From NCBI GenBank assembly GCA_902761605.1, contig CACWLC010000003.1:1-64000 (forward strand): DNA of 64,000 nt, in the 5' to 3' direction. The notes below the pieces were generated by a model that was not told the DNA's origin, did no database searches, and worked only from the letters and a program-made list of their open reading frames with translations. Below are positions 1 through 64,000 of the stretch, one piece after another; within the stretch, counting starts at the first letter, position 1; each line of letters starts with the position of its first letter. The translations under genes and the position numbers were made by a program. Source of the DNA: an uncultured Prevotellaceae bacterium (GTDB taxonomy: Bacteria; Bacteroidota; Bacteroidia; Bacteroidales; Bacteroidaceae).

Positions 1-159
1 ATACGTCTCCATCGGAGGCTGACAAGCGTTGGTACACCACTTGGAAACAGTAGTAGGCGCACAACCGAGTTGCTCTGCCAACCACTTGTTCGTTCTCTTT
101 TTTTCTGCAAGCACCACTTTGATGCGATTGATGTCTTTGTCCATAATGGATGTTTTCAT
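1..159 (-). CDS. XRE-family helix-turn-helix regulator (N-terminal part, runs off left edge)
   Basis: The ATG is at 159 on the minus strand and 53 codons are open to the window edge, so the C-terminus is missing. The protein begins MKTSIMDKDINRIKVVLAEK and contains WLAEQLGCAPTTVSKWCTN, a classic Cro/C1-type helix-turn-helix with the turn around LGCAP and the recognition helix TTVSKWCTN. Small XRE proteins of this kind are common in Bacteroidetes accessory DNA, often near restriction-modification or mobile genes; that partner would lie outside the window. A second in-frame ATG six codons in (MDKDINR) could be the true start. No -7 box was seen directly upstream. The palindromes at 288-365 are candidate binding sites, which is only an inference from proximity. 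Confidence 0.75.
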   Translation of the reverse strand, partial: MKTSIMDKDINRIKVVLAEKKRTNKWLAEQLGCAPTTVSKWCTNACQPPMETY

Positions 160-287
160 TGTTATTGGTTACAATGATAGTCATTTTTCATGAAACTAAT
201 GCAGAATATCACGATAATTAACATGTTCTCTCACTAAATTATCGTTTTTCTCATCTTTTCGGCTCCAAACAATACCTTTTTCCGCCC

Positions 288-365
288 AACCTATGTTCAT
301 TGCCTCACGAACATAGGTTCCCACCTCTTATGAACATATCTGAAAAGTCCCACGAACATATGTTC
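288..365. promoter_or_regulatory. Cluster of GAACATA inverted repeats (possible operators)
   Basis: AACCTATGTTC (288-298) and GAACATAGGTT (309-319) form a perfect 11-base inverted repeat with a 10-base spacer. A further GAACATA half-site lies at about 332-338, and a perfect 12-base palindrome GAACATATGTTC at 354-365. Three sites sharing one half-site within 80 bases look like operators for a dimeric regulator. The XRE gene reading away from this region is the nearest candidate. No binding data can be inferred from sequence alone. Confidence 0.5.
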
Positions 366-419
366 ATGAAAACAACGTTCTCCAACTGCCCATCTTTTTC
401 AAGAAAATGAGGCTTTACA

Positions 420-780
420 CATACTGTAGCCATACTCTAGCCTGCTTCTAGCCATACTCTAAGCATACTCTAGGCATACTCAAACAGTATGAGTAGAGTA
501 TGGATATAGCCTGCCATCTCCGACGCACCCATTATCCTCCTTCATGGGATCTTCTTGGAGTCTTCTTACCCTCTTCTTGGTGTATTCTTACCCTAACGAA
601 AGACTCGGCTTGGTTCCTCGAAGGCCTCTCGAACCTCTCCCAAAGGTCTCGGCTTGATCTCGGCCACCTCTATCCTCGGCCTATGCTACGCCTATCCTAC
701 GCCTACGCTACGCCCTTGCTACGATATAGCTACGACCTACGAACGACGGCGGAACGGACGGCGGAACGACCTTGCTATGT
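420..780. repeat. Array of degenerate 11-base units
   Basis: From 420 to 485 the sequence divides into six 11-base units close to CATACTCTAGC. From 546 to about 754 it divides into 19 consecutive 11-base units in a single register. These drift from GGGATCTTCTT through ACCCTCTTCTT and GGTCTCGGCTT to CGCCTATCCTA and CGACCTACGAA. The 60 bases between can also be cut into 11-mers but are less regular. Because 11 is not a multiple of 3, this is not a protein repeat; the open frame at 500-784 is a by-product. The period is close to one turn of the DNA helix. Function is unknown. Confidence 0.8.
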
Positions 781-972
781 GTAGGTTTTCTCAAAGACAA
801 CAAAAACCTTAGTCTTTTTATCCAGATAAAGATTATATCTACGAACAAAGTCGTACCAAAGATATCGGTCTGACGACACGTTAACATTGGCACGATTGAC
901 AGCGGTCAAAACATCTGTCCCATATCTATAATTAAGGTGGGACAGCAGTTTTGTGATTTCTTTATTTCTCAA
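775..972 (-). CDS. Possible small hypothetical protein or gene fragment
   Basis: A 65-codon frame reads MRNKEITKLLSHLNYRYGTD at its start and ends KVFVVFEKTYT. Composition is protein-like, with charged and aromatic residues spread evenly, unlike the repeat array next to it. The only start is a TTG at 972 and no ATG lies in frame. The frame stays open upstream to a stop near 1021, so it may be the tail of a decayed gene. No family was recognised and no promoter box was seen. It may not be a gene. Confidence 0.25.
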   Translation of the reverse strand: MRNKEITKLLSHLNYRYGTDVLTAVNRANVNVSSDRYLWYDFVRRYNLYLDKKTKVFVVFEKTYT

Positions 973-1240
973 TGGGGACTGTCTGCCCCACGGCGAAGAT
1001 TGACCTTTGGTCGAGCCTGCTCACGTTCGGCAGAGTAGGTGTGAACTCCACTCTGCTCTCACTTAATCGCAGCCTTCCCCCGAGTGTAATTCAATGGTAT
1101 AGATTATTATGGTCTAATTCGCGAGTTGTCTTTATCGCTTTTCCATTTCAATGATCACCATGAGGTAGGGTAGAGGGAACGGACAAAAGAAAATAATGAT
1201 ATTTTTTGCTCCAACTGGTACACATATCGAAAATTATTCG
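973..1240. other. Non-coding stretch, little recognised
   Basis: No convincing gene was found on either strand. One imperfect hairpin is visible at about 1030-1056, with arms GCAGAGT and ACTCTGC around GTGTGAACT. The rest shows no promoter box, repeat or homology that could be recognised. Confidence 0.5.
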
Positions 1241-1249
1241 TAACTTTGC
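1241..1249 (+). promoter_or_regulatory. Bacteroidetes -7 promoter box
   Basis: TAACTTTGC matches the Bacteroidetes -7 consensus TAnnTTTGC exactly. No TTTG is found at the usual 19-21 base spacing; the closest is at 1205-1208. The transcript it would start has no long frame and ends at a strong terminator at 1400-1440. Confidence 0.5.
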
Positions 1250-1377
1250 GGTTGAAAACCGCGAGAACGGGCTGCACCTCGACAAAGAGCGAGCTCTCTG
1301 TACTCGGTTTGCACCGTCCTTGCAGTCGAAAAGGTTATGATGAGCGAAAACATAGGGAGCCTCTCCTTCCGCGAGAG

Positions 1378-1393
1378 ATACCTCTCTCTCCGC
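1378..1393 (+). repeat. Left 16-base direct repeat (attL-like, tRNA-Ser 3' end)
   Basis: ATACCTCTCTCTCCGC occurs here and again, identically, at 2458-2473. The last 13 bases, CCTCTCTCTCCGC, match the usual 3' end of bacterial tRNA-Ser (T-stem plus acceptor strand, discriminator G). Integrative elements commonly leave such a copy at each end. No tRNA-Ser body precedes it in this window. Confidence 0.65.
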
Positions 1394-1399
1394 TGGGAT

Positions 1400-1440
1400 A
1401 ACGTAACTATTCTGATTTTCAGATAGTTACGTTATTTTTA
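1400..1440 (+). terminator. Intrinsic terminator
   Basis: AACGTAACTAT (1400-1410) pairs perfectly with ATAGTTACGTT (1423-1433). An inner CTGA/TCAG extends the stem, and ATTTTTA follows. This is one of the strongest hairpins in the window. Confidence 0.75.
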
Positions 1441-1449
1441 TGCTCAGAT

Positions 1450-1485
1450 ACTCCCAAATTTACCCCCAAAAATACCCCCAAAAAC
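1450..1485. repeat. 12-base direct repeats, left (possible arm-type sites)
   Basis: Three adjacent 12-base units are seen: ACTCCCAAATTT, ACCCCCAAAAAT and ACCCCCAAAAAC. The same unit recurs in the same orientation at 2302-2325, near the other end of the element. Placement 57 bases inside the left att-like repeat suggests integrase arm sites. Confidence 0.6.
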
Positions 1486-1549
1486 TAATTTCTTTGAGAA
1501 TGGAATCCAAAAGTGTTATCTCTTTTATTGTACCATATCAATTCGTATA

Positions 1550-1648
1550 TTAATCTGTTACCTCATCGCTGAAATGCTCCTTGCCCCAGGCGATAAGGGC
1601 GGTGAGGGTTGGCATGAGCGACTTGCCGATGTCGGTAGAGTTCAGTAA
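1550..1648 (-). pseudogene. HxlR-family regulator, C-terminal remnant
   Basis: Reading the minus strand into the stop at 1550, the translation contains DIGKSLMPTLTALIAWGKEH followed by FSDEVTD. This matches the end of HxlR-type winged-helix regulators, which typically have an LTxxGKSLxPxLxALxxWG motif. Only about 32 codons remain, and an in-frame stop lies directly upstream. The winged helix itself and any start codon are gone. The 5' side abuts, in another frame, a fragment of an unrelated antitoxin gene (1642-1785), so a deletion appears to have joined two genes. Confidence 0.6.
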
Positions 1649-1669
1649 TTACGCTGAACTCTTTTTTTT
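1637..1669 (+). terminator. Hairpin with T-run
   Basis: AGAGTTCAG (1637-1645) pairs perfectly with CTGAACTCT (1654-1662) and is followed by a run of eight T (1662-1669). On the plus strand this is a good intrinsic terminator. No plus-strand gene is known upstream, so it may be a relic, and it lies exactly at the junction of the two regulator remnants. Confidence 0.45.
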
Positions 1670-1785
1670 ACCGTCTCATTGACCTTTCGTTCAAACTTAT
1701 CACGCTTGGGCGTTCCAATCTTTCCAAGGTCGCGCTCAAGAATCTCTTCGAAATCCACAAACTTCATATCTCCAATCTGTTCCAT
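1642..1785 (-). pseudogene. XRE/HigA-type antitoxin, N-terminal remnant
   Basis: From the ATG at 1785 the frame reads MEQIGDMKFVDFEEILERDL and continues GKIGTPKRDKFERKV before stopping at 1642; a second ATG at 1767 is equally possible. The GTPKRDKFE stretch is typical of the leader that precedes the helix-turn-helix in HigA-like antitoxins. Those proteins usually continue for another 60 or so residues. Here the DNA-binding domain is missing and the frame runs into HxlR remnant DNA within a few codons. A consensus promoter box still lies upstream at 1806-1814, so the fragment may still be transcribed. Confidence 0.55.
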
Positions 1786-1805
1786 ATTCCTGCTGATTTT
1801 ACGAT

Positions 1806-1814
1806 GCAAAGGTA
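1806..1814 (-). promoter_or_regulatory. -7 promoter box for the antitoxin remnant
   Basis: On the minus strand the bases read TACCTTTGC, an exact -7 box, about 20 bases before the ATG at 1785. Confidence 0.55.
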
Positions 1815-1885
1815 ATATAAAATCGGTAACAAACCACAATTATTTCCGAAATTATGTCCTTGTGAGAGAAAAATCTGATTATTTC

Positions 1886-1917
1886 TTTGGTTATGTGACT
1901 AAATTTAGTTACTTTTG
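1886..1917 (+). promoter_or_regulatory. hicB promoter with embedded palindromic operator
   Basis: TTTG at 1886-1889 and TACTTTTG at 1910-1917 are 20 bases apart, a consensus Bacteroidetes promoter. The spacer and the first bases of the -7 box form the near-perfect palindrome GTGACTAAATTTAGTTAC (1895-1912, core ACTAAATTTAGT perfect). An antitoxin bound here would block the promoter, as expected for autoregulated toxin-antitoxin genes. Confidence 0.65.
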
Positions 1918-1947
1918 TGTCGGTATTCAAAATAAGAGGATACGAAT

Positions 1948-2289
1948 ATGGGATATTTGAAGTATAAAGGATACACAGGAAGTGTAGAGTATAGCGAAGA
2001 TGACAAGTGCCTTTTGGGAAAGGTGCAGGGAATGTCTAAGGATAGCATTACGTATGAGGGTTCAACAGTAGAGGAATTGACAGCGGACTTTGAAGGAGCA
2101 ATTGATGACTATCTGGCTTTATGTGAAGAGAAAGGCATTGAGCCAAGAAAGCCATATACTGGTGTCCTTAATGTTCGTCTGACTCCAGAGATTCATAGCG
2201 GCGTAGCTATTGCAGCTCAAAACGCTGGCATAACTATCAATGCTTTTATTAAGAATGCTGTTGCAAAGGCATTAGGAATCGTTCTTTGA
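1948..2289 (+). CDS. hicB: HicB-family antitoxin (no HicA partner nearby)
   Basis: The 113-residue protein has the two-part HicB layout. An N-terminal partial RNase-H-like fold reads MGYLKYKGYTGSVEYSEDDK with later EGSTVEELTADFEGAIDDYL. A C-terminal ribbon-helix-helix segment runs LNVRLTPEIHSGVAIAAQNA then GITINAFIKNAVAKAL. HicB normally neutralises the HicA mRNA interferase and represses its own operon through the C-terminal DNA-binding domain. No HicA-like frame exists in the 100 bases upstream or 210 bases downstream. The gene is therefore an orphan inside the putative mobile element, with its own promoter and a palindrome at 1895-1912 as the likely operator. Its present role could be to regulate itself or to protect against a HicA elsewhere. 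Confidence 0.8.
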   Translation: MGYLKYKGYTGSVEYSEDDKCLLGKVQGMSKDSITYEGSTVEELTADFEGAIDDYLALCEEKGIEPRKPYTGVLNVRLTPEIHSGVAIAAQNAGITINAFIKNAVAKALGIVL

Positions 2290-2301
2290 AAGACGATAGT
2301 T

Positions 2302-2325
2302 ACCCCCAAAATTACCCCCAAAAAT
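2302..2325. repeat. 12-base direct repeats, right (possible arm-type sites)
   Basis: Two adjacent units, ACCCCCAAAATT and ACCCCCAAAAAT, lie just after hicB in the same orientation as the left set at 1450-1485. They are about 130 bases from the right att-like repeat. Confidence 0.6.
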
Positions 2326-2376
2326 TGGGATACGCAAATTTATCAGAAGATATTTTGATTTACTGAAAACAACGAA

Positions 2377-2398
2377 AAAGCCCCTATTTACGGGGTTT
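2377..2398 (+). terminator. Short GC hairpin after hicB
   Basis: AAAGCCCC and GGGGTTT flank the loop TATTTAC. The stem is short and the T-run weak, but the position suits a hicB terminator. Confidence 0.4.
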
Positions 2399-2457
2399 GT
2401 CAAAGTGGGACTGACAGTTTGTGAAACTCAAAGAGCGGTTATGAAAGGTTCAAAAAA

Positions 2458-2473
2458 ATACCTCTCTCTCCGC
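2458..2473 (+). repeat. Right 16-base direct repeat (attR-like)
   Basis: ATACCTCTCTCTCCGC is identical to 1378-1393. The preceding bases AAAGGTTCAAAA loosely resemble a tRNA T-loop (GGTTCAAATC), strengthening the tRNA-Ser reading. It is followed at once by a terminator, as the end of a tRNA gene would be. Confidence 0.65.
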
Positions 2474-2507
2474 AAAGAGTTCAACATTAGTTGGACTCTT
2501 TTTTTTG
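2474..2507 (+). terminator. Intrinsic terminator (probably native to the tRNA-Ser locus)
   Basis: AAAGAGTTCAAC pairs with GTTGGACTCTTT (one G-U pair) around the loop ATTA, followed by more T. It lies directly behind the tRNA-like 3' end, so it probably once ended the tRNA-Ser transcript. Its T-run also supplies the TTTG element of the next promoter. Confidence 0.7.
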
Positions 2508-2535
2508 TTATCTCAGAATTTCTTTGTATCTTTGC
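2504..2535 (+). promoter_or_regulatory. Promoter of the alcohol dehydrogenase gene
   Basis: TTTG (2504-2507) and TATCTTTGC (2527-2535) are spaced by 19 bases. This places transcription start near 2541 and rules out the upstream start at 2505. Confidence 0.7.
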
Positions 2536-2570
2536 CGCAAAATATTAAAACGGTCAAAAATTATATCGAT

Positions 2571-3755
2571 ATGAAGGATTTTAATTTCTACGCCCCTACG
2601 AGGGTGGTATTCGGAAAGAACTCCGAGGAGCAGTTGTCACAGCTGATTCGTCAGTATGGCGGTACAAAGGTGTTGGTACACTATGGTGGCGGTTCTGCCC
2701 GTAAGTCAGGACTGTTGGATAAGGTGGAGGCTATGCTCAACGATGCGAAGATCGACTTCGTGGAGTTGGGTGGGGTAGTGCCCAACCCTCTGTTATCAAA
2801 GGTACGTGAGGGCATCGAGCTCTGCCGTAAGGAGGGTGTCGATTTCATCCTGGCCGTCGGCGGCGGTTCTGTCATCGACTCCAGCAAGGCCATCGGCTAT
2901 GGCGTGGGCTACGATGGTGACCTGTGGGACTTCTGGGACGGGAAGGCTGTTCCTCAGTCGTGTCTGCCCATCGGAGTGATGCTTACCATCCCCGCTGCCG
3001 GCTCTGAGATGTCGTCGAGCTGTGTCGTAACCAATGATGAGGGCATGCTCAAGCGTGGTTTCAACAGCGACCTCTGCCGTTGTAAGTTCGCCATCATGAA
3101 CCCCGAGCGCACATATACCCTTCCTCCTTATCAGACAGCTGCCGGAGCCACCGACATCATGATGCACACTATGGAGCGATACTTCTCGAAATATGAGGAT
3201 GCCACACTCACCGATGCCATCAGCGAGGCATTGCTGCGCACTGTCAAGGATGCTGTGTTCGAGGTGCTTAAGAATCCTGAGGATTACCGTAACCGTGCTG
3301 CCATCATGTGGGCCAGCTCGCTGTCGCACAACGACCTCACGGAATGTGGCACAGAGAAGGATTTCGCCAGCCACCGTCTGGAGCATGAGCTCTCTGGTCT
3401 CTTCGGTGTCACCCACGGAGCCGGTCTCGCTGCCGTCTGGGGCTCATGGGCCAGGTTTGTGCTCGATCGTCATATCAGCCGTTTTGCTCAGTTTGCCGTC
3501 AATGTCATGGGAGTAGCCAACGACTTCACCGACCCTCGTGCCACAGCCCTTCGCGGTATCGAGGCTACAGAGCGTTTCTTCCATGCTATCGGAATGCCCG
3601 TCAGTATCCCCGAGCTCATCGGGCGTAAGGCTACCGACGCTGAGATTGCTGAGCTTGTGCGCAAATGCTCTCGCGACGGAAAGATAACCGTTGGTGCTTT
3701 GGAGGTGATCGATGCCGGCGCGATGTCTCAGATCTACCGCCTGGCTAATCAGTGA
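2571..3755 (+). CDS. Iron-containing alcohol dehydrogenase (YqhD/BdhA-like)
   Basis: This 394-residue group III, Fe- or Zn-dependent NAD(P)H alcohol dehydrogenase probably reduces aldehydes in fermentation or detoxification. The coenzyme-binding motif VGGGSVIDSSKAI lies at residues 96-108. The metal ligands appear as D195 and H199 (ATDIMMHTMER), H268 (ASHRLEHE) and H282 (VTHGAGLA), matching YqhD within one residue. The start is the ATG at 2571. An upstream TTG at 2505 would begin before the promoter box at 2527-2535, so that longer frame is not transcribed in full. The gene overlaps the convergent Nudix gene by 11 bases at its 3' end. It is the first core-type gene to the right of the accessory region. 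Whether it prefers butanol or other substrates cannot be told. Confidence 0.88.
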   Translation: MKDFNFYAPTRVVFGKNSEEQLSQLIRQYGGTKVLVHYGGGSARKSGLLDKVEAMLNDAKIDFVELGGVVPNPLLSKVREGIELCRKEGVDFILAVGGGSVIDSSKAIGYGVGYDGDLWDFWDGKAVPQSCLPIGVMLTIPAAGSEMSSSCVVTNDEGMLKRGFNSDLCRCKFAIMNPERTYTLPPYQTAAGATDIMMHTMERYFSKYEDATLTDAISEALLRTVKDAVFEVLKNPEDYRNRAAIMWASSLSHNDLTECGTEKDFASHRLEHELSGLFGVTHGAGLAAVWGSWARFVLDRHISRFAQFAVNVMGVANDFTDPRATALRGIEATERFFHAIGMPVSIPELIGRKATDAEIAELVRKCSRDGKITVGALEVIDAGAMSQIYRLANQ

Positions 3756-4275
3756 TACCTCCCTTTATCTTCTCAGGGAAGAACCGCTTGAACTCACTCT
3801 CGAAATTCGGCGTGAGGATATTCTTGCCCATCGCATCGCTTATCTCCTGCATGGTCCAGAACCGTCCTCCGTCGAGCTCATCCTTCGAGGGTTGGATGGT
3901 GCCGCTGTATGTTGTGCTGTTAACGTATACCAGTTCGCGCTCGCGCTGACTCTCAAACACGTACTTGCCCACCTTCTGAGGTTCAAAGTCGGTGATGCCC
4001 AGTTCCTCGCGCACCTCACGATGCAATGCTTCCTCGGGTGTCTCGCCATAGTCCAGGTGTCCGCCTACGGCCGTATCCCATTTTCCGGGCTGTATGTCTT
4101 TCCACTCCGGGCGTTTCTGCAGATACACGTCGCCCTGCTCATTAAACACGTGCAGATGTACCACCGGATGCAGCAGCTTCGTACCGCTATGACACTCGCC
4201 TCTCGTTGCCTTGCCCACCACTGTTCCCTCTTCATCCACTATCGGGAATATCTCTTGCTGATTATCTCTCATCAC
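3745..4275 (-). CDS. Nudix hydrolase
   Basis: The 176-residue protein carries a complete Nudix box at about residues 71-94: GGHLDYGETPEEA is followed by the REVREELGI helix with the catalytic glutamates. The N-terminal half (FPIVDEEGTVVGKATRGECH) and the segment LLHPVVHLHVFNEQGDVYLQ resemble the YfcD/IPP-isomerase-like branch. Members hydrolyse nucleoside diphosphates linked to another group, but the substrate is not predictable here. The gene is convergent with the alcohol dehydrogenase and shares 11 bases with it. A consensus -7 box on its strand at 4412-4420 implies a leader of about 130 nt, longer than usual in this window. The second codon is also ATG, so the start could shift by one residue. 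Confidence 0.85.
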   Translation of the reverse strand: MMRDNQQEIFPIVDEEGTVVGKATRGECHSGTKLLHPVVHLHVFNEQGDVYLQKRPEWKDIQPGKWDTAVGGHLDYGETPEEALHREVREELGITDFEPQKVGKYVFESQRERELVYVNSTTYSGTIQPSKDELDGGRFWTMQEISDAMGKNILTPNFESEFKRFFPEKIKGGITD

Positions 4276-4411
4276 TCCTGCTACTGTTAATTATTTTACT
4301 TGTCGCTGATCAGACTCCGTTTTTGGCTCTCCCGAGGAAACACTTACCCGCGCGCAAGGAAATTTTTGTTGGCTGGGCAGGCCGCAAATTTCGTCTTTTT
4401 TCATTGACAAT

Positions 4412-4420
4412 GCAAAGGTA
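4412..4420 (-). promoter_or_regulatory. -7 box for the Nudix gene
   Basis: The minus strand reads TACCTTTGC. It is about 135 bases upstream of the Nudix ATG. Confidence 0.55.
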
Positions 4421-4509
4421 CTAATTTTTCACGTACACTCCAAATAAAAATCCAAAATAAGTTCCTGATTTGAACAATGTGTCTTTTTTGTACATTTTTG
4501 TGGCTAAAA

Positions 4510-4542
4510 TTTGGTGGTTTCGTGAAAAAACGTTATCTTTGC
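4510..4542 (+). promoter_or_regulatory. Promoter of the 4559 gene
   Basis: TTTG at 4510-4513 and TATCTTTGC at 4534-4542 are separated by the ideal 20 bases. The ATG follows 16 bases after the box. Confidence 0.75.
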
Positions 4543-4558
4543 AAAAAAATAAGAATTT

Positions 4559-5740
4559 ATGAAGAAACTTGCTACATTATTACTAACTCTGATGCCCCTG
4601 TATGCTGCGGCTCAGGATCTCGCTGTTACTCTGCCAATTCCTTCTGGAACTAACAAAGGAATATTGTCTGTTGCTGCCGACGGGGCCAAGGGGAAACCCG
4701 CGCTACTGCAACCAATATTCTTCCTGAAGACGCTCATCGACTCGTCGGCAGTGTCTTCGATTGACCGCAATTGGATTGAGCAGCCAAAACAACAACTGGC
4801 CATAGAGGCAAGAACCACCTTTAATCAGTCGAAACTGAGGATGGAGACTACGTGGGAAGAGGATGATTTCACTATGGTATCGAAGAGTAACAATGGTTTC
4901 TCTACATCGGCAGGTCTGTGGTTAGGATATCGTGGTTATGGTCTCGGATTTTCTAAGGAGTTGGGCAAGACCACCGGTTCTACATTCTCTTTCGGAGCTA
5001 TGGGAGGCAGATTTGGTCTGAACCTGCGCATCAGCAACTATAAGAGCGATATGCCTGATATCTATTTCAATGGAGAAAAGGCATATGAATATGAGGGTGA
5101 CGAAGACCGTCTGGAAGACCCCATCAAGGTGAGGAACTTCTTCCTCGACGGATATTACTTGCTCAATGGCAAACATTTCTCATACTCTGCTGCTTATGAC
5201 AATTCGCTCATTCAGAGGCGCTCGGCGGGATCGATTGTCATAGGAGGAATGTACTTTCACAGCCGCGTTGACTACAGCGATGATTCAAACTGGTTGCTGA
5301 CTCTCTTGATGAAAAACGTGGGAAAGGTGAAGTTTACTCAGGGTAGCATCGGAATGGGATATGCATATAACTGGGTGCCGGCAAGAGGATTGCTCGTAAA
5401 TGCGATGGCTATGCCTATGTTCACATTCTATAACCGCACTACAAAGTATCTGTATGACTTCGGAGTGGTTAATCCTTACAAAGAGAGAAAATCGGAAGAA
5501 GATTATGAATGGCTGTTTGATAAGGATACAAAGATTGTAAAGACAGGAGAAAGAGAGGAAACGACCGGCAACAAACCTAAGTTTAACTTCGATATGCGCG
5601 TGTGTATGACGTATAACTGGGACCGCTGGTATGTGCGTGCCTACGGACATTTCAATTTGTTCCGCTATGGTAGCGACCTCGTTTCAGGACGAATGACAGA
5701 CTGGACTGCTTATGCAGCGCTGGGATTCAGATTCTGGTAA
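4559..5740 (+). CDS. Predicted outer-membrane beta-barrel protein, possibly DUF4421 family
   Basis: The 393-residue protein starts with a signal peptide, MKKLATLLLTLMPLYAAAQ, with likely cleavage after AAA. The mature part is rich in alternating aromatic and small residues with many Gly and Tyr, for example STSAGLWLGYRGYGLGFSKE and SFGAMGGRFGLNLRISNY. It ends AALGFRFW, a typical barrel C-terminus with a terminal aromatic residue. This fits a Bacteroidetes outer-membrane protein and resembles the DUF4421 group in length and in the GYRGYGLGFS segment, but the family name is a recollection, not a search result. It is monocistronic, with its own promoter and the divergent Nudix gene behind it. 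Function is unknown. Confidence 0.7.
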   Translation: MKKLATLLLTLMPLYAAAQDLAVTLPIPSGTNKGILSVAADGAKGKPALLQPIFFLKTLIDSSAVSSIDRNWIEQPKQQLAIEARTTFNQSKLRMETTWEEDDFTMVSKSNNGFSTSAGLWLGYRGYGLGFSKELGKTTGSTFSFGAMGGRFGLNLRISNYKSDMPDIYFNGEKAYEYEGDEDRLEDPIKVRNFFLDGYYLLNGKHFSYSAAYDNSLIQRRSAGSIVIGGMYFHSRVDYSDDSNWLLTLLMKNVGKVKFTQGSIGMGYAYNWVPARGLLVNAMAMPMFTFYNRTTKYLYDFGVVNPYKERKSEEDYEWLFDKDTKIVKTGEREETTGNKPKFNFDMRVCMTYNWDRWYVRAYGHFNLFRYGSDLVSGRMTDWTAYAALGFRFW

Positions 5741-5741
5741 G

Positions 5742-5764
5742 AATTGAAAAATTGAAAAATTGAA
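5742..5764. repeat. Short tandem repeat, 8-base unit
   Basis: AATTGAAA is repeated almost three times directly after the stop codon of the preceding gene. Confidence 0.7.
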
Positions 5765-5789
5765 GAGCCTCAGGGCTTATAAAAAGAAC

Positions 5790-5824
5790 ATCGCCACAGA
5801 ACGGAAGATTCCGCCTGTGGCGAT
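5790..5824 (-). terminator. Terminator of the 5860-6369 gene
   Basis: ATCGCCACAG pairs perfectly with CTGTGGCGAT, with an inner GGAA/TTCC. On the minus strand the hairpin is followed by GTTCTTTTT, so it serves the leftward gene ending at 5860. Confidence 0.7.
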
Positions 5825-5859
5825 TAAGTCTACATTGTTTTGGTGTCCAAATATAAACT

Positions 5860-6369
5860 TTAGTTGAAATACTCGATTGTACGGGTCTGCTCCATTGTCT
5901 GGCCCATCATTGATGACTTACGGCTGATCCAGTTGCCCTTATCATCGTACTTATAGTCGGTATATGGAGTTTCCATTGTCTGACCACCTACGTTGACTGT
6001 CTCTTTATCTGTAGCGCCCTTGTCGTTGAATGTGCGGGTGCTGGAGATCTTCTGACCCATAGCCTCTACGGTAGTGCCAACAACCTTGCCGTTCTCCCAC
6101 TTGTACTCTACAGCTACCTTCTGACCCATCATTTCCAGTTTTGCGGTCTTGATATAACCGTCGGCATCGTAGACAACATCGCTCAATGGTCCGCTGATAA
6201 GCTTGCCGCTCTCATCGAAAGTGAATGTCTGAGACTGTCCCATGACACTTACACTGATAGACTTGACATTTCCGAAAGCCTCTTGTGCCTCTGCATCGTG
6301 GAACTTTGTCTGTGCCTGCATAGCGAATGATGTTACCAGCATGGCGAACATTAACATGATCTTTTTCAT
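5860..6369 (-). CDS. Secreted hypothetical protein with RHS/YD-like repeats
   Basis: The ATG at 6369 gives 169 residues starting with a signal peptide, MKKIMLMFAMLVTSFAMQAQ. The mature part consists of short beta-hairpin-like repeats of the form FDESGKLISG, YDADGYIKTAKLEMMGQKV, FNDKGATDKETVNVGGQTME and YDDKGNWISRKSSMMGQTM. MGQ recurs four times. Such repeats resemble the YD/RHS-type strands found in many secreted Bacteroidetes proteins. The longer frame upstream (to 6576) is excluded because the promoter (TATCTTTGC, 6415-6423 on this strand, with TTTG at 6444-6447) lies inside it. Function is unknown; it is a likely periplasmic or surface protein. Confidence 0.7.
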   Translation of the reverse strand: MKKIMLMFAMLVTSFAMQAQTKFHDAEAQEAFGNVKSISVSVMGQSQTFTFDESGKLISGPLSDVVYDADGYIKTAKLEMMGQKVAVEYKWENGKVVGTTVEAMGQKISSTRTFNDKGATDKETVNVGGQTMETPYTDYKYDDKGNWISRKSSMMGQTMEQTRTIEYFN

Positions 6370-6414
6370 CTCGGTTGATTTTAAGTTTGTAATGAATTTG
6401 TTAAAAATACGGCG

Positions 6415-6447
6415 GCAAAGATACAAACAAATTTGTAAACCGCCAAA
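6415..6447 (-). promoter_or_regulatory. Promoter of the 5860-6369 gene
   Basis: On the minus strand TTTG (6444-6447) and TATCTTTGC (6415-6423) are 20 bases apart. Confidence 0.7.
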
Positions 6448-6486
6448 TAATAGTCGGAAAAATGTGGATTTTCTGACGAAAATGAT

Positions 6487-6495
6487 TAACTTTGC
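6487..6495 (+). promoter_or_regulatory. -7 box for the FAD oxidoreductase gene
   Basis: TAACTTTGC lies 36 bases before the ATG at 6531. Confidence 0.6.
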
Positions 6496-6530
6496 AGGCG
6501 AAAAGGCATTGTCTATATAATATATAAGGT

Positions 6531-8078
6531 ATGACAAACGAATATCAGATACGAGTGGTGCCCGAGGTAGCGGCACAGGAAGACAGACTGAAGGGATGGA
6601 TAGCCGACGAATACGGTTTCGACGTCAGGACAATCTATGGGGTGAGGATACTGAAACGGAGCATCGATGCCCGACAGCGACAGATATTCGTCAACCTGAA
6701 GGTGAGGGTATATGTCAACGAGCAGCCTCACGATGATGAGTATGTGCATACGGAGTATCCCAACGTGGAAGGCAAGCCACAGGTGATTGTGGTGGGAGCT
6801 GGTCCTGGAGGACTCTTTGCGGCCCTCAGACTGATAGAACTCGGACTGAGACCTATCGTGCTCGAGAGGGGAAAGAACGTTCACGACCGGAAGAAAGACC
6901 TTGCCAACATCACCAAGACGCAGAAGGTGGACAGCGAGAGCAACTACTGTTTCGGAGAGGGTGGAGCAGGTGCCTATTCCGACGGAAAGCTATATACCCG
7001 TTCGAAAAAACGTGGTAATACAGATAAGATCCTGAATGTGTTCTGTCAGCACGGAGCATCGACGGCGATACTTGCTGATGCCCATCCGCATATCGGTACC
7101 GACAGACTCCCGAAGGTCATCGAGGCGATGAGGAATACTATCATCAGCTGCGGGGGCGAGGTGCACTTCCAGACGAAGATGACGCAGCTTGTTTTGGAGG
7201 GCGATAAGGTCGTTGGATGTATTGCTGATAAAGAATACAGAGGTCCGGTGATTCTGGCTACAGGACACTCTGCACGAGATGTTTACAGATATTTGGTTGA
7301 AGCAAAGGTTGATGTAGAGGCGAAGGGTATCGCAGTAGGTGTGAGACTCGAGCATCCGTCGCATCTGATAGACCAGATACAGTATCATTCCAAGCAGGGC
7401 AGGGGGAAATATCTGCCAGCTGCCGAGTACTCGATGGTGACTCAGGTGGATGGTCGCGGAGTATATTCATTCTGTATGTGTCCGGGAGGATTTGTCATCC
7501 CTGCAGCTACGGATAAGGAACAGATTGTGGTGAACGGAATGAGTCCTGCCAGCAGAGGTACGGCGTGGAGCAATAGCGGGATGGTGGTAGAAGTGCGTCC
7601 GGAGGACCTTTCCACTATCAACTCTCCACTAAAAGTTCTTCGTTTCCAAGAAGAACTCGAAAAAATGTGTTGGCAGCAGGGAAATATGAAGCAGACGGCA
7701 CCGGCTCAGAGGATGATGGACTTCGTGAACGGGAAACTGAGCTATGACCTGCCGAAGTCGTCGTATGCCCCGGGACTGATATCCAGTCCGCTGCATTTCT
7801 GGTTGCCGGAGATGATATCCAAACGCTTGAGAGAAGGTTTCAAGGTGTTCGGACGGAATGCCCACGGGTTTATGACCAACGAGGCTGTGATGATAGCCAT
7901 AGAGACACGTACCAGCAGTCCTGTGAGGATAGTCAGAGACAGCGAGACACTCCAGCATATACGTGTAAAAGGGCTCTTCCCATGTGGTGAGGGAGCAGGC
8001 TATGCAGGGGGTATCGTTTCGGCAGGTGTAGATGGCGAACGCTGTGCAGAGATGTGTGCTCGGTACCTGAATAGTTAA
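6531..8078 (+). CDS. NAD(P)/FAD-dependent oxidoreductase, uncharacterised
   Basis: The 515-residue protein has a ~85-residue N-terminal extension and then an FAD-binding Rossmann motif, VIVVGAGPGGLFAALRLIEL, at about residues 84-103. A second conserved region follows with ESNYCFGEGGAGAYSDGKLY. The C-terminal FPCGEGAGYAGGIVSAGVDG completes the FAD site. This is the widespread FAD-dependent dehydrogenase family seen in many anaerobes; its substrate is unknown. There is no signal peptide, so it is cytoplasmic. The stretch STINSPLKV near residue 365 is encoded by an inserted 7-base repeat array (7611-7630) and looks like an extra loop. The gene starts from its own promoter at 6487 and has no obvious operon partner. 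Confidence 0.85.
   Translation: MTNEYQIRVVPEVAAQEDRLKGWIADEYGFDVRTIYGVRILKRSIDARQRQIFVNLKVRVYVNEQPHDDEYVHTEYPNVEGKPQVIVVGAGPGGLFAALRLIELGLRPIVLERGKNVHDRKKDLANITKTQKVDSESNYCFGEGGAGAYSDGKLYTRSKKRGNTDKILNVFCQHGASTAILADAHPHIGTDRLPKVIEAMRNTIISCGGEVHFQTKMTQLVLEGDKVVGCIADKEYRGPVILATGHSARDVYRYLVEAKVDVEAKGIAVGVRLEHPSHLIDQIQYHSKQGRGKYLPAAEYSMVTQVDGRGVYSFCMCPGGFVIPAATDKEQIVVNGMSPASRGTAWSNSGMVVEVRPEDLSTINSPLKVLRFQEELEKMCWQQGNMKQTAPAQRMMDFVNGKLSYDLPKSSYAPGLISSPLHFWLPEMISKRLREGFKVFGRNAHGFMTNEAVMIAIETRTSSPVRIVRDSETLQHIRVKGLFPCGEGAGYAGGIVSAGVDGERCAEMCARYLNS
7611..7630. repeat. 7-base repeat array inside the FAD oxidoreductase gene
   Basis: Units TCCACTA, TCAACTC and TCCACTA are tandem and encode STINSPL in frame. 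The same units recur inside the ABC ATPase gene at 15866-15914. Confidence 0.75.
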
Positions 8079-8097
8079 AAAAACTCAAAGAGCGTAA

Positions 8098-8131
8098 ACT
8101 ATTCACTCTTCACTGTTCATTATTCATTATT
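8098..8131. repeat. 7-base repeat array upstream of the kinase-like gene
   Basis: Units ACTATTC, ACTCTTC, ACTGTTC, ATTATTC and ATTATTT run in tandem and end just before the promoter box at 8138-8145, close to where the TTTG element would be. Confidence 0.75.
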
Positions 8132-8137
8132 TTTTCG

Positions 8138-8145
8138 TATCTTTG
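8138..8145 (+). promoter_or_regulatory. -7 box of the kinase-like gene
   Basis: TATCTTTG followed by TGG lies 38 bases before the ATG at 8183. The upstream element would fall within the 7-base repeat array. Confidence 0.55.
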
Positions 8146-8182
8146 TGGCATAAAGATTTACTAATAATAAAACGAAGAAACT

Positions 8183-8803
8183 ATGAACAGGGAGGAACAA
8201 TTCGTAATCACCATCAGTCGTCAGTTTGGTACTGGTGGTCATGAGATCGGAGCAGAGCTTGCCCGTCGTCTGGGTGTAAAACTGCTCGACAAGCAGATTC
8301 TTAATGAAGTGGCAAAGAGAGCCCGTGTGGTAGAGGAGGCAGTAGAGAAGATCGAGGCCCGCAATCCATTATGGCGCGACGATTTCACAAACTTCTATCG
8401 TAACTATATGAGCCATGCGGAGTATAATGGTGTGGAGCACGACCGTACGTCGCACGAACTCTTTGAGGCTCAGGCAGATGCGATACGGCAGATTGCTGCT
8501 GAGGAGTCGTGCGTGATAGTGGGACGCTGCGGATTCCATATCTTCGAGAATCATCCCAACGCACTGAAAATCTTCGTTCACTCGTCGGAAGACTGCAGAA
8601 AGCGTCGTATTGCAGAGAAGTATGGTCTCAGTCTGGCTGATGCCGCTGCGATGGTGGTAGATAATGACTACAGTCGTGAGCTCTATACGAAGACCTATAC
8701 CGGCAAGGATTGGCACGATGCATGCAACTATGACATATCCCTCGACGTGAGGATGTTCGGAGTGAATGGTGCCGTTGACTTCATCATGCATTGTATCGAG
8801 TAA
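8183..8803 (+). CDS. Cytidylate kinase-like family protein
   Basis: The 206-residue protein opens with VITISRQFGTGGHEIGAELA, a P-loop variant (RQxGTGGxEIG) diagnostic of the cytidylate-kinase-like family, distinct from Cmk itself. A later segment, VIVGRCGFHIFENHPN, carries the VGR motif. CRKRRIAEKYGLSLADA supplies the arginine-rich lid region. The family has the nucleoside-monophosphate-kinase fold, but its real substrate is not established. The gene has its own promoter and lies just upstream of pheT, separated by that gene's promoter. The protein is cytoplasmic, with no membrane segment. Confidence 0.82.
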   Translation: MNREEQFVITISRQFGTGGHEIGAELARRLGVKLLDKQILNEVAKRARVVEEAVEKIEARNPLWRDDFTNFYRNYMSHAEYNGVEHDRTSHELFEAQADAIRQIAAEESCVIVGRCGFHIFENHPNALKIFVHSSEDCRKRRIAEKYGLSLADAAAMVVDNDYSRELYTKTYTGKDWHDACNYDISLDVRMFGVNGAVDFIMHCIE

Positions 8804-8819
8804 TTTTTTTCACGAAATA

Positions 8820-8852
8820 TTTGTGTATATACCGTTTTTTTAGTACCTTTGC
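8820..8852 (+). promoter_or_regulatory. pheT promoter
   Basis: TTTG (8820-8823) and TACCTTTGC (8844-8852) are 20 bases apart. The ATG lies about 44 bases downstream. Confidence 0.75.
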
Positions 8853-8895
8853 ACCCTGAAATTTCAAAGTTAGTAATTACTAAAGAATCGGTATA

Positions 8896-11343
8896 ATGAA
8901 TATTTCCTACAAATGGTTGAAGGAATACGTTGATTTCGACCTGACGGCTCAGCAGGTGGCTGATGCATTGACGTCAACAGGTCTCGAGGTCGACGCATTG
9001 GAAGAAGTACAGAGTATCAGAGGTGGTCTGAAGGGTCTCTATGTGGGTAAGGTGCTCACTTGTGAGGCTCATCCTAACAGCGACCATCTGCATGTCACCA
9101 CAGTTGATCTTGGCAAGGGCGAACCCTCGCAGATAGTTTGTGGAGCACCAAATGTGGCTGCTGGTCAGAAGGTGATCGTAGCAGACCTCGGATGTGTGCT
9201 CTATGATGGTGATAATGAGTTTGTTATCAAGAAGTCAAAGCTTCGTGGTGTAGAGTCCAACGGTATGATCTGTGCAGAGGATGAGATCGGAATCGGCAAT
9301 GACCATTCTGGTATCATCGTATTGCCAGAGGATGCTGTTGTCGGTACTCCTGCCGCAGAGTATTATAACCTTGAGAGCGACTGGCTCATTGAGGTGGATA
9401 TCACAGCCAACCGTGCTGACGGACTCTCTCACTGGGGTGTGGCCCGTGACCTCTATGCCTGGTTGAAGAGCAACGGCTATGAGACATCACTGCATCGTCC
9501 TGACTGCTCTGAATTCAAGGTAGATAATCATGACCTGCCTATCGAGGTGGTGATTGAGAATCAGGAGGCCTGCAAGCGTTATGCTTGTGTGAGTGTGACA
9601 GACTGTGAGGTGAAGGAGTCACCCGACTGGTTGAAGAACAAGCTGACAACTGTTGGTCTGCGTCCTATCAATAACATCGTGGATATCACAAACTACGTGA
9701 TGATGGCCTATGGTCAGCCTCTGCACACATTTGATGCAGACATGGTGAAGGGACATAAGATTGTGGTGAAGACGATGGCTGAGGGTACACCATTCCAGAC
9801 ACTCGACGGTGAGGAGCATAAGCTCTCTGATCGTGACCTGGCTATCTGCAATGCAGAGGAGCCGATGTGTATCGCAGGTGTGTTTGGCGGGAAGGGTAGT
9901 GGTACCTATGAGACCACAAAGAACGTGGTTCTCGAGAGTGCCTATTTCCATCCCACATGGATTCGTAAGTCAGCACGTCGACACGGCCTTAGCACAGATG
10001 CTTCATTCCGTTTCGAGCGTGGTGTAGATCCCAACGGTACTATCTATGCTCTCCAACAGGCAGCTATCCTCTGTAAGCAGCTGGCTGGCGGAAAGATCAG
10101 CATGGAGGTGTGCGATGTATATCCCGAGCCAATGAAGAATGCGGTTGTTGAACTAAGCTATGAGTATGTACACAACCTCGTTGGTAAGGAGATTCCCGTA
10201 GATACCATCAAGAGCATCTGCGAGAGCCTTGAGATGAAGGTGCTCAACGAGACCGCTGAGGGCCTGACACTCGAGATTCCAGCCTATCGTGTGGATGTAC
10301 AGCGTCCTTGTGATGTAGTAGAGGATATCCTCCGTATCTATGGATATAATAATGTGGAGATTCCTACTCAGCTGAAGAGCTCGCTCGTGATCAAGGCTGA
10401 TGAGGACCGTAAGCATAAGCTCCAGAACCTTGTAAGCGAGCAGCTGGTAGGTGCTGGATTCAATGAGATACTGAACAACTCGCTGACAAAGACAGCATAT
10501 TATGAGGGTAAGAAGAATGTCGTGAAGATTATGAACCCGCTGTCGTCAGACCTGGGTGTGATGCGTCAGACATTGCTATATGGCGGTCTGGAGAGCGTTG
10601 AGCATAACGTGAAGCGTAAGAATGCCAATCTGAAGTTCTTCGAGTTTGGTAACTGTTACTTCTTCGATGAGGAGAAGGAGAATCCTGAGAACCCGATGCA
10701 GGCCTATAAGGAAGAGAACTTCATGGGTATCTGGGTTACAGGTAAGCGTGTGGAAGGCTCATGGGCACATCCAAACGAGGACAGCACATATTACGAGCTC
10801 GCTGCTTATGTACAGACCATCCTGAACCGTATTGGCCTGAAGCAGGGTGCCACTGTTCAGAAGAAATCGGAGAATGAGGATTTCTCTGCAGGTATCGTGA
10901 TTGAGAATCGCGGTGGAAAGAAACTCATCGAGATGGGTGTTCTCTCAAAGAAGCTCCTTAAGCAGTTCGACCTCCAGCAGCCTGTATATTTCGCAGAGCT
11001 CAACTGGACTCAGCTGATGAAGGCTACAAAGAAGAACGAGGTGACATTCACAGATATTCCAAAGCATCCGGCAGTAAGTCGTGACCTGGCTCTGTTGGTA
11101 GACAACAATGTGGAGTTTGCACAGATAGAGCAGATCGCACGTCAGACAGAGAAGAAACTCCTGAAGAAGGTAGAGCTCTTCGATGTCTACGAGGGTGACA
11201 AACTGCCTGCCGGCAAGAAGTCATATGCTGTGAACTTCATTCTTCAGGATGCTGAGAAGACGATGAACGACAAGCAGATCGATGCCATCATGCAGAAGCT
11301 CATCGCCAACATCAAGAAACAGCTCAATGCTGAACTGAGATAA
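8896..11343 (+). CDS. pheT: Phenylalanine-tRNA ligase beta subunit
   Basis: This is the 815-residue beta subunit of the (alpha-beta)2 phenylalanyl-tRNA synthetase, which charges tRNA-Phe. It begins MNISYKWLKEYVDFDLTAQQ. The EMAP/OB-fold tRNA-binding domain follows at about residues 40-150 (HPNSDHLHVTTVDLGKGEPS). Next come the B3/B4 editing domain and the B5 domain (about 400-480). A catalytic-like core contains FNEILNNSLTKTAYYEG, and the C-terminal FDX-ACB anticodon-binding domain starts near residue 720 (FTDIPKHPAVSRDLALLVDN). Length and domain order are normal for Bacteroidetes. The alpha subunit gene is not in this window, so pheS lies elsewhere. Codons are of the highly expressed type. 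yebC follows 39 bases later and is likely co-transcribed. Confidence 0.95.
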   Translation: MNISYKWLKEYVDFDLTAQQVADALTSTGLEVDALEEVQSIRGGLKGLYVGKVLTCEAHPNSDHLHVTTVDLGKGEPSQIVCGAPNVAAGQKVIVADLGCVLYDGDNEFVIKKSKLRGVESNGMICAEDEIGIGNDHSGIIVLPEDAVVGTPAAEYYNLESDWLIEVDITANRADGLSHWGVARDLYAWLKSNGYETSLHRPDCSEFKVDNHDLPIEVVIENQEACKRYACVSVTDCEVKESPDWLKNKLTTVGLRPINNIVDITNYVMMAYGQPLHTFDADMVKGHKIVVKTMAEGTPFQTLDGEEHKLSDRDLAICNAEEPMCIAGVFGGKGSGTYETTKNVVLESAYFHPTWIRKSARRHGLSTDASFRFERGVDPNGTIYALQQAAILCKQLAGGKISMEVCDVYPEPMKNAVVELSYEYVHNLVGKEIPVDTIKSICESLEMKVLNETAEGLTLEIPAYRVDVQRPCDVVEDILRIYGYNNVEIPTQLKSSLVIKADEDRKHKLQNLVSEQLVGAGFNEILNNSLTKTAYYEGKKNVVKIMNPLSSDLGVMRQTLLYGGLESVEHNVKRKNANLKFFEFGNCYFFDEEKENPENPMQAYKEENFMGIWVTGKRVEGSWAHPNEDSTYYELAAYVQTILNRIGLKQGATVQKKSENEDFSAGIVIENRGGKKLIEMGVLSKKLLKQFDLQQPVYFAELNWTQLMKATKKNEVTFTDIPKHPAVSRDLALLVDNNVEFAQIEQIARQTEKKLLKKVELFDVYEGDKLPAGKKSYAVNFILQDAEKTMNDKQIDAIMQKLIANIKKQLNAELR

Positions 11344-11382
11344 AGGTAAAAAGGTAAAAAAGTCAAATAGTAAAATTAAACA

Positions 11383-12108
11383 ATGGGAAGAGCATTTGAA
11401 TATCGTAAGGCTACGAAGCTGAAGCGATGGGGTCACATGGCCAAGACATTTACAAAGATCGGTAAGCAGATCGCTATTGCTGTGAAGGCAGGCGGTCCAG
11501 AGCCGGAGAACAATCCTACACTGCGTGCTATCATCGCCAATGCAAAGCGTGAGAACATGCCGAAGGATAACATCGAGCGTGCCATCAAGAACGCGATGGG
11601 TAAGGACCAGAGCGACTACAAGGAGGTAACCTACGAGGGATATGGCCCTCACGGAATCGCTATCTTCGTGGAGACTCTGACAGACAATACCACACGTACC
11701 GTTGGTGACGTTCGTTCAGTATTCAATAAGTTTAATGGTAACCTGGGTACTCAGGGCAGTCTGAGCTTCCTCTTCGACCATAAGAGCGTGTTCACCTTCA
11801 AGAAGAAGGACGGGCTGGATATGGACGAGATGATCCTCGACCTGATTGACTACGGTGTTGACGATGAGTTTGACGAGGACGAGGAGGAGAACAGCATCAC
11901 TATCTATGGCGATCCTTCTTCATTCAGTGCTATTCAGAAGCATCTTGAGGAGAACGGTTTCGAGGTGACAGGTGCTGAGTTCACCCGTATTCCTAACGAC
12001 CTGAAGGATGTTACTCCTGAGGAGCGCGAGACCATCGACAAGATGGTAGAGAAACTGGAGGACTTCGATGATGTCCAGACGGTTTACACAAACATGAAAC
12101 CCGAATAA
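11383..12108 (+). CDS. yebC: YebC/PmpR-family protein (translation or transcription regulator)
   Basis: The 241-residue protein begins MGRAFEYRKATKLKRWGHMA, close to the family signature (typically MAGHSKWxxIxxRK). It continues with NPTLRAIIANAKRENMPKDN and the acidic domain II/III core (YEGYGPHGIAIFVETLTDNT). Family members bind DNA or act on ribosomes stalled at proline runs; which applies here cannot be told. The C-terminus ends KLEDFDDVQTVYTNMKPE, the usual family ending. It sits 39 bases after pheT with only a short A-rich spacer (GGTAAAAA repeats), so the two are probably one operon, closed by the terminator at 12114-12140. Confidence 0.92.
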   Translation: MGRAFEYRKATKLKRWGHMAKTFTKIGKQIAIAVKAGGPEPENNPTLRAIIANAKRENMPKDNIERAIKNAMGKDQSDYKEVTYEGYGPHGIAIFVETLTDNTTRTVGDVRSVFNKFNGNLGTQGSLSFLFDHKSVFTFKKKDGLDMDEMILDLIDYGVDDEFDEDEEENSITIYGDPSSFSAIQKHLEENGFEVTGAEFTRIPNDLKDVTPEERETIDKMVEKLEDFDDVQTVYTNMKPE

Positions 12109-12113
12109 AATAT

Positions 12114-12140
12114 AATCCCCGCTCAGCCGAGCGGGGATTT
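12114..12140 (+). terminator. Bidirectional terminator
   Basis: AATCCCCGCTC pairs with GAGCGGGGATT around AGCC, followed by TTGTTTT. It sits between convergent yebC and the lipoprotein gene and can serve both. Confidence 0.85.
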
Positions 12141-12146
12141 GTTTTC

Positions 12147-12533
12147 TTAATAGTCTTCTTTCGTGAGCAAGGTTTCGAACAATATCTTCTTCGGATCTTT
12201 CTCAGAACGGTAGGTATAGGCGAAGTTATAGCCATTATCCTTATAAGTTTTCATCGAGGTAGTGTTCTTAAGCATGTCCTTAAGCAGTTTCTTGGCATCG
12301 ATACTGTCGAGGGCTCCTTCTTTGTCGGCTATTCCTGTAAGACGGTAATAGTAATGAAGGGTATGTGTCGACTTCTCGAAAGTAAGACTGTCCATGATGA
12401 TGTTCGTGTCCATCTTGGCAGGACAATTCTTGGCGGTATACTCCTTCGCCTCACGTGCACATCTGTCTTCCAAAGATTCCTGACAAGAGCCCATAAACAG
12501 GGCCAAAGTGGCAAATACTATTATTTTTTTCAT
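12147..12533 (-). CDS. Hypothetical lipoprotein
   Basis: From the ATG at 12533 the product has 128 residues and a lipoprotein signal, MKKIIVFATLALFMGSCQES, with the lipidated cysteine at residue 17. The mature part begins LEDRCAREAKEYTAKNCPAK and later reads TLHYYYRLTGIADKEGALDS and SEKDPKKILFETLLTKEDY. Two further cysteines (in DRCAREA and KNCPAK) could form a disulfide. No domain was recognised; small envelope lipoproteins of this size with a KILFE-like ending are frequent in Bacteroidales. The longer upstream frame is excluded because the promoter box (TACTTTTGC, minus strand, 12555-12563) lies within it. Confidence 0.72.
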   Translation of the reverse strand: MKKIIVFATLALFMGSCQESLEDRCAREAKEYTAKNCPAKMDTNIIMDSLTFEKSTHTLHYYYRLTGIADKEGALDSIDAKKLLKDMLKNTTSMKTYKDNGYNFAYTYRSEKDPKKILFETLLTKEDY

Positions 12534-12554
12534 AATTAATGTTTTATTTTGGTT

Positions 12555-12563
12555 GCAAAAGTA
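12555..12563 (-). promoter_or_regulatory. -7 box of the lipoprotein gene
   Basis: The minus strand reads TACTTTTGC, 22 bases before the ATG at 12533. Confidence 0.55.
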
Positions 12564-12604
12564 CAAAAAAAAACTAAAATATTGGCTAAACGAACTATTT
12601 TTTG

Positions 12605-12613
12605 TAACTTTGC
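12605..12613 (+). promoter_or_regulatory. -7 box of lepA
   Basis: TAACTTTGC lies 24 bases before the lepA ATG. It is back to back with the lipoprotein promoter. Confidence 0.65.
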
Positions 12614-12636
12614 AGTTCAAAGATTGATATTACTAA

Positions 12637-14418
12637 ATGAATCATATAAGAAACTTTTGTATCATTGCGCATATCGATCATGGTAAATCTACCTTGGCCG
12701 ACAGAATGCTGGAGTTCACGAAGACTATCCAAGTCACCGAAGGACAGATGCTCGATGACATGGATCTGGAGCGTGAACGTGGTATCACCATCAAGAGCCA
12801 CGCCATCCAGATGGAGTATATGCACAATGGTGAGAAATATATACTGAATCTTATCGACACTCCGGGACACGTGGACTTCTCATATGAGGTGAGCCGTTCT
12901 ATCGCGGCCTGCGAGGGAGCTCTCCTGGTAGTGGATGCCACTCAGGGTGTTCAGGCTCAGACTATCTCTAATCTATATATGGCCATCGACCATAATCTGG
13001 AGATTATTCCGGTGATAAATAAGATTGATATGCCTTCGGCAATGCCCGACGAGGTGGAGGACGAGATAGTAGACCTTATAGGGTGTGACCGCTCGGATAT
13101 CCTTCGTGCTTCAGGAAAGACAGGTGAGGGTATCGAACAGGTGCTCGATGCTATCGTAGAGCGTATCCCTCATCCCGTAGGTGACGAGAAGGCTCCGCTG
13201 CAGGCACTTATCTTCGACTCTGTGTTCAACTCATTCAGAGGAATCATCGCATACTTCAAGATCGTGAATGGTGTCATCCGTCAGGGAGATCACGTGAAGT
13301 TCTTCAATACAGGAATGGAGTATGATGCCGACGAGGTGGGAGTGCTGAAGATGGATATGGTGCCTCGTAAGGAACTGCGTACTGGCGATGTGGGATATAT
13401 CATCTCCGGTATCAAGAACTCCAAGGAGGTGAAGGTGGGTGATACCATCACTCAGGTGGCTACTCCTTGTGATGCTGCCATCGAGGGATTCCAGGAGGTG
13501 AAGCCGATGGTGTTTGCAGGTGTGTATCCTATAGATCCCACAGACTATGAGAACCTTCGTGCATCGCTGGAGAAACTGCAGCTTAACGATGCTTCGCTGA
13601 CATTCACTCCTGAGAGTTCTGTGGCTTTGGGCTTCGGATTCCGTTGTGGATTCTTGGGACTGTTGCACATGGAGATTATCCAGGAACGACTGGATCGTGA
13701 GTTTGATATGGATGTCATCACCACAGTGCCTAACGTGTCGTATATGTGTTATACGAAGCAGGGCGAGGTGAAGGAGGTGCATAATCCTTCGGGACTGCCT
13801 GATCAGACGATGATTGATCATATCGAGGAACCATATATCCGTGCTTCTATCATCACAGCTGCAGACTTTATCGGTCCAATCATGACACTATGTCTTGATA
13901 AACGTGGTGAACTGATAGACCAGCAGTATGTATCTGGTAATCGTGTGGAGCTGCACTTTATGTTGCCTCTGGGCGAGATAGTGATTGACTTCTACGACAA
14001 GCTGAAGAGTATCTCCAAAGGATATGCTTCGTTTGATTATCATATTCATGGCTTCAGACCATCGAAACTGGCGAAGCTGGATATCTTGTTGAATGGCGAA
14101 CCAGTGGATGCCCTCTCAACTCTTACGCATCAGGATAACGCTGTGACCTTCGGGCGCAGGATGTGTGAGAAGCTGAAGGAGCTGATTCCTCGTCAGCAGT
14201 TTGATATCGCCATCCAGGCTGCCATCGGAGCAAAGATCATTGCACGTGAGACAGTAAAGCAGGTTCGTAAGGATGTGACTGCTAAGTGTTATGGAGGTGA
14301 CGTGTCTCGTAAGCGCAAGCTGCTCGAGAAACAGAAGAGAGGAAAGAAACGTATGAAACAGATTGGTAATGTGGAGGTGCCTCAGAAGGCCTTCCTCGCC
14401 GTATTGAAACTTGATTAG
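12637..14418 (+). CDS. lepA: Elongation factor 4 (LepA)
   Basis: This 593-residue translational GTPase is thought to act on stalled or mistranslocated ribosomes. The G1 motif is AHIDHGKST near residue 11, G2 lies in [14 protein letters not shown]3 is DTPGHVDF, and G4 is NKID in [16 protein letters not shown]. The EF4-specific C-terminal domain is present: [20 protein letters not shown], with the lysine-rich end [20 protein letters not shown]. Length matches the usual ~600 residues. The gene starts from its own promoter. The Crp/Fnr-type gene follows after 33 bases and may be read through. Confidence 0.96.
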
Positions 14419-14451
14419 AATAATTTGAAAATCTGAATAATAGCAAGACCT

Positions 14452-15054
14452 ATGCCTAATGTTAGTATTACCACAAGAGACGTGGCTCGCGAACTTGCCC
14501 GTCGTTACAGTACAATGACTCATGAGGAGCTCGACCTTCTTGAGAGCATTCTTATACCAGTGAAGTTTGCGAAGAACGAGATGATTCTCCGCGAGGGAGA
14601 GACGTGTACGAATATCTATTGGGTTGTCAAAGGACTGGTGCGTCAGTTTTATTATAAGAACAGTAAGGAACTGACAGAGTATATGGCAACAGAAAACAAT
14701 ATCGTAATGTGTATCGAGAGTCTGTTCCGTGAGCAGCCTTCACAGTTACAGATCAAGGCTCTTGAACCCACAGTGCTTATCGCATTGCCAAAGGCAGACC
14801 TTGAGGCTGTGGCGATGAAGAGTGTGAACATACAGATCCTGTATCGTAAGATCCTTGAGGAGTCGCTGATACTATCCCAGCATCATGCTGATATGCTGCG
14901 CTTTGAGAGTGCTCAGGATCGTTATGCCAAGCTGGTGAAGAATCAGCCTCAGCTGGTGCTCAGGGCTCCCTTGGTATATATCGCAAGTTATCTGCAGATG
15001 ACCCCTGAGACACTGTCGAGAGTTCGCACGGCAGCACTGATGGAAGGTAAATAA
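14452..15054 (+). CDS. Crp/Fnr-family transcriptional regulator
   Basis: The 200-residue protein has an N-terminal cyclic-nucleotide-binding-type beta-roll (VKFAKNEMILREGETCTNIY, VVKGLVRQFYY, residues ~35-110). A dimerisation helix follows, with a C-terminal helix-turn-helix reading VYIASYLQMTPETLSRVRT. It lacks the RxxxTS phosphate-binding motif of CRP and the N-terminal cysteine cluster of Fnr, so the signal is unknown, as for most Bacteroidetes members of this family. It lies 33 bases after lepA with no promoter box between, suggesting co-transcription, and ends at a bidirectional terminator. Target genes cannot be predicted from this window. Confidence 0.88.
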   Translation: MPNVSITTRDVARELARRYSTMTHEELDLLESILIPVKFAKNEMILREGETCTNIYWVVKGLVRQFYYKNSKELTEYMATENNIVMCIESLFREQPSQLQIKALEPTVLIALPKADLEAVAMKSVNIQILYRKILEESLILSQHHADMLRFESAQDRYAKLVKNQPQLVLRAPLVYIASYLQMTPETLSRVRTAALMEGK

Positions 15055-15069
15055 ATAATTCAGATATGA

Positions 15070-15098
15070 TTAATCCCGCTGAAGAGGCGGGATTAATT
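15070..15098. terminator. Bidirectional terminator
   Basis: TTAATCCCGC (15070-15079) pairs with GCGGGATTAA (15087-15096), followed by TTTTTA. The hairpin includes the stop codon of the convergent ABC gene (15093-15095). Confidence 0.85.
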
Positions 15099-16601
15099 TT
15101 TATGCAGATATATTGAATGGTCAATACATTTTGGCAGTTCCTCCTGGTAGTGAGTAACATATATCAGAGTGACCTCAGGATTCTTACAGTAATCATCAAC
15201 GATATCCTTTACCATCTTACGGTTGATATCATCAAGACCATGAAGGGGCTCATCGAGAATCAGAAGGTCAGGCTCCTTTACGAAGGCTCTTGCCAATAAT
15301 ACGAGTCGCTGTTCGCCACTCGACATCTCATGGAACTTCCTGTCTTCAAGGTTCCCGATGCCAAAGACATTGAGCCATTTACGGCATTGTATCTTCTCAT
15401 CCTCTTTGGGACGTGTATATAGTCCTACAGTATCCTTCAGACCGCTTGCCACAATCTCTATCGAAGGGATATTCTGCTTGTAGCTGCGATGCATCTCGGG
15501 TGATACGTATCCGATATGTCTCTTGATGTCCCAGATACTCTCTCCCGAACCTCGCTTATGTCCGAACAAGGAAATGTCACAAGCATAACTCTGGGGATTA
15601 TCGGCACATACCAAAGAGAGTAGGGTGGACTTTCCGCTTCCATTCTGTCCCGACAGTGCCCAGTGCTCGCCCTGCATAACGGTCCAGTCAAGATCCTTAA
15701 GGATAGTCCTCGCACCATAGTGGATAGTGACGTGGTTGAAGTGAATGACTTCGTTTAGTTGACAGTTGATAGTGGATAGTGGATAGTTATGATTACCTTG
15801 CTCATTCTTACCCAAAAGGGACGATTCTTTTTGTATCTCATTTTGTGTCTTGGAGTAATCATATCTATCCACTATCAACTCTCCACTTTCCACTCTCCAC
15901 TGTCCACTATTCACTTTAGGCATCACTCGTGAATCCTTTACCTCCACGATATGCGTAATAAACTCCGGTATCTCATCCGTTTTGGCAAGCACCAGTATTA
16001 TCTGCAGTCCTTGTTCATGAGCCAGCATCCCAAGTAACTCTTTCAGCTGTTCTCTGGTCTCCTTATCCAGTCCGATAAACGGGTTTTCCATTATCAGCAC
16101 CTTCGGATTGGTAAAGAGCGATGATGCCAGCTTGTATTTCCTCAGTTCTCCACTCGACAACAGAATGATATATTTGTCAAGCAATGGCTCAAGATGAAAT
16201 ATCTCATATATATGTTTCTGTAGTGCTCTGCGCTCTGGAGTGTCTTCACCAGCCAACTGGTAAGCCTCTTCGAGTTTACTGCCTACAGTAGGTGTCTCCT
16301 CATCTATCTCCATCTGGTTCCAGCGTTGCTGAAGGAAATAGGTCCTGTCGTTATCTCCTCCGTAAGTATCACGGAAAGAGATATATTTCAGTTTGTTGTA
16401 TGGCTCATCAAACCCATATCTCACCATATCGGGAAAAACAGGATGTTTGCCTGTAAGCATATCCACAAACATGGTCTTTCCTGCACCATTTCTTCCGATG
16501 ATGGCAATATGTTCTCCTTCCTCTGAACAGAAGTTTACAGGTTCAGCCATCGACCACTCGGGCTTTCGGGCTCTTGCATTGATGAGTTCAATCGTCTTCA
16601 C
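15093..16601 (-). CDS. Double-domain ABC ATPase, ModF-like
   Basis: Two ABC nucleotide-binding domains lie in one soluble chain with no membrane segments, the layout of ModF/PhrA-like ATPases. Domain 1 has Walker A GRNGAGKT and signature LSSGELRK. Its Walker B reads VLIMENPFIGLD, so the usual D-E pair is E-N and the H-loop histidine is absent. Domain 2 is complete: GQNGSGKST, MSSGEQRL, LLILDEPLHGLD and THYQEE. Domain 1 therefore probably binds but does not hydrolyse ATP. The linker of about 55 residues is largely encoded by two 7-base repeat arrays (15756-15788 and 15866-15914). I favour the GTG at 16601 (VKTIELINAR); a TTG at 16616 lies inside intergenic repeat. It follows ruvC closely and may share its transcript. 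The role is unknown, perhaps metal or molybdate related by family only. Confidence 0.75.
   Translation of the reverse strand: MKTIELINARARKPEWSMAEPVNFCSEEGEHIAIIGRNGAGKTMFVDMLTGKHPVFPDMVRYGFDEPYNKLKYISFRDTYGGDNDRTYFLQQRWNQMEIDEETPTVGSKLEEAYQLAGEDTPERRALQKHIYEIFHLEPLLDKYIILLSSGELRKYKLASSLFTNPKVLIMENPFIGLDKETREQLKELLGMLAHEQGLQIILVLAKTDEIPEFITHIVEVKDSRVMPKVNSGQWRVESGELIVDRYDYSKTQNEIQKESSLLGKNEQGNHNYPLSTINCQLNEVIHFNHVTIHYGARTILKDLDWTVMQGEHWALSGQNGSGKSTLLSLVCADNPQSYACDISLFGHKRGSGESIWDIKRHIGYVSPEMHRSYKQNIPSIEIVASGLKDTVGLYTRPKEDEKIQCRKWLNVFGIGNLEDRKFHEMSSGEQRLVLLARAFVKEPDLLILDEPLHGLDDINRKMVKDIVDDYCKNPEVTLIYVTHYQEELPKCIDHSIYLHKN
15756..15788. repeat. 7-base repeat array inside the ABC ATPase gene
   Basis: Units AGTTGAC, AGTTGAT, AGTGGAT, AGTGGAT and AGTTATG encode part of the inter-domain linker (YPLSTINCQL on the minus strand). 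Confidence 0.75.
15866..15914. repeat. Second 7-base repeat array inside the ABC ATPase gene
   Basis: Seven consecutive units are TCCACTA, TCAACTC, TCCACTT, TCCACTC, TCCACTG, TCCACTA and TTCACTT. On the minus strand they encode SGQWRVESGELIVD. This is the clearest 7-base array in the window. Confidence 0.85.
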
Positions 16602-16607
16602 GGGGTT

Positions 16608-16642
16608 ATTTGACAATTTGACTATTTACAATTTGACTATTT
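16608..16642. repeat. Short repeat array between ruvC and the ABC gene
   Basis: TTTGACAA, TTTGACTA, TTTACAA and TTTGACTA follow each other (7-8 base units) and reach the ruvC stop codon. Confidence 0.7.
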
Positions 16643-17195
16643 ATTTCTTTATTTTCTCCGGGTTTTTGTTTATGAAGTCCTTCCACCCGCGATATTTCAC
16701 ATCACTCTCAGGACGGCCCATCTGGAGATAGTGACAATAGGCAGCAGCAAGAGCGTCGGTGGCATCCATAAACTTTCCCATCTCCTCATTAGGGATCTTC
16801 AAGAGTCTCTGTAACATCCCTGCCACCTGTTCTTTCGATGCTCCTCCATTACCCGTAAGAGCCATCTTGATCTTCATAGGAGCATACTCGTGGATAGGTA
16901 CCCCATGATGGATAGCAGCAGCTATAGCAGTACCCTGAGCCCTTCCAAGCTTTAGCATCGACTGTACGTTCTTTCCGAAGAATGGAGCCTCAATGGCCAT
17001 CTCATCAGGCAGGAAACCATCGATGATGCTTGTTACCCGCTCAAAGATATGTCCAAGTTTCAGATAAGCATCAGGAAACTTCCTCAGGTCGATAACCCCC
17101 ATAGTCATCATCTGTGCCTTGCCATCAGTAACCTTCAGCAAGCCATATCCCATGAGGTTCGTTCCGGGGTCGATTCCAAGGATGATTTTTTCCAT
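16641..17195 (-). CDS. ruvC: Crossover junction endodeoxyribonuclease RuvC
   Basis: The 184-residue nuclease resolves Holliday junctions with RuvAB. The four acidic catalytic positions are visible: D in [15 protein letters not shown] near the N-terminus, E in [15 protein letters not shown], and the two aspartates in [16 protein letters not shown]. Start choice: the ATG at 17195 ([11 protein letters not shown]) fits the family. A longer start at 17216 would add residues (MVNGYWL) that are only translated 7-base repeat. The short 3' extension is lysine-rich. ruvC lies 34 bases after feoB, in a spacer made of AACCAAT-type repeats, and is probably read from the feoB promoter. Confidence 0.93.
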
Positions 17196-17244
17196 TAACC
17201 AATAACCATTAACCAATAACCGTTAACCATTAACCAATAACCAA
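17195..17244. repeat. 7-base repeat array at the feoB-ruvC junction
   Basis: Seven units (AACCAAT, AACCATT, AACCAAT, AACCGTT, AACCATT, AACCAAT, AACCAAT) fill the spacer and extend into feoB, whose last codons (SLVIG and stop) are written in this repeat. Confidence 0.85.
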
Positions 17245-19752
17245 TGAGCCGAATTGGTAGACGAGGGCGGAGACGATCCAGGCTACTGCAGTAGTGTAGA
17301 ATGCTGCAAAGCCAGCCCAGCGCCAGGAGCCTGTCTCATTCTTGATGGCTACGATAGTGGCGATACAGGGGAAGTACAGTAATATAAATATAAGGTACGC
17401 GTACGAGGCCAACGGGGTTATTCCCTCTTTCATCATTGCCTGACGCAGATGGGTATATTTCTCTGTATCTTCGCTGAAGTCCTCATCATCACCAAAGGAG
17501 TCATCACCAGAGTAGAGCACACCTATCGAAGAAGCCACAATCTCTTTTGCTCCGACACCACAAATCAGACTTACATCAAGTTTCCAGTTGAATCCCTGAG
17601 GCATGAATACAGGCTCAATGGCCTTACCTATACGTCCGATATAACTTTGTTCTTGCTGTTGTTCACGTGACAGTTCTTCATTATGTGGGAAATATCCTAA
17701 TGCCCATACGATGATTGATGCCACAAGGATAATACCTCCCATCTTCTTCAGATACTCCTTACCTTTCTCCCAGGTGTGACGCATGATGGCTTTGCCAGTA
17801 GGCCAACGATAGGGTGGGAGCTCCATCACGAATGGTGTGTCCTCGCCTTTGATAACAAGCGAAGAGAAGATCTTGCTGACGATTACTGCCACAACTATTC
17901 CTATGACATAGAGCGATAGCATCACCCATGAGCGATAGTGCAGTGAGAAGAATGTGCCTGCTATCATGATATATATCGGCAGACGGGCTGAGCAACTCAT
18001 AAAGGGCAGTATCATCATCGTGATGATCCTTGACCTGCGACTCTCGATGGTTCTCGTTGCCATAATCGCAGGGACATTACATCCGAAGCCCATGATAAGA
18101 GGGATAAACGACTTTCCGTGCAGTCCCATCTGGTGCATAAGCTTATCCATGATGAATGCAGCTCGGGCCATATATCCGGAGTCTTCCATCAAAGAGATGA
18201 AGAAATAGAGTATCAGGATCTGCGGGAGGAAGACGATAACACTTCCCACACCACCTATCACTCCTTCTATGAGCATTGCCTTCAGTGGTCCGTCTGTCAT
18301 CGTGGCTCCGATATAGTCTCCTAACCAGGCAACACCTTCATCAATCCAGTCCATAGGATACTGACCCAGAGAGAATGTTGTCTGGAACATCACGAAGAGT
18401 ATCAGGAAGAATATCGGGAAACCAAAGTACTTATGCGAGAGCACAGCATCTATCAGATGAGTGGTGTGATAGGTGTCTTCCTTACTTCCGGTCTTATATC
18501 CAGCCTCTCTGAGGGCACCATTGATAAAACCGTATTTGGCATCCATGATAGCTGTCTCAGAGTCGTTGCCTGTCTCTTCCTTAACACGTGTTGAGGCTTT
18601 GTCGCGCTCTGTGGTGAGGTTGTGGAAGTCATGCATACGGTTCTCTCCCTGCATGTGATGTCCCAGATAGTCGAGCACCTGACTGTCATGTTCCAGGAGC
18701 TTCAGCGACAGATATCGGGTAGAGTAGTGCTGGGTGATATGTTCGTCTGCCTTGAGGTATTTCTGGATATGTGCGATACCGTCTTCTATCTCATGGCCAT
18801 AGTTGATATGCAGGTGACGTGCAGCCTTGCTTGTTCCCTCATATACCTGGATGACAGCCTTGAAGAGTTCCTTTACTCCATCACCATTCTTAAATGATGT
18901 GGGTATCATCGGCATACCAAACAACTTGCTCAGTGTCTCGATGTTCACATTGTCGCCTCTTCGCTCAAACTCATCATACATGTTCAGGGCACAAACCATA
19001 CGTATGTTCATATCCACCAACTGAGTTGTGAGATAGAGGTTACGTTCAAGATTTGATGAGTCGATGACATTGATCACCACATCAGGCATCTTCTCTGTGA
19101 GATGCTCTCTGACATAGAGTTCCTCTGGGGAATAACAGCTCAACGAATATGTTCCCGGCAGGTCGGTGAGGTTAAACTCATATCCGAAGAACGATGCATG
19201 GGCCTCAGTGGCATCAACAGTGACACCTGAGTAGTTTCCCACATGTCCGTGAGCTCCGGAAGCGTAATTAAAGAGTGAGGTCTTTCCGCAGTTAGGGTTA
19301 CCTACGAGGGCAACGTTGATAGTACGACGCTCTTTCTTTGCGATGTGCTGGAGGTAGTCGTCTTCGTGGAGTGGAGTGGATAGTGGAGAGTGTAGAGTGG
19401 ATAGTTTAGAGTTTGCTACCGCTGCAGATTCTATCATTGAAGAATCCTGCGGGGCAGTAGTACGCTCGAGCTCTGCTCGCTTGCTACCGGAGGGACGCAA
19501 GAACTCTACACTCTCAGTTCTAAACTCTAAACTACTAACCACTTCAATCATCTCCGCCTCATGATGCCTGAGACTTACCTCATAGCCCATAAGTTTATAC
19601 TTCACAGGGTCTTGCAATGGGGCATTGAGCAATACCTCCACTTCTTTGCCTTTGATGAATCCCATCTCGATGATTCGTTTGCGGAATCCACCATGTCCTA
19701 ACACTTTGACGATAATGCCTTTCTCGCCAGTTTTTAAATCCGATAGTTTCAT
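17230..19752 (-). CDS. feoB: Ferrous iron transporter FeoB with fused FeoA domain
   Basis: The 840-residue inner-membrane Fe(II) importer has an N-terminal FeoA-like SH3 domain (MKLSDLKTGEKGIIVKVLGH, residues 1-75) fused to FeoB, a known Bacteroidetes arrangement. The G domain has G1 GNPNCGKTS, G3 DLPGTYSL and G4 ALNMYDE. Gate regions and about ten membrane segments follow, with the conserved GFGCNVPAIMATRTIESRRS core. The start at 19752 is set by the promoter box only 8 bases upstream (TAACTTTGC on this strand, 19760-19768), so the leader is very short or absent. The linker between FeoA and the G domain (about residues 75-135) is encoded largely by 7-base repeats (19366-19413, 19502-19540). 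The C-terminal codons also lie in repeat DNA. ruvC is downstream in the same direction. Confidence 0.94.
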   Translation of the reverse strand: MKLSDLKTGEKGIIVKVLGHGGFRKRIIEMGFIKGKEVEVLLNAPLQDPVKYKLMGYEVSLRHHEAEMIEVVSSLEFRTESVEFLRPSGSKRAELERTTAPQDSSMIESAAVANSKLSTLHSPLSTPLHEDDYLQHIAKKERRTINVALVGNPNCGKTSLFNYASGAHGHVGNYSGVTVDATEAHASFFGYEFNLTDLPGTYSLSCYSPEELYVREHLTEKMPDVVINVIDSSNLERNLYLTTQLVDMNIRMVCALNMYDEFERRGDNVNIETLSKLFGMPMIPTSFKNGDGVKELFKAVIQVYEGTSKAARHLHINYGHEIEDGIAHIQKYLKADEHITQHYSTRYLSLKLLEHDSQVLDYLGHHMQGENRMHDFHNLTTERDKASTRVKEETGNDSETAIMDAKYGFINGALREAGYKTGSKEDTYHTTHLIDAVLSHKYFGFPIFFLILFVMFQTTFSLGQYPMDWIDEGVAWLGDYIGATMTDGPLKAMLIEGVIGGVGSVIVFLPQILILYFFISLMEDSGYMARAAFIMDKLMHQMGLHGKSFIPLIMGFGCNVPAIMATRTIESRRSRIITMMILPFMSCSARLPIYIMIAGTFFSLHYRSWVMLSLYVIGIVVAVIVSKIFSSLVIKGEDTPFVMELPPYRWPTGKAIMRHTWEKGKEYLKKMGGIILVASIIVWALGYFPHNEELSREQQQEQSYIGRIGKAIEPVFMPQGFNWKLDVSLICGVGAKEIVASSIGVLYSGDDSFGDDEDFSEDTEKYTHLRQAMMKEGITPLASYAYLIFILLYFPCIATIVAIKNETGSWRWAGFAAFYTTAVAWIVSALVYQFGSLVIG
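19366..19413. repeat. 7-base repeat array inside feoB
   Basis: Units AGTGGAT, AGTGGAG, AGTGTAG, AGTGGAT and AGTTTAG encode SKLSTLHSPLSTP in the FeoA-FeoB linker on the minus strand. Confidence 0.8.
19502..19540. repeat. Second 7-base repeat array inside feoB
   Basis: AACTCTA, CACTCTC, AGTTCTA, AACTCTA and AACTACT-like units encode VVSSLEFRTESVEF on the minus strand. Between the two arrays lies non-repeat linker DNA at 19414-19501. Confidence 0.75.
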
Positions 19753-19759
19753 AACGCCT

Positions 19760-19768
19760 GCAAAGTTA
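19760..19768 (-). promoter_or_regulatory. -7 box of feoB
   Basis: The minus strand reads TAACTTTGC directly before the feoB ATG at 19752, implying a leader of a few bases at most. Confidence 0.65.
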
Positions 19769-19836
19769 CGGATTATTTTCGTGCAACTTGGTTGCAACAA
19801 TGGTCAAAAGGCTCAAAATACCTAAAAGTAGGTATC

Positions 19837-20547
19837 TTAAGCCTCTGCTTCAGCCTTAAAGTAGTTCTCGAGCTCTGCCTTTGCACTTCCTTCATTGTTG
19901 GGCAGGTCGCGGATGATCTGACCTTTCTCCAACAGGGCTATACGTGTAGATATATCTACTGTATGTGCGAGATTATGACTCGATATCAGCAGTGTGGCGT
20001 TGTTCTGTTTGGCATAGTCGGTGAGCACATGCTTCAGCACATTCTGCGATGACGGGTCGAGGAAGTTGAATGGCTCATCGAGAATCACAAGCTTTGGTCT
20101 CATGAAGAGGGCGGAGATGATACCTACCTTCTGTTTGTTACCGGCAGAGAGGTTACGTATCAGTTTTTTCTGTCCGAAGATCTCTCCTCCGGCAAGTTTC
20201 TCAAAGTCCTTCAAACGCTCATCCACCTGTTCCTGAGGGATATTGTTGATCTTACCCAGGAAGGCGAAATACTCCTCTGGGGTGAGGAAGTCGATGAGGA
20301 ACCCGTCATCGATATATGCCCCAGTGTTGTCTTTCCATTCCTCACTGTCGGCAGGGTTGATACCATCGATGGTTACTGTTCCCTCATCTGGCTTCAACAG
20401 ATCGAGGATCATCCTGAACAGTGTGGTCTTACCGGCACCATTGTTTCCTACCAGTCCGAGTATATCTCCATCATTCACCACAAACTCTGGGATATCACTC
20501 GCCACAGTCTTTCCAAATGCCTTTTTCAGGTTGCTAACGGTAATCAT
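19837..20547 (-). CDS. ABC transporter ATP-binding protein
   Basis: A single 236-residue nucleotide-binding domain is present: Walker A GNNGAGKTT, signature LSAGNKQKVGI, Walker B KLVILDEPFNFLD and H-loop SSHNLAHT. The order and the short NNGAGKT motif place it with the CcmA/BcrA/DrrA-type exporters. No permease gene lies next to it: secA is upstream on the same strand and feoB downstream. Its membrane partner must be elsewhere, or it serves another role. It follows secA by 33 bases of repeat-rich spacer and is probably in the secA transcript. Substrate unknown. Confidence 0.87.
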   Translation of the reverse strand: MITVSNLKKAFGKTVASDIPEFVVNDGDILGLVGNNGAGKTTLFRMILDLLKPDEGTVTIDGINPADSEEWKDNTGAYIDDGFLIDFLTPEEYFAFLGKINNIPQEQVDERLKDFEKLAGGEIFGQKKLIRNLSAGNKQKVGIISALFMRPKLVILDEPFNFLDPSSQNVLKHVLTDYAKQNNATLLISSHNLAHTVDISTRIALLEKGQIIRDLPNNEGSAKAELENYFKAEAEA

Positions 20548-20548
20548 A

Positions 20549-20583
20549 TTTTTACCTTTTTACTTTTTTACCTTTTACCTTTA
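20549..20583. repeat. Short repeat array between secA and the ABC gene
   Basis: TTTTTACC and TTTTACT-like units of 7-8 bases fill the spacer and reach the secA stop codon. Confidence 0.65.
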
Positions 20584-23500
20584 AACAATTCCTTTGCCGT
20601 GACAGTTCTTAAACTTCTTACCAGAGCCACAAGGACAAGGATCATTTCTTCCAGGAAGCTTATCCTTGACAAGTGGAGTACGAGGCTGTTGTGCTCTTGT
20701 ATCGTGCTGGGCAGCAGCCTGTTGGTTCTTGTCAACGAGCTGTTCCTCACCCACCTGTTGCTTCGACTCAGTATACTGCTGACGCTGTGTCCTCTGCTCA
20801 GGAGCAGCCTCCTGAACCTGTTGCATCTCAGGAATCTGGGCACGTGTGAGGATGCTGCAGATACGGTTATACATCTCATTGATCATAGCATCCCATACCT
20901 TTGCACTCTCGAGTTTGAAGATCAGGAGTGGGTCTTTCTGCTCATAGGATGCATTCTGTACTGAGTGCTTCAACTCATCCAACTGACGGAGGTTCTCCTT
21001 CCATGAGTCGTCGATGATATGCAGGAGGATACTCTTCTCAAACTCCTTGACAACACTCTTTGACTCTGTCTCATAGGCCTCCTTGAGGTTACATGGGATA
21101 TTAAACATCCTTCTGCCATCAGTGATAGGTACCATGATACGCTCGTACATATGTCCCTGATTCTCATATACCTGTTGGATGATAGGCTGGGCAACAGCCT
21201 GTATACGCTCTGTCTTACGGTTGAAGTTACCGATGGCAGCCTGGAAGGCGTTCTCTGTGAGCACGTCTCTTGGCTGGTCGATAAACTCTTCGCTTGTAAA
21301 TGGAACCTCCATCGAGAGTACATGCATAAACTCTTCCTTCACTCCCTGATAGTCACCGGAGTTCTCGATGATATTCACTACACGGTCCCAGATGATGTTT
21401 GAGATATCCATACCGATACGCTCACCCATAAGAGCATGACGTCGCTTCTCATAGATTACGGTACGCTGTTTGTTCATCACATCATCATATTCGATAAGAC
21501 GCTTACGGATACCGAAGTTGTTCTCCTCAACCTTCTTCTGTGCTCTCTCGATACTCTTGGAGATCATTGGTGATTCGATCATCTCACCATCCTTGAAACC
21601 TAAGCGGTCCATCACTGAGGCAATACGCTCAGAGGCAAACAGACGCATCAGCTTATCCTCGAGAGATACATAGAATACAGAACTTCCCGGGTCTCCCTGA
21701 CGACCTGCACGACCTCTTAACTGACGGTCTACACGACGGCTCTCATGACGCTCTGTACCGATGATAGCAAGACCTCCTGCTGCCTTTACCTCAGGAGAGA
21801 GTTTGATATCGGTACCACGACCGGCCATGTTGGTAGCGATGGTGACAGCACCCTTACCATTGGTGCTCTGTCCTGCGAGAGCAACGATGTCTGCCTCCTT
21901 CTGGTGCAGCTTGGCATTAAGCACCTGGTGGGGGATACCTTCTCTCTTGCCGGTCTCCGGGTTCACATACATGTCGAGCATACGACTCAGGAGCTCTGAG
22001 ATCTCCACAGATGTAGTACCAATCAGAGTAGGACGGCCCGCATCCCTCATTCTTACTATCTCATCGATCACGGCCTTGTATTTCTCACGGGCAGTCTTGT
22101 ATACTCGGTCATCCTGGTCATTACGGATAACAGGACGGTTGGTCGGAATCTCAACAACATCGAGTTTGTAGATATCCCAGAACTCACCAGCCTCAGTAGA
22201 GGCGGTACCTGTCATACCTGCCAGCTTGTGGTACATACGGAAGTAGTTCTGCAGTGTGATAGTGGCGAATGTCTGTGTGGCAGCCTCTACCTTTACATGT
22301 TCCTTGGCCTCTACTGCCTGATGCAGACCATCACTCCATCTGCGACCTTCCATGATACGACCTGTCTGTTCATCAACGATCTTTACCTCTCCGTCGATGA
22401 CAACATACTCATCATCCTTATTAAACATACAGTATGCCTTCAACAGCTGCTGGAGGGTGTGAACTCGCTCACTCTGAACAGCGTAGTGGTTCATCATCTC
22501 GTCTTTCTTGTCGAGACGCTCCTGGTCTGTGAGACCTGTCTCTGCCTCAAGAGCTGAGAGTTCGGAGGTGATGTCAGGCAAGACGAAGAGCTCTGCATCA
22601 TTGACCTGTTTTGCAAGCCATCCTGTACCCTTGTCTGTGAGGTCGCAGGAGTTAAGCTTCTCATCAACAACGAAATACAGTGGCTCAACGGCCTCTGGCA
22701 TCCTACGGTTGTTGTTCTCCATGTATATCTCCTCGGTCTTCAACATTCCTGCCTTGATACCTTCTTCAGAAAGATACTTGATGAGTGGCTTGTTCTTTGG
22801 CAGAGCCTTATGAGAACGGTAGAGCGACAGGAATCCTGCATCGAGTTTCTCCTGACCCTCTTTCTTTTTGCCTTCCTCAATAAGTCTGTTACCCTCAGTG
22901 ATAAGACTCTTTGCCTCAGCAAGATACTGAGTAGCCAACTGACGCTGAACACCTACCAGACGTTCTACCAGTGGCTGATACTCCTCAAACATCTGGTCGT
23001 CACCCTTTGGAATAGGACCAGAGATGATCAGAGGTGTACGGGCATCATCAATCAACACAGAGTCAACCTCATCGACGATGGCATAGTTATGTGAACGCTG
23101 TACGAGGTCCTGTGGTGAGATGGCCATATTGTCACGCAGGTAGTCGAAACCAAACTCATTGTTGGTACCGAAGGTGATGTCTGCCTGATAAGCCTTACGA
23201 CGAGCCTCAGAGTTTGGCTGGTGCTTGTCGATACAGTCTACTGAGAGCCCATGGAACATATAGAGCGGTCCCATCCACTCAGAGTCACGCTTAGCCAGGT
23301 AGTCGTTCACTGTTACCACATGAACACCATTACCTGTAAGCGCATTCAGGAACACAGGTAGGGTAGCCACAAGGGTCTTACCTTCACCAGTGGCCATCTC
23401 GGCAATCTTACCCTGATGCAGAACGACACCACCAAACAACTGTACGTCATAGTGTATCATCTCCCATTTCAGGTCATTACCTCCTGCTGTCCAGTGGTTA

Positions 23501-23970
23501 TGATATATGGCCTTGTCTCCGTCGATGGTGATAAAGTCCTTCTTAGGATCTCCAGCCAGTTCTCTGTCAAAGTCTGTAGCTGTGACTATTGTCTCTTCAT
23601 TCTCTGCGAAACGTCTTGCTGTCTCCTTAACGATAGCAAACACCTCGGGCATCACCTCATCAAGGGCTTTCTCATAGATGTCGAGCACCTCTTTCTCTAT
23701 CTTGTCGATCTGTGCGAAGATGTCTGCACGCTCATCGATAGGTGTATCCTCGATCTTTGCCTTCAACTCGGCAATGCGGTTCTTCTGCTCAGTAGCAGAA
23801 CTCTGTACTTGTTGCTGTAACTCCTTCGTACGCTGACGAAGTGCGTCATTGTCTAATGCTTCTACCTTTGGCGACACTGCCTTAACCTTCTCTACGAGTG
23901 GCTGGATGAGTTTCATGTCTCGAGAACTCTTGTCACCGAACAATGACTTCAAAATCTTATTAAAATTCAT
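20581..23970 (-). CDS. secA: Preprotein translocase ATPase SecA
   Basis: The 1129-residue motor drives protein export through SecYEG. Walker A is [14 protein letters not shown]. The DEAD-type motif is in [20 protein letters not shown], and the second helicase domain shows [11 protein letters not shown] and [15 protein letters not shown]. The C-terminus has a zinc-binding tail, [20 protein letters not shown], used for SecB or membrane contact. At over 1100 residues it is longer than E. coli SecA (about 900), as usual in Bacteroidetes, with extra sequence before the DEAD region and a Gln-rich segment ahead of the zinc tail. The ATG at 23970 ([12 protein letters not shown]) is chosen because the 28 codons upstream are intergenic repeat and promoter. 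Confidence 0.96.
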
Positions 23971-23974
23971 CTTT

Positions 23975-24011
23975 ATATTTACGATTTGACTATTTACGAT
24001 TTGACTATTTC
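23975..24011. repeat. Short repeat array in the secA leader
   Basis: TTTACGA and TTTGACTA alternate twice (7-8 base units) between the promoter and the ATG of secA, so the array lies in the 5' leader of the mRNA. Confidence 0.75.
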
Positions 24012-24022
24012 TTTTAGCGGCT

Positions 24023-24055
24023 GCAAAGGTACAAATAATATTTGTAACCACCAAA
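24023..24055 (-). promoter_or_regulatory. secA promoter
   Basis: On the minus strand TTTG (24052-24055) and TACCTTTGC (24023-24031) are 20 bases apart, giving a leader of about 45 nt. Confidence 0.75.
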
Positions 24056-24075
24056 GGCTTTAATACCTTTTTGCG

Positions 24076-24106
24076 TTTATCATTTATCCTTTATCATTTA
24101 TCATTT
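24076..24106. repeat. 7-base repeat array after the phosphatase-fold gene
   Basis: TTTATCA, TTTATCC, TTTATCA and TTTATCA units occupy the short gap between this gene and the secA promoter, starting right at the stop codon. Confidence 0.8.
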
Positions 24107-25672
24107 TTAAAATAGTGGCTCTGCGGAACAGGCATTGGGGGCCCTGATACGTATTGCTTTAGCAATTGTAGGTGCAATACGGTCTGTGGTGACAGCTGTC
24201 TTTACCTTCTCGGCATTGATGCCTGCACCAAAGAAAATGATAGGGAACTGTGTGTATGAAGCCCTGGAGAGATGATTCTCCTGGGTACTCTCGTTGAGTA
24301 TCCTCCAACCGGGGGATACCTCAATCATAATGTCTCCGTTGTGTTCGGGATGGAAGGCGTTTCTCACCTTCTCAATCTGTGGGTTGTTGCTGCTAAGCAA
24401 CTGCAGGGCGGTATATACATTCCTTACTCCCTCGAGCTGTGAGATAAACTCCTGGGCTCTCTGTCCTGCATCGGTGAGACTGATCCTCTTGCTCTCTAAG
24501 AGCTTGTGATTCAGGTATAACTGGTTCCTGAACGATGTCTCCACATATCTTCCTTGTCCCCAGATAGCACCAAAGTACATATTGAGGAGATTGGCGGTAC
24601 GCTCCATATAGAACGTGCCGGAGGGGATACGGTATTTCGCATAGTCGGAGTCTTCTTCATCACTGTAGCCTGTGCTTGTGATGACAAACAGCACATGCTC
24701 AGCACCCAGTCTTTTCTGTAGGGTCTTAATGAGTTTTGCTATCTCTCTGTCGAGTCTTGCATATGTGTCCTGCAGTTCCAACTGACATTCTGACACTGGC
24801 TTATGATCAAACGTTCCTGCATAGTAGGTGACACTCAGGAGGTCTGTGATACGGTCATAGCCTATACCATAGTTGGTGACACATTGCAGGGCTGTCTCTG
24901 TGACATCGGCATTGATGAGTCCGGATGCCTGATACTCTATGAATTTTCTTTCGCCTTTGAAAGCGTGTTTGAATGGCTTCTGGTCTCCAACGTGCTGATA
25001 GTAGTTAAACGTGCCTGAGAGTTCTATAAATGGCTCCCAGAGGGTCTTTTTTATATTTACTGCTGGTGAACGTAACTCATTGTTAGCCAACAACCATTGT
25101 GGCATCGGATTAAAGTAATATGCACTACTTTTCCATTGACCTGTCTGAGTGTCAAGCCATATAGCTCCATCAGCAGCATGACCTGCTGAGAGGATGGCTG
25201 CATCCTGTTGTGGGGCAATAGCGAAAACTTTTGCTAATCCCTGAGTCGCAGCCTTCAGTTCATCGCCTAAGGTAGATACCTGAATCTGAGCAGGCGAGGG
25301 GAGTCCTTGTTGCTTTGGATCATCAGTGCAGGAAACAGGTCTCAGACTCTCCTTGTTCATCCACTGACTACCGTTTATCCCGTGATAATATGGCGATACA
25401 CCGGTTATCACTGACGTTATGGCAGAGGCTCTGTCCATGCCTGTAAAGGTATAGTAGGCATTCTCGTATACCAGTCCCTCCTTTAGCAGCTTCTTCAGTC
25501 CCTCCTGGCCATATAGCGGTGAGAAGGCATCGAGATAGTCTGTCCTCAACTGGTCTATGGTGATATTCACCACGAGTCGTGGGGCATATTGTATCTTCTC
25601 CTGTCCTGAGGCTTCTGCATAGAACCCCAGTACCGCTAACATTGTTATATATAAATATCTCTTATTTCGCAT
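24107..25672 (-). CDS. Alkaline-phosphatase-superfamily protein with degenerate metal site
   Basis: The 521-residue secreted protein has a signal peptide (MRNKRYLYITMLAVLGFYAE, then ASGQ). Its fold is close to PafA-type phosphatases: VVNITIDQLRTDYLDAFSPL with the first metal Asp, the nucleophile region YYTFTGMDRASAITSVITG, HGINGSQWMN, and the C-terminal DRIAPTIAKAIRIRAPNAC. The other zinc ligands seem to be replaced. The expected TDYVGH reads TYYAGT, the expected TADHG reads TSTGY, and the expected THVP reads TQFP. This points to an inactive or re-purposed enzyme rather than a hydrolase. It overlaps the DUF4105 gene by 11 bases, so the two are translationally coupled and probably act together in the envelope. 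Confidence 0.7.
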   Translation of the reverse strand: MRNKRYLYITMLAVLGFYAEASGQEKIQYAPRLVVNITIDQLRTDYLDAFSPLYGQEGLKKLLKEGLVYENAYYTFTGMDRASAITSVITGVSPYYHGINGSQWMNKESLRPVSCTDDPKQQGLPSPAQIQVSTLGDELKAATQGLAKVFAIAPQQDAAILSAGHAADGAIWLDTQTGQWKSSAYYFNPMPQWLLANNELRSPAVNIKKTLWEPFIELSGTFNYYQHVGDQKPFKHAFKGERKFIEYQASGLINADVTETALQCVTNYGIGYDRITDLLSVTYYAGTFDHKPVSECQLELQDTYARLDREIAKLIKTLQKRLGAEHVLFVITSTGYSDEEDSDYAKYRIPSGTFYMERTANLLNMYFGAIWGQGRYVETSFRNQLYLNHKLLESKRISLTDAGQRAQEFISQLEGVRNVYTALQLLSSNNPQIEKVRNAFHPEHNGDIMIEVSPGWRILNESTQENHLSRASYTQFPIIFFGAGINAEKVKTAVTTDRIAPTIAKAIRIRAPNACSAEPLF

Positions 25673-26888
25673 ATCTAATCACTATTCTACTCAGCAAACA
25701 TAGTGCCAAACTCCAAATCCCCTCCGGATATGACTGCCAGATGCCTCCTAAGGCATAGAGCACAATCATTACTGCCAGAACCTTAAACCAGGTGTTGCGG
25801 CCTTTTACAACCGATGGGATGAAGAACAACGGCAGAGGGTTAAACAACAGTATATTCAGGTTTATCGATGTAGTAGGATGCTGTGAGAATATCATCACGG
25901 TAAGCAACAGACCTATGAGGCCTTCTGCTACCATAAGCATCACATCCCACCATATAAAACATTTCTTTTGTTTCCACTCTACAAACATGATACTAAGCGC
26001 AACCAACACAATGATAATTGCCATCTCAGTAGGCGACAGTATCCAGTCGGGCTCTATCATCTGAACGCCAGGAGGAACAACATCTCTCTGTTCTTTTACC
26101 AGTGGTCTGTATTCTCCATTGGCATATACCTGAGCCATTGCCATATCCTGCATGAGGTTCGTGGGCAGAAACTCCTGTTCTATCCTGTCTGTCTTGAAAT
26201 CAGCCTTCAGGCCTAAGAGTATATCATTACCGAATCTGCTCCAGTCGTGATTGCGGTTACACTCACGGACCATTTCTCTGAATGTCGGCTTGTAATCCTC
26301 TCTGTCTGCCCATTCTACTTTCCCGTTAAGGCTCCGTTCGATGATGTCTCTTGGCCTTGTAGAACAGTTGTCATAGAAGTAATTATACCTATATACCTTA
26401 TTCTCTGGTTTCAGATTCTCTGCAAGTGCCTTCTGCAGATTCCTCTTCTCGTCATTGGTGAGATTGATAACCTGTTCTGTTACCGAAGAGCCCCATTTCC
26501 TGTAATAAGGTACAAAGTACTCATATTTGATAGCTCCTAATTCATAGTCTGTAAGACCGAAGACAAACCTCAGAACGAAATATGGTTTGTTGAAATTAAA
26601 CAGTCCCCAGTTGAATACATGATCCTGACCGGCTGTTGGTCCTGTCTTATGCAGGTCATGCCATCTGAGTGCCGAGTGTCCATAAAGACTGTAAATCTCC
26701 TCGTGGGGAGAACAGGTGATAAGACTGACCTCAACAGAGTCCATTGGGTCGATTTCGCTAAAAACAGTGTCATTACTCTCAGATACCGGTGAGAGACCAT
26801 TTTGTGCATAAGAAACACTTATTCCACTGATAATCAGAGTGATAAGTGCTATAAATCGCAGTTTTGTAACTTTTTCTAAATGTTTCAC
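25662..26888 (-). CDS. DUF4105-domain membrane protein (near-leaderless GTG start)
   Basis: The product has a signal sequence (VKHLEKVTKLRFIALITLII), then a DUF4105/Lnb N-terminal-type periplasmic domain. That domain includes SLITCSPHEEIYSLYGHSAL, DHVFNWGLFNF and YRYNYFYDNCSTRPRDIIE, with the conserved His and Cys expected of a papain-like thiol fold. At least four membrane helices follow after residue ~270. Related domains occur in lipoprotein N-acyltransferase Lnb, but activity here is only inferred. No ATG exists between the promoter box (TATTTTTGC, minus strand, 26892-26900) and the signal peptide. The GTG at 26888 therefore appears to be the start, with little or no leader. It overlaps the phosphatase-fold gene by 11 bases. 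The divergent gene starts at 26977. Confidence 0.75.
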   Translation of the reverse strand: MKHLEKVTKLRFIALITLIISGISVSYAQNGLSPVSESNDTVFSEIDPMDSVEVSLITCSPHEEIYSLYGHSALRWHDLHKTGPTAGQDHVFNWGLFNFNKPYFVLRFVFGLTDYELGAIKYEYFVPYYRKWGSSVTEQVINLTNDEKRNLQKALAENLKPENKVYRYNYFYDNCSTRPRDIIERSLNGKVEWADREDYKPTFREMVRECNRNHDWSRFGNDILLGLKADFKTDRIEQEFLPTNLMQDMAMAQVYANGEYRPLVKEQRDVVPPGVQMIEPDWILSPTEMAIIIVLVALSIMFVEWKQKKCFIWWDVMLMVAEGLIGLLLTVMIFSQHPTTSINLNILLFNPLPLFFIPSVVKGRNTWFKVLAVMIVLYALGGIWQSYPEGIWSLALCLLSRIVIRYAK

Positions 26889-26891
26889 GAT

Positions 26892-26900
26892 GCAAAAATA
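26892..26900 (-). promoter_or_regulatory. -7 box of the DUF4105 gene
   Basis: The minus strand reads TATTTTTGC, only 3 bases from the GTG start at 26888. Confidence 0.5.
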
Positions 26901-26945
26901 ACTTATATTTTCGAAGAAAAAGCCATTATTTCGGTTTTTTTTCAA

Positions 26946-26954
26946 TAATTTTGC
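26946..26954 (+). promoter_or_regulatory. -7 box of the 26977 gene
   Basis: TAATTTTGC lies 22 bases before the ATG at 26977, back to back with the DUF4105 promoter. Confidence 0.6.
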
Positions 26955-26976
26955 ACCCTGAAATAAAAAAAAGTAG

Positions 26977-28326
26977 ATGATAGCAAAAACTTCACATAAA
27001 AAATGGTGTGCGGTTAAGAGTAATCTCTTACCTCTCACCTCCCACCTCTCACTTAAATCATTCATTGCCTCGATGGCTTTGATGGCCTCTTTGTCAGCTT
27101 TTGCCCAGGGAGGAACAGTCTCTCCTTACAGCCAATATGCTTTCGGAGAACAGGCTGTCGGTGGAGGATCATACAACAGAGGAATGAATGGCCTGGGATA
27201 TGCTCTTAACAATGGTGCTCAGGTTAATCCCCTAAACCCTGCCTCATATGCTTCTGTAGACTCTCTGACGATGCTTTTCGACATGGGTCTCTCTGGTCAG
27301 ATAACTAATTTCAATGAAAACGGTACCAAGTTAAACCGTCGTCAGGCCAGTTTCGAGTATATCATGGGTTCTTTCCGTGCATGGAAGAATGTGGGTGTCA
27401 CCTTCGGACTGTTGCCAGTCACCAATATCGGATACGAGTATACCACCTCAACAAAGCTCACAGATGCCAGCAAAACCACAGTAGAGACTGTTCATGGCGG
27501 TGAGGGCGGATTGCATCAGTTGTTCGTGGGTATGGGTGTACGTCCCATAAAGAACCTTGCTTTAGGAGCCAACTTCGCATATCTGTGGGGTGACCTGGAA
27601 AGAGGTGTTGCTACCACCACTGTTAATACATTCAACGCCCTTCATAAGGTGTATCGTGCTTCCGTAAGCAGTTATAATGTCGAATTGGGACTGCAGTATT
27701 ACCAGCCTATCGGTAAGGATAATATGTTGACTATCGGAGCGAAGTATTCACTTGGTCATAAGCTTGGTTCTGATCCTGAGTGTATGGTTATATCCTCCAA
27801 TTCCCAGATCTCAAAGGCTGATACCACCTCAATGAAGATAAACAATGGTCTCGAACTGCCTCATATCTTGGGTGTAGGAGCATCTTATCGTCATAGCGCT
27901 CAGTGGGTCATTGGTGCTGATGTGGAGCTGCAGCGTTGGAGCAAGACAGAGTTCCCTGAGTATTCCAATGGCAAATACACCCTTCAGAGTGGTTTCTTCG
28001 ATGACCGTTACCGACTGGCTGTGGGAGGTGAGTTGTGTCCTCGTTGGAACTCAAGAAACTTCTTCCATCGTATCAGATATCGTGTAGGTGCGGGATATAC
28101 TACACCTTATTATAAAATAAATGGCCAGGATGGTCCTCGTGAGATAAGTGCAACCATCGGTTTCGGTATTCCCATCATGAATGCGTATAACAACCGCTCA
28201 TTCCTTAACATCAGTGCTCAGTATGTCAACAACTCTGCCACTGGTCTTATCAAGGAGAATACCTTCCGGATCAATATCGGTCTGACATTCAATGAGAAGT
28301 GGTTCGCTAAATGGAAAGTCGAGTGA
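26977..28326 (+). CDS. Outer-membrane protein, FadL/OMPP1-like
   Basis: The 449-residue barrel protein opens, after its signal peptide, with GGTVSPYSQYAFGEQAVGGG and GMNGLGYALNNGAQVNPLNP. ASYASVDSLTMLFDMGLSG follows. This N-terminal hatch-like pattern is shared by Bacteroidetes members of the OMPP1/FadL/TodX group. Gly/aromatic strands continue to the C-terminus. FadL-type channels import hydrophobic molecules; the substrate here is unknown. The signal peptide is unusually long: its n-region (residues ~16-28) is encoded by a 7-base repeat array at 27025-27052, and the hydrophobic part is FIASMALMASLSAFAQ. An internal ATG at 27073 (MALMASLSAFAQ) could be an alternative start. lptC follows with a 16-base overlap. 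Confidence 0.75.
   Translation: MIAKTSHKKWCAVKSNLLPLTSHLSLKSFIASMALMASLSAFAQGGTVSPYSQYAFGEQAVGGGSYNRGMNGLGYALNNGAQVNPLNPASYASVDSLTMLFDMGLSGQITNFNENGTKLNRRQASFEYIMGSFRAWKNVGVTFGLLPVTNIGYEYTTSTKLTDASKTTVETVHGGEGGLHQLFVGMGVRPIKNLALGANFAYLWGDLERGVATTTVNTFNALHKVYRASVSSYNVELGLQYYQPIGKDNMLTIGAKYSLGHKLGSDPECMVISSNSQISKADTTSMKINNGLELPHILGVGASYRHSAQWVIGADVELQRWSKTEFPEYSNGKYTLQSGFFDDRYRLAVGGELCPRWNSRNFFHRIRYRVGAGYTTPYYKINGQDGPREISATIGFGIPIMNAYNNRSFLNISAQYVNNSATGLIKENTFRINIGLTFNEKWFAKWKVE
27025..27052. repeat. 7-base repeat array inside a signal peptide
   Basis: Units CTCTTAC, CTCTCAC, CTCCCAC and CTCTCAC encode NLLPLTSHLSLK ahead of the hydrophobic core of the FadL-like protein's signal peptide. Confidence 0.8.
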
Positions 28327-28967
28327 TTAAAAGAATCTATCTGTGTTTTATTTTATCTGTGGTTATTTGCTCCTGTACTGAAGTGCAAGAGCACACTGCT
28401 CCTGCAGTCAATGATCGTGACTCTGCCTCTGTGATGACCAGCTATGGCGTGAATACCCTTATCAGTGACTCTGGTGTCATCAAATATAAGATTGTTACCG
28501 AACGATGGGATGTGAATACCATCAAACAGCCATCGCGATGGACTTTTGAGAAGGGAGTCTTCTTCGAGCAGTTTGACGAGAAATTCCATACTGAAGGATA
28601 TATCCAGGCTGATACTGCCTGGTACTATGACCAGAAGAAACTCTGGCATCTTCGTGGAAGGGTTCGTATCCGCAATGTCAATGGCCTTATCTACGAGTCG
28701 CAGGAACTTTTCTGGGATGGTCTGAAACACGAGCTATACTCAAATGTGTTCTCTAAGGTAACTACTCCCGAACGTACGTTACAGGGCACGTATTTCCTTT
28801 CCGACGAACGTATGACCCACTATACAGTCTCCAATTCCAAAGGTTCTTTCACTACCGAGTCGATGGAACAGAAAGACGAATCATCATCCACTCCTGCTGA
28901 TACCTCTCAGGTTGAGCAGACTCCATTACGTCCAAGATTGGAGAAACACTCCAGAACTGCTCAATAA
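28311..28967 (+). CDS. lptC: LPS export protein LptC
   Basis: The 218-residue protein has a lipoprotein-like leader (MESRVIKRIYLCFILSVVIC then SC) with a cysteine at residue 22. The LptC/DUF1239 beta-jellyroll follows: YGVNTLISDSGVIKYKIVTE, FEKGVFFEQFDEKFHTEGYI, ADTAWYYDQKKLWHLRGRVR and ESQELFWDGLKHELYSN. In the Lpt bridge it links the inner-membrane transporter to LptA. Lipid-anchored LptC-like proteins of this size are typical of Bacteroidetes. It overlaps the FadL-like gene by 16 bases, and the CBS/CorC gene begins one base after its stop, so the three form an operon. The hydrophilic C-terminal tail (SSTPADTSQVEQTPLRPRLE) is low in complexity. Confidence 0.88.
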   Translation: MESRVIKRIYLCFILSVVICSCTEVQEHTAPAVNDRDSASVMTSYGVNTLISDSGVIKYKIVTERWDVNTIKQPSRWTFEKGVFFEQFDEKFHTEGYIQADTAWYYDQKKLWHLRGRVRIRNVNGLIYESQELFWDGLKHELYSNVFSKVTTPERTLQGTYFLSDERMTHYTVSNSKGSFTTESMEQKDESSSTPADTSQVEQTPLRPRLEKHSRTAQ

Positions 28968-28968
28968 T

Positions 28969-30285
28969 ATGTCTTCTCTGATTATCGCCATAATAATATC
29001 GATGCTTTTCTCTGCATTCTTCTCGGGAATGGAGATAGCCTTTGTTTCTTCCAACAGGATGTTGGCAGAGATGGACCGAGAGAAGCATGGTATCTCGCAG
29101 AAGGCATTGGATATCTTCTACCAGCACCCGAGCAACTTCGTGTCTACGATGCTGGTGGGCAATAACATAGCCCTTGTCATCTATGGTATCCTCTTTGCCC
29201 AGATCTTCGACCAGACGCTCTTTGCTCCTCTCAACGACTCGGGTAGGGTGATATGCGACACATTGCTCTCTACGGTAGTGGTGCTCTTTACAGGTGAGTT
29301 CCTGCCCAAGACGCTCTTTAAGAGCAATCCCAACTCAATGCTCACTTTCTTTGCTATTCCTGCTTGGATCTGTTATGTGATGCTCTATCCTATATCCAAA
29401 TTCGCTACCCTGATAGCAAAGGGCATTCTTCGTATCTTCGGTGTCCACATGGACAAGAACGTTGCTGACAAGGAGTTCACAAAGGTCGACCTCGATTATC
29501 TGGTGCAGTCATCGATAGATAATGCCAAAGATAGTGAGAAGATAGGTGAAAGGCTACGGGTAGGGGAGCGTAGCTCGGGAATGGAGGTCAAATTCTTCCA
29601 GAATGCCCTGGATTTCTCCGAGACAAAGGTTCGTGACTGTATGGTTCCCCGAACAGAGATCGATGCCATCGAGGATACCTCTACCCTAGAACAGCTCAAA
29701 CAGACCTTCGTTGAGTCTGGTCATTCCAAGATCCTTGTCTATCATGAGGATATCGACCATATCATAGGTTACATCCACTCTTCGGATATGTTCCGATTAC
29801 CGCAGGGCCAAGATAACAATCCACTATCCACTATCCACTCTCAACTGGTGCGTAAGATTTCCTTTGTGCCCGAGACGATGTTGGCCCAGAAACTTATGAA
29901 ACAGCTGATGGCTGAGAAACGCTCTCTGGCGGTGGTTGTCGATGAGTTTGGAGGCACCTCGGGATTGGTGTCACTTGAGGATATAATGGAGGAGATAACA
30001 GGTGAGATCGAGGATGAGCACGATAACACAAATCTCGTGTCGAAGAAACTGGAAAACGGAGAGTATATCCTCTCTGCCCGACTGGAGATAGAGAAGATCA
30101 ACGAACAGTTTGATCTTGACCTCCCGGAGAGTGATGATTACATGACTCTTGGAGGACTGATTCTGCATGAATACCAATCATTCCCGAAACTCAACGAAGT
30201 GATCAGAATTGCTCAGTTTGAGTTCAAAATCATTAAGAATACAGCAACAAAAATAGAACTTGTCCGCTTAAAAGTGGTCGAATAA
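28969..30285 (+). CDS. CNNM/CorC-type transporter-associated protein (GldE-like)
   Basis: The 438-residue protein has an N-terminal DUF21/CNNM membrane domain with about four helices (IIAIIISMLFSAFFSGMEIA; the FSGMEIAF motif is diagnostic). A CBS pair follows (VPRTEIDAIEDTSTLEQLKQ onward), and then a C-terminal CorC/HlyC domain ending IAQFEFKIIKNTATKIELVR. Family members are linked to Mg2+/Co2+ efflux; the Bacteroidetes version is often called GldE, but no gliding genes are nearby. The ATG at 28969 is chosen, one base after the lptC stop. Two repeats sit inside the gene: a 35-base palindromic element (29548-29582, encoding ERLRVGERSSGM) and a 7-base array (29818-29848, encoding NPLSTIHSQL). 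Confidence 0.85.
   Translation: MSSLIIAIIISMLFSAFFSGMEIAFVSSNRMLAEMDREKHGISQKALDIFYQHPSNFVSTMLVGNNIALVIYGILFAQIFDQTLFAPLNDSGRVICDTLLSTVVVLFTGEFLPKTLFKSNPNSMLTFFAIPAWICYVMLYPISKFATLIAKGILRIFGVHMDKNVADKEFTKVDLDYLVQSSIDNAKDSEKIGERLRVGERSSGMEVKFFQNALDFSETKVRDCMVPRTEIDAIEDTSTLEQLKQTFVESGHSKILVYHEDIDHIIGYIHSSDMFRLPQGQDNNPLSTIHSQLVRKISFVPETMLAQKLMKQLMAEKRSLAVVVDEFGGTSGLVSLEDIMEEITGEIEDEHDNTNLVSKKLENGEYILSARLEIEKINEQFDLDLPESDDYMTLGGLILHEYQSFPKLNEVIRIAQFEFKIIKNTATKIELVRLKVVE
29548..29582. repeat. 35-base REP-like element inside a coding sequence
   Basis: The element starts GAAAGGCTACGGGTAGG and ends GCTCGGGAAT, with a GAGC/GCTC palindromic core. It matches 55126-55160 in reverse orientation with 32 of 35 identical bases. 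Both copies lie in open reading frames. Confidence 0.8.
29818..29848. repeat. 7-base repeat array inside the CNNM/CorC gene
   Basis: ATCCACT three times, then CTCAACT, encode NPLSTIHSQL between the CBS motifs. Confidence 0.8.
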
Positions 30286-30304
30286 GCGAAAATTCCCTAA
30301 AATT

Positions 30305-30337
30305 TTTGCTCAATTCAACAAAAAATAGTAATTTTGC
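30305..30337 (+). promoter_or_regulatory. Promoter of the PpiD-type gene
   Basis: TTTG (30305-30308) and TAATTTTGC (30329-30337) are 20 bases apart. The leader to the ATG at 30394 is about 50 nt. Confidence 0.75.
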
Positions 30338-30393
30338 AGCCGCTTTGTGCATACATACGTGTGAATAATAAAAATATAAAATAATAATTTAAA

Positions 30394-32529
30394 ATGGCAG
30401 CTTTAGGAAAAATCAGAAAAAGAGGCGTGACCCTTGTTATTATCATCGGTCTCGGTCTTTTCGCCTTTATTGCTGAAGAGGCAGTTCGCAGTTGCGAGGC
30501 AACAAAGAACCAGCAGCGTCAGCAGATTGGCGAAGTGTTAGGAAACAAAGTAAACGTACAGGAATTCCAGGCACTCGTTGACGAGTATCAGGAGGTGATG
30601 AAGATGACTCAGGGTCGTGACAACTTCTCTGAGGAGGAGCTCAACCAGATCAAGGATCAGGTATGGAACCAGTACATCTCTCAGCAGATTATCGCCAATG
30701 AGGCAGGTAAGGTAGGTCTTACCGTTACCGACGAGGAGATGCAGAACATCATGAAGGAGGGTACCAACCCCATGTTGTTGCAGAGTCCTTTCGTAAACCA
30801 GCAGACAGGTCGTTTTGATGCTACTCAGCTCACTAAGTTCCTGGCTGACTATAAGAAGAACGCTTCTAACCCTCAGCTCGCTGAGTCTTATGAGCGTATC
30901 TACAAGTACTGGCAGTTTATCGAGAAGCAGCTTCGCACTCAGACTCTCGCTCAGAAGTACCAGAGCCTGATCGCAGGTAGCCTTCTCTCTAACCCTATAT
31001 CTGCAAAGATGTCTTTCGAGGGTCAGAACAAGGAGAGCGATATCCTTCTCGCAAGTCTTCCTTACAGCAGCATCAACGATAACGATGTACAGGTATCAGA
31101 TGCTGACCTGAAGGCAAAGTTCGAGGAGCAGAAGGAGCAGTTCAAGCAGACCATCGAGAGCCGTGACATCAAGTATGTCGGTTTCCAGGTTGTTGCTTCA
31201 GCAGCTGACCGTGCAGAACTGATGAAGACCATGAACGATGCTTGTGCAAAGCTCGAGAGTGGTGCCAGTGCAGCAGAGGTAGTACGTAAGGCCCAGAGCC
31301 AGTTCGCTTATACTGGCATCGCAGCTACAAAGCGTGCTTATCCTTCTGATATTGCAGCAAAGCTCGACTCAATGAGCGTTGGTCAGACCACAAAGCCTTT
31401 CGAGACAAAGTCTGACAACACTCTCAATGTTGTTAAGCTCCTTGCCAAGACTCAGGCTCCTGACTCTATCGAGTATCGTCAGATCCAGGTGGCAGGTGCT
31501 ACTCCTGAGGCAGCAAAGAAGACTGCTGACAGTATCCTTGTAGCTCTCAAGGCAGGTGCTGACTTTGAGGCAACAGCCAAGAAGTACGGTCAGGAGGGTG
31601 CAAAGCAGTGGCTCACCTCTGCAATGTACGAGAACTCTAACACTATGGATGAGGACAGCAAGAACTACCTTAACAGCATCCAGACTCTTGCAGTCAATGA
31701 TGTTAAGCTCCTTGAGTTCTCTGCAGGTAGCATCATCCTTCAGGTAACAGCCCGCAAGGCAATGGTCGACAAGTATGATGTAGCCGTTGTTAAGCACACC
31801 ATCGATTTCTCTAAGCAGACTTATTCTGACGCATATAATAAGTTCAGCCAGTATGTATCTGAGAACAAGACTATCGCTGACCTCGAGAAGAATGCCGCTA
31901 AGTTCGGTTTCCAGGTTCAGGAGCGTAAGGATATTTTCAATAACGAGCACAATGTAGTAGGTCTCCGTTCTACTCGTGAGGCAATGAAGTGGATCTTCGA
32001 TGCCAAGGAGGGTGAGGTATCTCCTCTGTATGAGTGTGGTAACAATGACAACCTGCTTGTTGTAGCCCTGACAAAGATTCATCCTGTAGGCTATCGTGAC
32101 CTCGATGGTGTTAAGGAGATGCTGAAGCAGGAGGTTCTTCGCGACAAGAAGTTCGAGATCCTGAAGGGTAAGCTTGCTGCTGTTAAGACTATTGCTGACG
32201 CTCAGAAGGCCGGTGCAAAGGTTGACTCAGTAAACCAGATTACCTTCTCTGCTCCTGTATTCGTACAGGCAACAGGTTCTTCAGAGCCAGCTCTGAGTGG
32301 TGCTGTAGCAGTTACAGCCCAGGGCCAGATGTCTAAGGCTCCTGTTAAGGGTAATGGTGGTGCTTATGTCTTCCAGGTAGTTAAGAAGGCTGACCGTGAG
32401 GGTGCAAAGTTCGATGCCAAGACTCAGGAGCAGATGCTCTCTCAGCAGGCAATGCAGGCAGCATCACGCTTCATGTCTGAGCTCTACCAGAAGGCTAACG
32501 TTGTTGATAACCGTTACCTCTTCTTCTAA
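30394..32529 (+). CDS. Membrane-anchored peptidyl-prolyl isomerase, PpiD/SurA-like
   Basis: The 711-residue periplasmic folding factor is anchored by one N-terminal helix, VTLVIIIGLGLFAFIAEEAV. A SurA/PpiD N-terminal chaperone domain follows (EVLGNKVNVQEFQALVDEYQ; YISQQIIANEAGKVGLTVTD). A parvulin-type region spans about residues 355-460 (IEYRQIQVAGATPEAAKKTA, FEATAKKYGQEGAKQWLTSA), with a second PPIase-like region further on. It probably assists outer-membrane protein maturation after SecYEG export. The codons are strongly biased, as in highly expressed genes. It starts from its own promoter downstream of the lptC operon and ends at a bidirectional terminator. Confidence 0.9.
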   Translation: MAALGKIRKRGVTLVIIIGLGLFAFIAEEAVRSCEATKNQQRQQIGEVLGNKVNVQEFQALVDEYQEVMKMTQGRDNFSEEELNQIKDQVWNQYISQQIIANEAGKVGLTVTDEEMQNIMKEGTNPMLLQSPFVNQQTGRFDATQLTKFLADYKKNASNPQLAESYERIYKYWQFIEKQLRTQTLAQKYQSLIAGSLLSNPISAKMSFEGQNKESDILLASLPYSSINDNDVQVSDADLKAKFEEQKEQFKQTIESRDIKYVGFQVVASAADRAELMKTMNDACAKLESGASAAEVVRKAQSQFAYTGIAATKRAYPSDIAAKLDSMSVGQTTKPFETKSDNTLNVVKLLAKTQAPDSIEYRQIQVAGATPEAAKKTADSILVALKAGADFEATAKKYGQEGAKQWLTSAMYENSNTMDEDSKNYLNSIQTLAVNDVKLLEFSAGSIILQVTARKAMVDKYDVAVVKHTIDFSKQTYSDAYNKFSQYVSENKTIADLEKNAAKFGFQVQERKDIFNNEHNVVGLRSTREAMKWIFDAKEGEVSPLYECGNNDNLLVVALTKIHPVGYRDLDGVKEMLKQEVLRDKKFEILKGKLAAVKTIADAQKAGAKVDSVNQITFSAPVFVQATGSSEPALSGAVAVTAQGQMSKAPVKGNGGAYVFQVVKKADREGAKFDAKTQEQMLSQQAMQAASRFMSELYQKANVVDNRYLFF

Positions 32530-32570
32530 AGAAAGAAGTTTGGCTTAAACAGATTTTAGGTCTTTAATTA

Positions 32571-32605
32571 AAATATAGTCTCGCTAACCTGCGGGACTAT
32601 ATTTT
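32571..32605. terminator. Bidirectional terminator
   Basis: AAATATAGTC-TCGC pairs with GCGGGACTATATTT, followed by T. It separates the PpiD-type gene from the convergent UpxY-type gene, whose stop codon lies in the stem. Confidence 0.85.
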
Positions 32606-33535
32606 TATCATTATCTCGAGGGCTTGTGATTTGAGCTTGGAAGTGTTTTTGAGACGGGAGATGGCTTTGTCGAGGCGTTTCTGGGTGAGGGTAGTGTCTT
32701 CGCCAAGTGCTTTTTGAGCAAGGAAGATGGCGAGTGCGAGTTCAGCCTCAGTAGAGGGTACATAACCTTTGAATGTCTGTATACGGGCGAGTCCTCGCTG
32801 GAGTTGGTTGATGAGTAGGTAGTATTCCTCCTCGTTTTTATATTTGTCGGGGAATTCAAATAGCAGCCGGTGTGCGATGTCGAAGACCATTTTTCTGTCT
32901 TTGTCAAGGTCTTTCGATGGTCTTTCCCTGATATCTTCCCTCTTCCCACGTTTATCATTTGTCATTTTTCCATTATCATTTATTGTTACAAGCTCTGGCT
33001 TTAGTTCTACTGCAGCCACAAGTAGTCCTGGTATCTGTACCACGAGGTGCTTGTTGCGTTTGCTTTTTATGCGCATGATTATTCCCTCACGTCCGTCATA
33101 CAGTCCTCCTTGGATACGGATTCTATCTCCTGGGTTGAGTGGTATCTCATCAGGTTTGAAGTATGTGATGTTTTCTTGTGACTTTTCTATTACTGCAATG
33201 AAGTTTTCCATGTCGCGGTTGGCGATGGTGAGGAACTCCTCTCTGCCTGAGAAAGATGATTTCTTTGGGTAGATGGTGAATTTTGATTTGAGGATAAGTT
33301 CCTCCATTTCGGTGGTAGTAGCCTTTACGAAGACGAAGCCATTGATGGCAGGTATGAGTTTCCTTTGTTTTTGTCCTCTGATGACTTTGTAGGCATATAT
33401 TACCGGAACGAACGCTTCAAGGCCTTTGTTTCTGGCTTCATCGCGTATCTGTAGTTCTTTCATGTGGTTTCTTGAACCTATGACGAACCAATATTGTTTG
33501 TTTTTATCCCTCAGATTATTTGTTAATGTCTCCAT
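32597..33535 (-). CDS. UpxY/NusG-like antiterminator for the polysaccharide locus
   Basis: The 312-residue protein has an N-terminal NusG (NGN)-like domain (KQYWFVIGSRNHMKELQIRD, KLIPAINGFVFVKAT) and a KOW motif (NPGDRIRIQGGLYDGREGII). A helical C-terminal extension of about 120 residues follows, not present in NusG. UpxY-type proteins bind RNA polymerase at a capsule operon leader and prevent early termination. Here the gene is divergent from the operon, whereas upxY is usually its first gene. The segment TINDNGKMTNDKRGKRED in the linker is encoded by a repeat array (32951-32985). The start at 33535 is chosen over 33556 because the -7 box (TATCTTTGT, minus strand, 33553-33561) overlaps the earlier codon. 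Confidence 0.8.
   Translation of the reverse strand: METLTNNLRDKNKQYWFVIGSRNHMKELQIRDEARNKGLEAFVPVIYAYKVIRGQKQRKLIPAINGFVFVKATTTEMEELILKSKFTIYPKKSSFSGREEFLTIANRDMENFIAVIEKSQENITYFKPDEIPLNPGDRIRIQGGLYDGREGIIMRIKSKRNKHLVVQIPGLLVAAVELKPELVTINDNGKMTNDKRGKREDIRERPSKDLDKDRKMVFDIAHRLLFEFPDKYKNEEEYYLLINQLQRGLARIQTFKGYVPSTEAELALAIFLAQKALGEDTTLTQKRLDKAISRLKNTSKLKSQALEIMIKI
32951..32985. repeat. 7-base repeat array inside the UpxY-type gene
   Basis: TTTATCA, TTTGTCA, a slightly longer TTTTTCCA, TTATCA and TTTATTG follow in tandem and encode TINDNGKMTNDK on the minus strand, between the KOW motif and the helical tail. Confidence 0.75.
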
Positions 33536-33552
33536 AAGTTTATTTACTGGGT

Positions 33553-33561
33553 ACAAAGATA
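33553..33561 (-). promoter_or_regulatory. -7 box of the UpxY-type gene
   Basis: The minus strand reads TATCTTTGT, 18 bases before the ATG at 33535. Confidence 0.6.
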
Positions 33562-33630
33562 GTAAAAAAGGCTTATATTTCCAAAAAGATTTGATTTTAT
33601 TGTCTCAATTATACATTTTTATACCATTTA

Positions 33631-33663
33631 TTTGGTTCTCTCCGAAAAAATTTGTATTTTTGC
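33631..33663 (+). promoter_or_regulatory. Promoter of the polysaccharide operon
   Basis: TTTG (33631-33634) and TATTTTTGC (33655-33663) are spaced by 20 bases. The first start codon is at 33866, so the mRNA leader is nearly 200 nt. Confidence 0.75.
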
Positions 33664-33865
33664 CGCAAAAATATGGAACCGGTTCAGTAAGGTCTCTATT
33701 GTTTCTGTTTGTAAACGAATGTTAAATAATTCCTAATGGGTTGATAATCTTTGTGATATGCATACCTGTCAGGAAGAGTAATTGTGTATACGTTCAAAAA
33801 TTGGCGTATTGCAGCGATTAAGATAATTTATCCTTTGAGCAATTAGATTTTATCGAATTATAGTA
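33664..33865 (+). promoter_or_regulatory. Long untranslated leader of the polysaccharide operon
   Basis: About 195 nt separate the expected transcription start from the first gene. No other promoter box in the same orientation is as good. UpxY-type antiterminators act on such leaders, so this is a candidate recruitment region. I saw no strong intrinsic terminator hairpin in it. Confidence 0.45.
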
Positions 33866-36265
33866 ATGAGAAAACTTATTCTTTTATTTTCCCTGCTTAT
33901 CATAGCTTCTCAAGGCTATGCTCAGGGATTAACAGATCAGCAGGTACTCCAGATGGCCATTAGCGAGAAACGCTCAGGTGCTTCGGAGACAGACATTGCA
34001 GCACGTCTGATTCAGAAGGGTGCAACGATGGAGCAGATACGGCGTATACGTCAGCAGTATGCCAAGCAGATCACTCGTCAGGGTATGGATGATACTGTCG
34101 ACAATGCCATAGGCAGTGCCAAGGATCGTATGCGCAAAAATAATGAGGTTACTGATGGAGATATTGTTACCAGGCATGGCAAGAATGCTCCTGTTGTGGT
34201 TCAGGAACCTTTGGCACCTTCAGGTAAACGAGTGTTTGGTCGTGATATTTTCAATAATAAGAAACTCTCATTTGAACCTCCGATGAATATTCCAACACCG
34301 CAAAATTATGTCCTTGGGCCTGGTGACCAGTTGATCATTGATATCTATGGCGCTACACAGGAGAGCAGCACTCTTACTGTTAGTCCTGATGGTGAAATCA
34401 CTATTCCAGATTTCGGTCCGGTTCGTGTTAGCGGTCTTACTGTAGCTGCAGCTCAGAGTCGCATCCGCAGTAAGCTCGGATCCTATTATGAGAGCTCAGA
34501 AATAAAGGCCACCTTAGGTCAGACCCGTACTATCATGGTTAATGTGATGGGTGAGGTGAAAGTCCCCGGCACTTATACTCTCAGTGCTTTTGCCACAGTT
34601 TTCCATGCCCTCTATATGGCAGGTGGTATCAATGATTTGGGGACACTCCGCTCTATCAAGGTTTTCCGTCAGGGCCATCAGATCTCCGTAGTCGATGTCT
34701 ATGAGTTCATCCTTAATGGTCGTCTGGCTGGCAATATTCGTCTACAGGATAATGATGTTATTCAGGTAGGCGCTTATGACTGTATTGTTGATATCGCAGG
34801 ACGTGTAAAACGTCCGATGGCTTATGAGATGAAGGCCAACGAGAGTCTCTCAACTCTTTTGAAGTATAGTGGAGGTTTTGCTGATAATGCCTATAAGAAA
34901 TTGGTTCGCGTTCTCCGAAACGAGGATCTTAAGACAGTCTATAACGTAGAAGAATTCGATTTCTCAAGTTTCAAGATAGCTGATGGCGATCAGGTGATTG
35001 TTGATTCTATCTTAAACCGTTACAAGAATATGATTGAGATAAAGGGAGCTGTTTGGCGTCCGGGCATGTATCAGTTGGGTGATAAGGTTTCGAGTGTACG
35101 TTCTCTTATTGAGACTGCTTCAGGTCTGACAGAAGAGGCTATGACCTCTCGTGCCGTATTGCGCAGAATGAAAGCTAATCGCACTCAGGAGGTTCTTCCT
35201 GTAAATTTGGAAGGCATCCTGAATGGTACGGAGGCTGATATTCCTTTGAAGAACGAAGATGTAATTTTCATCCCTAAATTGGCTGAGCATCAGAACCTGC
35301 GCACCCTCACTATCGATGGCGAGGTTATCTTCCCAGGCACATACGAGTATGCCGATAATATGACAATCGAAGACTTCATCCTGTTGGCTGGTGGTCTTAC
35401 CGATGCTGCATCTACTCTTAAAGTCGATGTGTCACGTCGCATTTACGATCCTAATGCCTCTGAGGCTGGCATGGAGATTGCCAAGACATTCAGTTTCTCT
35501 CTTAAGGATAACTTCAATGTAGATGGCGACCGTAGCTTTGTGCTTGAGCCATACGATATCGTTCAGATCCGTAAGAGCCCAGTCTATCAGTCGCCAGTTC
35601 GTGTAAGCATTGAGGGCGAGGTAGCTTTCCAGGGCACCTATACCATGGAGACCAAGAATCAGCGCCTTTCTGATGTCGTTAAGATGGCAGGAGGAGCTAT
35701 CCCTGGCTGCGATGTGCGTGGTGCCCGCTTGGTTCGTAAGATGACTGACGATGATAAGGCCCGTATGCAGGCAGTATTACGCATGGCTCGCCAGAGTGCC
35801 GATGGCAAGGATTCTATTGCTATCGATAAGATTGCACAGTCTGATACTTATACTGTTGGTATCCATCTCGATGAGGCCTTGGCTAATCCTGGCTCTACAC
35901 AGGATATCGAACTGATGGATGGCGACCGTCTGATTGTCCCTCGCTTCAATCATACCGTTCGTATCAGTGGCGATGTTAATGCTCCAAATACGGTTGCTTT
36001 CAATGAGGGTAAAAACTATAAGTATTACGTAAAACAGGCCGGTGGTTTTGGAAATCGCGCCAAGAAGGGCCATACCTATATTGTTTATCAGAATGGCACA
36101 ATGGCAGTAGCCAAGAAGGGCGGCAAAATTGAGCCAGGTTGTGAGGTGGTAGTACCCTCTAAGGCTCCACGTGACAACAATGCCATCTCTCGTTGGTTGG
36201 GCATCGGTACCAGTGTAGCCAGCTTAGCTACTATGTTTGCCACTATTGCTAACTTAGTAAAATAA
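33866..36265 (+). CDS. Polysaccharide export outer-membrane protein with six SLBB domains (Wza-like)
   Basis: The 799-residue export protein has a signal peptide (MRKLILLFSLLIIASQGYAQ). An unusual helical segment follows (residues ~25-75, SETDIAARLIQKGATMEQIR), then the Poly_export domain (NYVLGPGDQLIIDIYGATQE). Six SLBB-type units are recognisable by their short motifs: VMGEVKVPGTY, IAGRVKRPMAY, IKGAVWRPGMY, IDGEVIFPGTY, IEGEVAFQGTY and ISGDVNAPNTV. E. coli Wza has far fewer, so this channel must be much longer in the periplasm. A hydrophobic C-terminal helix (IGTSVASLATMFATIANLVK) may span the outer membrane as in Wza. No lipobox cysteine is seen, since the signal ends QGYAQG. It is the first gene of the operon and wzz follows after 5 bases. 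Confidence 0.9.
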   Translation: MRKLILLFSLLIIASQGYAQGLTDQQVLQMAISEKRSGASETDIAARLIQKGATMEQIRRIRQQYAKQITRQGMDDTVDNAIGSAKDRMRKNNEVTDGDIVTRHGKNAPVVVQEPLAPSGKRVFGRDIFNNKKLSFEPPMNIPTPQNYVLGPGDQLIIDIYGATQESSTLTVSPDGEITIPDFGPVRVSGLTVAAAQSRIRSKLGSYYESSEIKATLGQTRTIMVNVMGEVKVPGTYTLSAFATVFHALYMAGGINDLGTLRSIKVFRQGHQISVVDVYEFILNGRLAGNIRLQDNDVIQVGAYDCIVDIAGRVKRPMAYEMKANESLSTLLKYSGGFADNAYKKLVRVLRNEDLKTVYNVEEFDFSSFKIADGDQVIVDSILNRYKNMIEIKGAVWRPGMYQLGDKVSSVRSLIETASGLTEEAMTSRAVLRRMKANRTQEVLPVNLEGILNGTEADIPLKNEDVIFIPKLAEHQNLRTLTIDGEVIFPGTYEYADNMTIEDFILLAGGLTDAASTLKVDVSRRIYDPNASEAGMEIAKTFSFSLKDNFNVDGDRSFVLEPYDIVQIRKSPVYQSPVRVSIEGEVAFQGTYTMETKNQRLSDVVKMAGGAIPGCDVRGARLVRKMTDDDKARMQAVLRMARQSADGKDSIAIDKIAQSDTYTVGIHLDEALANPGSTQDIELMDGDRLIVPRFNHTVRISGDVNAPNTVAFNEGKNYKYYVKQAGGFGNRAKKGHTYIVYQNGTMAVAKKGGKIEPGCEVVVPSKAPRDNNAISRWLGIGTSVASLATMFATIANLVK

Positions 36266-36270
36266 CAATT

Positions 36271-37347
36271 ATGACAGAGAATAAAACAGCTATCTCTAAG
36301 AAGAAACCTATAGATTATGGTAAGATATACCATGATCTTCTTAAGTATAAACGGTTGTATTATATAGTTTTGCCTGTGGCATTTGCATTGTCGGCATTAT
36401 ATATGCTTTCAATCCCCAACTATTATACTTGCACGGTCAAGTTGAGCCCTGAACTCTCCAATCGCTCGACGTCAACTAGTAGCTTAGCTTCATTGGCGAG
36501 CAGCTTTGGTGTCAAGTTAGGTTCTGGTATGGGTAACGGCTCTGATGCTTTATTCCCAACGCTTTATCCTGATTTGATGGCCTCGGTAGATTTCAAAGCC
36601 GATCTCTTTAAAATCAAGGTTTGCCCAGAGGATTCAGAGCAGGAATATTCATATTACGACTATTTAATGTTTCATCAGAAAGGACCATGGTGGGGAAAGA
36701 TGATTAAGAATCTTGTGAAGATGTTAGATAAAGACGTCGAAAATGATACTGTGAGGATTGTTAATCCCCGACATCTAACAAAAGAAGAATTTTCTTTGAT
36801 GAAAAGTCTCGATGAAATCATTACATGTCAAGTGGATAAAAAGACGATGGTCATGACACTGAGCGTTATTGATGTTGATCCAGGGGTAAGCCAAACAATG
36901 GCTGATTCAACTATGGCCCTGCTCCAACGGTATATTACAGAGTATCGTACCAGCAAAGCCCGTGTTGATTTGGAATATAACAAGAAACTTCTTGCTGAGG
37001 CCAAACGAAACTATGAGAAGGCTAGTCGTGCTTATGCGTCATTTGCTGATGCCAACTTGCATACCTTTCAAGAGCGTATTCTTCAAAGAAAGGCTGAGTT
37101 GGAAACCGAGATGGTGCTGCAGCGTACAGTTTATCAGCAAGTGGTCGCGCAGTATCAGCAGGCAGAGATGAAACTCCAAGAAGAAACCCCAGCTTTTGCT
37201 GTGATACAAGCTTCAACAGTTCCTGTAAAAAAGACCGGTCCAAATCGTTCTAAGAGTTGTATTATTTTTGTGTTCTTTATTTTTATTGTTACTTCTGTTA
37301 TCATTCTTTATAGAGAGGATGATTTGAAAAGTATTATAGGTTTGTAG
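36271..37347 (+). CDS. Wzz-type chain-length determinant protein
   Basis: The 358-residue inner-membrane protein has two flanking membrane helices. The first is at residues ~28-48 (LYYIVLPVAFALSALYMLSI) and the last at ~323-342 (SCIIFVFFIFIVTSVIILYR). A long periplasmic coiled-coil region lies between (LLAEAKRNYEKASRAYASFA, ERILQRKAELETEMVLQRTV). The PVKKTGPNRSK motif before the last helix corresponds to the family's proline-rich segment. It sets polymer length. No cytoplasmic tyrosine-kinase domain is fused and no separate kinase is seen in the operon. It lies 5 bases after the export gene. Confidence 0.88.
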   Translation: MTENKTAISKKKPIDYGKIYHDLLKYKRLYYIVLPVAFALSALYMLSIPNYYTCTVKLSPELSNRSTSTSSLASLASSFGVKLGSGMGNGSDALFPTLYPDLMASVDFKADLFKIKVCPEDSEQEYSYYDYLMFHQKGPWWGKMIKNLVKMLDKDVENDTVRIVNPRHLTKEEFSLMKSLDEIITCQVDKKTMVMTLSVIDVDPGVSQTMADSTMALLQRYITEYRTSKARVDLEYNKKLLAEAKRNYEKASRAYASFADANLHTFQERILQRKAELETEMVLQRTVYQQVVAQYQQAEMKLQEETPAFAVIQASTVPVKKTGPNRSKSCIIFVFFIFIVTSVIILYREDDLKSIIGL

Positions 37348-37395
37348 TGGAATTGGAGTTCTGATTCCTTTGCAAAGCCTTATTATTTCTTGATT

Positions 37396-38919
37396 ATGTC
37401 AGATAATAAGAGGATAGCTAAGAATACTTTGTTTCTATACGTCCGAATGCTTTTTGTAATGGGCGTATCGCTTTATTCCGCTCGTGTGGTATTGGACAAG
37501 TTAGGCGTTGACGACTACAGCCTGTACAATGTGGTAGGTGGTGTTGTTGGTATGTTGTCTTTCTTGAACGGTACTTTAAGTATAGGAACTTCTCGTTTCC
37601 TAACTTACGAGCTGGGTCGAAAAGAGGGTAATAAGTTGAGTTTGACATTTAATACAACATTTTATGCTCATTTGGCTTTAGGCATACTTTTTATTATCCT
37701 GTTAGAAACGGGTGGAGTGTGGTATATTTATAACAAATTGGTCGTTGATGCCTCGCGTATCGATGCGGCCATGATTGTTTTTCAGATATCAATTTTTGCA
37801 TCATTAATTGGTATGCTACAGGTGCCTTTCACTTCTTTGATTTTGGCGCATGAGGATATGGGAGTGTATGCATATGTGGGGATATTTGAAGCTGTAGCAA
37901 AATTAGGAGTTATTTATGCATTGGTGGTTTCTAATACAGATAAATTAATTCTGTATGCCGTTCTGATTGCTATAGTCCAGCTGCTTGTAGCTTTGTGCTT
38001 TTGGACATATTGCCATCGGCATTATATAGAATCTCGGTTGAAATTATTGTATGATAAGAGTATTATGAAATCCTTGCTTAGTTTTTCTGGCTGGAATGTA
38101 TTGGCAAATTTGTCAGAGACATTAAAACTTCAGGGTTATATAATACTCCTTAATTTGTTTTTTCAGCCGTTTGTGGTTGCGGCGCAAACCATAGGAAATC
38201 ATGTGGCTGGAGCTATGATGCAGTTTATCTTCAACTTTCGCAATGCTATCAATCCTCAGATTATCAAGCTTTATGCCGCTGGTGAGTATGAAGAGTCAAA
38301 GCGGTTGACCATGAGCAGTACAGTGTTGGTGTTTGACTTGGTTCTTCTGTTAGGTCTTCCAACTATCTTTGTAATGGATACAATTATGAATATATGGTTA
38401 GTTGATGTTCCACCATATACGGTTATATTTACTCAGTATATCATTGCTCAGCGTATATTAAGTACTTTTGATGCGGCATTTTACATACCTATGATGGCTG
38501 AAGGCAAGATTAAGACCAATTCTATATTAGCGTCATTATCAGGTCCTGGGCTCTTCCTTCTCCTATATGTTATTTTTAAACTTGGTGGTGACGTTATGTG
38601 GATGCAGTATCTTGGATTATTGGTACTTGCATTGTTTGGCTTTTTTATTAAGCCATACCTGTTGGTTCATGATGAGAAAGGGTATAGCTATTCTGACTTT
38701 GTGCTCTGTTTCTTAACATGTGCAAAGGTAACAATATTATCCGTTTCCCTTTCGTATTTGTTTTATAAGCTGATAGGCACTTCATCTATACTCTTATCCG
38801 TATGTGTATTTGTAGCGGTTTTTGTTTCTGTCATACTTTCCAGCTACGTATTTATGGAAAAGTCTATGCGTGAAAAAGTGATGTTAATGGTAAATGGTGC
38901 TATCAAAAAACGATTTTAA
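37396..38919 (+). CDS. Wzx-type polysaccharide flippase
   Basis: This 507-residue MATE/MOP-superfamily membrane protein has about twelve predicted helices. It begins MSDNKRIAKNTLFLYVRMLF and soon shows SARVVLDKLGVDDYSLYNVV and FLNGTLSIGTSRFLTYELGR, stretches shared by oligosaccharide flippases. It should turn the undecaprenyl-linked repeat unit to the periplasmic side. The ATG at 37396 is preferred to a TTG two codons earlier. The stop codon is directly followed by the ATG of the ATP-grasp gene (no gap), so the two are translationally linked. Base composition is visibly more AT-rich than in the core genes. Confidence 0.9.
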   Translation: MSDNKRIAKNTLFLYVRMLFVMGVSLYSARVVLDKLGVDDYSLYNVVGGVVGMLSFLNGTLSIGTSRFLTYELGRKEGNKLSLTFNTTFYAHLALGILFIILLETGGVWYIYNKLVVDASRIDAAMIVFQISIFASLIGMLQVPFTSLILAHEDMGVYAYVGIFEAVAKLGVIYALVVSNTDKLILYAVLIAIVQLLVALCFWTYCHRHYIESRLKLLYDKSIMKSLLSFSGWNVLANLSETLKLQGYIILLNLFFQPFVVAAQTIGNHVAGAMMQFIFNFRNAINPQIIKLYAAGEYEESKRLTMSSTVLVFDLVLLLGLPTIFVMDTIMNIWLVDVPPYTVIFTQYIIAQRILSTFDAAFYIPMMAEGKIKTNSILASLSGPGLFLLLYVIFKLGGDVMWMQYLGLLVLALFGFFIKPYLLVHDEKGYSYSDFVLCFLTCAKVTILSVSLSYLFYKLIGTSSILLSVCVFVAVFVSVILSSYVFMEKSMREKVMLMVNGAIKKRF

Positions 38920-40038
38920 ATGAAAAAGAAACTTGCAATTATAGGTGGCAGCTATCTTCAGCTGCCTATTGTAAAGAAAGCAAATGAAATGGATATAGAA
39001 ACCCATTGCTTTTCATGGCGTGACGGGGCTGTTTGTGCAGATGTGGCAGACTTCTTCTACCCGATTTCTATTATTGAGAAAGAGGAAATATTGAAGAAAT
39101 GTCAGGAGATTAGTATTGATGGTATTACGACAATAGCATCCGACACAGCTGTTGTAACAGTGAATTATGTGGCATCTCGAATGGGACTTCGTTCCAATCC
39201 TGATGAGTATTCTGAGGTTACCACGAATAAATATAAGATGCGCCAGTGCTTCTTGGATAATGATGTCCCTTCACCAAAGTTTGCATTGGTAGAAAACTTA
39301 GCTCACTATCAGATTGTTGGTTTCAAATTCCCACTAATTGTAAAACCCACGGATCGTTCGGGAAGTAGAGGAGTTGAGAAAGTTTTAGACCCCGTTCAAC
39401 TTGAAGAAGCCATTATAAGAGCACAAAACGAGTCGTTTGAACATAAAGCCATCATTGAGGAGTTTGTTACCGGTCAAGAAATAAGTGTTGAATCTATATC
39501 CAATGAAGGTAAACATACAATTCTTCAAATTACAGACAAAGTGACTACAGGAGCACCCTTCTTTGTAGAACTTGAACATCATCAACCCTCATCTCTCCCG
39601 GAAGATATTAAAGATCGAGTAAGGGAAATTGTATTAAAAGCACTAGATGCACTTCATATTCAATATGGTGCAAGCCATTCGGAATTGAAAATTACCGAAG
39701 ATGGTGACATTCGCGTTATAGAAATTGGTGCTCGTATGGGCGGCGATTTTATTGGCTCTGATTTAGTCCGTCTTTCTACAGGCTACGATTTCTTGAAAGG
39801 CGTAATAGAAGTAGCATTGGGTGAATTCCATAAACCCCAAATTACAAAGCATAACTACTCTGGGGTGTATTTCTTGTCGGAGGAGAAAAAACACTTAAAG
39901 TCTGTTATTGAGAATTGGAGAGATTACCCTGAGATTGTTGACGCAGAAATAACAGATTCCGTGCTCCGTCGTATAGAATGTAGTGGCGATAGGAGTGGTT
40001 ATCTTATATATGAGAGTTCTTCAAAGTTTAATGTATAA
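38920..40038 (+). CDS. ATP-grasp carboxylate-amine ligase
   Basis: The 372-residue protein has an N-terminal Rossmann-like pre-ATP-grasp domain (KKLAIIGGSYLQLPIVKKAN). The ATP-grasp fold follows, with FPLIVKPTDRSGSRGVEKV (glycine-rich loop), IIEEFVTGQEISVESI and the metal-binding VIEIGARMGGDFIGSDLVRL. It should activate a carboxylate with ATP and join it to an amine. Its place between the flippase and sugar-modifying genes suggests it adds an amino acid or similar group to a sugar precursor. The following epimerase and WecE-like aminotransferase could supply the amine; this is inference. It begins immediately after the flippase stop. Confidence 0.83.
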   Translation: MKKKLAIIGGSYLQLPIVKKANEMDIETHCFSWRDGAVCADVADFFYPISIIEKEEILKKCQEISIDGITTIASDTAVVTVNYVASRMGLRSNPDEYSEVTTNKYKMRQCFLDNDVPSPKFALVENLAHYQIVGFKFPLIVKPTDRSGSRGVEKVLDPVQLEEAIIRAQNESFEHKAIIEEFVTGQEISVESISNEGKHTILQITDKVTTGAPFFVELEHHQPSSLPEDIKDRVREIVLKALDALHIQYGASHSELKITEDGDIRVIEIGARMGGDFIGSDLVRLSTGYDFLKGVIEVALGEFHKPQITKHNYSGVYFLSEEKKHLKSVIENWRDYPEIVDAEITDSVLRRIECSGDRSGYLIYESSSKFNV

Positions 40039-40055
40039 ATAATGTAGGCTTGGTT

Positions 40056-41066
40056 ATGAAGGATATAGTTGTGTTTGGAGCAACGGGTACAGTTGGGGCA
40101 TATACATGCTTATATTTAAAAGAGCATTCTCACAACGTTATAGCCGTTGGTAGTAGAGCTTCGGATAATGGATTCTTTGCAGATTATGGTATTATGTATT
40201 ATTCTGTAGATGTCCGAAATAAGTCAGACTTTGATAGATTGCCTTATCAGGATATATATGCAGTTGTTAATCTTGCAGGAATGTTACCTGCTCGTATGGA
40301 GGGCTATACCCCTCAGCGATATATTGATATCAATATGACAGGTGCTCTGAATATATTGGAATACTGTGCAAAGGCAAAGGTGAATAGAGTTGTTTATTCA
40401 CAATCAATCTCTGATGTAGCCCGTTTGTGTGGAACTCCTGAACCAATAAGCTCTGATGCTCCAACAAGTTTTCCATTGAATAATGACCATAGCGTCTATT
40501 CTATAACAAAAAATGCTGCTGTGTCGCTTTTAGAGCATTATTCTGCAAAGTATGGATTTAAGCATTTTGTATTGAGATTCCCCAATATATATCTTTATCA
40601 TCCTAATCCATATTATTATGTGGATGGGGAAAAGAAATGGCAAGGATATAGGCTAATGATTCATAAAGCAATGCACGGCGAACCACTGAGTATTTGGGGT
40701 AATCCCAATAAGGTACGTGACGTTGTTTACGTAAAAGACTGCTCACAGATTATTGAAAAATGTATTTCTACAGCTGATGCTCCTAATGGAACTTACAATG
40801 TGGGGACTGGTATAGGTACCACAATGGAGGAGCAAGTACGTGGTATTGTAGAGATTTTCTCACCAAAGAATGCATCATCTGAAATATCGTATGATTCAGC
40901 GAAGCCAGATGCAGTTGAGTATGTCTTTGACATGAGTAAGGTGGAAAAATTCCTTGGGTATAAACCTCAATACGATTATATTGCGTATCTTAAGGATTTT
41001 AAAGCAGAAATGCAACAACAGCGATTTGAAAAGCTTTGGGGCAGAGATTTGGTAGAACAAATATAA
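40056..41066 (+). CDS. NAD-dependent epimerase/dehydratase (SDR)
   Basis: The 336-residue extended SDR has the NAD-binding motif VFGATGTVGAYTC at its start, and NLAGMLPARMEGYTP in the region of the conserved Asn. The catalytic YSITKNAA corresponds to YxxxK. These enzymes epimerise, dehydrate or reduce nucleotide sugars. An upstream TTG at 40050 is possible, but the ATG at 40056 is preferred. It lies between the ATP-grasp and aminotransferase genes, suggesting a shared pathway to a modified amino sugar. The exact sugar cannot be read from sequence. Confidence 0.85.
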   Translation: MKDIVVFGATGTVGAYTCLYLKEHSHNVIAVGSRASDNGFFADYGIMYYSVDVRNKSDFDRLPYQDIYAVVNLAGMLPARMEGYTPQRYIDINMTGALNILEYCAKAKVNRVVYSQSISDVARLCGTPEPISSDAPTSFPLNNDHSVYSITKNAAVSLLEHYSAKYGFKHFVLRFPNIYLYHPNPYYYVDGEKKWQGYRLMIHKAMHGEPLSIWGNPNKVRDVVYVKDCSQIIEKCISTADAPNGTYNVGTGIGTTMEEQVRGIVEIFSPKNASSEISYDSAKPDAVEYVFDMSKVEKFLGYKPQYDYIAYLKDFKAEMQQQRFEKLWGRDLVEQI

Positions 41067-41074
41067 ATAAATAT

Positions 41075-42214
41075 ATGAAGATTGATTTTAATCGCCCTTT
41101 TTTGACGGGCAAGGAGGCACATTATATGTATCAGGCAGTTTACACAGGTAAGTTGTCTGGAAATGGAGTATTTACCAAGAAATGTCAGCAGTTCTTTGAA
41201 GAGAAATATGGCTTTAAAAAGGCTATTATGACAACTTCTGGAACAGACGCATTGGAGATGGCTGCCATTTTGTGTGATGTACAACCTGGTGATGAAGTAA
41301 TTGTGCCTAGTTACACATTTGTTTCATCAGCTCTAGCTTTTGTACGTCAAGGGGCGAAAATAATATTTGCCGACAGCTATGCGGACAACCCCAATATTGA
41401 TGCTGATAAAATAGAGGCACTGATTACAGATAAAACAAAGGTAATAGTACCTGTTCATTATGCAGGCGTGGCTTGTGATATGGATAAGATTATGGATATT
41501 GCAAACCGTCATAGTTTATTTGTCGTTGAAGATGCTGCTCAGGCTTTTGATTCATATTATAAAGGTAAACCTCTTGGCGGAATAGGTCATTTTGGATGTT
41601 TCTCTTTCCATGAGACAAAGAATGTTACTGCTGGCGGTGAAGGTGGATTGCTTGTTGTAAATGATGAGCGTTTTGTTCGTCGTGCAGAGATTATCTGGGA
41701 AAAAGGAACCAACCGTGCAGAGTTCTTCCGTGGTATGGTGAATAAGTACGGTTGGGTAGATACTGGTTCTAGTTTCCTTCCTTCAGAGATTAATAGCGCC
41801 TTTCTTTGGGCACAGCTTGAAAATCTGGAGATGATTCAAAGTCGAAGAAAGCATATTTGGAGTATGTATCATGAAGGATTAAAGAACCTTGCAGACAAAG
41901 GATATGTTAGTATGCCCAACATCCCGGAATATGCTACTAACAATGGCCACATGTTTTATATGGTATGTCGTTCGCTTGATGAACGTACTGCACTAATCAA
42001 TTATTTAAAACAGCATGACGTATTGGCAGTATTCCATTATCTCAGCTTGCACAAGAGCGAGTACTATGTCACTCATGGTGGCAAAGAAGTTGATTTGCCA
42101 AACTGCGACAAGTTTGCTGATCAACTTGTGCGTCTTCCTATGTATTTTGACTTGAAAGATGAAGATATAGAGGTTGTTATTTCCTTAATTAATGAGTTCT
42201 ATTATGGCAGATAA
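41075..42214 (+). CDS. DegT/DnrJ/EryC1 aminotransferase, WecE/RffA-like
   Basis: The 379-residue PLP-dependent sugar aminotransferase begins MKIDFNRPFLTGKEAHYMYQ. It has TTSGTDALEMAAILCDVQPG for cofactor contact, EDAAQAFDSYYKGKPLG, and the PLP lysine in SFHETKNVTAGGEGG. The N-terminus and HETKN motif match WecE, which makes dTDP-4-amino-4,6-dideoxygalactose from dTDP-4-keto-6-deoxyglucose. The same reaction is likely but not certain here. The start at 41075 is chosen since the earlier frame start lies within the previous gene. The following glycosyltransferase gene overlaps its end by 11 or 23 bases. Confidence 0.88.
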   Translation: MKIDFNRPFLTGKEAHYMYQAVYTGKLSGNGVFTKKCQQFFEEKYGFKKAIMTTSGTDALEMAAILCDVQPGDEVIVPSYTFVSSALAFVRQGAKIIFADSYADNPNIDADKIEALITDKTKVIVPVHYAGVACDMDKIMDIANRHSLFVVEDAAQAFDSYYKGKPLGGIGHFGCFSFHETKNVTAGGEGGLLVVNDERFVRRAEIIWEKGTNRAEFFRGMVNKYGWVDTGSSFLPSEINSAFLWAQLENLEMIQSRRKHIWSMYHEGLKNLADKGYVSMPNIPEYATNNGHMFYMVCRSLDERTALINYLKQHDVLAVFHYLSLHKSEYYVTHGGKEVDLPNCDKFADQLVRLPMYFDLKDEDIEVVISLINEFYYGR

Positions 42215-43511
42215 TAAGCCACGTGTTTTAGTCATCTCATCTGTTGATCCATATATTGGTCCTGGCATTGTTGGCTTACAACATTACAATGCTCTTAAGA
42301 AAGGAGGTCTTGATGTGGATTTCTTGACAAAGTATCCAGTCAAAGATCATCCTGAATTTATTAGTGTTTATGGAAGATATCCAAATAGGATAGAAACTTT
42401 TATTGCAAAAATTAAGAAAACGATTAAAAAAACGTTCCATCTTGATTCGTTGGTATGTCAAGAGCCTACATATTTCTTTTTCTATAAGAATGAGATATTA
42501 CCGGAAGTGCCTGTTGAGAAAGTCATAGCGAAAATTGAAAAAGAGTATGATATAGTCTATATCCTTTTCTGGCAAGGGTTATTGAGTTTTGCCACAATCA
42601 ATGCTTTGTATGATAAACTTAAATGTCAGTTCCAATTCAGGTGTGTTGATTATTCTCCAATGGCAGGAGGTTGCCATTTTACAGGTGATTGTCAACGTTA
42701 TAAGACAGGGTGTGGCTGTTGTCCAGGAATCAAATCACATAAGGAAAGTGACTTTACAAGGTGGAATGTACAGTATAGGCAAAAGGTTTACAAAAAAGTA
42801 AAACCCATTGTATATGGTAATAGTTACATGAACACCTTTTATAGGAAATCATATCTTTTAAAAGATTATGACCGTTTAGAAGTAGTGTATCCTCTGATGG
42901 ACAATAATGTTTTTCAACCGTTGGATATGGCTACTTGTAGAAGTCAATATAATATTCCCAATGAGAAGGAATTTGTTATTTTCTTTGGTTGTCAAGGCTT
43001 GAATGACGAACGTAAGGGTATTTCTTTTCTTTTGGATGCACTTAATTTTTTTCATAATTGCCTGACAGTATCAGAAAGGAAAAAAATCCTGTTGGTAATT
43101 GCTGGTCGCAATATTGAAGAGATTCAAGACTCGCTAAAATTTGATTATAAGTACCTTGGATATGTTAGCCTGTCAGAATTGCCTTCGATTTATTCCATGT
43201 CGAATGTATATCTTAGCCCTACTGTGAATGATGCAGGTCCTTCGATGGTAAATCAATCATTATCTTGTGGGACTCCTGTTATTGCGTTTGAAATGGGAAC
43301 TGCACTTGATGTTGTAAAAAATCAGGGTACGGGGTATTGTGCAGAACTCCGCAATGTTGAGGATTTTGCTAATGGGATTGAACATATTTTCCGAATGGAA
43401 AGTATAGATTATAATCGAATGAGAGAAAAATGCCGGGAACTAGCGTTATCTCTTACATCAGAGAAAGCTTTTGTTGACAGATTTTTAATGACATATATGA
43501 AGTATAAGTAA
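42204..43511 (+). CDS. Glycosyltransferase family 4 (WcaC-like)
   Basis: The 435-residue GT-B enzyme has PRVLVISSVDPYIGPGIVGL at the N-terminus and a cysteine-rich stretch, SPMAGGCHFTGDCQRYKTGC, typical of the WcaC-like subfamily. The C-terminal donor site reads NDAGPSMVNQSLSCGTPVIA. In place of the usual EX7E pair it has Asp and Gln, as seen in that subfamily. It probably adds one sugar to the lipid-linked unit on the cytoplasmic face. Two starts are possible, 42192 and 42204; both overlap the aminotransferase gene. Donor and acceptor are unknown. Confidence 0.83.
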   Translation: MADNKPRVLVISSVDPYIGPGIVGLQHYNALKKGGLDVDFLTKYPVKDHPEFISVYGRYPNRIETFIAKIKKTIKKTFHLDSLVCQEPTYFFFYKNEILPEVPVEKVIAKIEKEYDIVYILFWQGLLSFATINALYDKLKCQFQFRCVDYSPMAGGCHFTGDCQRYKTGCGCCPGIKSHKESDFTRWNVQYRQKVYKKVKPIVYGNSYMNTFYRKSYLLKDYDRLEVVYPLMDNNVFQPLDMATCRSQYNIPNEKEFVIFFGCQGLNDERKGISFLLDALNFFHNCLTVSERKKILLVIAGRNIEEIQDSLKFDYKYLGYVSLSELPSIYSMSNVYLSPTVNDAGPSMVNQSLSCGTPVIAFEMGTALDVVKNQGTGYCAELRNVEDFANGIEHIFRMESIDYNRMREKCRELALSLTSEKAFVDRFLMTYMKYK

Positions 43512-43522
43512 AAAATGTTACA

Positions 43523-44164
43523 ATGTTAAAGAATTCTTTAAGGTACTTTTTGTTAGTTCTAATAAAGCTTGTTAGTTATATTTATTCGTATGGAGTTAAT
43601 AAATGGGTACATAAAAAAATAAACACTATTTATACTTTGTGGATAGGAAATTTTATAGATTATTTAGGAGAAAAATCAGTAATAGCGAAACCTTGTAGCC
43701 TTCAAGGCAGAGGAGAAAGAATAATAAAGATAGGTAATAACACGAGTCTGGAAGGTCATTGTATTCTTGGTTGTTGGGGGGGACTTTTCTCGCAACACGA
43801 ACATGTTCCGTCAATTATAATTGGTAGTGATTGCCGTATCGGAGAATATAATCATATTACATCTTGCAATAGTATTACGATTGGTAATGGTGTTTTGACG
43901 GGACGATATGTCATTATTTCGGATAATGATCATGGTGGGCTTAGTGAGAAAGAGGCAAACATCTACCCTTGGAAAAGAGAATTGAAGTCAAAAGGTGAAG
44001 TTGTGATTGGTGATAACGTTTGGATTGGCGACAAAGTGTCCATACTATCAGGCGTTCATATTGGCAATAATGCTATTATTGCTGCTAATGCTGTTGTTAC
44101 TCGAAACGTACCTTCAAATTGTATAGTAGCAGGTATACCAGCACATGTTGTTAAGTCACTTTAA
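43523..44164 (+). CDS. Acyltransferase with left-handed beta-helix (WbbJ-like)
   Basis: The 213-residue protein has an N-terminal hydrophobic stretch (YFLLVLIKLVSYIYSYGV) and then hexapeptide repeats: IIIGSDCRIGEYNHI, ITIGNGVLTGRYVII, VVIGDNVWIGDKVSILSGVH and IGNNAIIAANAVVT. DNDHGG with the conserved His lies in the loop used for catalysis. Such LbH enzymes O- or N-acetylate sugars with acetyl-CoA, and here the target would be a repeat-unit sugar. It follows the glycosyltransferase by 11 bases. The coding DNA is AT-rich. Confidence 0.85.
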   Translation: MLKNSLRYFLLVLIKLVSYIYSYGVNKWVHKKINTIYTLWIGNFIDYLGEKSVIAKPCSLQGRGERIIKIGNNTSLEGHCILGCWGGLFSQHEHVPSIIIGSDCRIGEYNHITSCNSITIGNGVLTGRYVIISDNDHGGLSEKEANIYPWKRELKSKGEVVIGDNVWIGDKVSILSGVHIGNNAIIAANAVVTRNVPSNCIVAGIPAHVVKSL

Positions 44165-44179
44165 TTTTTAATTTGGGAA

Positions 44180-45481
44180 ATGGTTACTTTGCTTATATAT
44201 GGATGGGTATTAGCTATTCTGCTATTGATGTTTACAAATGAGCGGTTGGGGATAGCGTTATTCATACCATATGTTATTTTGATGCCATTTTTTAATCCCA
44301 CAATACTCTATGTTTTGGTACTTGTTGCATATGTATTAGCTAAAAGAAGAACAGGTGAAGACTTTAGCTGGGATGTTGGACCTACACGACCTTTTTTTTT
44401 GTTTTTTGTAGCATTTCTCTGTCTTATACCTTTCCAAAGCTTTACTCCTATTGGTGCCCAAATAGGCTATTGGTGTAATGAAATCTGTACAACGATGATT
44501 CTGCCATTGCTGATTTGGTGGGAGGTGCAATCTGATAAAACGTCTTATTATCTTTTTAGAAAGGTATTGATAGCTTGCATACTAATTGTGTCTATATATG
44601 GATTGCTTCTGACTTTATCACCTGGTTCCAATCCATACCTATTCTTCTTGATGGATTCTATCGGTATTGATGCGGCTCAGGATCTCCAGACATATACAGA
44701 GGCAGGTGATGGACGTATGTTTGGTCGTATATCGTCTTTCTTCTTGCATCCAATGACTTTTGGCTTATTTCTCGGTATGTCATTAGTTTACTGGATTTCA
44801 ATTTCACATTCTCAGCGTGATAAATACTTTTATTTGACGATCGTATTATTATCTCTGAACGCTGTTTTTTGTGGTGTAAGAAGTGTGATAGCTGCTTTAT
44901 TTATAGTAGGAGTAATTTATGTTGTTTTTGAAAGAAAGATACCTGTCTCAAAACGAACGCTTGTTTTATTTTTAGTAGCTTTAGTTATTCTTTCGCAAAT
45001 ACCGTATTTGCAGACCTATATTGGTTCCATTTTTGGAGGATCGAATGATGAAGTGTCAGGTTCTTCTTTAGATATGCGTCTGATGCAATATCTGGGGTGT
45101 TTAGACGAATTTATGGATAGCCCGTGGATTGGAAAAGGTTACGCATGGCATAAATATTATGTCAGTACCTATGGCGACCACCCGATATTGTTGGCTTTTG
45201 AAAGTCTTGTCTATGTGGTATTATGTGATGGTGGACTGATGGGTGTATTGATATGGTGTATGTTTATGATAGGCTATATGATTGCTGTTAAACGGGGCGT
45301 GAAACATGACTTTACATTATTCTTAATGTTGATCGCCTTCTATATTTCATATAGTTGTATAACGGGCGAATTTGGATATATGAAATATTTTCTATTGTTT
45401 TTCATACTTCTGTATATTGACAGGCAGTCTATATGCCATGTTGATGAGAATGTTGCAGAGAGTGTTGCAGAGGAAGTTTAA
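44180..45481 (+). CDS. Wzy-type O-antigen/exopolysaccharide polymerase
   Basis: The 433-residue membrane protein has about eleven hydrophobic segments and a large periplasmic loop near residues 275-335 (GGSNDEVSGSSLDMRLMQYL, GKGYAWHKYYVSTYGDHPIL). Sequence identity is always low in this family; the call rests on topology, the loop, and place in an operon with Wzx and Wzz. It would join flipped repeat units in the periplasm. The C-terminus is short and acidic. An O-antigen ligase is the alternative, but no other polymerase candidate exists in the locus. Confidence 0.8.
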   Translation: MVTLLIYGWVLAILLLMFTNERLGIALFIPYVILMPFFNPTILYVLVLVAYVLAKRRTGEDFSWDVGPTRPFFLFFVAFLCLIPFQSFTPIGAQIGYWCNEICTTMILPLLIWWEVQSDKTSYYLFRKVLIACILIVSIYGLLLTLSPGSNPYLFFLMDSIGIDAAQDLQTYTEAGDGRMFGRISSFFLHPMTFGLFLGMSLVYWISISHSQRDKYFYLTIVLLSLNAVFCGVRSVIAALFIVGVIYVVFERKIPVSKRTLVLFLVALVILSQIPYLQTYIGSIFGGSNDEVSGSSLDMRLMQYLGCLDEFMDSPWIGKGYAWHKYYVSTYGDHPILLAFESLVYVVLCDGGLMGVLIWCMFMIGYMIAVKRGVKHDFTLFLMLIAFYISYSCITGEFGYMKYFLLFFILLYIDRQSICHVDENVAESVAEEV

Positions 45482-45503
45482 TTTTTAATGATGTCGATTA
45501 TAT

Positions 45504-46589
45504 ATGGATAAACCGATAATTATTGCATATTATTTACCACAGTATCATCCTTTTCCAGAGAATGATAAATGGTGGGGAAAAGGATTTACGGAATGGACAA
45601 ATGTAGGAAATGCAAAGCCTCTTTTCAAGGGGCATTATCAGCCTAAGGTTCCTAAAGATCTGGGGTACTATGATTTAAGATTACCAGAGACAAGACAACA
45701 ACAGGTGGAATTAGCTCGCGAGGCGGGTATTTCGGGTTTCTGCTATTGGCACTATTGGTTTGGTAATGGTAGGCAACTCATGAATGAAATTATTGATGAT
45801 GTGATTGCCTCAGGAACACCGGATTTCCCATTTTGTTTTGGTTGGGCTAATGAATCCTGGAAGGCTAAGCAATGGAATAAGAATAGTAAAAATGATATTC
45901 TGTTGATGGAACAGGTTTATGGTGGTGAGCAGGATTACCTCCAGCATTTTGAATATGCCTTAAAAGCATTTAAAGATCCACGATATATAAAGATTGACAA
46001 CAAACCAGTCTTTCTGATTTATAAACCTCATAATCTTCCTCCAGACTTTATTCCCTATTGGAATGATTTGGCCCAAAAGCACGGATTCGATGGTATTTAT
46101 TTTGTGTCGCGCATCTTGAGTGGAGAGTCTTATGAGGATCTGATAAGCTGTGGCTTTGATATGGTTACTTGTGAACGTATAATGGATGGATATAAAAAGA
46201 ATAAGAACATATTTAAGAAAATCTTTATCAGGTTATATTCAAAGATAAGAAATATCCATATCGCTATTAGCTATAAAACGAGTATGGATTACTTCACGGT
46301 AGAAGATATCGACAGTCGTGAGGATTTTGCACCGGCATTGATCCCTAACTGGGACCATTCTCCTCGTAGTAAAGAAATGGCATATGCTATCACCGATCCT
46401 GATCCATCATTATTCTATCAACATGCAGTAAGAGTGTTGAATATTGTGAAGCAGAAAAAGAATCAAATGGTGTTCTTGAAATCATGGAATGAATGGGGTG
46501 AAGGTAATTATATGGAACCCGATTTGAAATACGGAAAAGGATATATTACAGCTTTAAGAAAAGCTATCGAAAAAGTATACAATCTGTAG
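45504..46589 (+). CDS. GH99-like/WbsX-family protein
   Basis: The 361-residue protein belongs to the WbsX family common in polysaccharide loci: IIAYYLPQYHPFPENDKWWG, GFTEWTNVGNAKPLFKGHYQ, FCYWHYWFGNGRQLMNEI and FLKSWNEWGEGNYMEPDL. These motifs resemble glycoside hydrolase family 99, which includes endo-mannosidases. The protein has no signal peptide and stays in the cytoplasm. It may act as a glycosyltransferase partner or edit lipid-linked units, and this is not settled for the family. It sits between polymerase and a GT4 gene. Confidence 0.85.
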   Translation: MDKPIIIAYYLPQYHPFPENDKWWGKGFTEWTNVGNAKPLFKGHYQPKVPKDLGYYDLRLPETRQQQVELAREAGISGFCYWHYWFGNGRQLMNEIIDDVIASGTPDFPFCFGWANESWKAKQWNKNSKNDILLMEQVYGGEQDYLQHFEYALKAFKDPRYIKIDNKPVFLIYKPHNLPPDFIPYWNDLAQKHGFDGIYFVSRILSGESYEDLISCGFDMVTCERIMDGYKKNKNIFKKIFIRLYSKIRNIHIAISYKTSMDYFTVEDIDSREDFAPALIPNWDHSPRSKEMAYAITDPDPSLFYQHAVRVLNIVKQKKNQMVFLKSWNEWGEGNYMEPDLKYGKGYITALRKAIEKVYNL

Positions 46590-46609
46590 CGATGCTTTAA
46601 GGTTTACGT

Positions 46610-47662
46610 ATGAAAGTTATACATGTTGTCTGGGGGCTGGGACTTGGCGGAATTGAGACCATGTTAGTCAATATTGCCAATAATCAAGCAAGGCTTGGAC
46701 ATAAAATCTATATCATAGCGATAAACAATATAGTCGAAGAAAGTCTGGTTAAGGCATTGGATGATTCAATAGAATTTGTATGCTTGAAGCGGGGTGTCGG
46801 TTCTAAAAATCCATATCCGTTTATTCGACTAAATTATCTGCTGAAACGGCTGGCTCCAGATATCATTCACATCCATCGCCCACCATTGATTAAGTACATT
46901 TTCTTACCTTCTCTTCGACGTCGGACTTGTACAACAATGCATGATGTTTGTAATGAGAGTATCATTAAAGGCCTGAAAGAGTGTAGAAGAATTTTTGCAA
47001 TTTCAAAGTATGTAAAAGAAGATATCTACAATCAACTTGGTTTGAATGCGGTTTTAGTAAATAATGGGATTCAGCCCGAGAAAATCAACCATGATGCCTT
47101 CAATAACTCACGTTTCGTTGTTGTTCAGATAAGTCGACTTGATCACACTAAAAAAGGTCAGCATATACTATTAAAAGCAATTTCTATTTTAAGAAAGCGT
47201 GGATTGGATGTCTATGCTGATATGATAGGCGATGGTCCTTCTAAAGACTACCTCCTGCAATTAAGAGATGAATTGGGATTAGGAGACTGTGTGAGGTTCT
47301 TAGGAGAGAAGAACCAACAGTTTATTTATGAACATTTACATGAATATAGCTTGTTAGTACAGCCTTCTGTTTTTGAAGGCTTTGGGTTGACAGTTACAGA
47401 AGCAATGGCGGCAAAAATCCCAGTGCTAGTCTCACAAAATCAGGGTCCTTTGGAGATTATTGATAATGGGACTTATGGTTACTTCTTTAATAATGGAGAT
47501 GAGCAGGATTGTGCTAAGAAGATAGAGCTGTTTTATAGAGGGCAGGACGAAAAAAACAAGATAGAGTCGGCCTTTTTGAGGGTATATGAGTGTTATAATG
47601 TCATAAACACTGCCAAGTCATATTTAGGAGAATACAAGAAGATAATTGAAGAAGTAGGATGA
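46610..47662 (+). CDS. Glycosyltransferase family 4
   Basis: The 350-residue GT-B enzyme starts VIHVVWGLGLGGIETMLVNI, where the GLGGIE motif is the N-terminal acceptor loop. It ends with the donor-site motif VFEGFGLTVTEAMAAKIPVL, containing the EX7E pair. GT4 enzymes retain the anomeric configuration and use nucleotide sugars. Its stop overlaps the start of the next gene by four bases (ATGA), so the pair is translationally coupled. Sugar specificity is unknown. Confidence 0.88.
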   Translation: MKVIHVVWGLGLGGIETMLVNIANNQARLGHKIYIIAINNIVEESLVKALDDSIEFVCLKRGVGSKNPYPFIRLNYLLKRLAPDIIHIHRPPLIKYIFLPSLRRRTCTTMHDVCNESIIKGLKECRRIFAISKYVKEDIYNQLGLNAVLVNNGIQPEKINHDAFNNSRFVVVQISRLDHTKKGQHILLKAISILRKRGLDVYADMIGDGPSKDYLLQLRDELGLGDCVRFLGEKNQQFIYEHLHEYSLLVQPSVFEGFGLTVTEAMAAKIPVLVSQNQGPLEIIDNGTYGYFFNNGDEQDCAKKIELFYRGQDEKNKIESAFLRVYECYNVINTAKSYLGEYKKIIEEVG

Positions 47663-48555
47663 ATAAGATAGTTAAGGCAATTACAAATCCATACTGGGCG
47701 TTTGGCGTTATTCTGCGACATCTGTTTTCGCGTTCAATGAACGATGAAACATTTATCCGTTGGGAATATTTCTCTGGCATGGGGAAGTTTCCCAATCTGG
47801 AGGCGCCAGTTACATATAATGAAAAGCTTCAGTGGTTGAAATTGAATGATATCCACCCTGATTATACTAGACTGGTAGATAAGTACGAAGCGAAGGAATA
47901 TGTACGGACCATAATTGGCGATGAACATATTATCCCGACAATTGGTGTTTGGGAATCTTGGGATGACATCGACTTTAGTAAACTGCCAGATAAATTTGTG
48001 TTGAAGACCACTCACGACTCTGGTGGTGTTGCCGTTTGTAAGGATAAAAGTGAGAATACGTTGCGAAAGGCAAAGAAAAAGATATGCAAAAGTCTAAAGC
48101 ATAATTATTTCTATGAGCATCGTGAGTATCCTTATAAAAATATTAAGCCTCGTATCATTGCTGAGCAATTTATGGTGGATGAGTCGGGCACGGAGTTAAA
48201 GGACTATAAGTTCTTTTGTTTTAACGGGGTGCCCAAGATGTTGTTTGTAGCAACAGACCGTCCTTTTGACACACGTTTTGATTTCTTTGATATGGAATGG
48301 AATCATTTGCCATTTAAGCAAGGTCATCCATTGGCAACCAAAGAGATTAGAAAACCTGTTGGCTTTGAAAAAATGAAAGAACTGTCGAGAAAATTGTCGC
48401 AGGGCTTCCCCCATGTAAGAGTGGATCTTTACGATATTAACGGGCAAATTTATTTTGGCGAATTGACGCTTTTTCATTTTTCTGGTAATGTCCCATTTGA
48501 ACCAGAAGAATGGGACTATAAGATCGGTGAGTGGTTGAAATTGCCAGTGGATTGA
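47659..48555 (+). CDS. TupA-like ATP-grasp protein
   Basis: The 298-residue protein matches the TupA-like ATP-grasp group: TYNEKLQWLKLNDIHPDYTR near the N-terminus, DKYEAKEYVRTIIG, FVLKTTHDSGGVAVCKDKSE (nucleotide loop), AEQFMVDESGTELKDYKFFC, and the acidic end FGELTLFHFSG. TupA is involved in teichuronopeptide synthesis, where glutamyl units are added. In capsule loci relatives probably ligate an amino acid or small acid to a sugar. Together with the ATP-grasp gene at 38920 it suggests a polymer carrying peptide-like or amide side groups. It overlaps the preceding glycosyltransferase by 4 bases. Confidence 0.82.
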   Translation: MNKIVKAITNPYWAFGVILRHLFSRSMNDETFIRWEYFSGMGKFPNLEAPVTYNEKLQWLKLNDIHPDYTRLVDKYEAKEYVRTIIGDEHIIPTIGVWESWDDIDFSKLPDKFVLKTTHDSGGVAVCKDKSENTLRKAKKKICKSLKHNYFYEHREYPYKNIKPRIIAEQFMVDESGTELKDYKFFCFNGVPKMLFVATDRPFDTRFDFFDMEWNHLPFKQGHPLATKEIRKPVGFEKMKELSRKLSQGFPHVRVDLYDINGQIYFGELTLFHFSGNVPFEPEEWDYKIGEWLKLPVD

Positions 48556-48603
48556 TGAAATGATGTGATAGTAATGATGGGTGACAAACATTAAATCGGT
48601 AAC

Positions 48604-49854
48604 ATGAAAATAGTATTAGTAAACTATAGATTCTTTATTTCAGGAGGCCCCGAGCGCTATTACTTCAATATAAAAGACGTATTGGAGCGGAATGGTCATG
48701 AGGTGATTCCCTTTTCAATCAAGAGCTCAAGGAATTTTCCAGCAGGAGATTACGAGAAATATTTCTTGGATATAGTGGATGACGAGGTGTATTTCGCGCA
48801 GACCAAGAAAAAAAGTCTGCGGATTGTTTTAAAGTCATTCACGCGCATGTTTTATTCACTTGAGGCAAAGACTAAATTTGGAAAGCTTCTTGACGAAACC
48901 AAACCGGATTTGGTCTATATCATGCATTTCCACAATAAGATGTCGCCCAGTATTATTGATGCTGCCAGAAAACGTGGCGTCCCTGTTGTACACCGCATAT
49001 CCGATTTTCAATATATGTGCCCGAATGCCTTGTTTTATAACGAAAGAACAGGTGTTTGTGAGGACTGCTTAAAGGGAAAACGTTGGAGTTGTGTAAAGAA
49101 TAAATGCGTACTTAATTCTACAGTTTATTCAGGAATAAAGATGGCTGCAAAATGGTTGCACGATATGATGGGAATAACCAAAAGGGTTAATGCTTTTGTT
49201 GTTCCATCAACGTTCACTTTGGGAAAATTTGTTGAGTATGGTGTACCAACTGAGAAACTCTTTCATATACCGACCTTTTTTAATCTGAAAGAGTCGAATC
49301 CTTCTGTTGATTACAAACCTTTTGTCTTGTTTGTCGGAAGGATCGAGAAACAGAAGGGCTTGCTGACTCTGATAAAGGCATTTGTTGGAAGCGACTATGA
49401 ACTGAAGATTATTGGTTTCTCAAATGATGGCTATGAAGATGAATTGAAAGAATATCTTGAAGGGAAGCAGCATCATATAGAGTTTCTTGGAAAGAAGTCC
49501 TTTGAAGACATTGTTCCGTATTTGAAATCATGTTTGTGTACAGTAGTCCCTTCTGAGTGGTATGATAATTTCCCCAATGTAGTGTTAGAGAGTTTTGCTT
49601 ACAAAAAGGCTGTCATAGCTACTGATTTCGGTTCGCTGCCCGAATTGGTACATGATGGAGAAACGGGCTTGACTTTTAAATATGCTGATGCAGATGATTT
49701 AAGAAGTAAGGTTGGTATGCTGGTGGACAATCCGGAGAAAGCCAGAACAATGGGCGAACATGCATACCAGGTTGTTGTTGATAATTACTCTCCTGAGGTT
49801 CATTATCAGAAGTTGATGTCTTTGTTTAATAGTGTAATTATGTATTCAAAATAA
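48604..49854 (+). CDS. Glycosyltransferase family 4
   Basis: The 416-residue GT-B enzyme opens MKIVLVNYRFFISGGPERYY, with SGGPE as acceptor-side loop. It has a cysteine-rich insertion (CPNALFYNERTGVCEDCLKG, then RWSCVKNKCVLN), and the donor-site motif PSEWYDNFPNVVLESFAYKK with the EX7E pair. It probably extends the repeat unit. A 48-base gap separates it from the TupA-like gene, and the radical SAM gene starts two bases after its stop. Sugar donor unknown. Confidence 0.88.
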   Translation: MKIVLVNYRFFISGGPERYYFNIKDVLERNGHEVIPFSIKSSRNFPAGDYEKYFLDIVDDEVYFAQTKKKSLRIVLKSFTRMFYSLEAKTKFGKLLDETKPDLVYIMHFHNKMSPSIIDAARKRGVPVVHRISDFQYMCPNALFYNERTGVCEDCLKGKRWSCVKNKCVLNSTVYSGIKMAAKWLHDMMGITKRVNAFVVPSTFTLGKFVEYGVPTEKLFHIPTFFNLKESNPSVDYKPFVLFVGRIEKQKGLLTLIKAFVGSDYELKIIGFSNDGYEDELKEYLEGKQHHIEFLGKKSFEDIVPYLKSCLCTVVPSEWYDNFPNVVLESFAYKKAVIATDFGSLPELVHDGETGLTFKYADADDLRSKVGMLVDNPEKARTMGEHAYQVVVDNYSPEVHYQKLMSLFNSVIMYSK

Positions 49855-49856
49855 AT

Positions 49857-51068
49857 ATGGCAGAAAAGAAATTAAATGGAACGGTGATTGTTACTTATCG
49901 TTGCAACGCACGTTGTTCGATGTGTAACCGTTATAAGGCGCCATCAAAGGCGGAGGAAGAGATCTCTATTGAGACCATCAAGAAACTTCCTAAGATGTAC
50001 TTTACAAACATCACAGGTGGAGAACCTTTTATCAGAACTGACCTGAAAGACGTAGTTCGTGAACTATATAAGAAATCAGACCGTATTGTTATCTCAACAA
50101 ATGGATTCTTTACGGATCGTATTATCGACCTTTGTAAGGAGTTCCCTCAGATTGGTATCCGTATTTCTATTGAGGGCTTGGAAAAGACTAATAATGAGAT
50201 TCGTGGATTGAACGATGGTTATCAGCGTGGTTATACTACACTGAAGAAGTTGCGTGAGATGGGTATGAAGGATGTGGGTTTTGGCATGACAGTGCAGGAT
50301 AAGAATGCTCCTGACCTGTTGCCACTCTATAAAATCTCAGATGAGATGGGTATGGAGTTCGCTACAGCGTCACTTCATAACTCCTTCTATTTTGTTGAGG
50401 CTAAGAATATCATCAAGGATCGTCCGATGGTAGCAAAGAACTTTGAGAACTTGGTTAACGAACTTCTAAAGAGCAATTCACCCAAGAAATGGTTCAGAGC
50501 CTACTTTAATCATGGATTGATTAACTATATCTATGGTCAGAAGCGCTTGTTGCCATGTGATATGAGTTTTGATACGTTCTTTATCGACCCATACGGAGAT
50601 GTTATGCCTTGTAATGGCACGAAGGATAAGGAGGTGATGGGCAACCTGAATCGCCAGTCTTGGGATGAGCTTTGGAATTCGCCTGAGGCAGAGAAGGTGC
50701 GTAAGAAGGTGCGTTGCTGCGATCGCGACTGTTGGATGATAGGCTCCGTTTCTCCTGCAATGCATAAATACATCAAGACTCCATTGTGGTGGGTTGTGAA
50801 GCATAAGCTGAAGTCGATGTTGGGCATGAAGTATTCGATGTATGAGTTGCCTATTTGCTGTGATTATCGTGACGGAAAGGTTACGAAGGAGGAACTGGAC
50901 AGATGTTCAACTTGTGATATGAATGCCGTTATTAACAATGGCCTTTCAGATGATTCTAAAGAAGCGTTGAAAGGAAAGCGTGGAGAGGATATCGTGAATG
51001 CGGATGTTGCTTCACAAGGATATGAAGCAACCAAGGCAGAGACAGACCGTAATATCGAGATTCAGTAA
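49857..51068 (+). CDS. Radical SAM/SPASM-domain protein
   Basis: The 403-residue enzyme has the radical-SAM cluster motif TYRCNARCSMCNRYKAP (CX3CX2C) at residues ~16-24 and the GGEP motif in FTNITGGEPFIRTDLKDVVR. A C-terminal SPASM-like cysteine set includes PCNGTK, RCCDRDCWM, LPICCDYRD and CSTCDM. It should perform a radical reaction dependent on S-adenosylmethionine and an auxiliary Fe-S cluster. In surface-sugar loci such enzymes are found but their substrates are largely unknown; sugar dehydration, epimerisation or peptide modification are possible. Its codon use looks closer to core genes than that of its neighbours. Its stop overlaps the next ATG by one base. Confidence 0.87.
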   Translation: MAEKKLNGTVIVTYRCNARCSMCNRYKAPSKAEEEISIETIKKLPKMYFTNITGGEPFIRTDLKDVVRELYKKSDRIVISTNGFFTDRIIDLCKEFPQIGIRISIEGLEKTNNEIRGLNDGYQRGYTTLKKLREMGMKDVGFGMTVQDKNAPDLLPLYKISDEMGMEFATASLHNSFYFVEAKNIIKDRPMVAKNFENLVNELLKSNSPKKWFRAYFNHGLINYIYGQKRLLPCDMSFDTFFIDPYGDVMPCNGTKDKEVMGNLNRQSWDELWNSPEAEKVRKKVRCCDRDCWMIGSVSPAMHKYIKTPLWWVVKHKLKSMLGMKYSMYELPICCDYRDGKVTKEELDRCSTCDMNAVINNGLSDDSKEALKGKRGEDIVNADVASQGYEATKAETDRNIEIQ

Positions 51069-52168
51069 TGAAAATTGTGGTGACTGGCACTCGTGGTATC
51101 CCAAATATCATGGGTGGTGTTGAGACGCATTGCGAAGAACTATTCCCAAGGATAGCTTCATTAGGATACGACGTTACCGTCATCCGAAGAAAAAGCTATG
51201 TTCACGATACCCTTTCGGAGTGGAAAGGATTAAAACTTGTGGATGTTGAGACACCGAAGAAGAAATCGTTCGAGGCCATTATCCATACATTTAGAGCAAC
51301 TTTGATGGCCAAACGATTAGGGGCTGATATCATTCATATACATGCTATCGGTCCCGCTTTGGTGATCCCTTTTGCCAAACTGATGGGACTGAAGGTGGTG
51401 TTTACTCATCATGGACCAGACTACGATCGTGACAAATGGGGTTTTGCTGCTAAGACGATGCTGAAGCTTGGCGAAAAGATGGGATGTAAGTTTGCGGACC
51501 ATGTGATTGTTATCAGTGATGTTATCAAAAATCTGATAGCTCAGCGTTGCGGAAGGACGAAAAATGTACATCTAATATATAATGGTGTCCCTGAACTTGA
51601 GATATGCGATTATCCTGATTATTTCAAAGAATTAGGTATAGAGAAGGGAAAGTATATCCTTGGAATGTGCAGGTTTGTCCCGGAAAAACACTTGCATGAC
51701 CTTGTCGATGCTTATGTAAAACTGAAAGATGAACATCGGATTCAAGATGGTATTCGATTAGTTTTAGCTGGAGATACGGATTTTGAGGATGACTATTCTT
51801 TAGGATTGAAACAGAAGGCCAGAGAAAATGGGGTGGTGTTGACAGGGTTTATCCGTGGCAGAAAACTTCACTCATTATTGACCAATGCAATGTGTTACTC
51901 ACTTCCTTCATCACATGAAGGTTTGCCAATAGCTTTGCTTGAAGCCATGAGTTACAAATTGCCTGTTATCACGTCAGCCATTCCTGCTAATTTAGAGGTG
52001 GGTCTTGATGAGTCGTGTTACCATCATGTAGGGGATGTTGAGGCTCTTGCCAAAAAAGTAGAGAATATTGTTAATAGGCCTTTGCAACGTATTGATTATG
52101 ATATGAGCAAATACAATTGGGATGTCATTGCTAGAAAAGTTGCAGGGATTTATGATACCATGATGTAA
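51068..52168 (+). CDS. Glycosyltransferase family 4 (rhamnosyltransferase-like)
   Basis: The 366-residue GT-B enzyme begins MKIVVTGTRGIPNIMGGVET, the start typical of the DUF1972/Cps2T-like subgroup, which often transfers rhamnose as the second sugar. The donor site is SSHEGLPIALLEAMSYKLPV (EX7E present). It starts on the last base of the radical SAM stop codon. Its location next to the initiating transferase gene supports an early step in repeat-unit assembly, which is an inference. Confidence 0.86.
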   Translation: MKIVVTGTRGIPNIMGGVETHCEELFPRIASLGYDVTVIRRKSYVHDTLSEWKGLKLVDVETPKKKSFEAIIHTFRATLMAKRLGADIIHIHAIGPALVIPFAKLMGLKVVFTHHGPDYDRDKWGFAAKTMLKLGEKMGCKFADHVIVISDVIKNLIAQRCGRTKNVHLIYNGVPELEICDYPDYFKELGIEKGKYILGMCRFVPEKHLHDLVDAYVKLKDEHRIQDGIRLVLAGDTDFEDDYSLGLKQKARENGVVLTGFIRGRKLHSLLTNAMCYSLPSSHEGLPIALLEAMSYKLPVITSAIPANLEVGLDESCYHHVGDVEALAKKVENIVNRPLQRIDYDMSKYNWDVIARKVAGIYDTMM

Positions 52169-52206
52169 AGTAATCGAATAAATAAGATGATAATATACAA
52201 TCATTC

Positions 52207-52226
52207 AATGGGGGAGGATTACAATG
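52207..52226 (+). promoter_or_regulatory. Strong Shine-Dalgarno site before the initiating transferase
   Basis: GGGGGAGGA lies 7-15 bases before the ATG at 52224. Most genes here have A-rich leaders without such a site, so a near-perfect Shine-Dalgarno sequence is unusual. Confidence 0.6.
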
Positions 52227-53672
52227 AAAAACAATAACCAAACCAACGCTTTTGTGCAGAAGAGCATCATTGTCGGTGACTTCATCCTGCTTAACCTGAT
52301 ATTGCTTCTGTTTGCCCGGTACCATTGGAGAATAGGGATATGGGAAGAGAACGAGTTGGAGGTGTTTACACTGATTGCTAACCTGGCGTTGGTTATCAGC
52401 CAGATGCGCTTTTCACCGATTATCCACAAACGTCTTGTGGGAGCGGGTGATGTGTTGCAAAGAATTATTGGTCTGACAGCCTTACACGCTATCGTAGGAT
52501 ATCTTATCCTGAAGATTATAGACTACGACCTACCTGTGGGATGGCTGATAGGGGAAATCAACACGGTATTCTTTGTATCACTACTCTTTAAGAGACTGTT
52601 GGAGCGCTGGGTTATACGTCTGTATCGTGAGGCGGGCAGGAACACACGTATGGTAACGCTGGTGGGTTCTGACATAGAATTGGTGAACATCTACAGAAAG
52701 TTGATAGATGATGCGACATTGGGATACAAAGTGCTTGGATATTATGGTGACGACAAGCTGATAGAGACAATTGAGAAGGTAGAGAGAGAGGAAAAAATAA
52801 ACCTGTCGGCACTGAAGAACCTGGAGCGGAAGGGCTCAGTTGAGGATTTGTTAGCCGCAATGGGCCGTCATGAGGACCTGCAACTGGGTGATGAGCTTTA
52901 TGTCTGCCTGTCGCGAAAGGATCGTGACGTGATTAAGAAACTGTCAAGATATTGTGACTATAAGGTGGTGAGATTCTTTTATGTTCCTATATCAGTGGAG
53001 TCCATCGGTCTGAACCTGAAACGCGAGTTGATGGACGACATCGAGGTTTATACGACTTATGAGATCCCGTTGCAGAATATGGGTAATAGGATATTGAAGC
53101 GTACATTCGATATCGTGTTCTCGTTGTTCTTCCTGATTCCGACAGCTCTGATGTTCCCGTTTATCTGGCTGATAATCAAGATACAGAGTCCGGGACCAAT
53201 CTTCTTCAAACAGGCCAGGACGGGTATCGACGGCAAGACATTTATGATGCTGAAGTTCCGCTCCATGCATGTGAATGCTGATGCAGACAAGGTGCAGGCT
53301 ACGAAGGACGACCCGAGAAAATATCCGTTCGGTAACTTTATGCGCAAGTCGAACATCGACGAGCTGCCACAGTTTCTTAATGTGCTGCGTGGGGATATGA
53401 GCTTTGTGGGCCCCAGACCTCACATGCTGGCACATACCGAACAGTATTCGGCACTGATTTCCAAGTATATGGTACGCCACTTCGTGAAACCCGGTCTGAC
53501 GGGTTGGGCTCAGGTGACGGGATTCCGTGGCGAGACGAAGGAGCTGTGGCAGATGGAAGGGCGCGTGAAGCGTGACATCTGGTATATGGAGCACTGGAGC
53601 ATCTGGCTGGATATCCGCATTATATGGATGACGTTTAAGACAATCTTTGTTCATGACGAGAACGCGTACTAA
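52224..53672 (+). CDS. Polyprenyl-phosphate sugar phosphotransferase (WcaJ/WbaP-type)
   Basis: The 482-residue enzyme starts repeat-unit synthesis by moving a sugar-1-phosphate onto undecaprenyl phosphate. Four N-terminal membrane helices (IIVGDFILLNLILLLFARYH etc.) and a Rossmann-like middle domain are followed by a re-entrant helix (FDIVFSLFFLIPTALMFPFI). The catalytic domain has ARTGIDGKTFMMLKFRSMH, DELPQFLNVLRGDMSFVGPR and KPGLTGWAQVTGFRGET. This is the full-length PNPT architecture. It lies near the end rather than the start of the operon. Its 3' end overlaps the PAP2-barrel gene by 20 bases. The sugar is probably glucose or galactose by family, but this is not certain. Confidence 0.92.
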   Translation: MKNNNQTNAFVQKSIIVGDFILLNLILLLFARYHWRIGIWEENELEVFTLIANLALVISQMRFSPIIHKRLVGAGDVLQRIIGLTALHAIVGYLILKIIDYDLPVGWLIGEINTVFFVSLLFKRLLERWVIRLYREAGRNTRMVTLVGSDIELVNIYRKLIDDATLGYKVLGYYGDDKLIETIEKVEREEKINLSALKNLERKGSVEDLLAAMGRHEDLQLGDELYVCLSRKDRDVIKKLSRYCDYKVVRFFYVPISVESIGLNLKRELMDDIEVYTTYEIPLQNMGNRILKRTFDIVFSLFFLIPTALMFPFIWLIIKIQSPGPIFFKQARTGIDGKTFMMLKFRSMHVNADADKVQATKDDPRKYPFGNFMRKSNIDELPQFLNVLRGDMSFVGPRPHMLAHTEQYSALISKYMVRHFVKPGLTGWAQVTGFRGETKELWQMEGRVKRDIWYMEHWSIWLDIRIIWMTFKTIFVHDENAY

Positions 53673-55584
53673 ATTTGGTTCAAGGTTCATGGTTTTCCTC
53701 ATGTTCTTCATGGGCATGGTGGAAACCCAGGCGCAGGTGTTTGAAGTGGATTCACTGAGCGGTGGAATCACGGATTCACGAAAGGATGGAAGGGCGACGG
53801 AGAATGTCATTGTGGCGGATGGGTTCTGGAAGAACTGGTTCGTGCAGATGGGGCTGGACATGACGTTACAGAATCCTTATGGATATGATTTCTCAAAGGT
53901 GTTTCCTAATGGTAAGTCGTTCGGACTGGACCTGGCTGTAGGTAAATGGTTCTCGCATCAGGTGGGTGTCAGAGGAAAGTTTAATTGGGAAAATAAGTTG
54001 CCGCTGCTGAAGAATGACCATGCAAACTGGTTGGCTCCGTTTGATCAGCCGGGGGTGAATAGAGAGAAGGGTGGATATATCGCGCTATATGGCGATGTAC
54101 TGTTTAATCTGCATAACCTGTTTGGACCGTATCGGGCTGACAGGACGTGGAATGCGAGTCTGTATCCGAGAATCGGTGTGAACTATAACTTCGGAGTGAA
54201 GAAGGGTGCACTGAATGCGGGAATTGGATTGATGAACACGTATAGGATCAACGACCGATGGAGCGTGTATGGGGATATTGCGTATATCATGACAGGAAGC
54301 GGATTCGTAGGGACAGAATCGAAGGCTGATACTGGAACGGGAAGTAACTCGAATGGATACCTTACTTTCGGTATTGGCGCACATATAACACTGGGCCCAC
54401 ACATGGGGACTCCACACATGGGGACTGGCTCATCTGTGCGTAGCTTTGCGGAGCACAGTGTGCCTGTCCCCGTGTGTGGTGTGCTGACGACCGGAATCTG
54501 GGACAACTGGTTCGTACAGGTTGGAGCGGACATGAGTCTGATGAATCCATATGGATGTAATTTCTCGAAGGTGATACCTAAGGGAATGACATTCGGACTG
54601 AATGGAGCATTAGGTAAGTGGTTTACTCCGGAGTTCGGATTGAAGGCCCGGGTGCAGTGGGATAATGGACTGATACCGAATAATGGATTGGAGTGGGTAC
54701 CACCGGTGGATGACCCGAAACAGAATTATAAGAAGGGTGGTCTGGCGGCAGTATCGCTGGATGCAATGTTGAATCTCACGAATGTGATTGCAGGGTATGA
54801 CCCATCGCGGAAGTGGGAGACATCGGCTTATCTGAGAATGGGAATCATCACACAGTTTGTTGAGGGGTCTGGATCTCCGCTTGCAGGTATTGGCTTGGAA
54901 GAGACATATCGGCTGAATGACAGGTTGAGCTTGTTTGGGGCAGTGGGTTATCAGGTGACCACGAGCGAGGGTATGGGCGTAAGTACTACAGGTATGGATG
55001 TGGCTGCAGGTACGAATGGATTCTTTGATATTGACTTCGGGATACGATACGAGTTGGGTAGGAATGGGTTTGCACACAGGGGACAGGCACCCAGTGCTTC
55101 GCAAAACTACGCACAGATGAGCCAGATTCCCGAGCAAAGCTCGCCTACCCGTAGCCTTTCCCCGTGTGCGGGACATAACTGGCCGAGGTTTGCGGTGAAT
55201 ACGATAGCATCGGTCGGTGTGGCTTATGTGGGTAAGACGGCACTGAAGGCGATGGTAAAGGAGGAGAGACCGGACCATTCGGACAATAAGTCGTTTCCGT
55301 CGGGACATGCAGCTATGGCTTTCGCTGCTGCAAGGTCGATTGATAAGGAGTTCCGTCGGGAGTCAATATGGATTCCGATAGCGGGATATGCTGCAGCTAC
55401 GGCTGTAGGTATAGAGCGTGTGACCAGTGACCGTCATCACTGGTATGATGTGGTGGCTGGAGCAGCCTTGGGTGTTGGCTCGGCTGAGTTGACTTGGTGG
55501 CTGAGTGATAAGTTACTCGGAAAAGGAAGTAATGTTGCTGTAAGTACTTCGGGTAATACTGTTGATGTGACGTATAACTTCTGA
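53653..55584 (+). CDS. Two outer-membrane-barrel-like copies fused to a PAP2 phosphatase
   Basis: The 643-residue protein has a signal peptide (core MVFLMFFMGMVETQAQ). Two homologous barrel-like domains follow: copy 1 near residues 55-220 (NWFVQMGLDMTLQNPYGYDF) and copy 2 near 280-450 (NWFVQVGADMSLMNPYGCNF). A C-terminal PAP2 acid phosphatase (~505-630) keeps all motifs: KAMVKEERP, FPSGHAAMAF and ERVTSDRHHWYDV. PAP2 enzymes remove phosphate from polyprenyl or lipid A phosphates, so recycling the carrier or modifying lipid A is plausible. Both linkers are written in REP-like DNA (54412-54479 and 55073-55170). The ATG at 53653 overlaps wcaJ by 20 bases; TTG at 53647 and ATG at 53689 are alternatives. 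Confidence 0.8.
   Translation: MTRTRTKFGSRFMVFLMFFMGMVETQAQVFEVDSLSGGITDSRKDGRATENVIVADGFWKNWFVQMGLDMTLQNPYGYDFSKVFPNGKSFGLDLAVGKWFSHQVGVRGKFNWENKLPLLKNDHANWLAPFDQPGVNREKGGYIALYGDVLFNLHNLFGPYRADRTWNASLYPRIGVNYNFGVKKGALNAGIGLMNTYRINDRWSVYGDIAYIMTGSGFVGTESKADTGTGSNSNGYLTFGIGAHITLGPHMGTPHMGTGSSVRSFAEHSVPVPVCGVLTTGIWDNWFVQVGADMSLMNPYGCNFSKVIPKGMTFGLNGALGKWFTPEFGLKARVQWDNGLIPNNGLEWVPPVDDPKQNYKKGGLAAVSLDAMLNLTNVIAGYDPSRKWETSAYLRMGIITQFVEGSGSPLAGIGLEETYRLNDRLSLFGAVGYQVTTSEGMGVSTTGMDVAAGTNGFFDIDFGIRYELGRNGFAHRGQAPSASQNYAQMSQIPEQSSPTRSLSPCAGHNWPRFAVNTIASVGVAYVGKTALKAMVKEERPDHSDNKSFPSGHAAMAFAAARSIDKEFRRESIWIPIAGYAAATAVGIERVTSDRHHWYDVVAGAALGVGSAELTWWLSDKLLGKGSNVAVSTSGNTVDVTYNF
54412..54479. repeat. REP-like palindromic element between the two barrel copies
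   Basis: The outer arms CCACACATGGGGAC and GTCCCCGTGTGTGG (one mismatch) enclose about 40 bases with a GTGCG/CGGAGCAC core. The inner 46 bases (54426-54471) match 55079-55124 in reverse orientation at 42 of 46 positions. The left arm is duplicated just upstream at 54397-54410. Confidence 0.82.
55073..55124. repeat. Inverted second copy of the REP-like element
   Basis: The copy lies in reverse orientation to 54412-54479 and encodes the start of the linker between barrel copy 2 and PAP2 (HRGQAPSASQNYAQMSQ). Confidence 0.82.
55126..55160. repeat. 35-base element shared with the CNNM/CorC gene
   Basis: It follows the inverted REP-like copy directly and encodes PEQSSPTRSLS. It matches 29548-29582 in reverse orientation at 32 of 35 bases. 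Confidence 0.8.
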
Positions 55585-55645
55585 CATTTGGAAAACGGTA
55601 TCCAAAGAATAGTTCTATAGATCATAGTTTTTATAAACGCGTTGA

Positions 55646-55670
55646 TTAACAAATTAACAAATTAACATTT
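55646..55670. repeat. Short tandem repeat, 8-base unit
   Basis: TTAACAAA occurs twice, then TTAACATTT, just downstream of the PAP2-barrel gene. Confidence 0.7.
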
Positions 55671-55683
55671 TTCTCAAGGACTA

Positions 55684-55750
55684 AAAATTTGCGACCACGA
55701 GGAGGAAAATTTTGCAACCACGAGGAGGAAAATTTTGCAACCACGAGGTG
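55684..55750. repeat. Three tandem copies of a 22-23 base unit
   Basis: The units at 55684-55705, 55706-55728 and 55729-55750 each read AAAATTT(T)GCAACC followed by ACGAGGAGG, with few changes. Each unit contains TTTTGC, similar to part of a -7 box, but without the TA. Function unknown. Confidence 0.85.
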
Positions 55751-55756
55751 AAACGT

Positions 55757-55790
55757 AAAAAAGGTCGGTGCTTAGGCATCGGCCTTTTTT
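55757..55790 (+). terminator. Terminator closing the polysaccharide operon
   Basis: AAGGTCGGTGC pairs with GCATCGGCCTT (two G-U pairs), with A-run before and T-run after. It is the first clear terminator after the ~22 kb operon. Confidence 0.8.
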
Positions 55791-55793
55791 GTT

Positions 55794-55872
55794 TGTCATC
55801 TCGACCGAAGTGGTTTGTCATCTCGATTAAGCGAAGCGCATGGAGAGATCCCTCGACAAGCTCGGGATGACA
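55794..55872. repeat. Long imperfect palindromic intergenic element
   Basis: TGTCATCTCGA occurs at 55794-55804 and 55816-55826, and pairs with TCGGGATGACA at 55862-55872. The inner bases GAAGCGCA and GAGAGATCCCTC resemble intergenic repeats seen in several bacterial groups. Confidence 0.65.
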
Positions 55873-55941
55873 GAGGGGGGTGATGTTAAAATGTTAAATG
55901 TTAAATCAAGGATATTTCATTGTTTTTTGGGATATTATAGG

Positions 55942-55950
55942 TATTTTTGC
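55942..55950 (+). promoter_or_regulatory. -7 box of menB
   Basis: TATTTTTGC lies 19 bases before the menB ATG. A TTTG at the normal spacing was not found. Confidence 0.6.
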
Positions 55951-55968
55951 AGAAAAATTGAAAGAGAT

Positions 55969-56826
55969 ATGGAAAAACGAGTTTGGAAACAGATTAGGGA
56001 GTTTAAGGAGATATTGTTTGAGGAGTATAACGGTATCGCGAAGATCACCATCAACCGTGCGAGATATCGTAATGCCTTTACACCAAAGACCACATGGGAG
56101 TTGAGTCAGGCATTCTCGATGTGCAGGGAGATGCAGAATATCAGCGTGGTGCTGTTGACGGGTGCCATGAGTGAGGTGCCTGAGGGTAAGACACTGGCTG
56201 ACGTGAAGCATGCCTTCTGTTCTGGTGGTGACATGCACGTGAAGGGTCGTGGAGGATATGTTGACGAGGAGGGAGTGCCACGTCTGAGTGTGCTCGACGT
56301 GCAGATGCAGATACGCAGACTGCCAAAGCCGGTGATTGCTATGGTGAATGGTTATGCCATCGGTGGAGGACATGTGTTGCATCTGGTGTGCGACCTGACC
56401 ATTGCATCTGAGAACGCCATCTTCGGCCAGACAGGACCTAAGGTGGGAAGCTTTGATGCTGGATTCGGCTCTTCGTATCTGGCGAGGATTGTAGGTCAGA
56501 AGAAGGCCCGAGAGATATGGTTCCTGTGCAGACAGTATACTGCCAAGGAGGCTGAGGAGATGGGAATGGTGAACAAGGTGGTGCCTATCGAGAGACTTGA
56601 AGATGAGTGTGTGGAGTGGGCAGAGATAATGATGGAACGTTCGCCACTGGCATTGCGTATGATCAAGGCAGGACTGAATGCAGAGCTCGACGGACAGGCT
56701 GGAATACAGGAACTGGCTGGTGACTGCACGATGCTATACTACTTCCTTGATGAAGCCCAAGAGGGTGGCAAGGCTTTCCTGGAAAAACGCAAACCCGACT
56801 TTAAGAAATATCCTAAACTGCCATGA
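55969..56826 (+). CDS. menB: 1,4-dihydroxy-2-naphthoyl-CoA synthase
   Basis: This 285-residue crotonase-fold enzyme of menaquinone synthesis closes the second ring from o-succinylbenzoyl-CoA. Diagnostic stretches are [20 protein letters not shown], the loop [20 protein letters not shown] (oxyanion hole, CSGGD), [20 protein letters not shown] and [20 protein letters not shown]. The start at 55969 is set by the promoter box at 55942-55950; the longer frame from 55840 would run through intergenic repeats. menC overlaps its stop by 4 bases. The gene implies that the organism makes menaquinone for anaerobic respiration. Confidence 0.94.
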
Positions 56827-57857
56827 AATACGAGATAGAAAAACGAACTCTGCATTTTAAGCAGCCGGCGGGGACGTCGAGAGGGGTGTATACAACCAGG
56901 AAGATATGGCTGGTAGAGCTGTCGGACGGTGAACGACAGGGAGTGGGAGAGTGTGCGCCATTGCCTGACCTGAGCTGTGATGCGATGGAGGATGGAAGGT
57001 ATGAGATGCTGCTTGAAAAATTCTGTCAGCGACTCTGTGAGACAGGCGAGATAGACTATGAGGCGATGAGAGACTACCCCTCGATGCTCTTTGGATTAGA
57101 GACAGCATTGAGAGATGTAAGAGGTAAGAAGGAAAATGGAAGATGTATCCTCTTCGATACGGCATTCAGCAGGGGCGAAGTAGGTATCCCCATCAACGGT
57201 CTCGTGTGGATGGGAAACTACGATGAGATGCTCCAGCGCATGGAGGAGAAACTGGAGAAAGGTTTCAGATGCGTAAAACTGAAGATTGGCGCCATCGACT
57301 TCGACAAGGAACTGGATCTGATAAAGCGGATAAGAGACAGATTCTCTTTCCACGAGGTAGAGTTGCGGGTGGATGCCAACGGGGCATTCAAATATGACGA
57401 GGCTCTGTATAAGCTCGAGCTACTATCGCAATATAATATCCACAGTATCGAACAGCCCATCAAACAAGGACAGTGGGCGTTTATGGCTGAACTCTGCAGG
57501 GAGTCGCCACTGCCTATCGCTCTCGACGAAGAACTGATAGGAGTGAACGACAAAGAGATGAAAAGCCACATGCTTAACATCATCAAACCACGATATATCA
57601 TCCTTAAGCCATCGCTTCATGGAGGCATGATGGGTTGCAGGGAGTGGATAGACATAGCAAAGGAGATGGGTATCGGCTCGTGGATAACGTCAGCTTTGGA
57701 GAGTAATGTCGGACTGAATGCTATCGCACAGTTTGCATCCGACGTGTATGGCGATAACATCACCATGCCGCAAGGCTTAGGTACTGGACAATTGTTTACA
57801 GACAATATCGATATGGGTTTAGACATAATAAAAGACAGAATAATATTAAAGACATAG
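56823..57857 (+). CDS. menC: o-Succinylbenzoate synthase
   Basis: The 344-residue enolase-superfamily enzyme dehydrates SHCHC to o-succinylbenzoate. The N-terminal capping domain reads [20 protein letters not shown]. The barrel shows [20 protein letters not shown] (KxK catalytic lysine), [10 protein letters not shown] (metal Asp), [10 protein letters not shown] (metal Glu), [10 protein letters not shown] (metal Asp) and ILKPSLHGG (second catalytic Lys). It overlaps menB by 4 bases and precedes menE by 7, so the three form a tight operon. The remaining men genes (menF, menD, menH) are not in the window. Confidence 0.92.
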
Positions 57858-57864
57858 TAACAGA

Positions 57865-58824
57865 ATGTCTTTAGAAGAGTTTTTGTTGGAATGGAGAAGT
57901 GACAGTCCTTATGTCGAGGTGAAGACCAGCGGGAGTACTGGGGAGCCGAAAAGGATGATGGTCGAGAAACGCAGGATGATGAATTCGGCCAGGATAACAT
58001 GTGACTTCCTGGGACTGAAACCAGGCGATACTGCCTTGCTATGTATGAGTCTGGACTATATCGCAGGAAAAATGATGGTGGTACGATCAATAGAGCGTAA
58101 CCTCAAACTGATAACCGTTGAACCATCAGGTCATCCGCTGGCAGAAGACTCTAAATACGATCTGGTCGCGATGGTACCAATGCAGGTGTATAACTCATTG
58201 CAGGTGCCTGAAGAAAAGGAGAGACTGATGCAGATAAAACACCTGATTATCGGTGGGGGAGCTATAGATGAGTCAATGGAAGAGGAACTCAGGGACTTTC
58301 CTAATGCCGTATGGAGTACATACGGTATGACAGAGACACTGTCGCATATCGCACTGAGACGATTGAACGGCAAGGAAGCATCTGAATGGTATGAGCCTTT
58401 TCCAAGTGTGAAGGTGAGACTGAATGAAGAGGGATGTCTGGTGATTGATGCTCCTGAGGTATGCGAAGAGACATTGGTGACGAATGATATTGCAGAGATT
58501 GAAGCCTCAGGGAGGAGGTTCAGGATACTTGGCAGAAAAGATAATGTGATTTGCTCTGGCGGGATAAAGATCCGGACAGAAGAGGTAGAGAGAACGCTTA
58601 AACCTTATCTCGATGCTCCATACATGATCAGCAAGAGACCTGACCCAAAGTTTGGTGAGATAGTAGTGCTGTTGACTGAGGGCGATATCAGTGATGCGCG
58701 CGAAGCTTGTGAGAGGATATTACCAAAGTATCAGCAGCCGAAAGATTACTTAAGAGTGGATAGAATCCCACTAACAGAAACAGGCAAGCCCGCCCGCAAA
58801 GAGGCTGAGAAATTAGCTTTGTAG
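57865..58824 (+). CDS. menE: o-Succinylbenzoate-CoA ligase
   Basis: The 319-residue adenylate-forming enzyme supplies MenB with its CoA-ester substrate. It has the AMP-binding P-loop KTSGSTGEPKRMMVEK near residue 21, the YGMTET motif in WSTYGMTETLSHIALRR, and the C-terminal ILGRKDNVICSGGIKIRTEE and ETGKPARKEAEK with the late catalytic lysine. It is shorter than the ~480-residue MenE of E. coli and lacks much of the N-terminal subdomain. Compact forms of this kind are found in Bacteroidetes. It ends the menBCE operon. Confidence 0.9.
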   Translation: MSLEEFLLEWRSDSPYVEVKTSGSTGEPKRMMVEKRRMMNSARITCDFLGLKPGDTALLCMSLDYIAGKMMVVRSIERNLKLITVEPSGHPLAEDSKYDLVAMVPMQVYNSLQVPEEKERLMQIKHLIIGGGAIDESMEEELRDFPNAVWSTYGMTETLSHIALRRLNGKEASEWYEPFPSVKVRLNEEGCLVIDAPEVCEETLVTNDIAEIEASGRRFRILGRKDNVICSGGIKIRTEEVERTLKPYLDAPYMISKRPDPKFGEIVVLLTEGDISDAREACERILPKYQQPKDYLRVDRIPLTETGKPARKEAEKLAL

Positions 58825-58850
58825 GATAGGATGATGGAAAAGAAGAGGTG

Positions 58851-58881
58851 CAGCTGCTCTCACGAGTAACTGCACCAATTA
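58851..58881 (+). terminator. Possible terminator after menE
   Basis: GGTGCAG and CTGCACC form a perfect 7-base stem around a 17-base loop. There is no T-run, so termination is doubtful; it may be a processing or stability hairpin. Confidence 0.35.
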
Positions 58882-58928
58882 GTTAGTAATATGATTAGGT
58901 CATTGTCTAAGTTGATTGGAGTGTGGAT

Positions 58929-59981
58929 CTAACACTCCCGATAAAAATCGAGAGCCTCGTAGATGTCTTGTTTTGAGGCAGTCTGATTTATTCTTATGTC
59001 TCCGATGCCACCAAGCAAGGTGAAGTTGATGATGCCTGCCACGTTCTTCTTGTCGTGGGTCATCAGCTCCAACAGAGTGGGGTAGTCATCGCAGGTGATA
59101 GTCATCTTACCATAGTGCTCCTTTATGAAGTTTACCGTCTGGTGCATCTTGTCTGAAGGAAAGCCGGTCTTTATGGCACTCAGATAGAGTTCGCATATCA
59201 GTCCCCATGCAACGGCATAGCCATGAAGTACGGGCTTATGCTCTAAGGCATACGACTCGAAGGCATGACCAATGGTATGTCCCAGATTCAGGGCTTTGCG
59301 GATGCCTTTCTCTGTGGGGTCTTCTGTCACGATGCGTTGTTTTACGGCTACACTGTCAGCCAGCATGCGCTGGAGTCTGGAGAACTCTAAACTCTCAATT
59401 CTAAACTCTAAAAGCTCTGCCCACATCTCTTCGTTGGAGATAAGTCCATGTTTGAGCATCTCAGCATAGCCGGAGAGGATATTCTCGCTGTCGAGAGTGC
59501 GAAGGAAAGGTGTGTGGAGGATAACGCTCGAGGCATTATTGAAGACACCTATCTCGTTCTTCAGTCCACGGAAGTTGATGCCCGTCTTTCCGCCTACAGA
59601 AGCATCGACCATCGCCAGAAGTGTTGTGGGGATGTTGATATAGTTGATGCCACGCTTGAAGGTAGAGGCAGCAAAGCCTCCAAGGTCTGTAACCATTCCT
59701 CCGCCTATATTTATTAATAAGGTGTGACGTGTGGCACCTCCCTGACCCAGCTCTTCCCATACGTGGGAGAGAGATTCGAGGTTCTTGTTTGTGTCGGAAG
59801 CACCAATGACAATCGTCTTTGCTCCCTCCAGACAAGGGAATGCAGCAACAAGGGGCAGACAGAGCTTCTCTGTGTTCTCATCGGTGAGGATGAAGATCCT
59901 GTCGCGCTCACATTCGCTTACTGCTTCTGCCAGCGTCGCCTCCAGTTTGTCGGCTATCAATACCTTCTGTTGACTCATCAT
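58929..59981 (-). CDS. aroB: 3-Dehydroquinate synthase
   Basis: The 350-residue NAD- and Zn-dependent enzyme performs step 2 of the shikimate pathway. The NAD-binding motif is INIGGGMVTDLGGFAASTFK. PTTLLAMVDASVGGKTGINF is the family signature. The zinc ligands appear in GYAEMLKHGLI (Glu), LNLGHTIGHAFE (His) and KPVLHGYAVAWG (His). The stretch LLEFRIESLEFSRLQ at about residue 190-205 is encoded by a 7-base repeat array (59381-59414) and looks like an insertion next to the active-site helix region. It is monocistronic, with a promoter box at 60009-60017 on the minus strand. Confidence 0.93.
   Translation of the reverse strand: MMSQQKVLIADKLEATLAEAVSECERDRIFILTDENTEKLCLPLVAAFPCLEGAKTIVIGASDTNKNLESLSHVWEELGQGGATRHTLLINIGGGMVTDLGGFAASTFKRGINYINIPTTLLAMVDASVGGKTGINFRGLKNEIGVFNNASSVILHTPFLRTLDSENILSGYAEMLKHGLISNEEMWAELLEFRIESLEFSRLQRMLADSVAVKQRIVTEDPTEKGIRKALNLGHTIGHAFESYALEHKPVLHGYAVAWGLICELYLSAIKTGFPSDKMHQTVNFIKEHYGKMTITCDDYPTLLELMTHDKKNVAGIINFTLLGGIGDIRINQTASKQDIYEALDFYREC
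59381..59414. repeat. 7-base repeat array inside aroB
   Basis: Units ACTCTAA, ACTCTCA, ATTCTAA and ACTCTAA encode LEFRIESLEF on the minus strand. Nearly the same units occur in feoB at 19502-19540. Confidence 0.82.
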
Positions 59982-60008
59982 TATAACGGCAAGGTTTTAA
60001 TTTTGATT

Positions 60009-60017
60009 GCAAAGGTA
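60009..60017 (-). promoter_or_regulatory. -7 box of aroB
   Basis: The minus strand reads TACCTTTGC, 28 bases before the aroB ATG. Confidence 0.65.
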
Positions 60018-60143
60018 ACTTAATTTTTTTGAAATCTAATGCAAAATGTCAAATAATTGTAAGAAATACCCTTATTTTTTTCAAAACCATTAAACTTTCC
60101 GTAGATTATTACGTCAAAAAGGCAAAAATTCATAAACATAAAA

Positions 60144-63122
60144 ATGAGAAGACTATTCAGTTTACTTGTCGTATCGATGACAACAATCGTGGCATTCGCC
60201 CAAGGAACCGTTAGTGGAACAGTGATAGAACAAGACACAGAAGAAGCGGTAATCCAAGCCACAGCAGCAGTATTAAAAGGGCAAAAAATCGTAGCCAACG
60301 CAGTGACCAACACAAATGGCGCATTCTCTATCAAGGTGCCAAGTGACGGAACATACGATCTGAGAATCACATACGTGGGTTTTAAGACCTATTCCAAGAA
60401 GATAAAGATTGAGGGTAAGAATGTACCTCTGGGAACCATCAAGCTCGAAGCTGATGCCATCATGCTGAAAGGTGCTACCGTAACCGGCCATGCTGCTAAG
60501 GTGATACTGAAGGCCGACACCTTTGTATATAATGCAAACGCATTCCGTACTCCTGAGGGATCTGTCGTTGAGGAACTCGTAAAAAGACTCCCTGGAGCTG
60601 AGGTCAGCGATGATGGAACTATCAAGATCAATGGTAAGGAGGTGAAGAAGATACTCGTTGACGGTAAGGAATTCATGACTGGCGACACCAAGACAGCAAT
60701 GAAGAACCTGCCAACGAATATCATCGACCGTATCAAGGCCTACGACAAGCAGAGCGACCTTGCCCGTGTGTCAGGTATCGAGGATGGTGAGGAAGAGACA
60801 GTGCTCGATTTCGGCATCAAGCAGGGAATGAACAAGGGTATCATGGCCAATGCCGACCTCGCAGCAGGTACCAAAGACCGTTATGCAGGAAGAATCTTTG
60901 GAGGAGTGATGAAGAACGACCTGAAGATGTTCCTTATGACCAATGCCAACAACACCAACGACATGGGTTTCCCAGGAGGTGGAGGCGGTGGCCGATGGGG
61001 TGGGGGCCGTCAGGGTCTCAACGCCAATAAGATGGTAGGTGTAAACATCAACTATGAGAAGACCGACAAACTGAAGCTCGACGGAAGTGTGAGATGGAAC
61101 CATAGTGACAACGACACCTATTCAAAGAACAACAGCAAGAACTTCATCGATGAGACGAGAACACAATACCGCAATAGTCAGACTCATAACTTCTCACGTT
61201 CTAACAGCTGGAACGGTCAGATGCGACTCGAATGGCAGCCAGACTCGATGACTAACATCATGTTCCGTCCGAACTTCTCATATAGCAGCAATGACGGTAC
61301 TAACGAAAGTTTGAATGCAACATTTGACAATGATCCGTATAACTACAGCTCAGACCCATTGAAAGATGTTATGGAGATAGCAAAGAAATACGGTATCGCA
61401 CAGAACTACAGCGTGCAGAACAGTATCAGCTATAGCGACTCGAAGAACCTCAGGGGAATGTTGCAGTTTAACAGACGACTGAACAGCACGGGACGTAACA
61501 TCACCCTGCAGTTGAATGCGAACTGGAGCGAGGGAACAAACAAGTCGATGTCAAACAACTATACCGAGCTCTTCCAGGTGATGAACTATCAAGGCACAGG
61601 CGACTCGATATATCAGACCAACAGATACAGTCTTACTCCTCAGGACAGATGGGGGTATAGTGCTCGTCTGACATATAGTGAGCCGATTGCGCGTCAGGTT
61701 TATCTGCAGTTCAGCTACAGGTATAACTACAGCTATACCAAGAGTGATCGTAAGACCTACAGTCTGACAGATGTGGACTATATGGGTATTGTCCCACAAT
61801 ACAGAAACTGGGATGCATATCTGAGTCTGCTGAACAAGCCTCTTGACAGTTACGAGGATACAAACCTCAGCCGTTTCTCAGAATATAAGAACTATACACA
61901 TACGGGAGAGGTGATGTTGCGTATAGTACGTAAGGCATTCAACTTCAACGTAGGTTTCCAGGTGATACCTCAGAAGTCGCACTTCATTCAGGACTACACC
62001 ACTCGTGTGAACGGACAGACCACACGTCTGAGAGCTGATACCACACGAACAGTAACCAACTTCACACCAACGCTCGACTTCCGTTGGAAGAAATCGCAGA
62101 CAGGACAGTTACGCTTCACATATCGCGGACGTACTGAGCAGCCCTCGATGAGCGACCTGCTGGAGGTGTATGATGACAGTGACCCATTGCGTGTCACGAC
62201 TGGTAACCCAGGACTGAAACCATCGTTCACCCAGAACTTCAACCTCTTCTATAATGACTATTTCACCAATCACCAGAGGGCAATTATGACCTTCGTGAAC
62301 TTCTCTACAACAAGTAATTCTATTGCGAACAAGACTTCGTATCGTGAGGATGGTTCTGGTGGTACCATTACACGACCTGAGAATGTGAATGGCAACTGGA
62401 ACGGAAATCTGGGATTCATGTTTAATACAGCCGTAGACTCAGCTGCATTCTTCAATATCAACACATTCACCAACCTTGGATATAACCATCGTATTGGTTT
62501 TGTAAGTACAGATAAGAATTCAGAATCGAAGAGAAGCGTGACAAATTCGCTGAATGTAAGCGAGCGCATGGCAGCAAGCTATCGTAACGACTGGCTTGAG
62601 ATTGAACTCAACGGATCACTGAACTATACCCGTTCGCGCAGTGAGTTGCAGACAAATAATAATCTTGATACGTGGGCTTTTTCCTATGGAGGTATGATAG
62701 GACTGACAGCTCCTTGGGGTACATCACTGACAACGAACATGAACATGCAGAGTCGTAGGGGATATACAGATGCCTCGATGAATACCAACGAGCTGATATG
62801 GAACGCACAGGTAGCACAGAGTTTCCTGAAGGGTAATGCCCTTACCATCTCACTGCAGTTGTATGACATCCTGGGACAGCAGTCGACAGTAAGCCGAACA
62901 TTATCTGCACTCTCAAGCAGTGATACAGAATATAATGCTATTACAAGCTATGCCATGCTGCATGTTATCTACAGACTGAATCTCTTTGGAGGCTCTTTCG
63001 GCGGTCCTCGTGGAGGCCGTGGTGGAAGAGAAGGCCGTGGTGGAAGAGAAGGACGTGGCGGATTTGGAGGCGGCTTTGGCGGTCCTCGCGGAGGCGGCTT
63101 CGGTGGCGGAAGAAGGTTCTAA
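60144..63122 (+). CDS. Outer-membrane beta-barrel protein with carboxypeptidase-like domain (TonB-receptor fold)
   Basis: The 992-residue protein has a signal peptide (MRRLFSLLVVSMTTIVAFAQ). A carboxypeptidase-regulatory-like domain follows (GTVSGTVIEQDTEEAVIQAT to DLRITYVGFKTYSKKI), then a plug-like region (VVEELVKRLPGAEVSDDGTI, KILVDGKEFMTGDTKTAMKN) and a long OMP_b-brl_3-type barrel. This group resembles SusC/TonB-dependent receptors but usually has no SusD partner, and none lies here. The transported or secreted substrate is unknown. The last ~45 residues are a Gly/Arg-rich tail (GGREGRGG and GGFGGGFGGPRGGG units) after the final strand, and the protein ends RRF. No consensus promoter box was seen in the leader. 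Confidence 0.82.
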   Translation: MRRLFSLLVVSMTTIVAFAQGTVSGTVIEQDTEEAVIQATAAVLKGQKIVANAVTNTNGAFSIKVPSDGTYDLRITYVGFKTYSKKIKIEGKNVPLGTIKLEADAIMLKGATVTGHAAKVILKADTFVYNANAFRTPEGSVVEELVKRLPGAEVSDDGTIKINGKEVKKILVDGKEFMTGDTKTAMKNLPTNIIDRIKAYDKQSDLARVSGIEDGEEETVLDFGIKQGMNKGIMANADLAAGTKDRYAGRIFGGVMKNDLKMFLMTNANNTNDMGFPGGGGGGRWGGGRQGLNANKMVGVNINYEKTDKLKLDGSVRWNHSDNDTYSKNNSKNFIDETRTQYRNSQTHNFSRSNSWNGQMRLEWQPDSMTNIMFRPNFSYSSNDGTNESLNATFDNDPYNYSSDPLKDVMEIAKKYGIAQNYSVQNSISYSDSKNLRGMLQFNRRLNSTGRNITLQLNANWSEGTNKSMSNNYTELFQVMNYQGTGDSIYQTNRYSLTPQDRWGYSARLTYSEPIARQVYLQFSYRYNYSYTKSDRKTYSLTDVDYMGIVPQYRNWDAYLSLLNKPLDSYEDTNLSRFSEYKNYTHTGEVMLRIVRKAFNFNVGFQVIPQKSHFIQDYTTRVNGQTTRLRADTTRTVTNFTPTLDFRWKKSQTGQLRFTYRGRTEQPSMSDLLEVYDDSDPLRVTTGNPGLKPSFTQNFNLFYNDYFTNHQRAIMTFVNFSTTSNSIANKTSYREDGSGGTITRPENVNGNWNGNLGFMFNTAVDSAAFFNINTFTNLGYNHRIGFVSTDKNSESKRSVTNSLNVSERMAASYRNDWLEIELNGSLNYTRSRSELQTNNNLDTWAFSYGGMIGLTAPWGTSLTTNMNMQSRRGYTDASMNTNELIWNAQVAQSFLKGNALTISLQLYDILGQQSTVSRTLSALSSSDTEYNAITSYAMLHVIYRLNLFGGSFGGPRGGRGGREGRGGREGRGGFGGGFGGPRGGGFGGGRRF

Positions 63123-63126
63123 AATA

Positions 63127-63153
63127 AAAATCCCGCTTACTCAGCGGGATTTT
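63127..63153. terminator. Bidirectional terminator
   Basis: AAAATCCCGC pairs with GCGGGATTTT, followed by CTTTTTC. It lies between the barrel gene and the convergent DUF5606 gene, whose stop codon is in the loop. Confidence 0.85.
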
Positions 63154-63565
63154 CTTTTTCTTCTGTTTCGGCATCCTTGAAGTCGGTGATGCCGTTTTCA
63201 ATGAGGATGTTATACCATGTGATGAGTTTCTTGATGTGGCTGTTCTGTACTCTGTCACGATCCCACTCAGGAAGAACCTTTGAGAAATAGTCCTGAAGTT
63301 CCTTGGCAGAAGCCTTCTTCTCATTAATGCTACACTTCTTACCCTCTTCCAGATTCTTCATGTTCTCGAGGACATCCATAAGGGGGATGTCATCAGTCTC
63401 AGTGAACATCGCAATATCGTTGAGCGATGTGATTCTGTCTGTTGCGAAGGCTGGCATACGACGATGTGTGGAGTCGAGAGCCTCAACGATAAGGTTGTTC
63501 TTTCCCTGTGAAACGAGTTTGTAAAGACCGGGCTTGCCGGCAATAGCTAAAATTACTTGTTGCAT
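63137..63565 (-). CDS. DUF5606-domain protein
   Basis: The 142-residue protein, MQQVILAIAGKPGLYKLVSQ followed by LDSTHRRMPAFATDRITSL, matches the Bacteroidetes family DUF5606. It has an SH3-like start and a helical C-terminal half (AKELQDYFSKVLPEWDRDRV) ending in an acidic tail. The family often lies beside coaE, but its function is not known. The same reading frame continues upstream without a stop into coaE. The codons between are A-rich and look like an untranslated leader, so either two proteins are made, by initiation at 63565, or one fused protein. Confidence 0.75.
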   Translation of the reverse strand: MQQVILAIAGKPGLYKLVSQGKNNLIVEALDSTHRRMPAFATDRITSLNDIAMFTETDDIPLMDVLENMKNLEEGKKCSINEKKASAKELQDYFSKVLPEWDRDRVQNSHIKKLITWYNILIENGITDFKDAETEEKENPAE

Positions 63566-64000
63566 TTTATTTCTTGTTTTATATTTTTTATTTAAGAATT
63601 GCTCAATCTGTTCGTCAATGTCTCTCTCTCCGTCATTGATGATCTCATAGTCGGCTCGCTTTCTTACCTCTTCCTGAGGCAACTGGCGCCCCATCCATTC
63701 CAGCACCTTCTCTCTTGTGATACCATCGCGATGCATAACCCTCTGGATTCTCACCTCCTCTGGGGCTGTCACCACGATAGCCTTATCTACAAGTGAAATG
63801 GCTCCTGACTCATAGAGAATGGCACTCTCCATCCACTGAAGACCACTCGCCTCGAAATCCCTGAAGACAGCCGGATGCACAATTGCATCAATAGCTTTGG
63901 CATTGTCCTCTGATTCCAAGAGAAACTTTGCGACAACTGCCTTGTTAAGCTGTTCACCATTGTAGGTGTCTGGGCCTATGAGAGCTGTGAGACGTTGACG
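63566..64000 (-). CDS. coaE: Dephospho-CoA kinase, C-terminal part (runs off right edge)
   Basis: The last ~145 codons of coaE are present; the P-loop N-terminus is outside the window. Seen are LTALIGPDTYNGEQLNKAVV, DAIVHPAVFRDFE, VVTAPEEVRIQRVMHRDGIT and the lid and C-terminal REKVLEWMGRQLPQEEVRKR with ADYEIINDGERD. CoaE adds the 3'-phosphate in the last step of coenzyme A synthesis. No stop codon follows the natural C-terminus (IEQFLNK). The frame continues through KYKTRNK into the DUF5606 start at 63565. The true end of the protein is therefore uncertain: a fusion, or a gene that lost its stop. Confidence 0.85.

Follow-up and report, generated by a model that had tools for sequence, protein, structure and literature searches.

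The nearest described element to the array reported here is BrickBuilt, a minisatellite-bearing MITE of Porphyromonas gingivalis, which in the parts of the source compared has a 23-nt unit and a leader and tail with inverted-repeat ends (PMC4596501). RptR, by the corresponding parts of its description, is associated with a direct-repeat operator before restriction islands; the operator lies in the promoter of the regulator itself and has three repeats of 9 bp built on a TAGCTA core (PMC12255303). BrxR-type WYL regulators accompany diverse defence systems (PMC9122601, in part). Heptamer direct repeats (TAACTGA) have been described, in the portion compared, from Beggiatoaceae, cyanobacteria, and some Bacteroidetes, most of them immediately preceding a start codon (PMC4679880), and REP/BIME elements with RAYT transposases, likewise as described in part of the source, are dispersed extragenic repeats of alternating orientation (PMC2817692). 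A search of the open-licence literature, judged from the search results and with subscription literature mostly outside it, found no description of 11-bp arrays of such a kind in Prevotella.

Here, we describe two arrays of 11-bp units in a window of 64,000 nucleotides, the first 64 kb of a contig in a 2.73-Mb draft genome (G000). As far as the compared parts of the sources allow, the arrays are like BrickBuilt in their spacer-less tandem units, intergenic position, several dispersed copies per genome, and Bacteroidales host, with a unit of 11 rather than 23 nt. They differ in that the units drift, in that no inverted-repeat ends were noticed in the copies viewed, and in that in some species the array sits before swappable defence genes. 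As with RptR, restriction genes are accompanied by a small regulator gene and by short repeats placed next to one another, but here about 19 drifting 11-bp units often lie behind the regulator gene, which is of the XRE-type HTH class. As with BrxR, one kind of regulator stands beside differing defence systems (a helicase fusion, T5orf172/IIG/JetA, and YhcG); unlike BrxR, it belongs to HTH_26/XRE, and an array is absent from the part of the BrxR description compared. The heptamer repeats share the short, tandem, intergenic units, but in the portion compared their 7-nt unit is near-constant, and they are nearer to a Prevotella class of period 7n than to the 11-bp array. Since none of these systems matches fully, the array is classed as a variant of intergenic minisatellite in an unusual place. 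The features of the locus are listed in Table 1.

Table 1. Features at the left end of the window
Feature	Position	Strand	Basis
XRE-type HTH gene, truncated by contig end	1..141	-	tblastn with KHT3 XRE protein: 72% over 43 residues, window 138-10, E 3e-19; family HTH_26 from KHT3 protein
Palindromic ACGAACATA/TATGTTC copies in the array-to-XRE interval; possible operator	290..375		by eye
Block 1: six head-to-tail 11-bp units of CATACTCTAGC type	420..485		TRF, lag scan
Block 1 continuation in reverse-complement units (GTATGAG, GAGTATG)	about 485..503		sequence
Junction; interval of about 610 bp in Tb.RUG.304, containing a 113-aa ORF; deletion in window inferred	515..545		comparison with Tb.RUG.304
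Block 2: drifting 11-mers in ordered series; gene-sense strand is minus	546..740	-	lag scan, alignments
12-bp tandem repeat GAACGGACGGCG, interrupting the 11-bp register	741..768		TRF; absent in Tb.RUG.304
p65, 65-aa ORF, no family above cut-off; 3' end abuts block 2	775..972	-	ORF list, Pfam

The 11-base period proposed by the sequence-only reading is significant. Compared with 300 dinucleotide-preserving shuffles, lag-11 identity is 0.54 (z 11.9) over 420-780, 0.73 (z 7.3) at 420-485, and 0.56 (z 9.5) at 546-770. Lags 22, 33, and 44 peak too, and the best other lag within 2-45 has a z of at most 2.4. With TRF, 11-bp periods are called at 420-481, 550-589, and 679-723, and 22-bp periods at 550-594 and 670-714. 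The six-unit block at 420-485 is as that reading described it, and the single register that it followed from 546 to about 754 holds to about 740, where the 12-bp tandem repeat interrupts it. Its exclusion of a protein repeat also stands: a Pfam search at E up to 1 gave nothing for the sole listed ORF across the array (500-784), and gaps between copies are mostly 11, 22, or 44 bp. A turn-over into reverse-complement units similar to that of block 1 was seen by eye at three other loci (L002, L003, and L012).

Block 2 changes gradually, as had been proposed. Unit-to-unit identity falls from 0.57 between neighbours to 0.36 at seven units apart, is 0.48 at eleven, and is then lower again, with a composition-based chance level of 0.27. 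The unit type shifts along the array from TCTTCTTACCC to GCTACGCCTAT, and the two ends have little in common. The greater likeness of adjacent than of distant units agrees with a neutral minisatellite, in which slippage would make intergenic 11-bp units that diverge by point mutation, are carried or spread with neighbouring DNA, and have no function. BrickBuilt, in the parts of its description compared, is such an element in the same bacterial order (PMC4596501). This neutral account is the main rival to the explanation favoured below; we regard it as possible, if somewhat doubtful, and the evidence on it is given as it arises.

What had been taken for one array of about 360 bases is really two. 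In the Prevotella MAG Tb.RUG.304 (L223), which matches window 402-527 at 99.2%, block 2 begins about 610 bp beyond block 1, and a 113-aa ORF lies in the interval; the start of L147 (in G160) is identical to that of L223. From this comparison, the adjoining of the blocks in the window would be explained most simply by a deletion at 515-545. Deletion from array to array was rejected as the cause of the loss of the 113-aa ORF, because the junction lies outside any array.

The sequence-only reading had made the absence of similar arrays from related genomes a point against itself, and such arrays were found in genomes of the same genus. Among 299 sampled same-genus genomes, 32 match block 2 and 36 match block 1, the window's own genome included in both counts and many of the matches being short. 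In a mixed set of 60 genomes, 24 of them from other families, 6 match including its own, and 1 of these is of another family. The exact 21-bp block 2 junction occurs in 12 records of a named collection, including P. ruminicola KHT3, P. aff. ruminicola Tc2-24, and RUG MAGs, whose name points to the rumen; conservation at the junction is biased in these 12 copies, since they were picked by it. Four pairs of records are probably the same genomes (G007/RUG10775, G033/RUG11071, G160/Tb.RUG.304, and G293/KHT3). A blastn search of window 400-800 against phages and plasmids gave no match. For two other arrays of G000, searches for empty sites were filled with other dispersed repeats.

The order of the units is kept between copies. 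The KHT3 array aligns with that of the window at 94.6% over 186 bp with two 11-bp gaps and a score of 153, compared with 38 when the units are shuffled, and in every one of the 15 pairwise array alignments shuffling the units cuts the score to about half or less. The gaps in these 15 alignments are multiples of 11 in 31 of 38 cases. An alignment of 10 copies has 90 pairwise internal gaps, of which 51 are multiples of 11 (35 exactly 11) and 39 are not (13 of them single bases). Gaps counted pairwise in this way do not represent independent events. Conservation specific to a phase of the 11-bp unit was not significant in the same alignment (p 0.19, at low power). Unit-sized gaps and the lack of a conserved phase are in keeping with the neutral account, and the preservation of unit order across species and loci argues against it. 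Palindromic repeats of CTTGCTCACGCTCGGAATAGCCCAAACGAGTTTGGCTCTCC type were seen by eye inside copies of the 11-bp array at L229, L230, and L153.

Gene context differs between copies. In KHT3, Tc2-24, RUG11782, and RUG647, an array on the cargo side follows a 76-aa HTH_26 (XRE) gene, and the distance from the XRE stop to the next ATG is 260, 245, 149, and 150 bp, respectively; in G007, a Fic gene and not an XRE gene lies upstream of that array. The block 2 junction is 70 to 97 nt from the ATG at eight loci (KHT3 and G293 among them being probably one genome); L226 lacks the second half of the junction pattern and was left out of these distances. The A-rich leader before the ATG is alike between loci and by eye seems to carry on the 11-base rhythm, whereas the first 300 bp of the cargo align between loci no better than unrelated sequence. 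In G007, the cargo is DUF2971 followed by HsdM, and in KHT3 it is a DEAD/UvrD helicase fusion. Tc2-24 has T5orf172, a type IIG restriction enzyme, and JetA (DUF3375), and UBA2742 shares its first cargo gene. RUG647 and RUG11782 carry a DUF1016/YhcG nuclease, and SRR11784291 a short ORF without an assigned family. In G074, the helicase fusion comes 28 bp after the array. Four contexts are well supported, in that the array runs to the ATG of unrelated cargo; the XRE gene is upstream in three of them. Weaker cases are G181, with an array behind XRE, a first long ORF without a family, and a C5 methylase at 794 bp, and G095 and G287, in which a protein without an assigned family follows the array. 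In G208 (L169), a type IV enzyme lies behind XRE, but the array match is just 25 bp and has no lag-11 signal (0.28).

The window, G007, and L232 share an arrangement of p65 3' end, array, and XRE start. Tb.RUG.304 has p65 and the array on a contig that stops short of XRE, and in KHT3, UBA4339, and G245, p65 and XRE are near neighbours with no array. The array stands before XRE in the window and after XRE in KHT3. The window is a variant with the array between p65 and XRE, and any cargo lies past the contig end. Window 275-386 aligns with G007 at 84%.

A protein, either the XRE product or another, might be bound along the array once per helical turn, as an operator or scaffold. The period of 11 bp is close to one turn, a small HTH gene is adjacent at 9 of 31 loci, and in the part of the source compared the sites bound by RptR are short direct repeats, next to one another, upstream of a restriction island (PMC12255303). 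A further point in its favour is the 22-bp lattice of G016 described below, in which cores on opposite strands also keep the spacing (multiples of 11 in 45 of 50 pairs). In the window, however, the unit varies along the array and no phase of it is significantly conserved, other palindromes stand before XRE (290-375), and in KHT3 the array follows the XRE gene instead of preceding it. Relaxed B-DNA has 10.5 bp per turn. A period of 11.0 bp cannot hold one face in such DNA, so that over about 19 units the face drifts roughly one turn. The suggestion of a protein lining one face of the DNA is therefore unsupported for the window array, and we consider a bound operator or scaffold improbable.

An XRE homologue is present in the fetched stretch at 9 of 31 block 2 loci and 2 of 31 block 1 loci, compared with 0 in 1,200 kb of control sequence sampled from three genomes. 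The block 2 count covers 31 of 32 loci, L164 having been dropped when its array was not found again by local search. No XRE homologue is in the fetched stretch at the other 22 block 2 loci, and this lack of XRE linkage at the majority of array loci favours the neutral account. At 24 of the 29 loci with a known upstream ORF, that ORF runs in the same direction as block 2 and ends before it, a non-random orientation that speaks against neutrality. These 24 comprise 14 tandem-sense loci, 8 convergent loci, and 2 without a downstream ORF; the exceptions are 4 tandem-antisense and 1 divergent, and 4 loci have a side unknown in the gap-type count. Because convergent gaps fit the rule by definition, the informative contrast is 14 to 4. 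Block 1 has no clear rule (9 tandem-sense, 1 convergent, 7 tandem-antisense, 3 divergent, and 11 with a side unknown). All orientation counts include open-ended ORFs and rest on mechanical ORFs, not curated genes.

This orientation would also fit a transcribed leader or trailer that acts as RNA, on transcript stability, termination, or translation, with recombination uninvolved. The gene-strand array follows a 3' end at those 24 of 29 loci, with tandem-sense exceeding tandem-antisense gaps; an A-rich leader lies upstream of the ATG; and the array has 58.7% purine on the minus strand and a C-rich plus strand (75 C, 50 G). Opposed to this are the 8 convergent loci that satisfy the rule by definition and the RNA predictions. 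Predicted folds are no more stable than those of shuffled sequence for either strand of block 2 (z 0.46 and 1.90) or for the minus strand of block 1 (z -1.59), Rfam gave 0 matches at the gathering score within the window, and a tRNA/tmRNA scan of the window found nothing. We judge action as RNA alone very unlikely. The lack of a stable fold is again consistent with a neutral repeat.

Arrays and their neighbours differ in similarity. KHT3 and Tc2-24, with the array at the same kind of place, share 97.8% in XRE and 85.7% in array and leader. The KHT3 array is 94.6% like that of the window though at another kind of place, and the window XRE is 65% identical over its remaining 132 nt. Between KHT3 and G007, the array (85.6%) exceeds XRE (72.7%), which is unexpected for a neutral spacer; in G007, however, the array compared does not adjoin that XRE gene directly. 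Conservation of the array is thus higher than that of the neighbouring coding sequence in one pair and lower in another, unlike a passively inherited spacer, and we infer that arrays have been exchanged between loci. The proposal that the array is a recombination substrate gains indirect support from the dispersed copies, the whole-unit gaps, the independence of array similarity from the neighbouring gene, and the differing cargo behind the same array and leader.

The explanation that we favour, with a confidence just short of even, is that the array is a dispersed non-coding minisatellite, the copies of which differ mainly by whole 11-bp units, and that it likely functions both as a transcribed leader and as a common seam for recombination, placed between a small XRE control gene and restriction or defence genes that can be exchanged. 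Slipped-strand replication would add and remove 11-bp units, and hence cause the drift; homologous recombination within the array and leader would swap the cargo genes; and the array would be transcribed. In favour of the seam count the kept unit order and unit-sized gaps, the unrelated cargo behind a similar leader, the mismatch between array and XRE similarity, the XRE homologue at 9 of 31 array loci compared with 0 in the control sequence, the orientation at 24 of 29 loci, and the p65-XRE pairs without an array. With 22 of 31 array loci lacking a nearby XRE gene, such a seam would explain some copies only, and neutral hitch-hiking is a strong rival. Further points against the seam are the XRE gene at 2 of 31 loci and the absence of an orientation rule for block 1, the Fic gene in place of XRE in G007, the 25-bp match in G208, and the 39 of 90 gaps off multiples of 11. 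If the seam reading is true, it offers a testable route for exchanging anti-phage systems under one retained control gene and leader, and the array would be a sequence tag for finding such loci.

Tandem repeats of other periods were found by a lag scan of coding and non-coding DNA, for which a control of shuffled 150-base blocks gave 0. Given as lag (count), G000 has 7 (22), 14 (11), 21 (6), 11 (5), and 22 (8) in 464 kb, with others at most 4; G016 has 7 (7), 14 (6), 22 (12), and 12 (4) in 400 kb, with others 1 or 0; and G007 has 7 (39), 14 (20), 21 (7), and 22 (9) in 400 kb, and also 9 (8), 18 (4), and 28 (4). Among non-coding arrays, further same-genus genomes have 7 (15), 14 (8), 21 (6), 28 (6), and 22 (4) in 242 kb, and also 8 (4), 12 (4), and 24 (3); other families have 7 (2) and 22 (1) in 273 kb, the highest being 10 (4); and 50 kb of E. 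coli has none. Distances between direct 8-mer pairs agree for 7n and 22, with G000 peaks also at 8, 12, and 23 and peaks in other families at 8, 16, 10, 20, 23, and 24. In the non-ORF DNA of the 464 kb of G000, TRF reports 11, 7, 7, and 6 arrays of periods 7, 8, 12, and 22, respectively, a less clean 7n/11n pattern than that of the lag scan. Periods 7n and 22 are enriched in Prevotella but not exclusive to it, and 7n arrays outnumber every other repeat class in the samples from G000 and G007. Drifting 7-bp tandem arrays were seen in the window at 15865-15915, 17192-17245, 19374-19412, and 24076-24106, among others.

In G016 (L066-L085), intergenic TGAYGCA sites form a lattice: within 120 bp, the distance is a multiple of 11, and nearly always of 22, for 53 of 56 pairs on the same strand and 45 of 50 on opposite strands, with several pairs per array that are not independent. 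Direct TGAYGCA pairs number 168 in G016, 45 in G129, 34 in G310, 18 in G109, 14 in G249, and 0 in G000, and occur at least once in 53 of 299 genomes. The reversed control ACGYAGT-N15-ACGYAGT has 51 in G198, 9 in G069, and 0 to 2 in other genomes; its abundance in G198 and G069 makes further species-specific 22-bp lattices with other cores likely. Spacers in G016 are equally alike between arrays (0.448) and at 22 bp within arrays (0.44; 18 pairs), which argues against recent local duplication there, unlike block 2. Predicted folding of the G016 arrays is somewhat stronger than expected by chance (mean z -2.25, n = 25, compared with -0.68 for 40 control stretches). These arrays occur in tandem (13), divergent (6), and convergent (5) gaps without preference, and in long gaps they tend to be central (asymmetry below 0.35 in 18 of 24). 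As the window unit has no significantly conserved phase and the array ends are little alike, G016 is a better fit for a protein lattice than the window is. Several palindromic units were seen in other genomes, for example G129 and G310.

Block 1 and the G016 arrays are like REP/BIME elements, as described in part of the source (PMC2817692), in being dispersed and extragenic, and they may share the alternating orientation; block 1 turns over at about 485-503, and block 2 is without inverted units. A search for Y1_Tnp (RAYT) found 0 in G000, which is 84.69% complete, and none in four lattice-rich genomes; Y1_Tnp is present in 8 of 18 genomes and does not track lattice content. A RAYT transposase as the mover of the arrays was rejected on the zero in G000 and this lack of correlation.

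A wider proposal is that Prevotella has a genus-wide non-coding repeat code of periods 7n and 11n/22 with species-specific cores, in which one 11-bp family would be the exchange seam of a defence locus, with different restriction systems inserted downstream of a single XRE gene, array, and leader; we hold this to be rather unlikely. The enrichment of 7n and 22 and the phase kept by inverted 22-bp units in one species pose the question of whether replication mechanics or a DNA-binding protein sets bacterial repeat length.

The window contains further repeats. Dispersed repeats to the right of the array, at 1000-1077 and 1226-1333, have matches in 21 genomes of the 60, none outside this genus; the copies are many, several being at contig ends and some paired a few kb apart. 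A 23-bp-unit tandem array at 55683-55748 (2.9 copies, 95% matches) equals BrickBuilt in unit length, as given in the part of the source compared (PMC4596501). A 16-bp direct repeat, ATACCTCTCTCTCCGC, was seen by eye at 1378-1393 and 2459-2474, around about 1.1 kb with a HicB-like antitoxin gene (1948-2289), and its two copies may be the ends of an inserted element.
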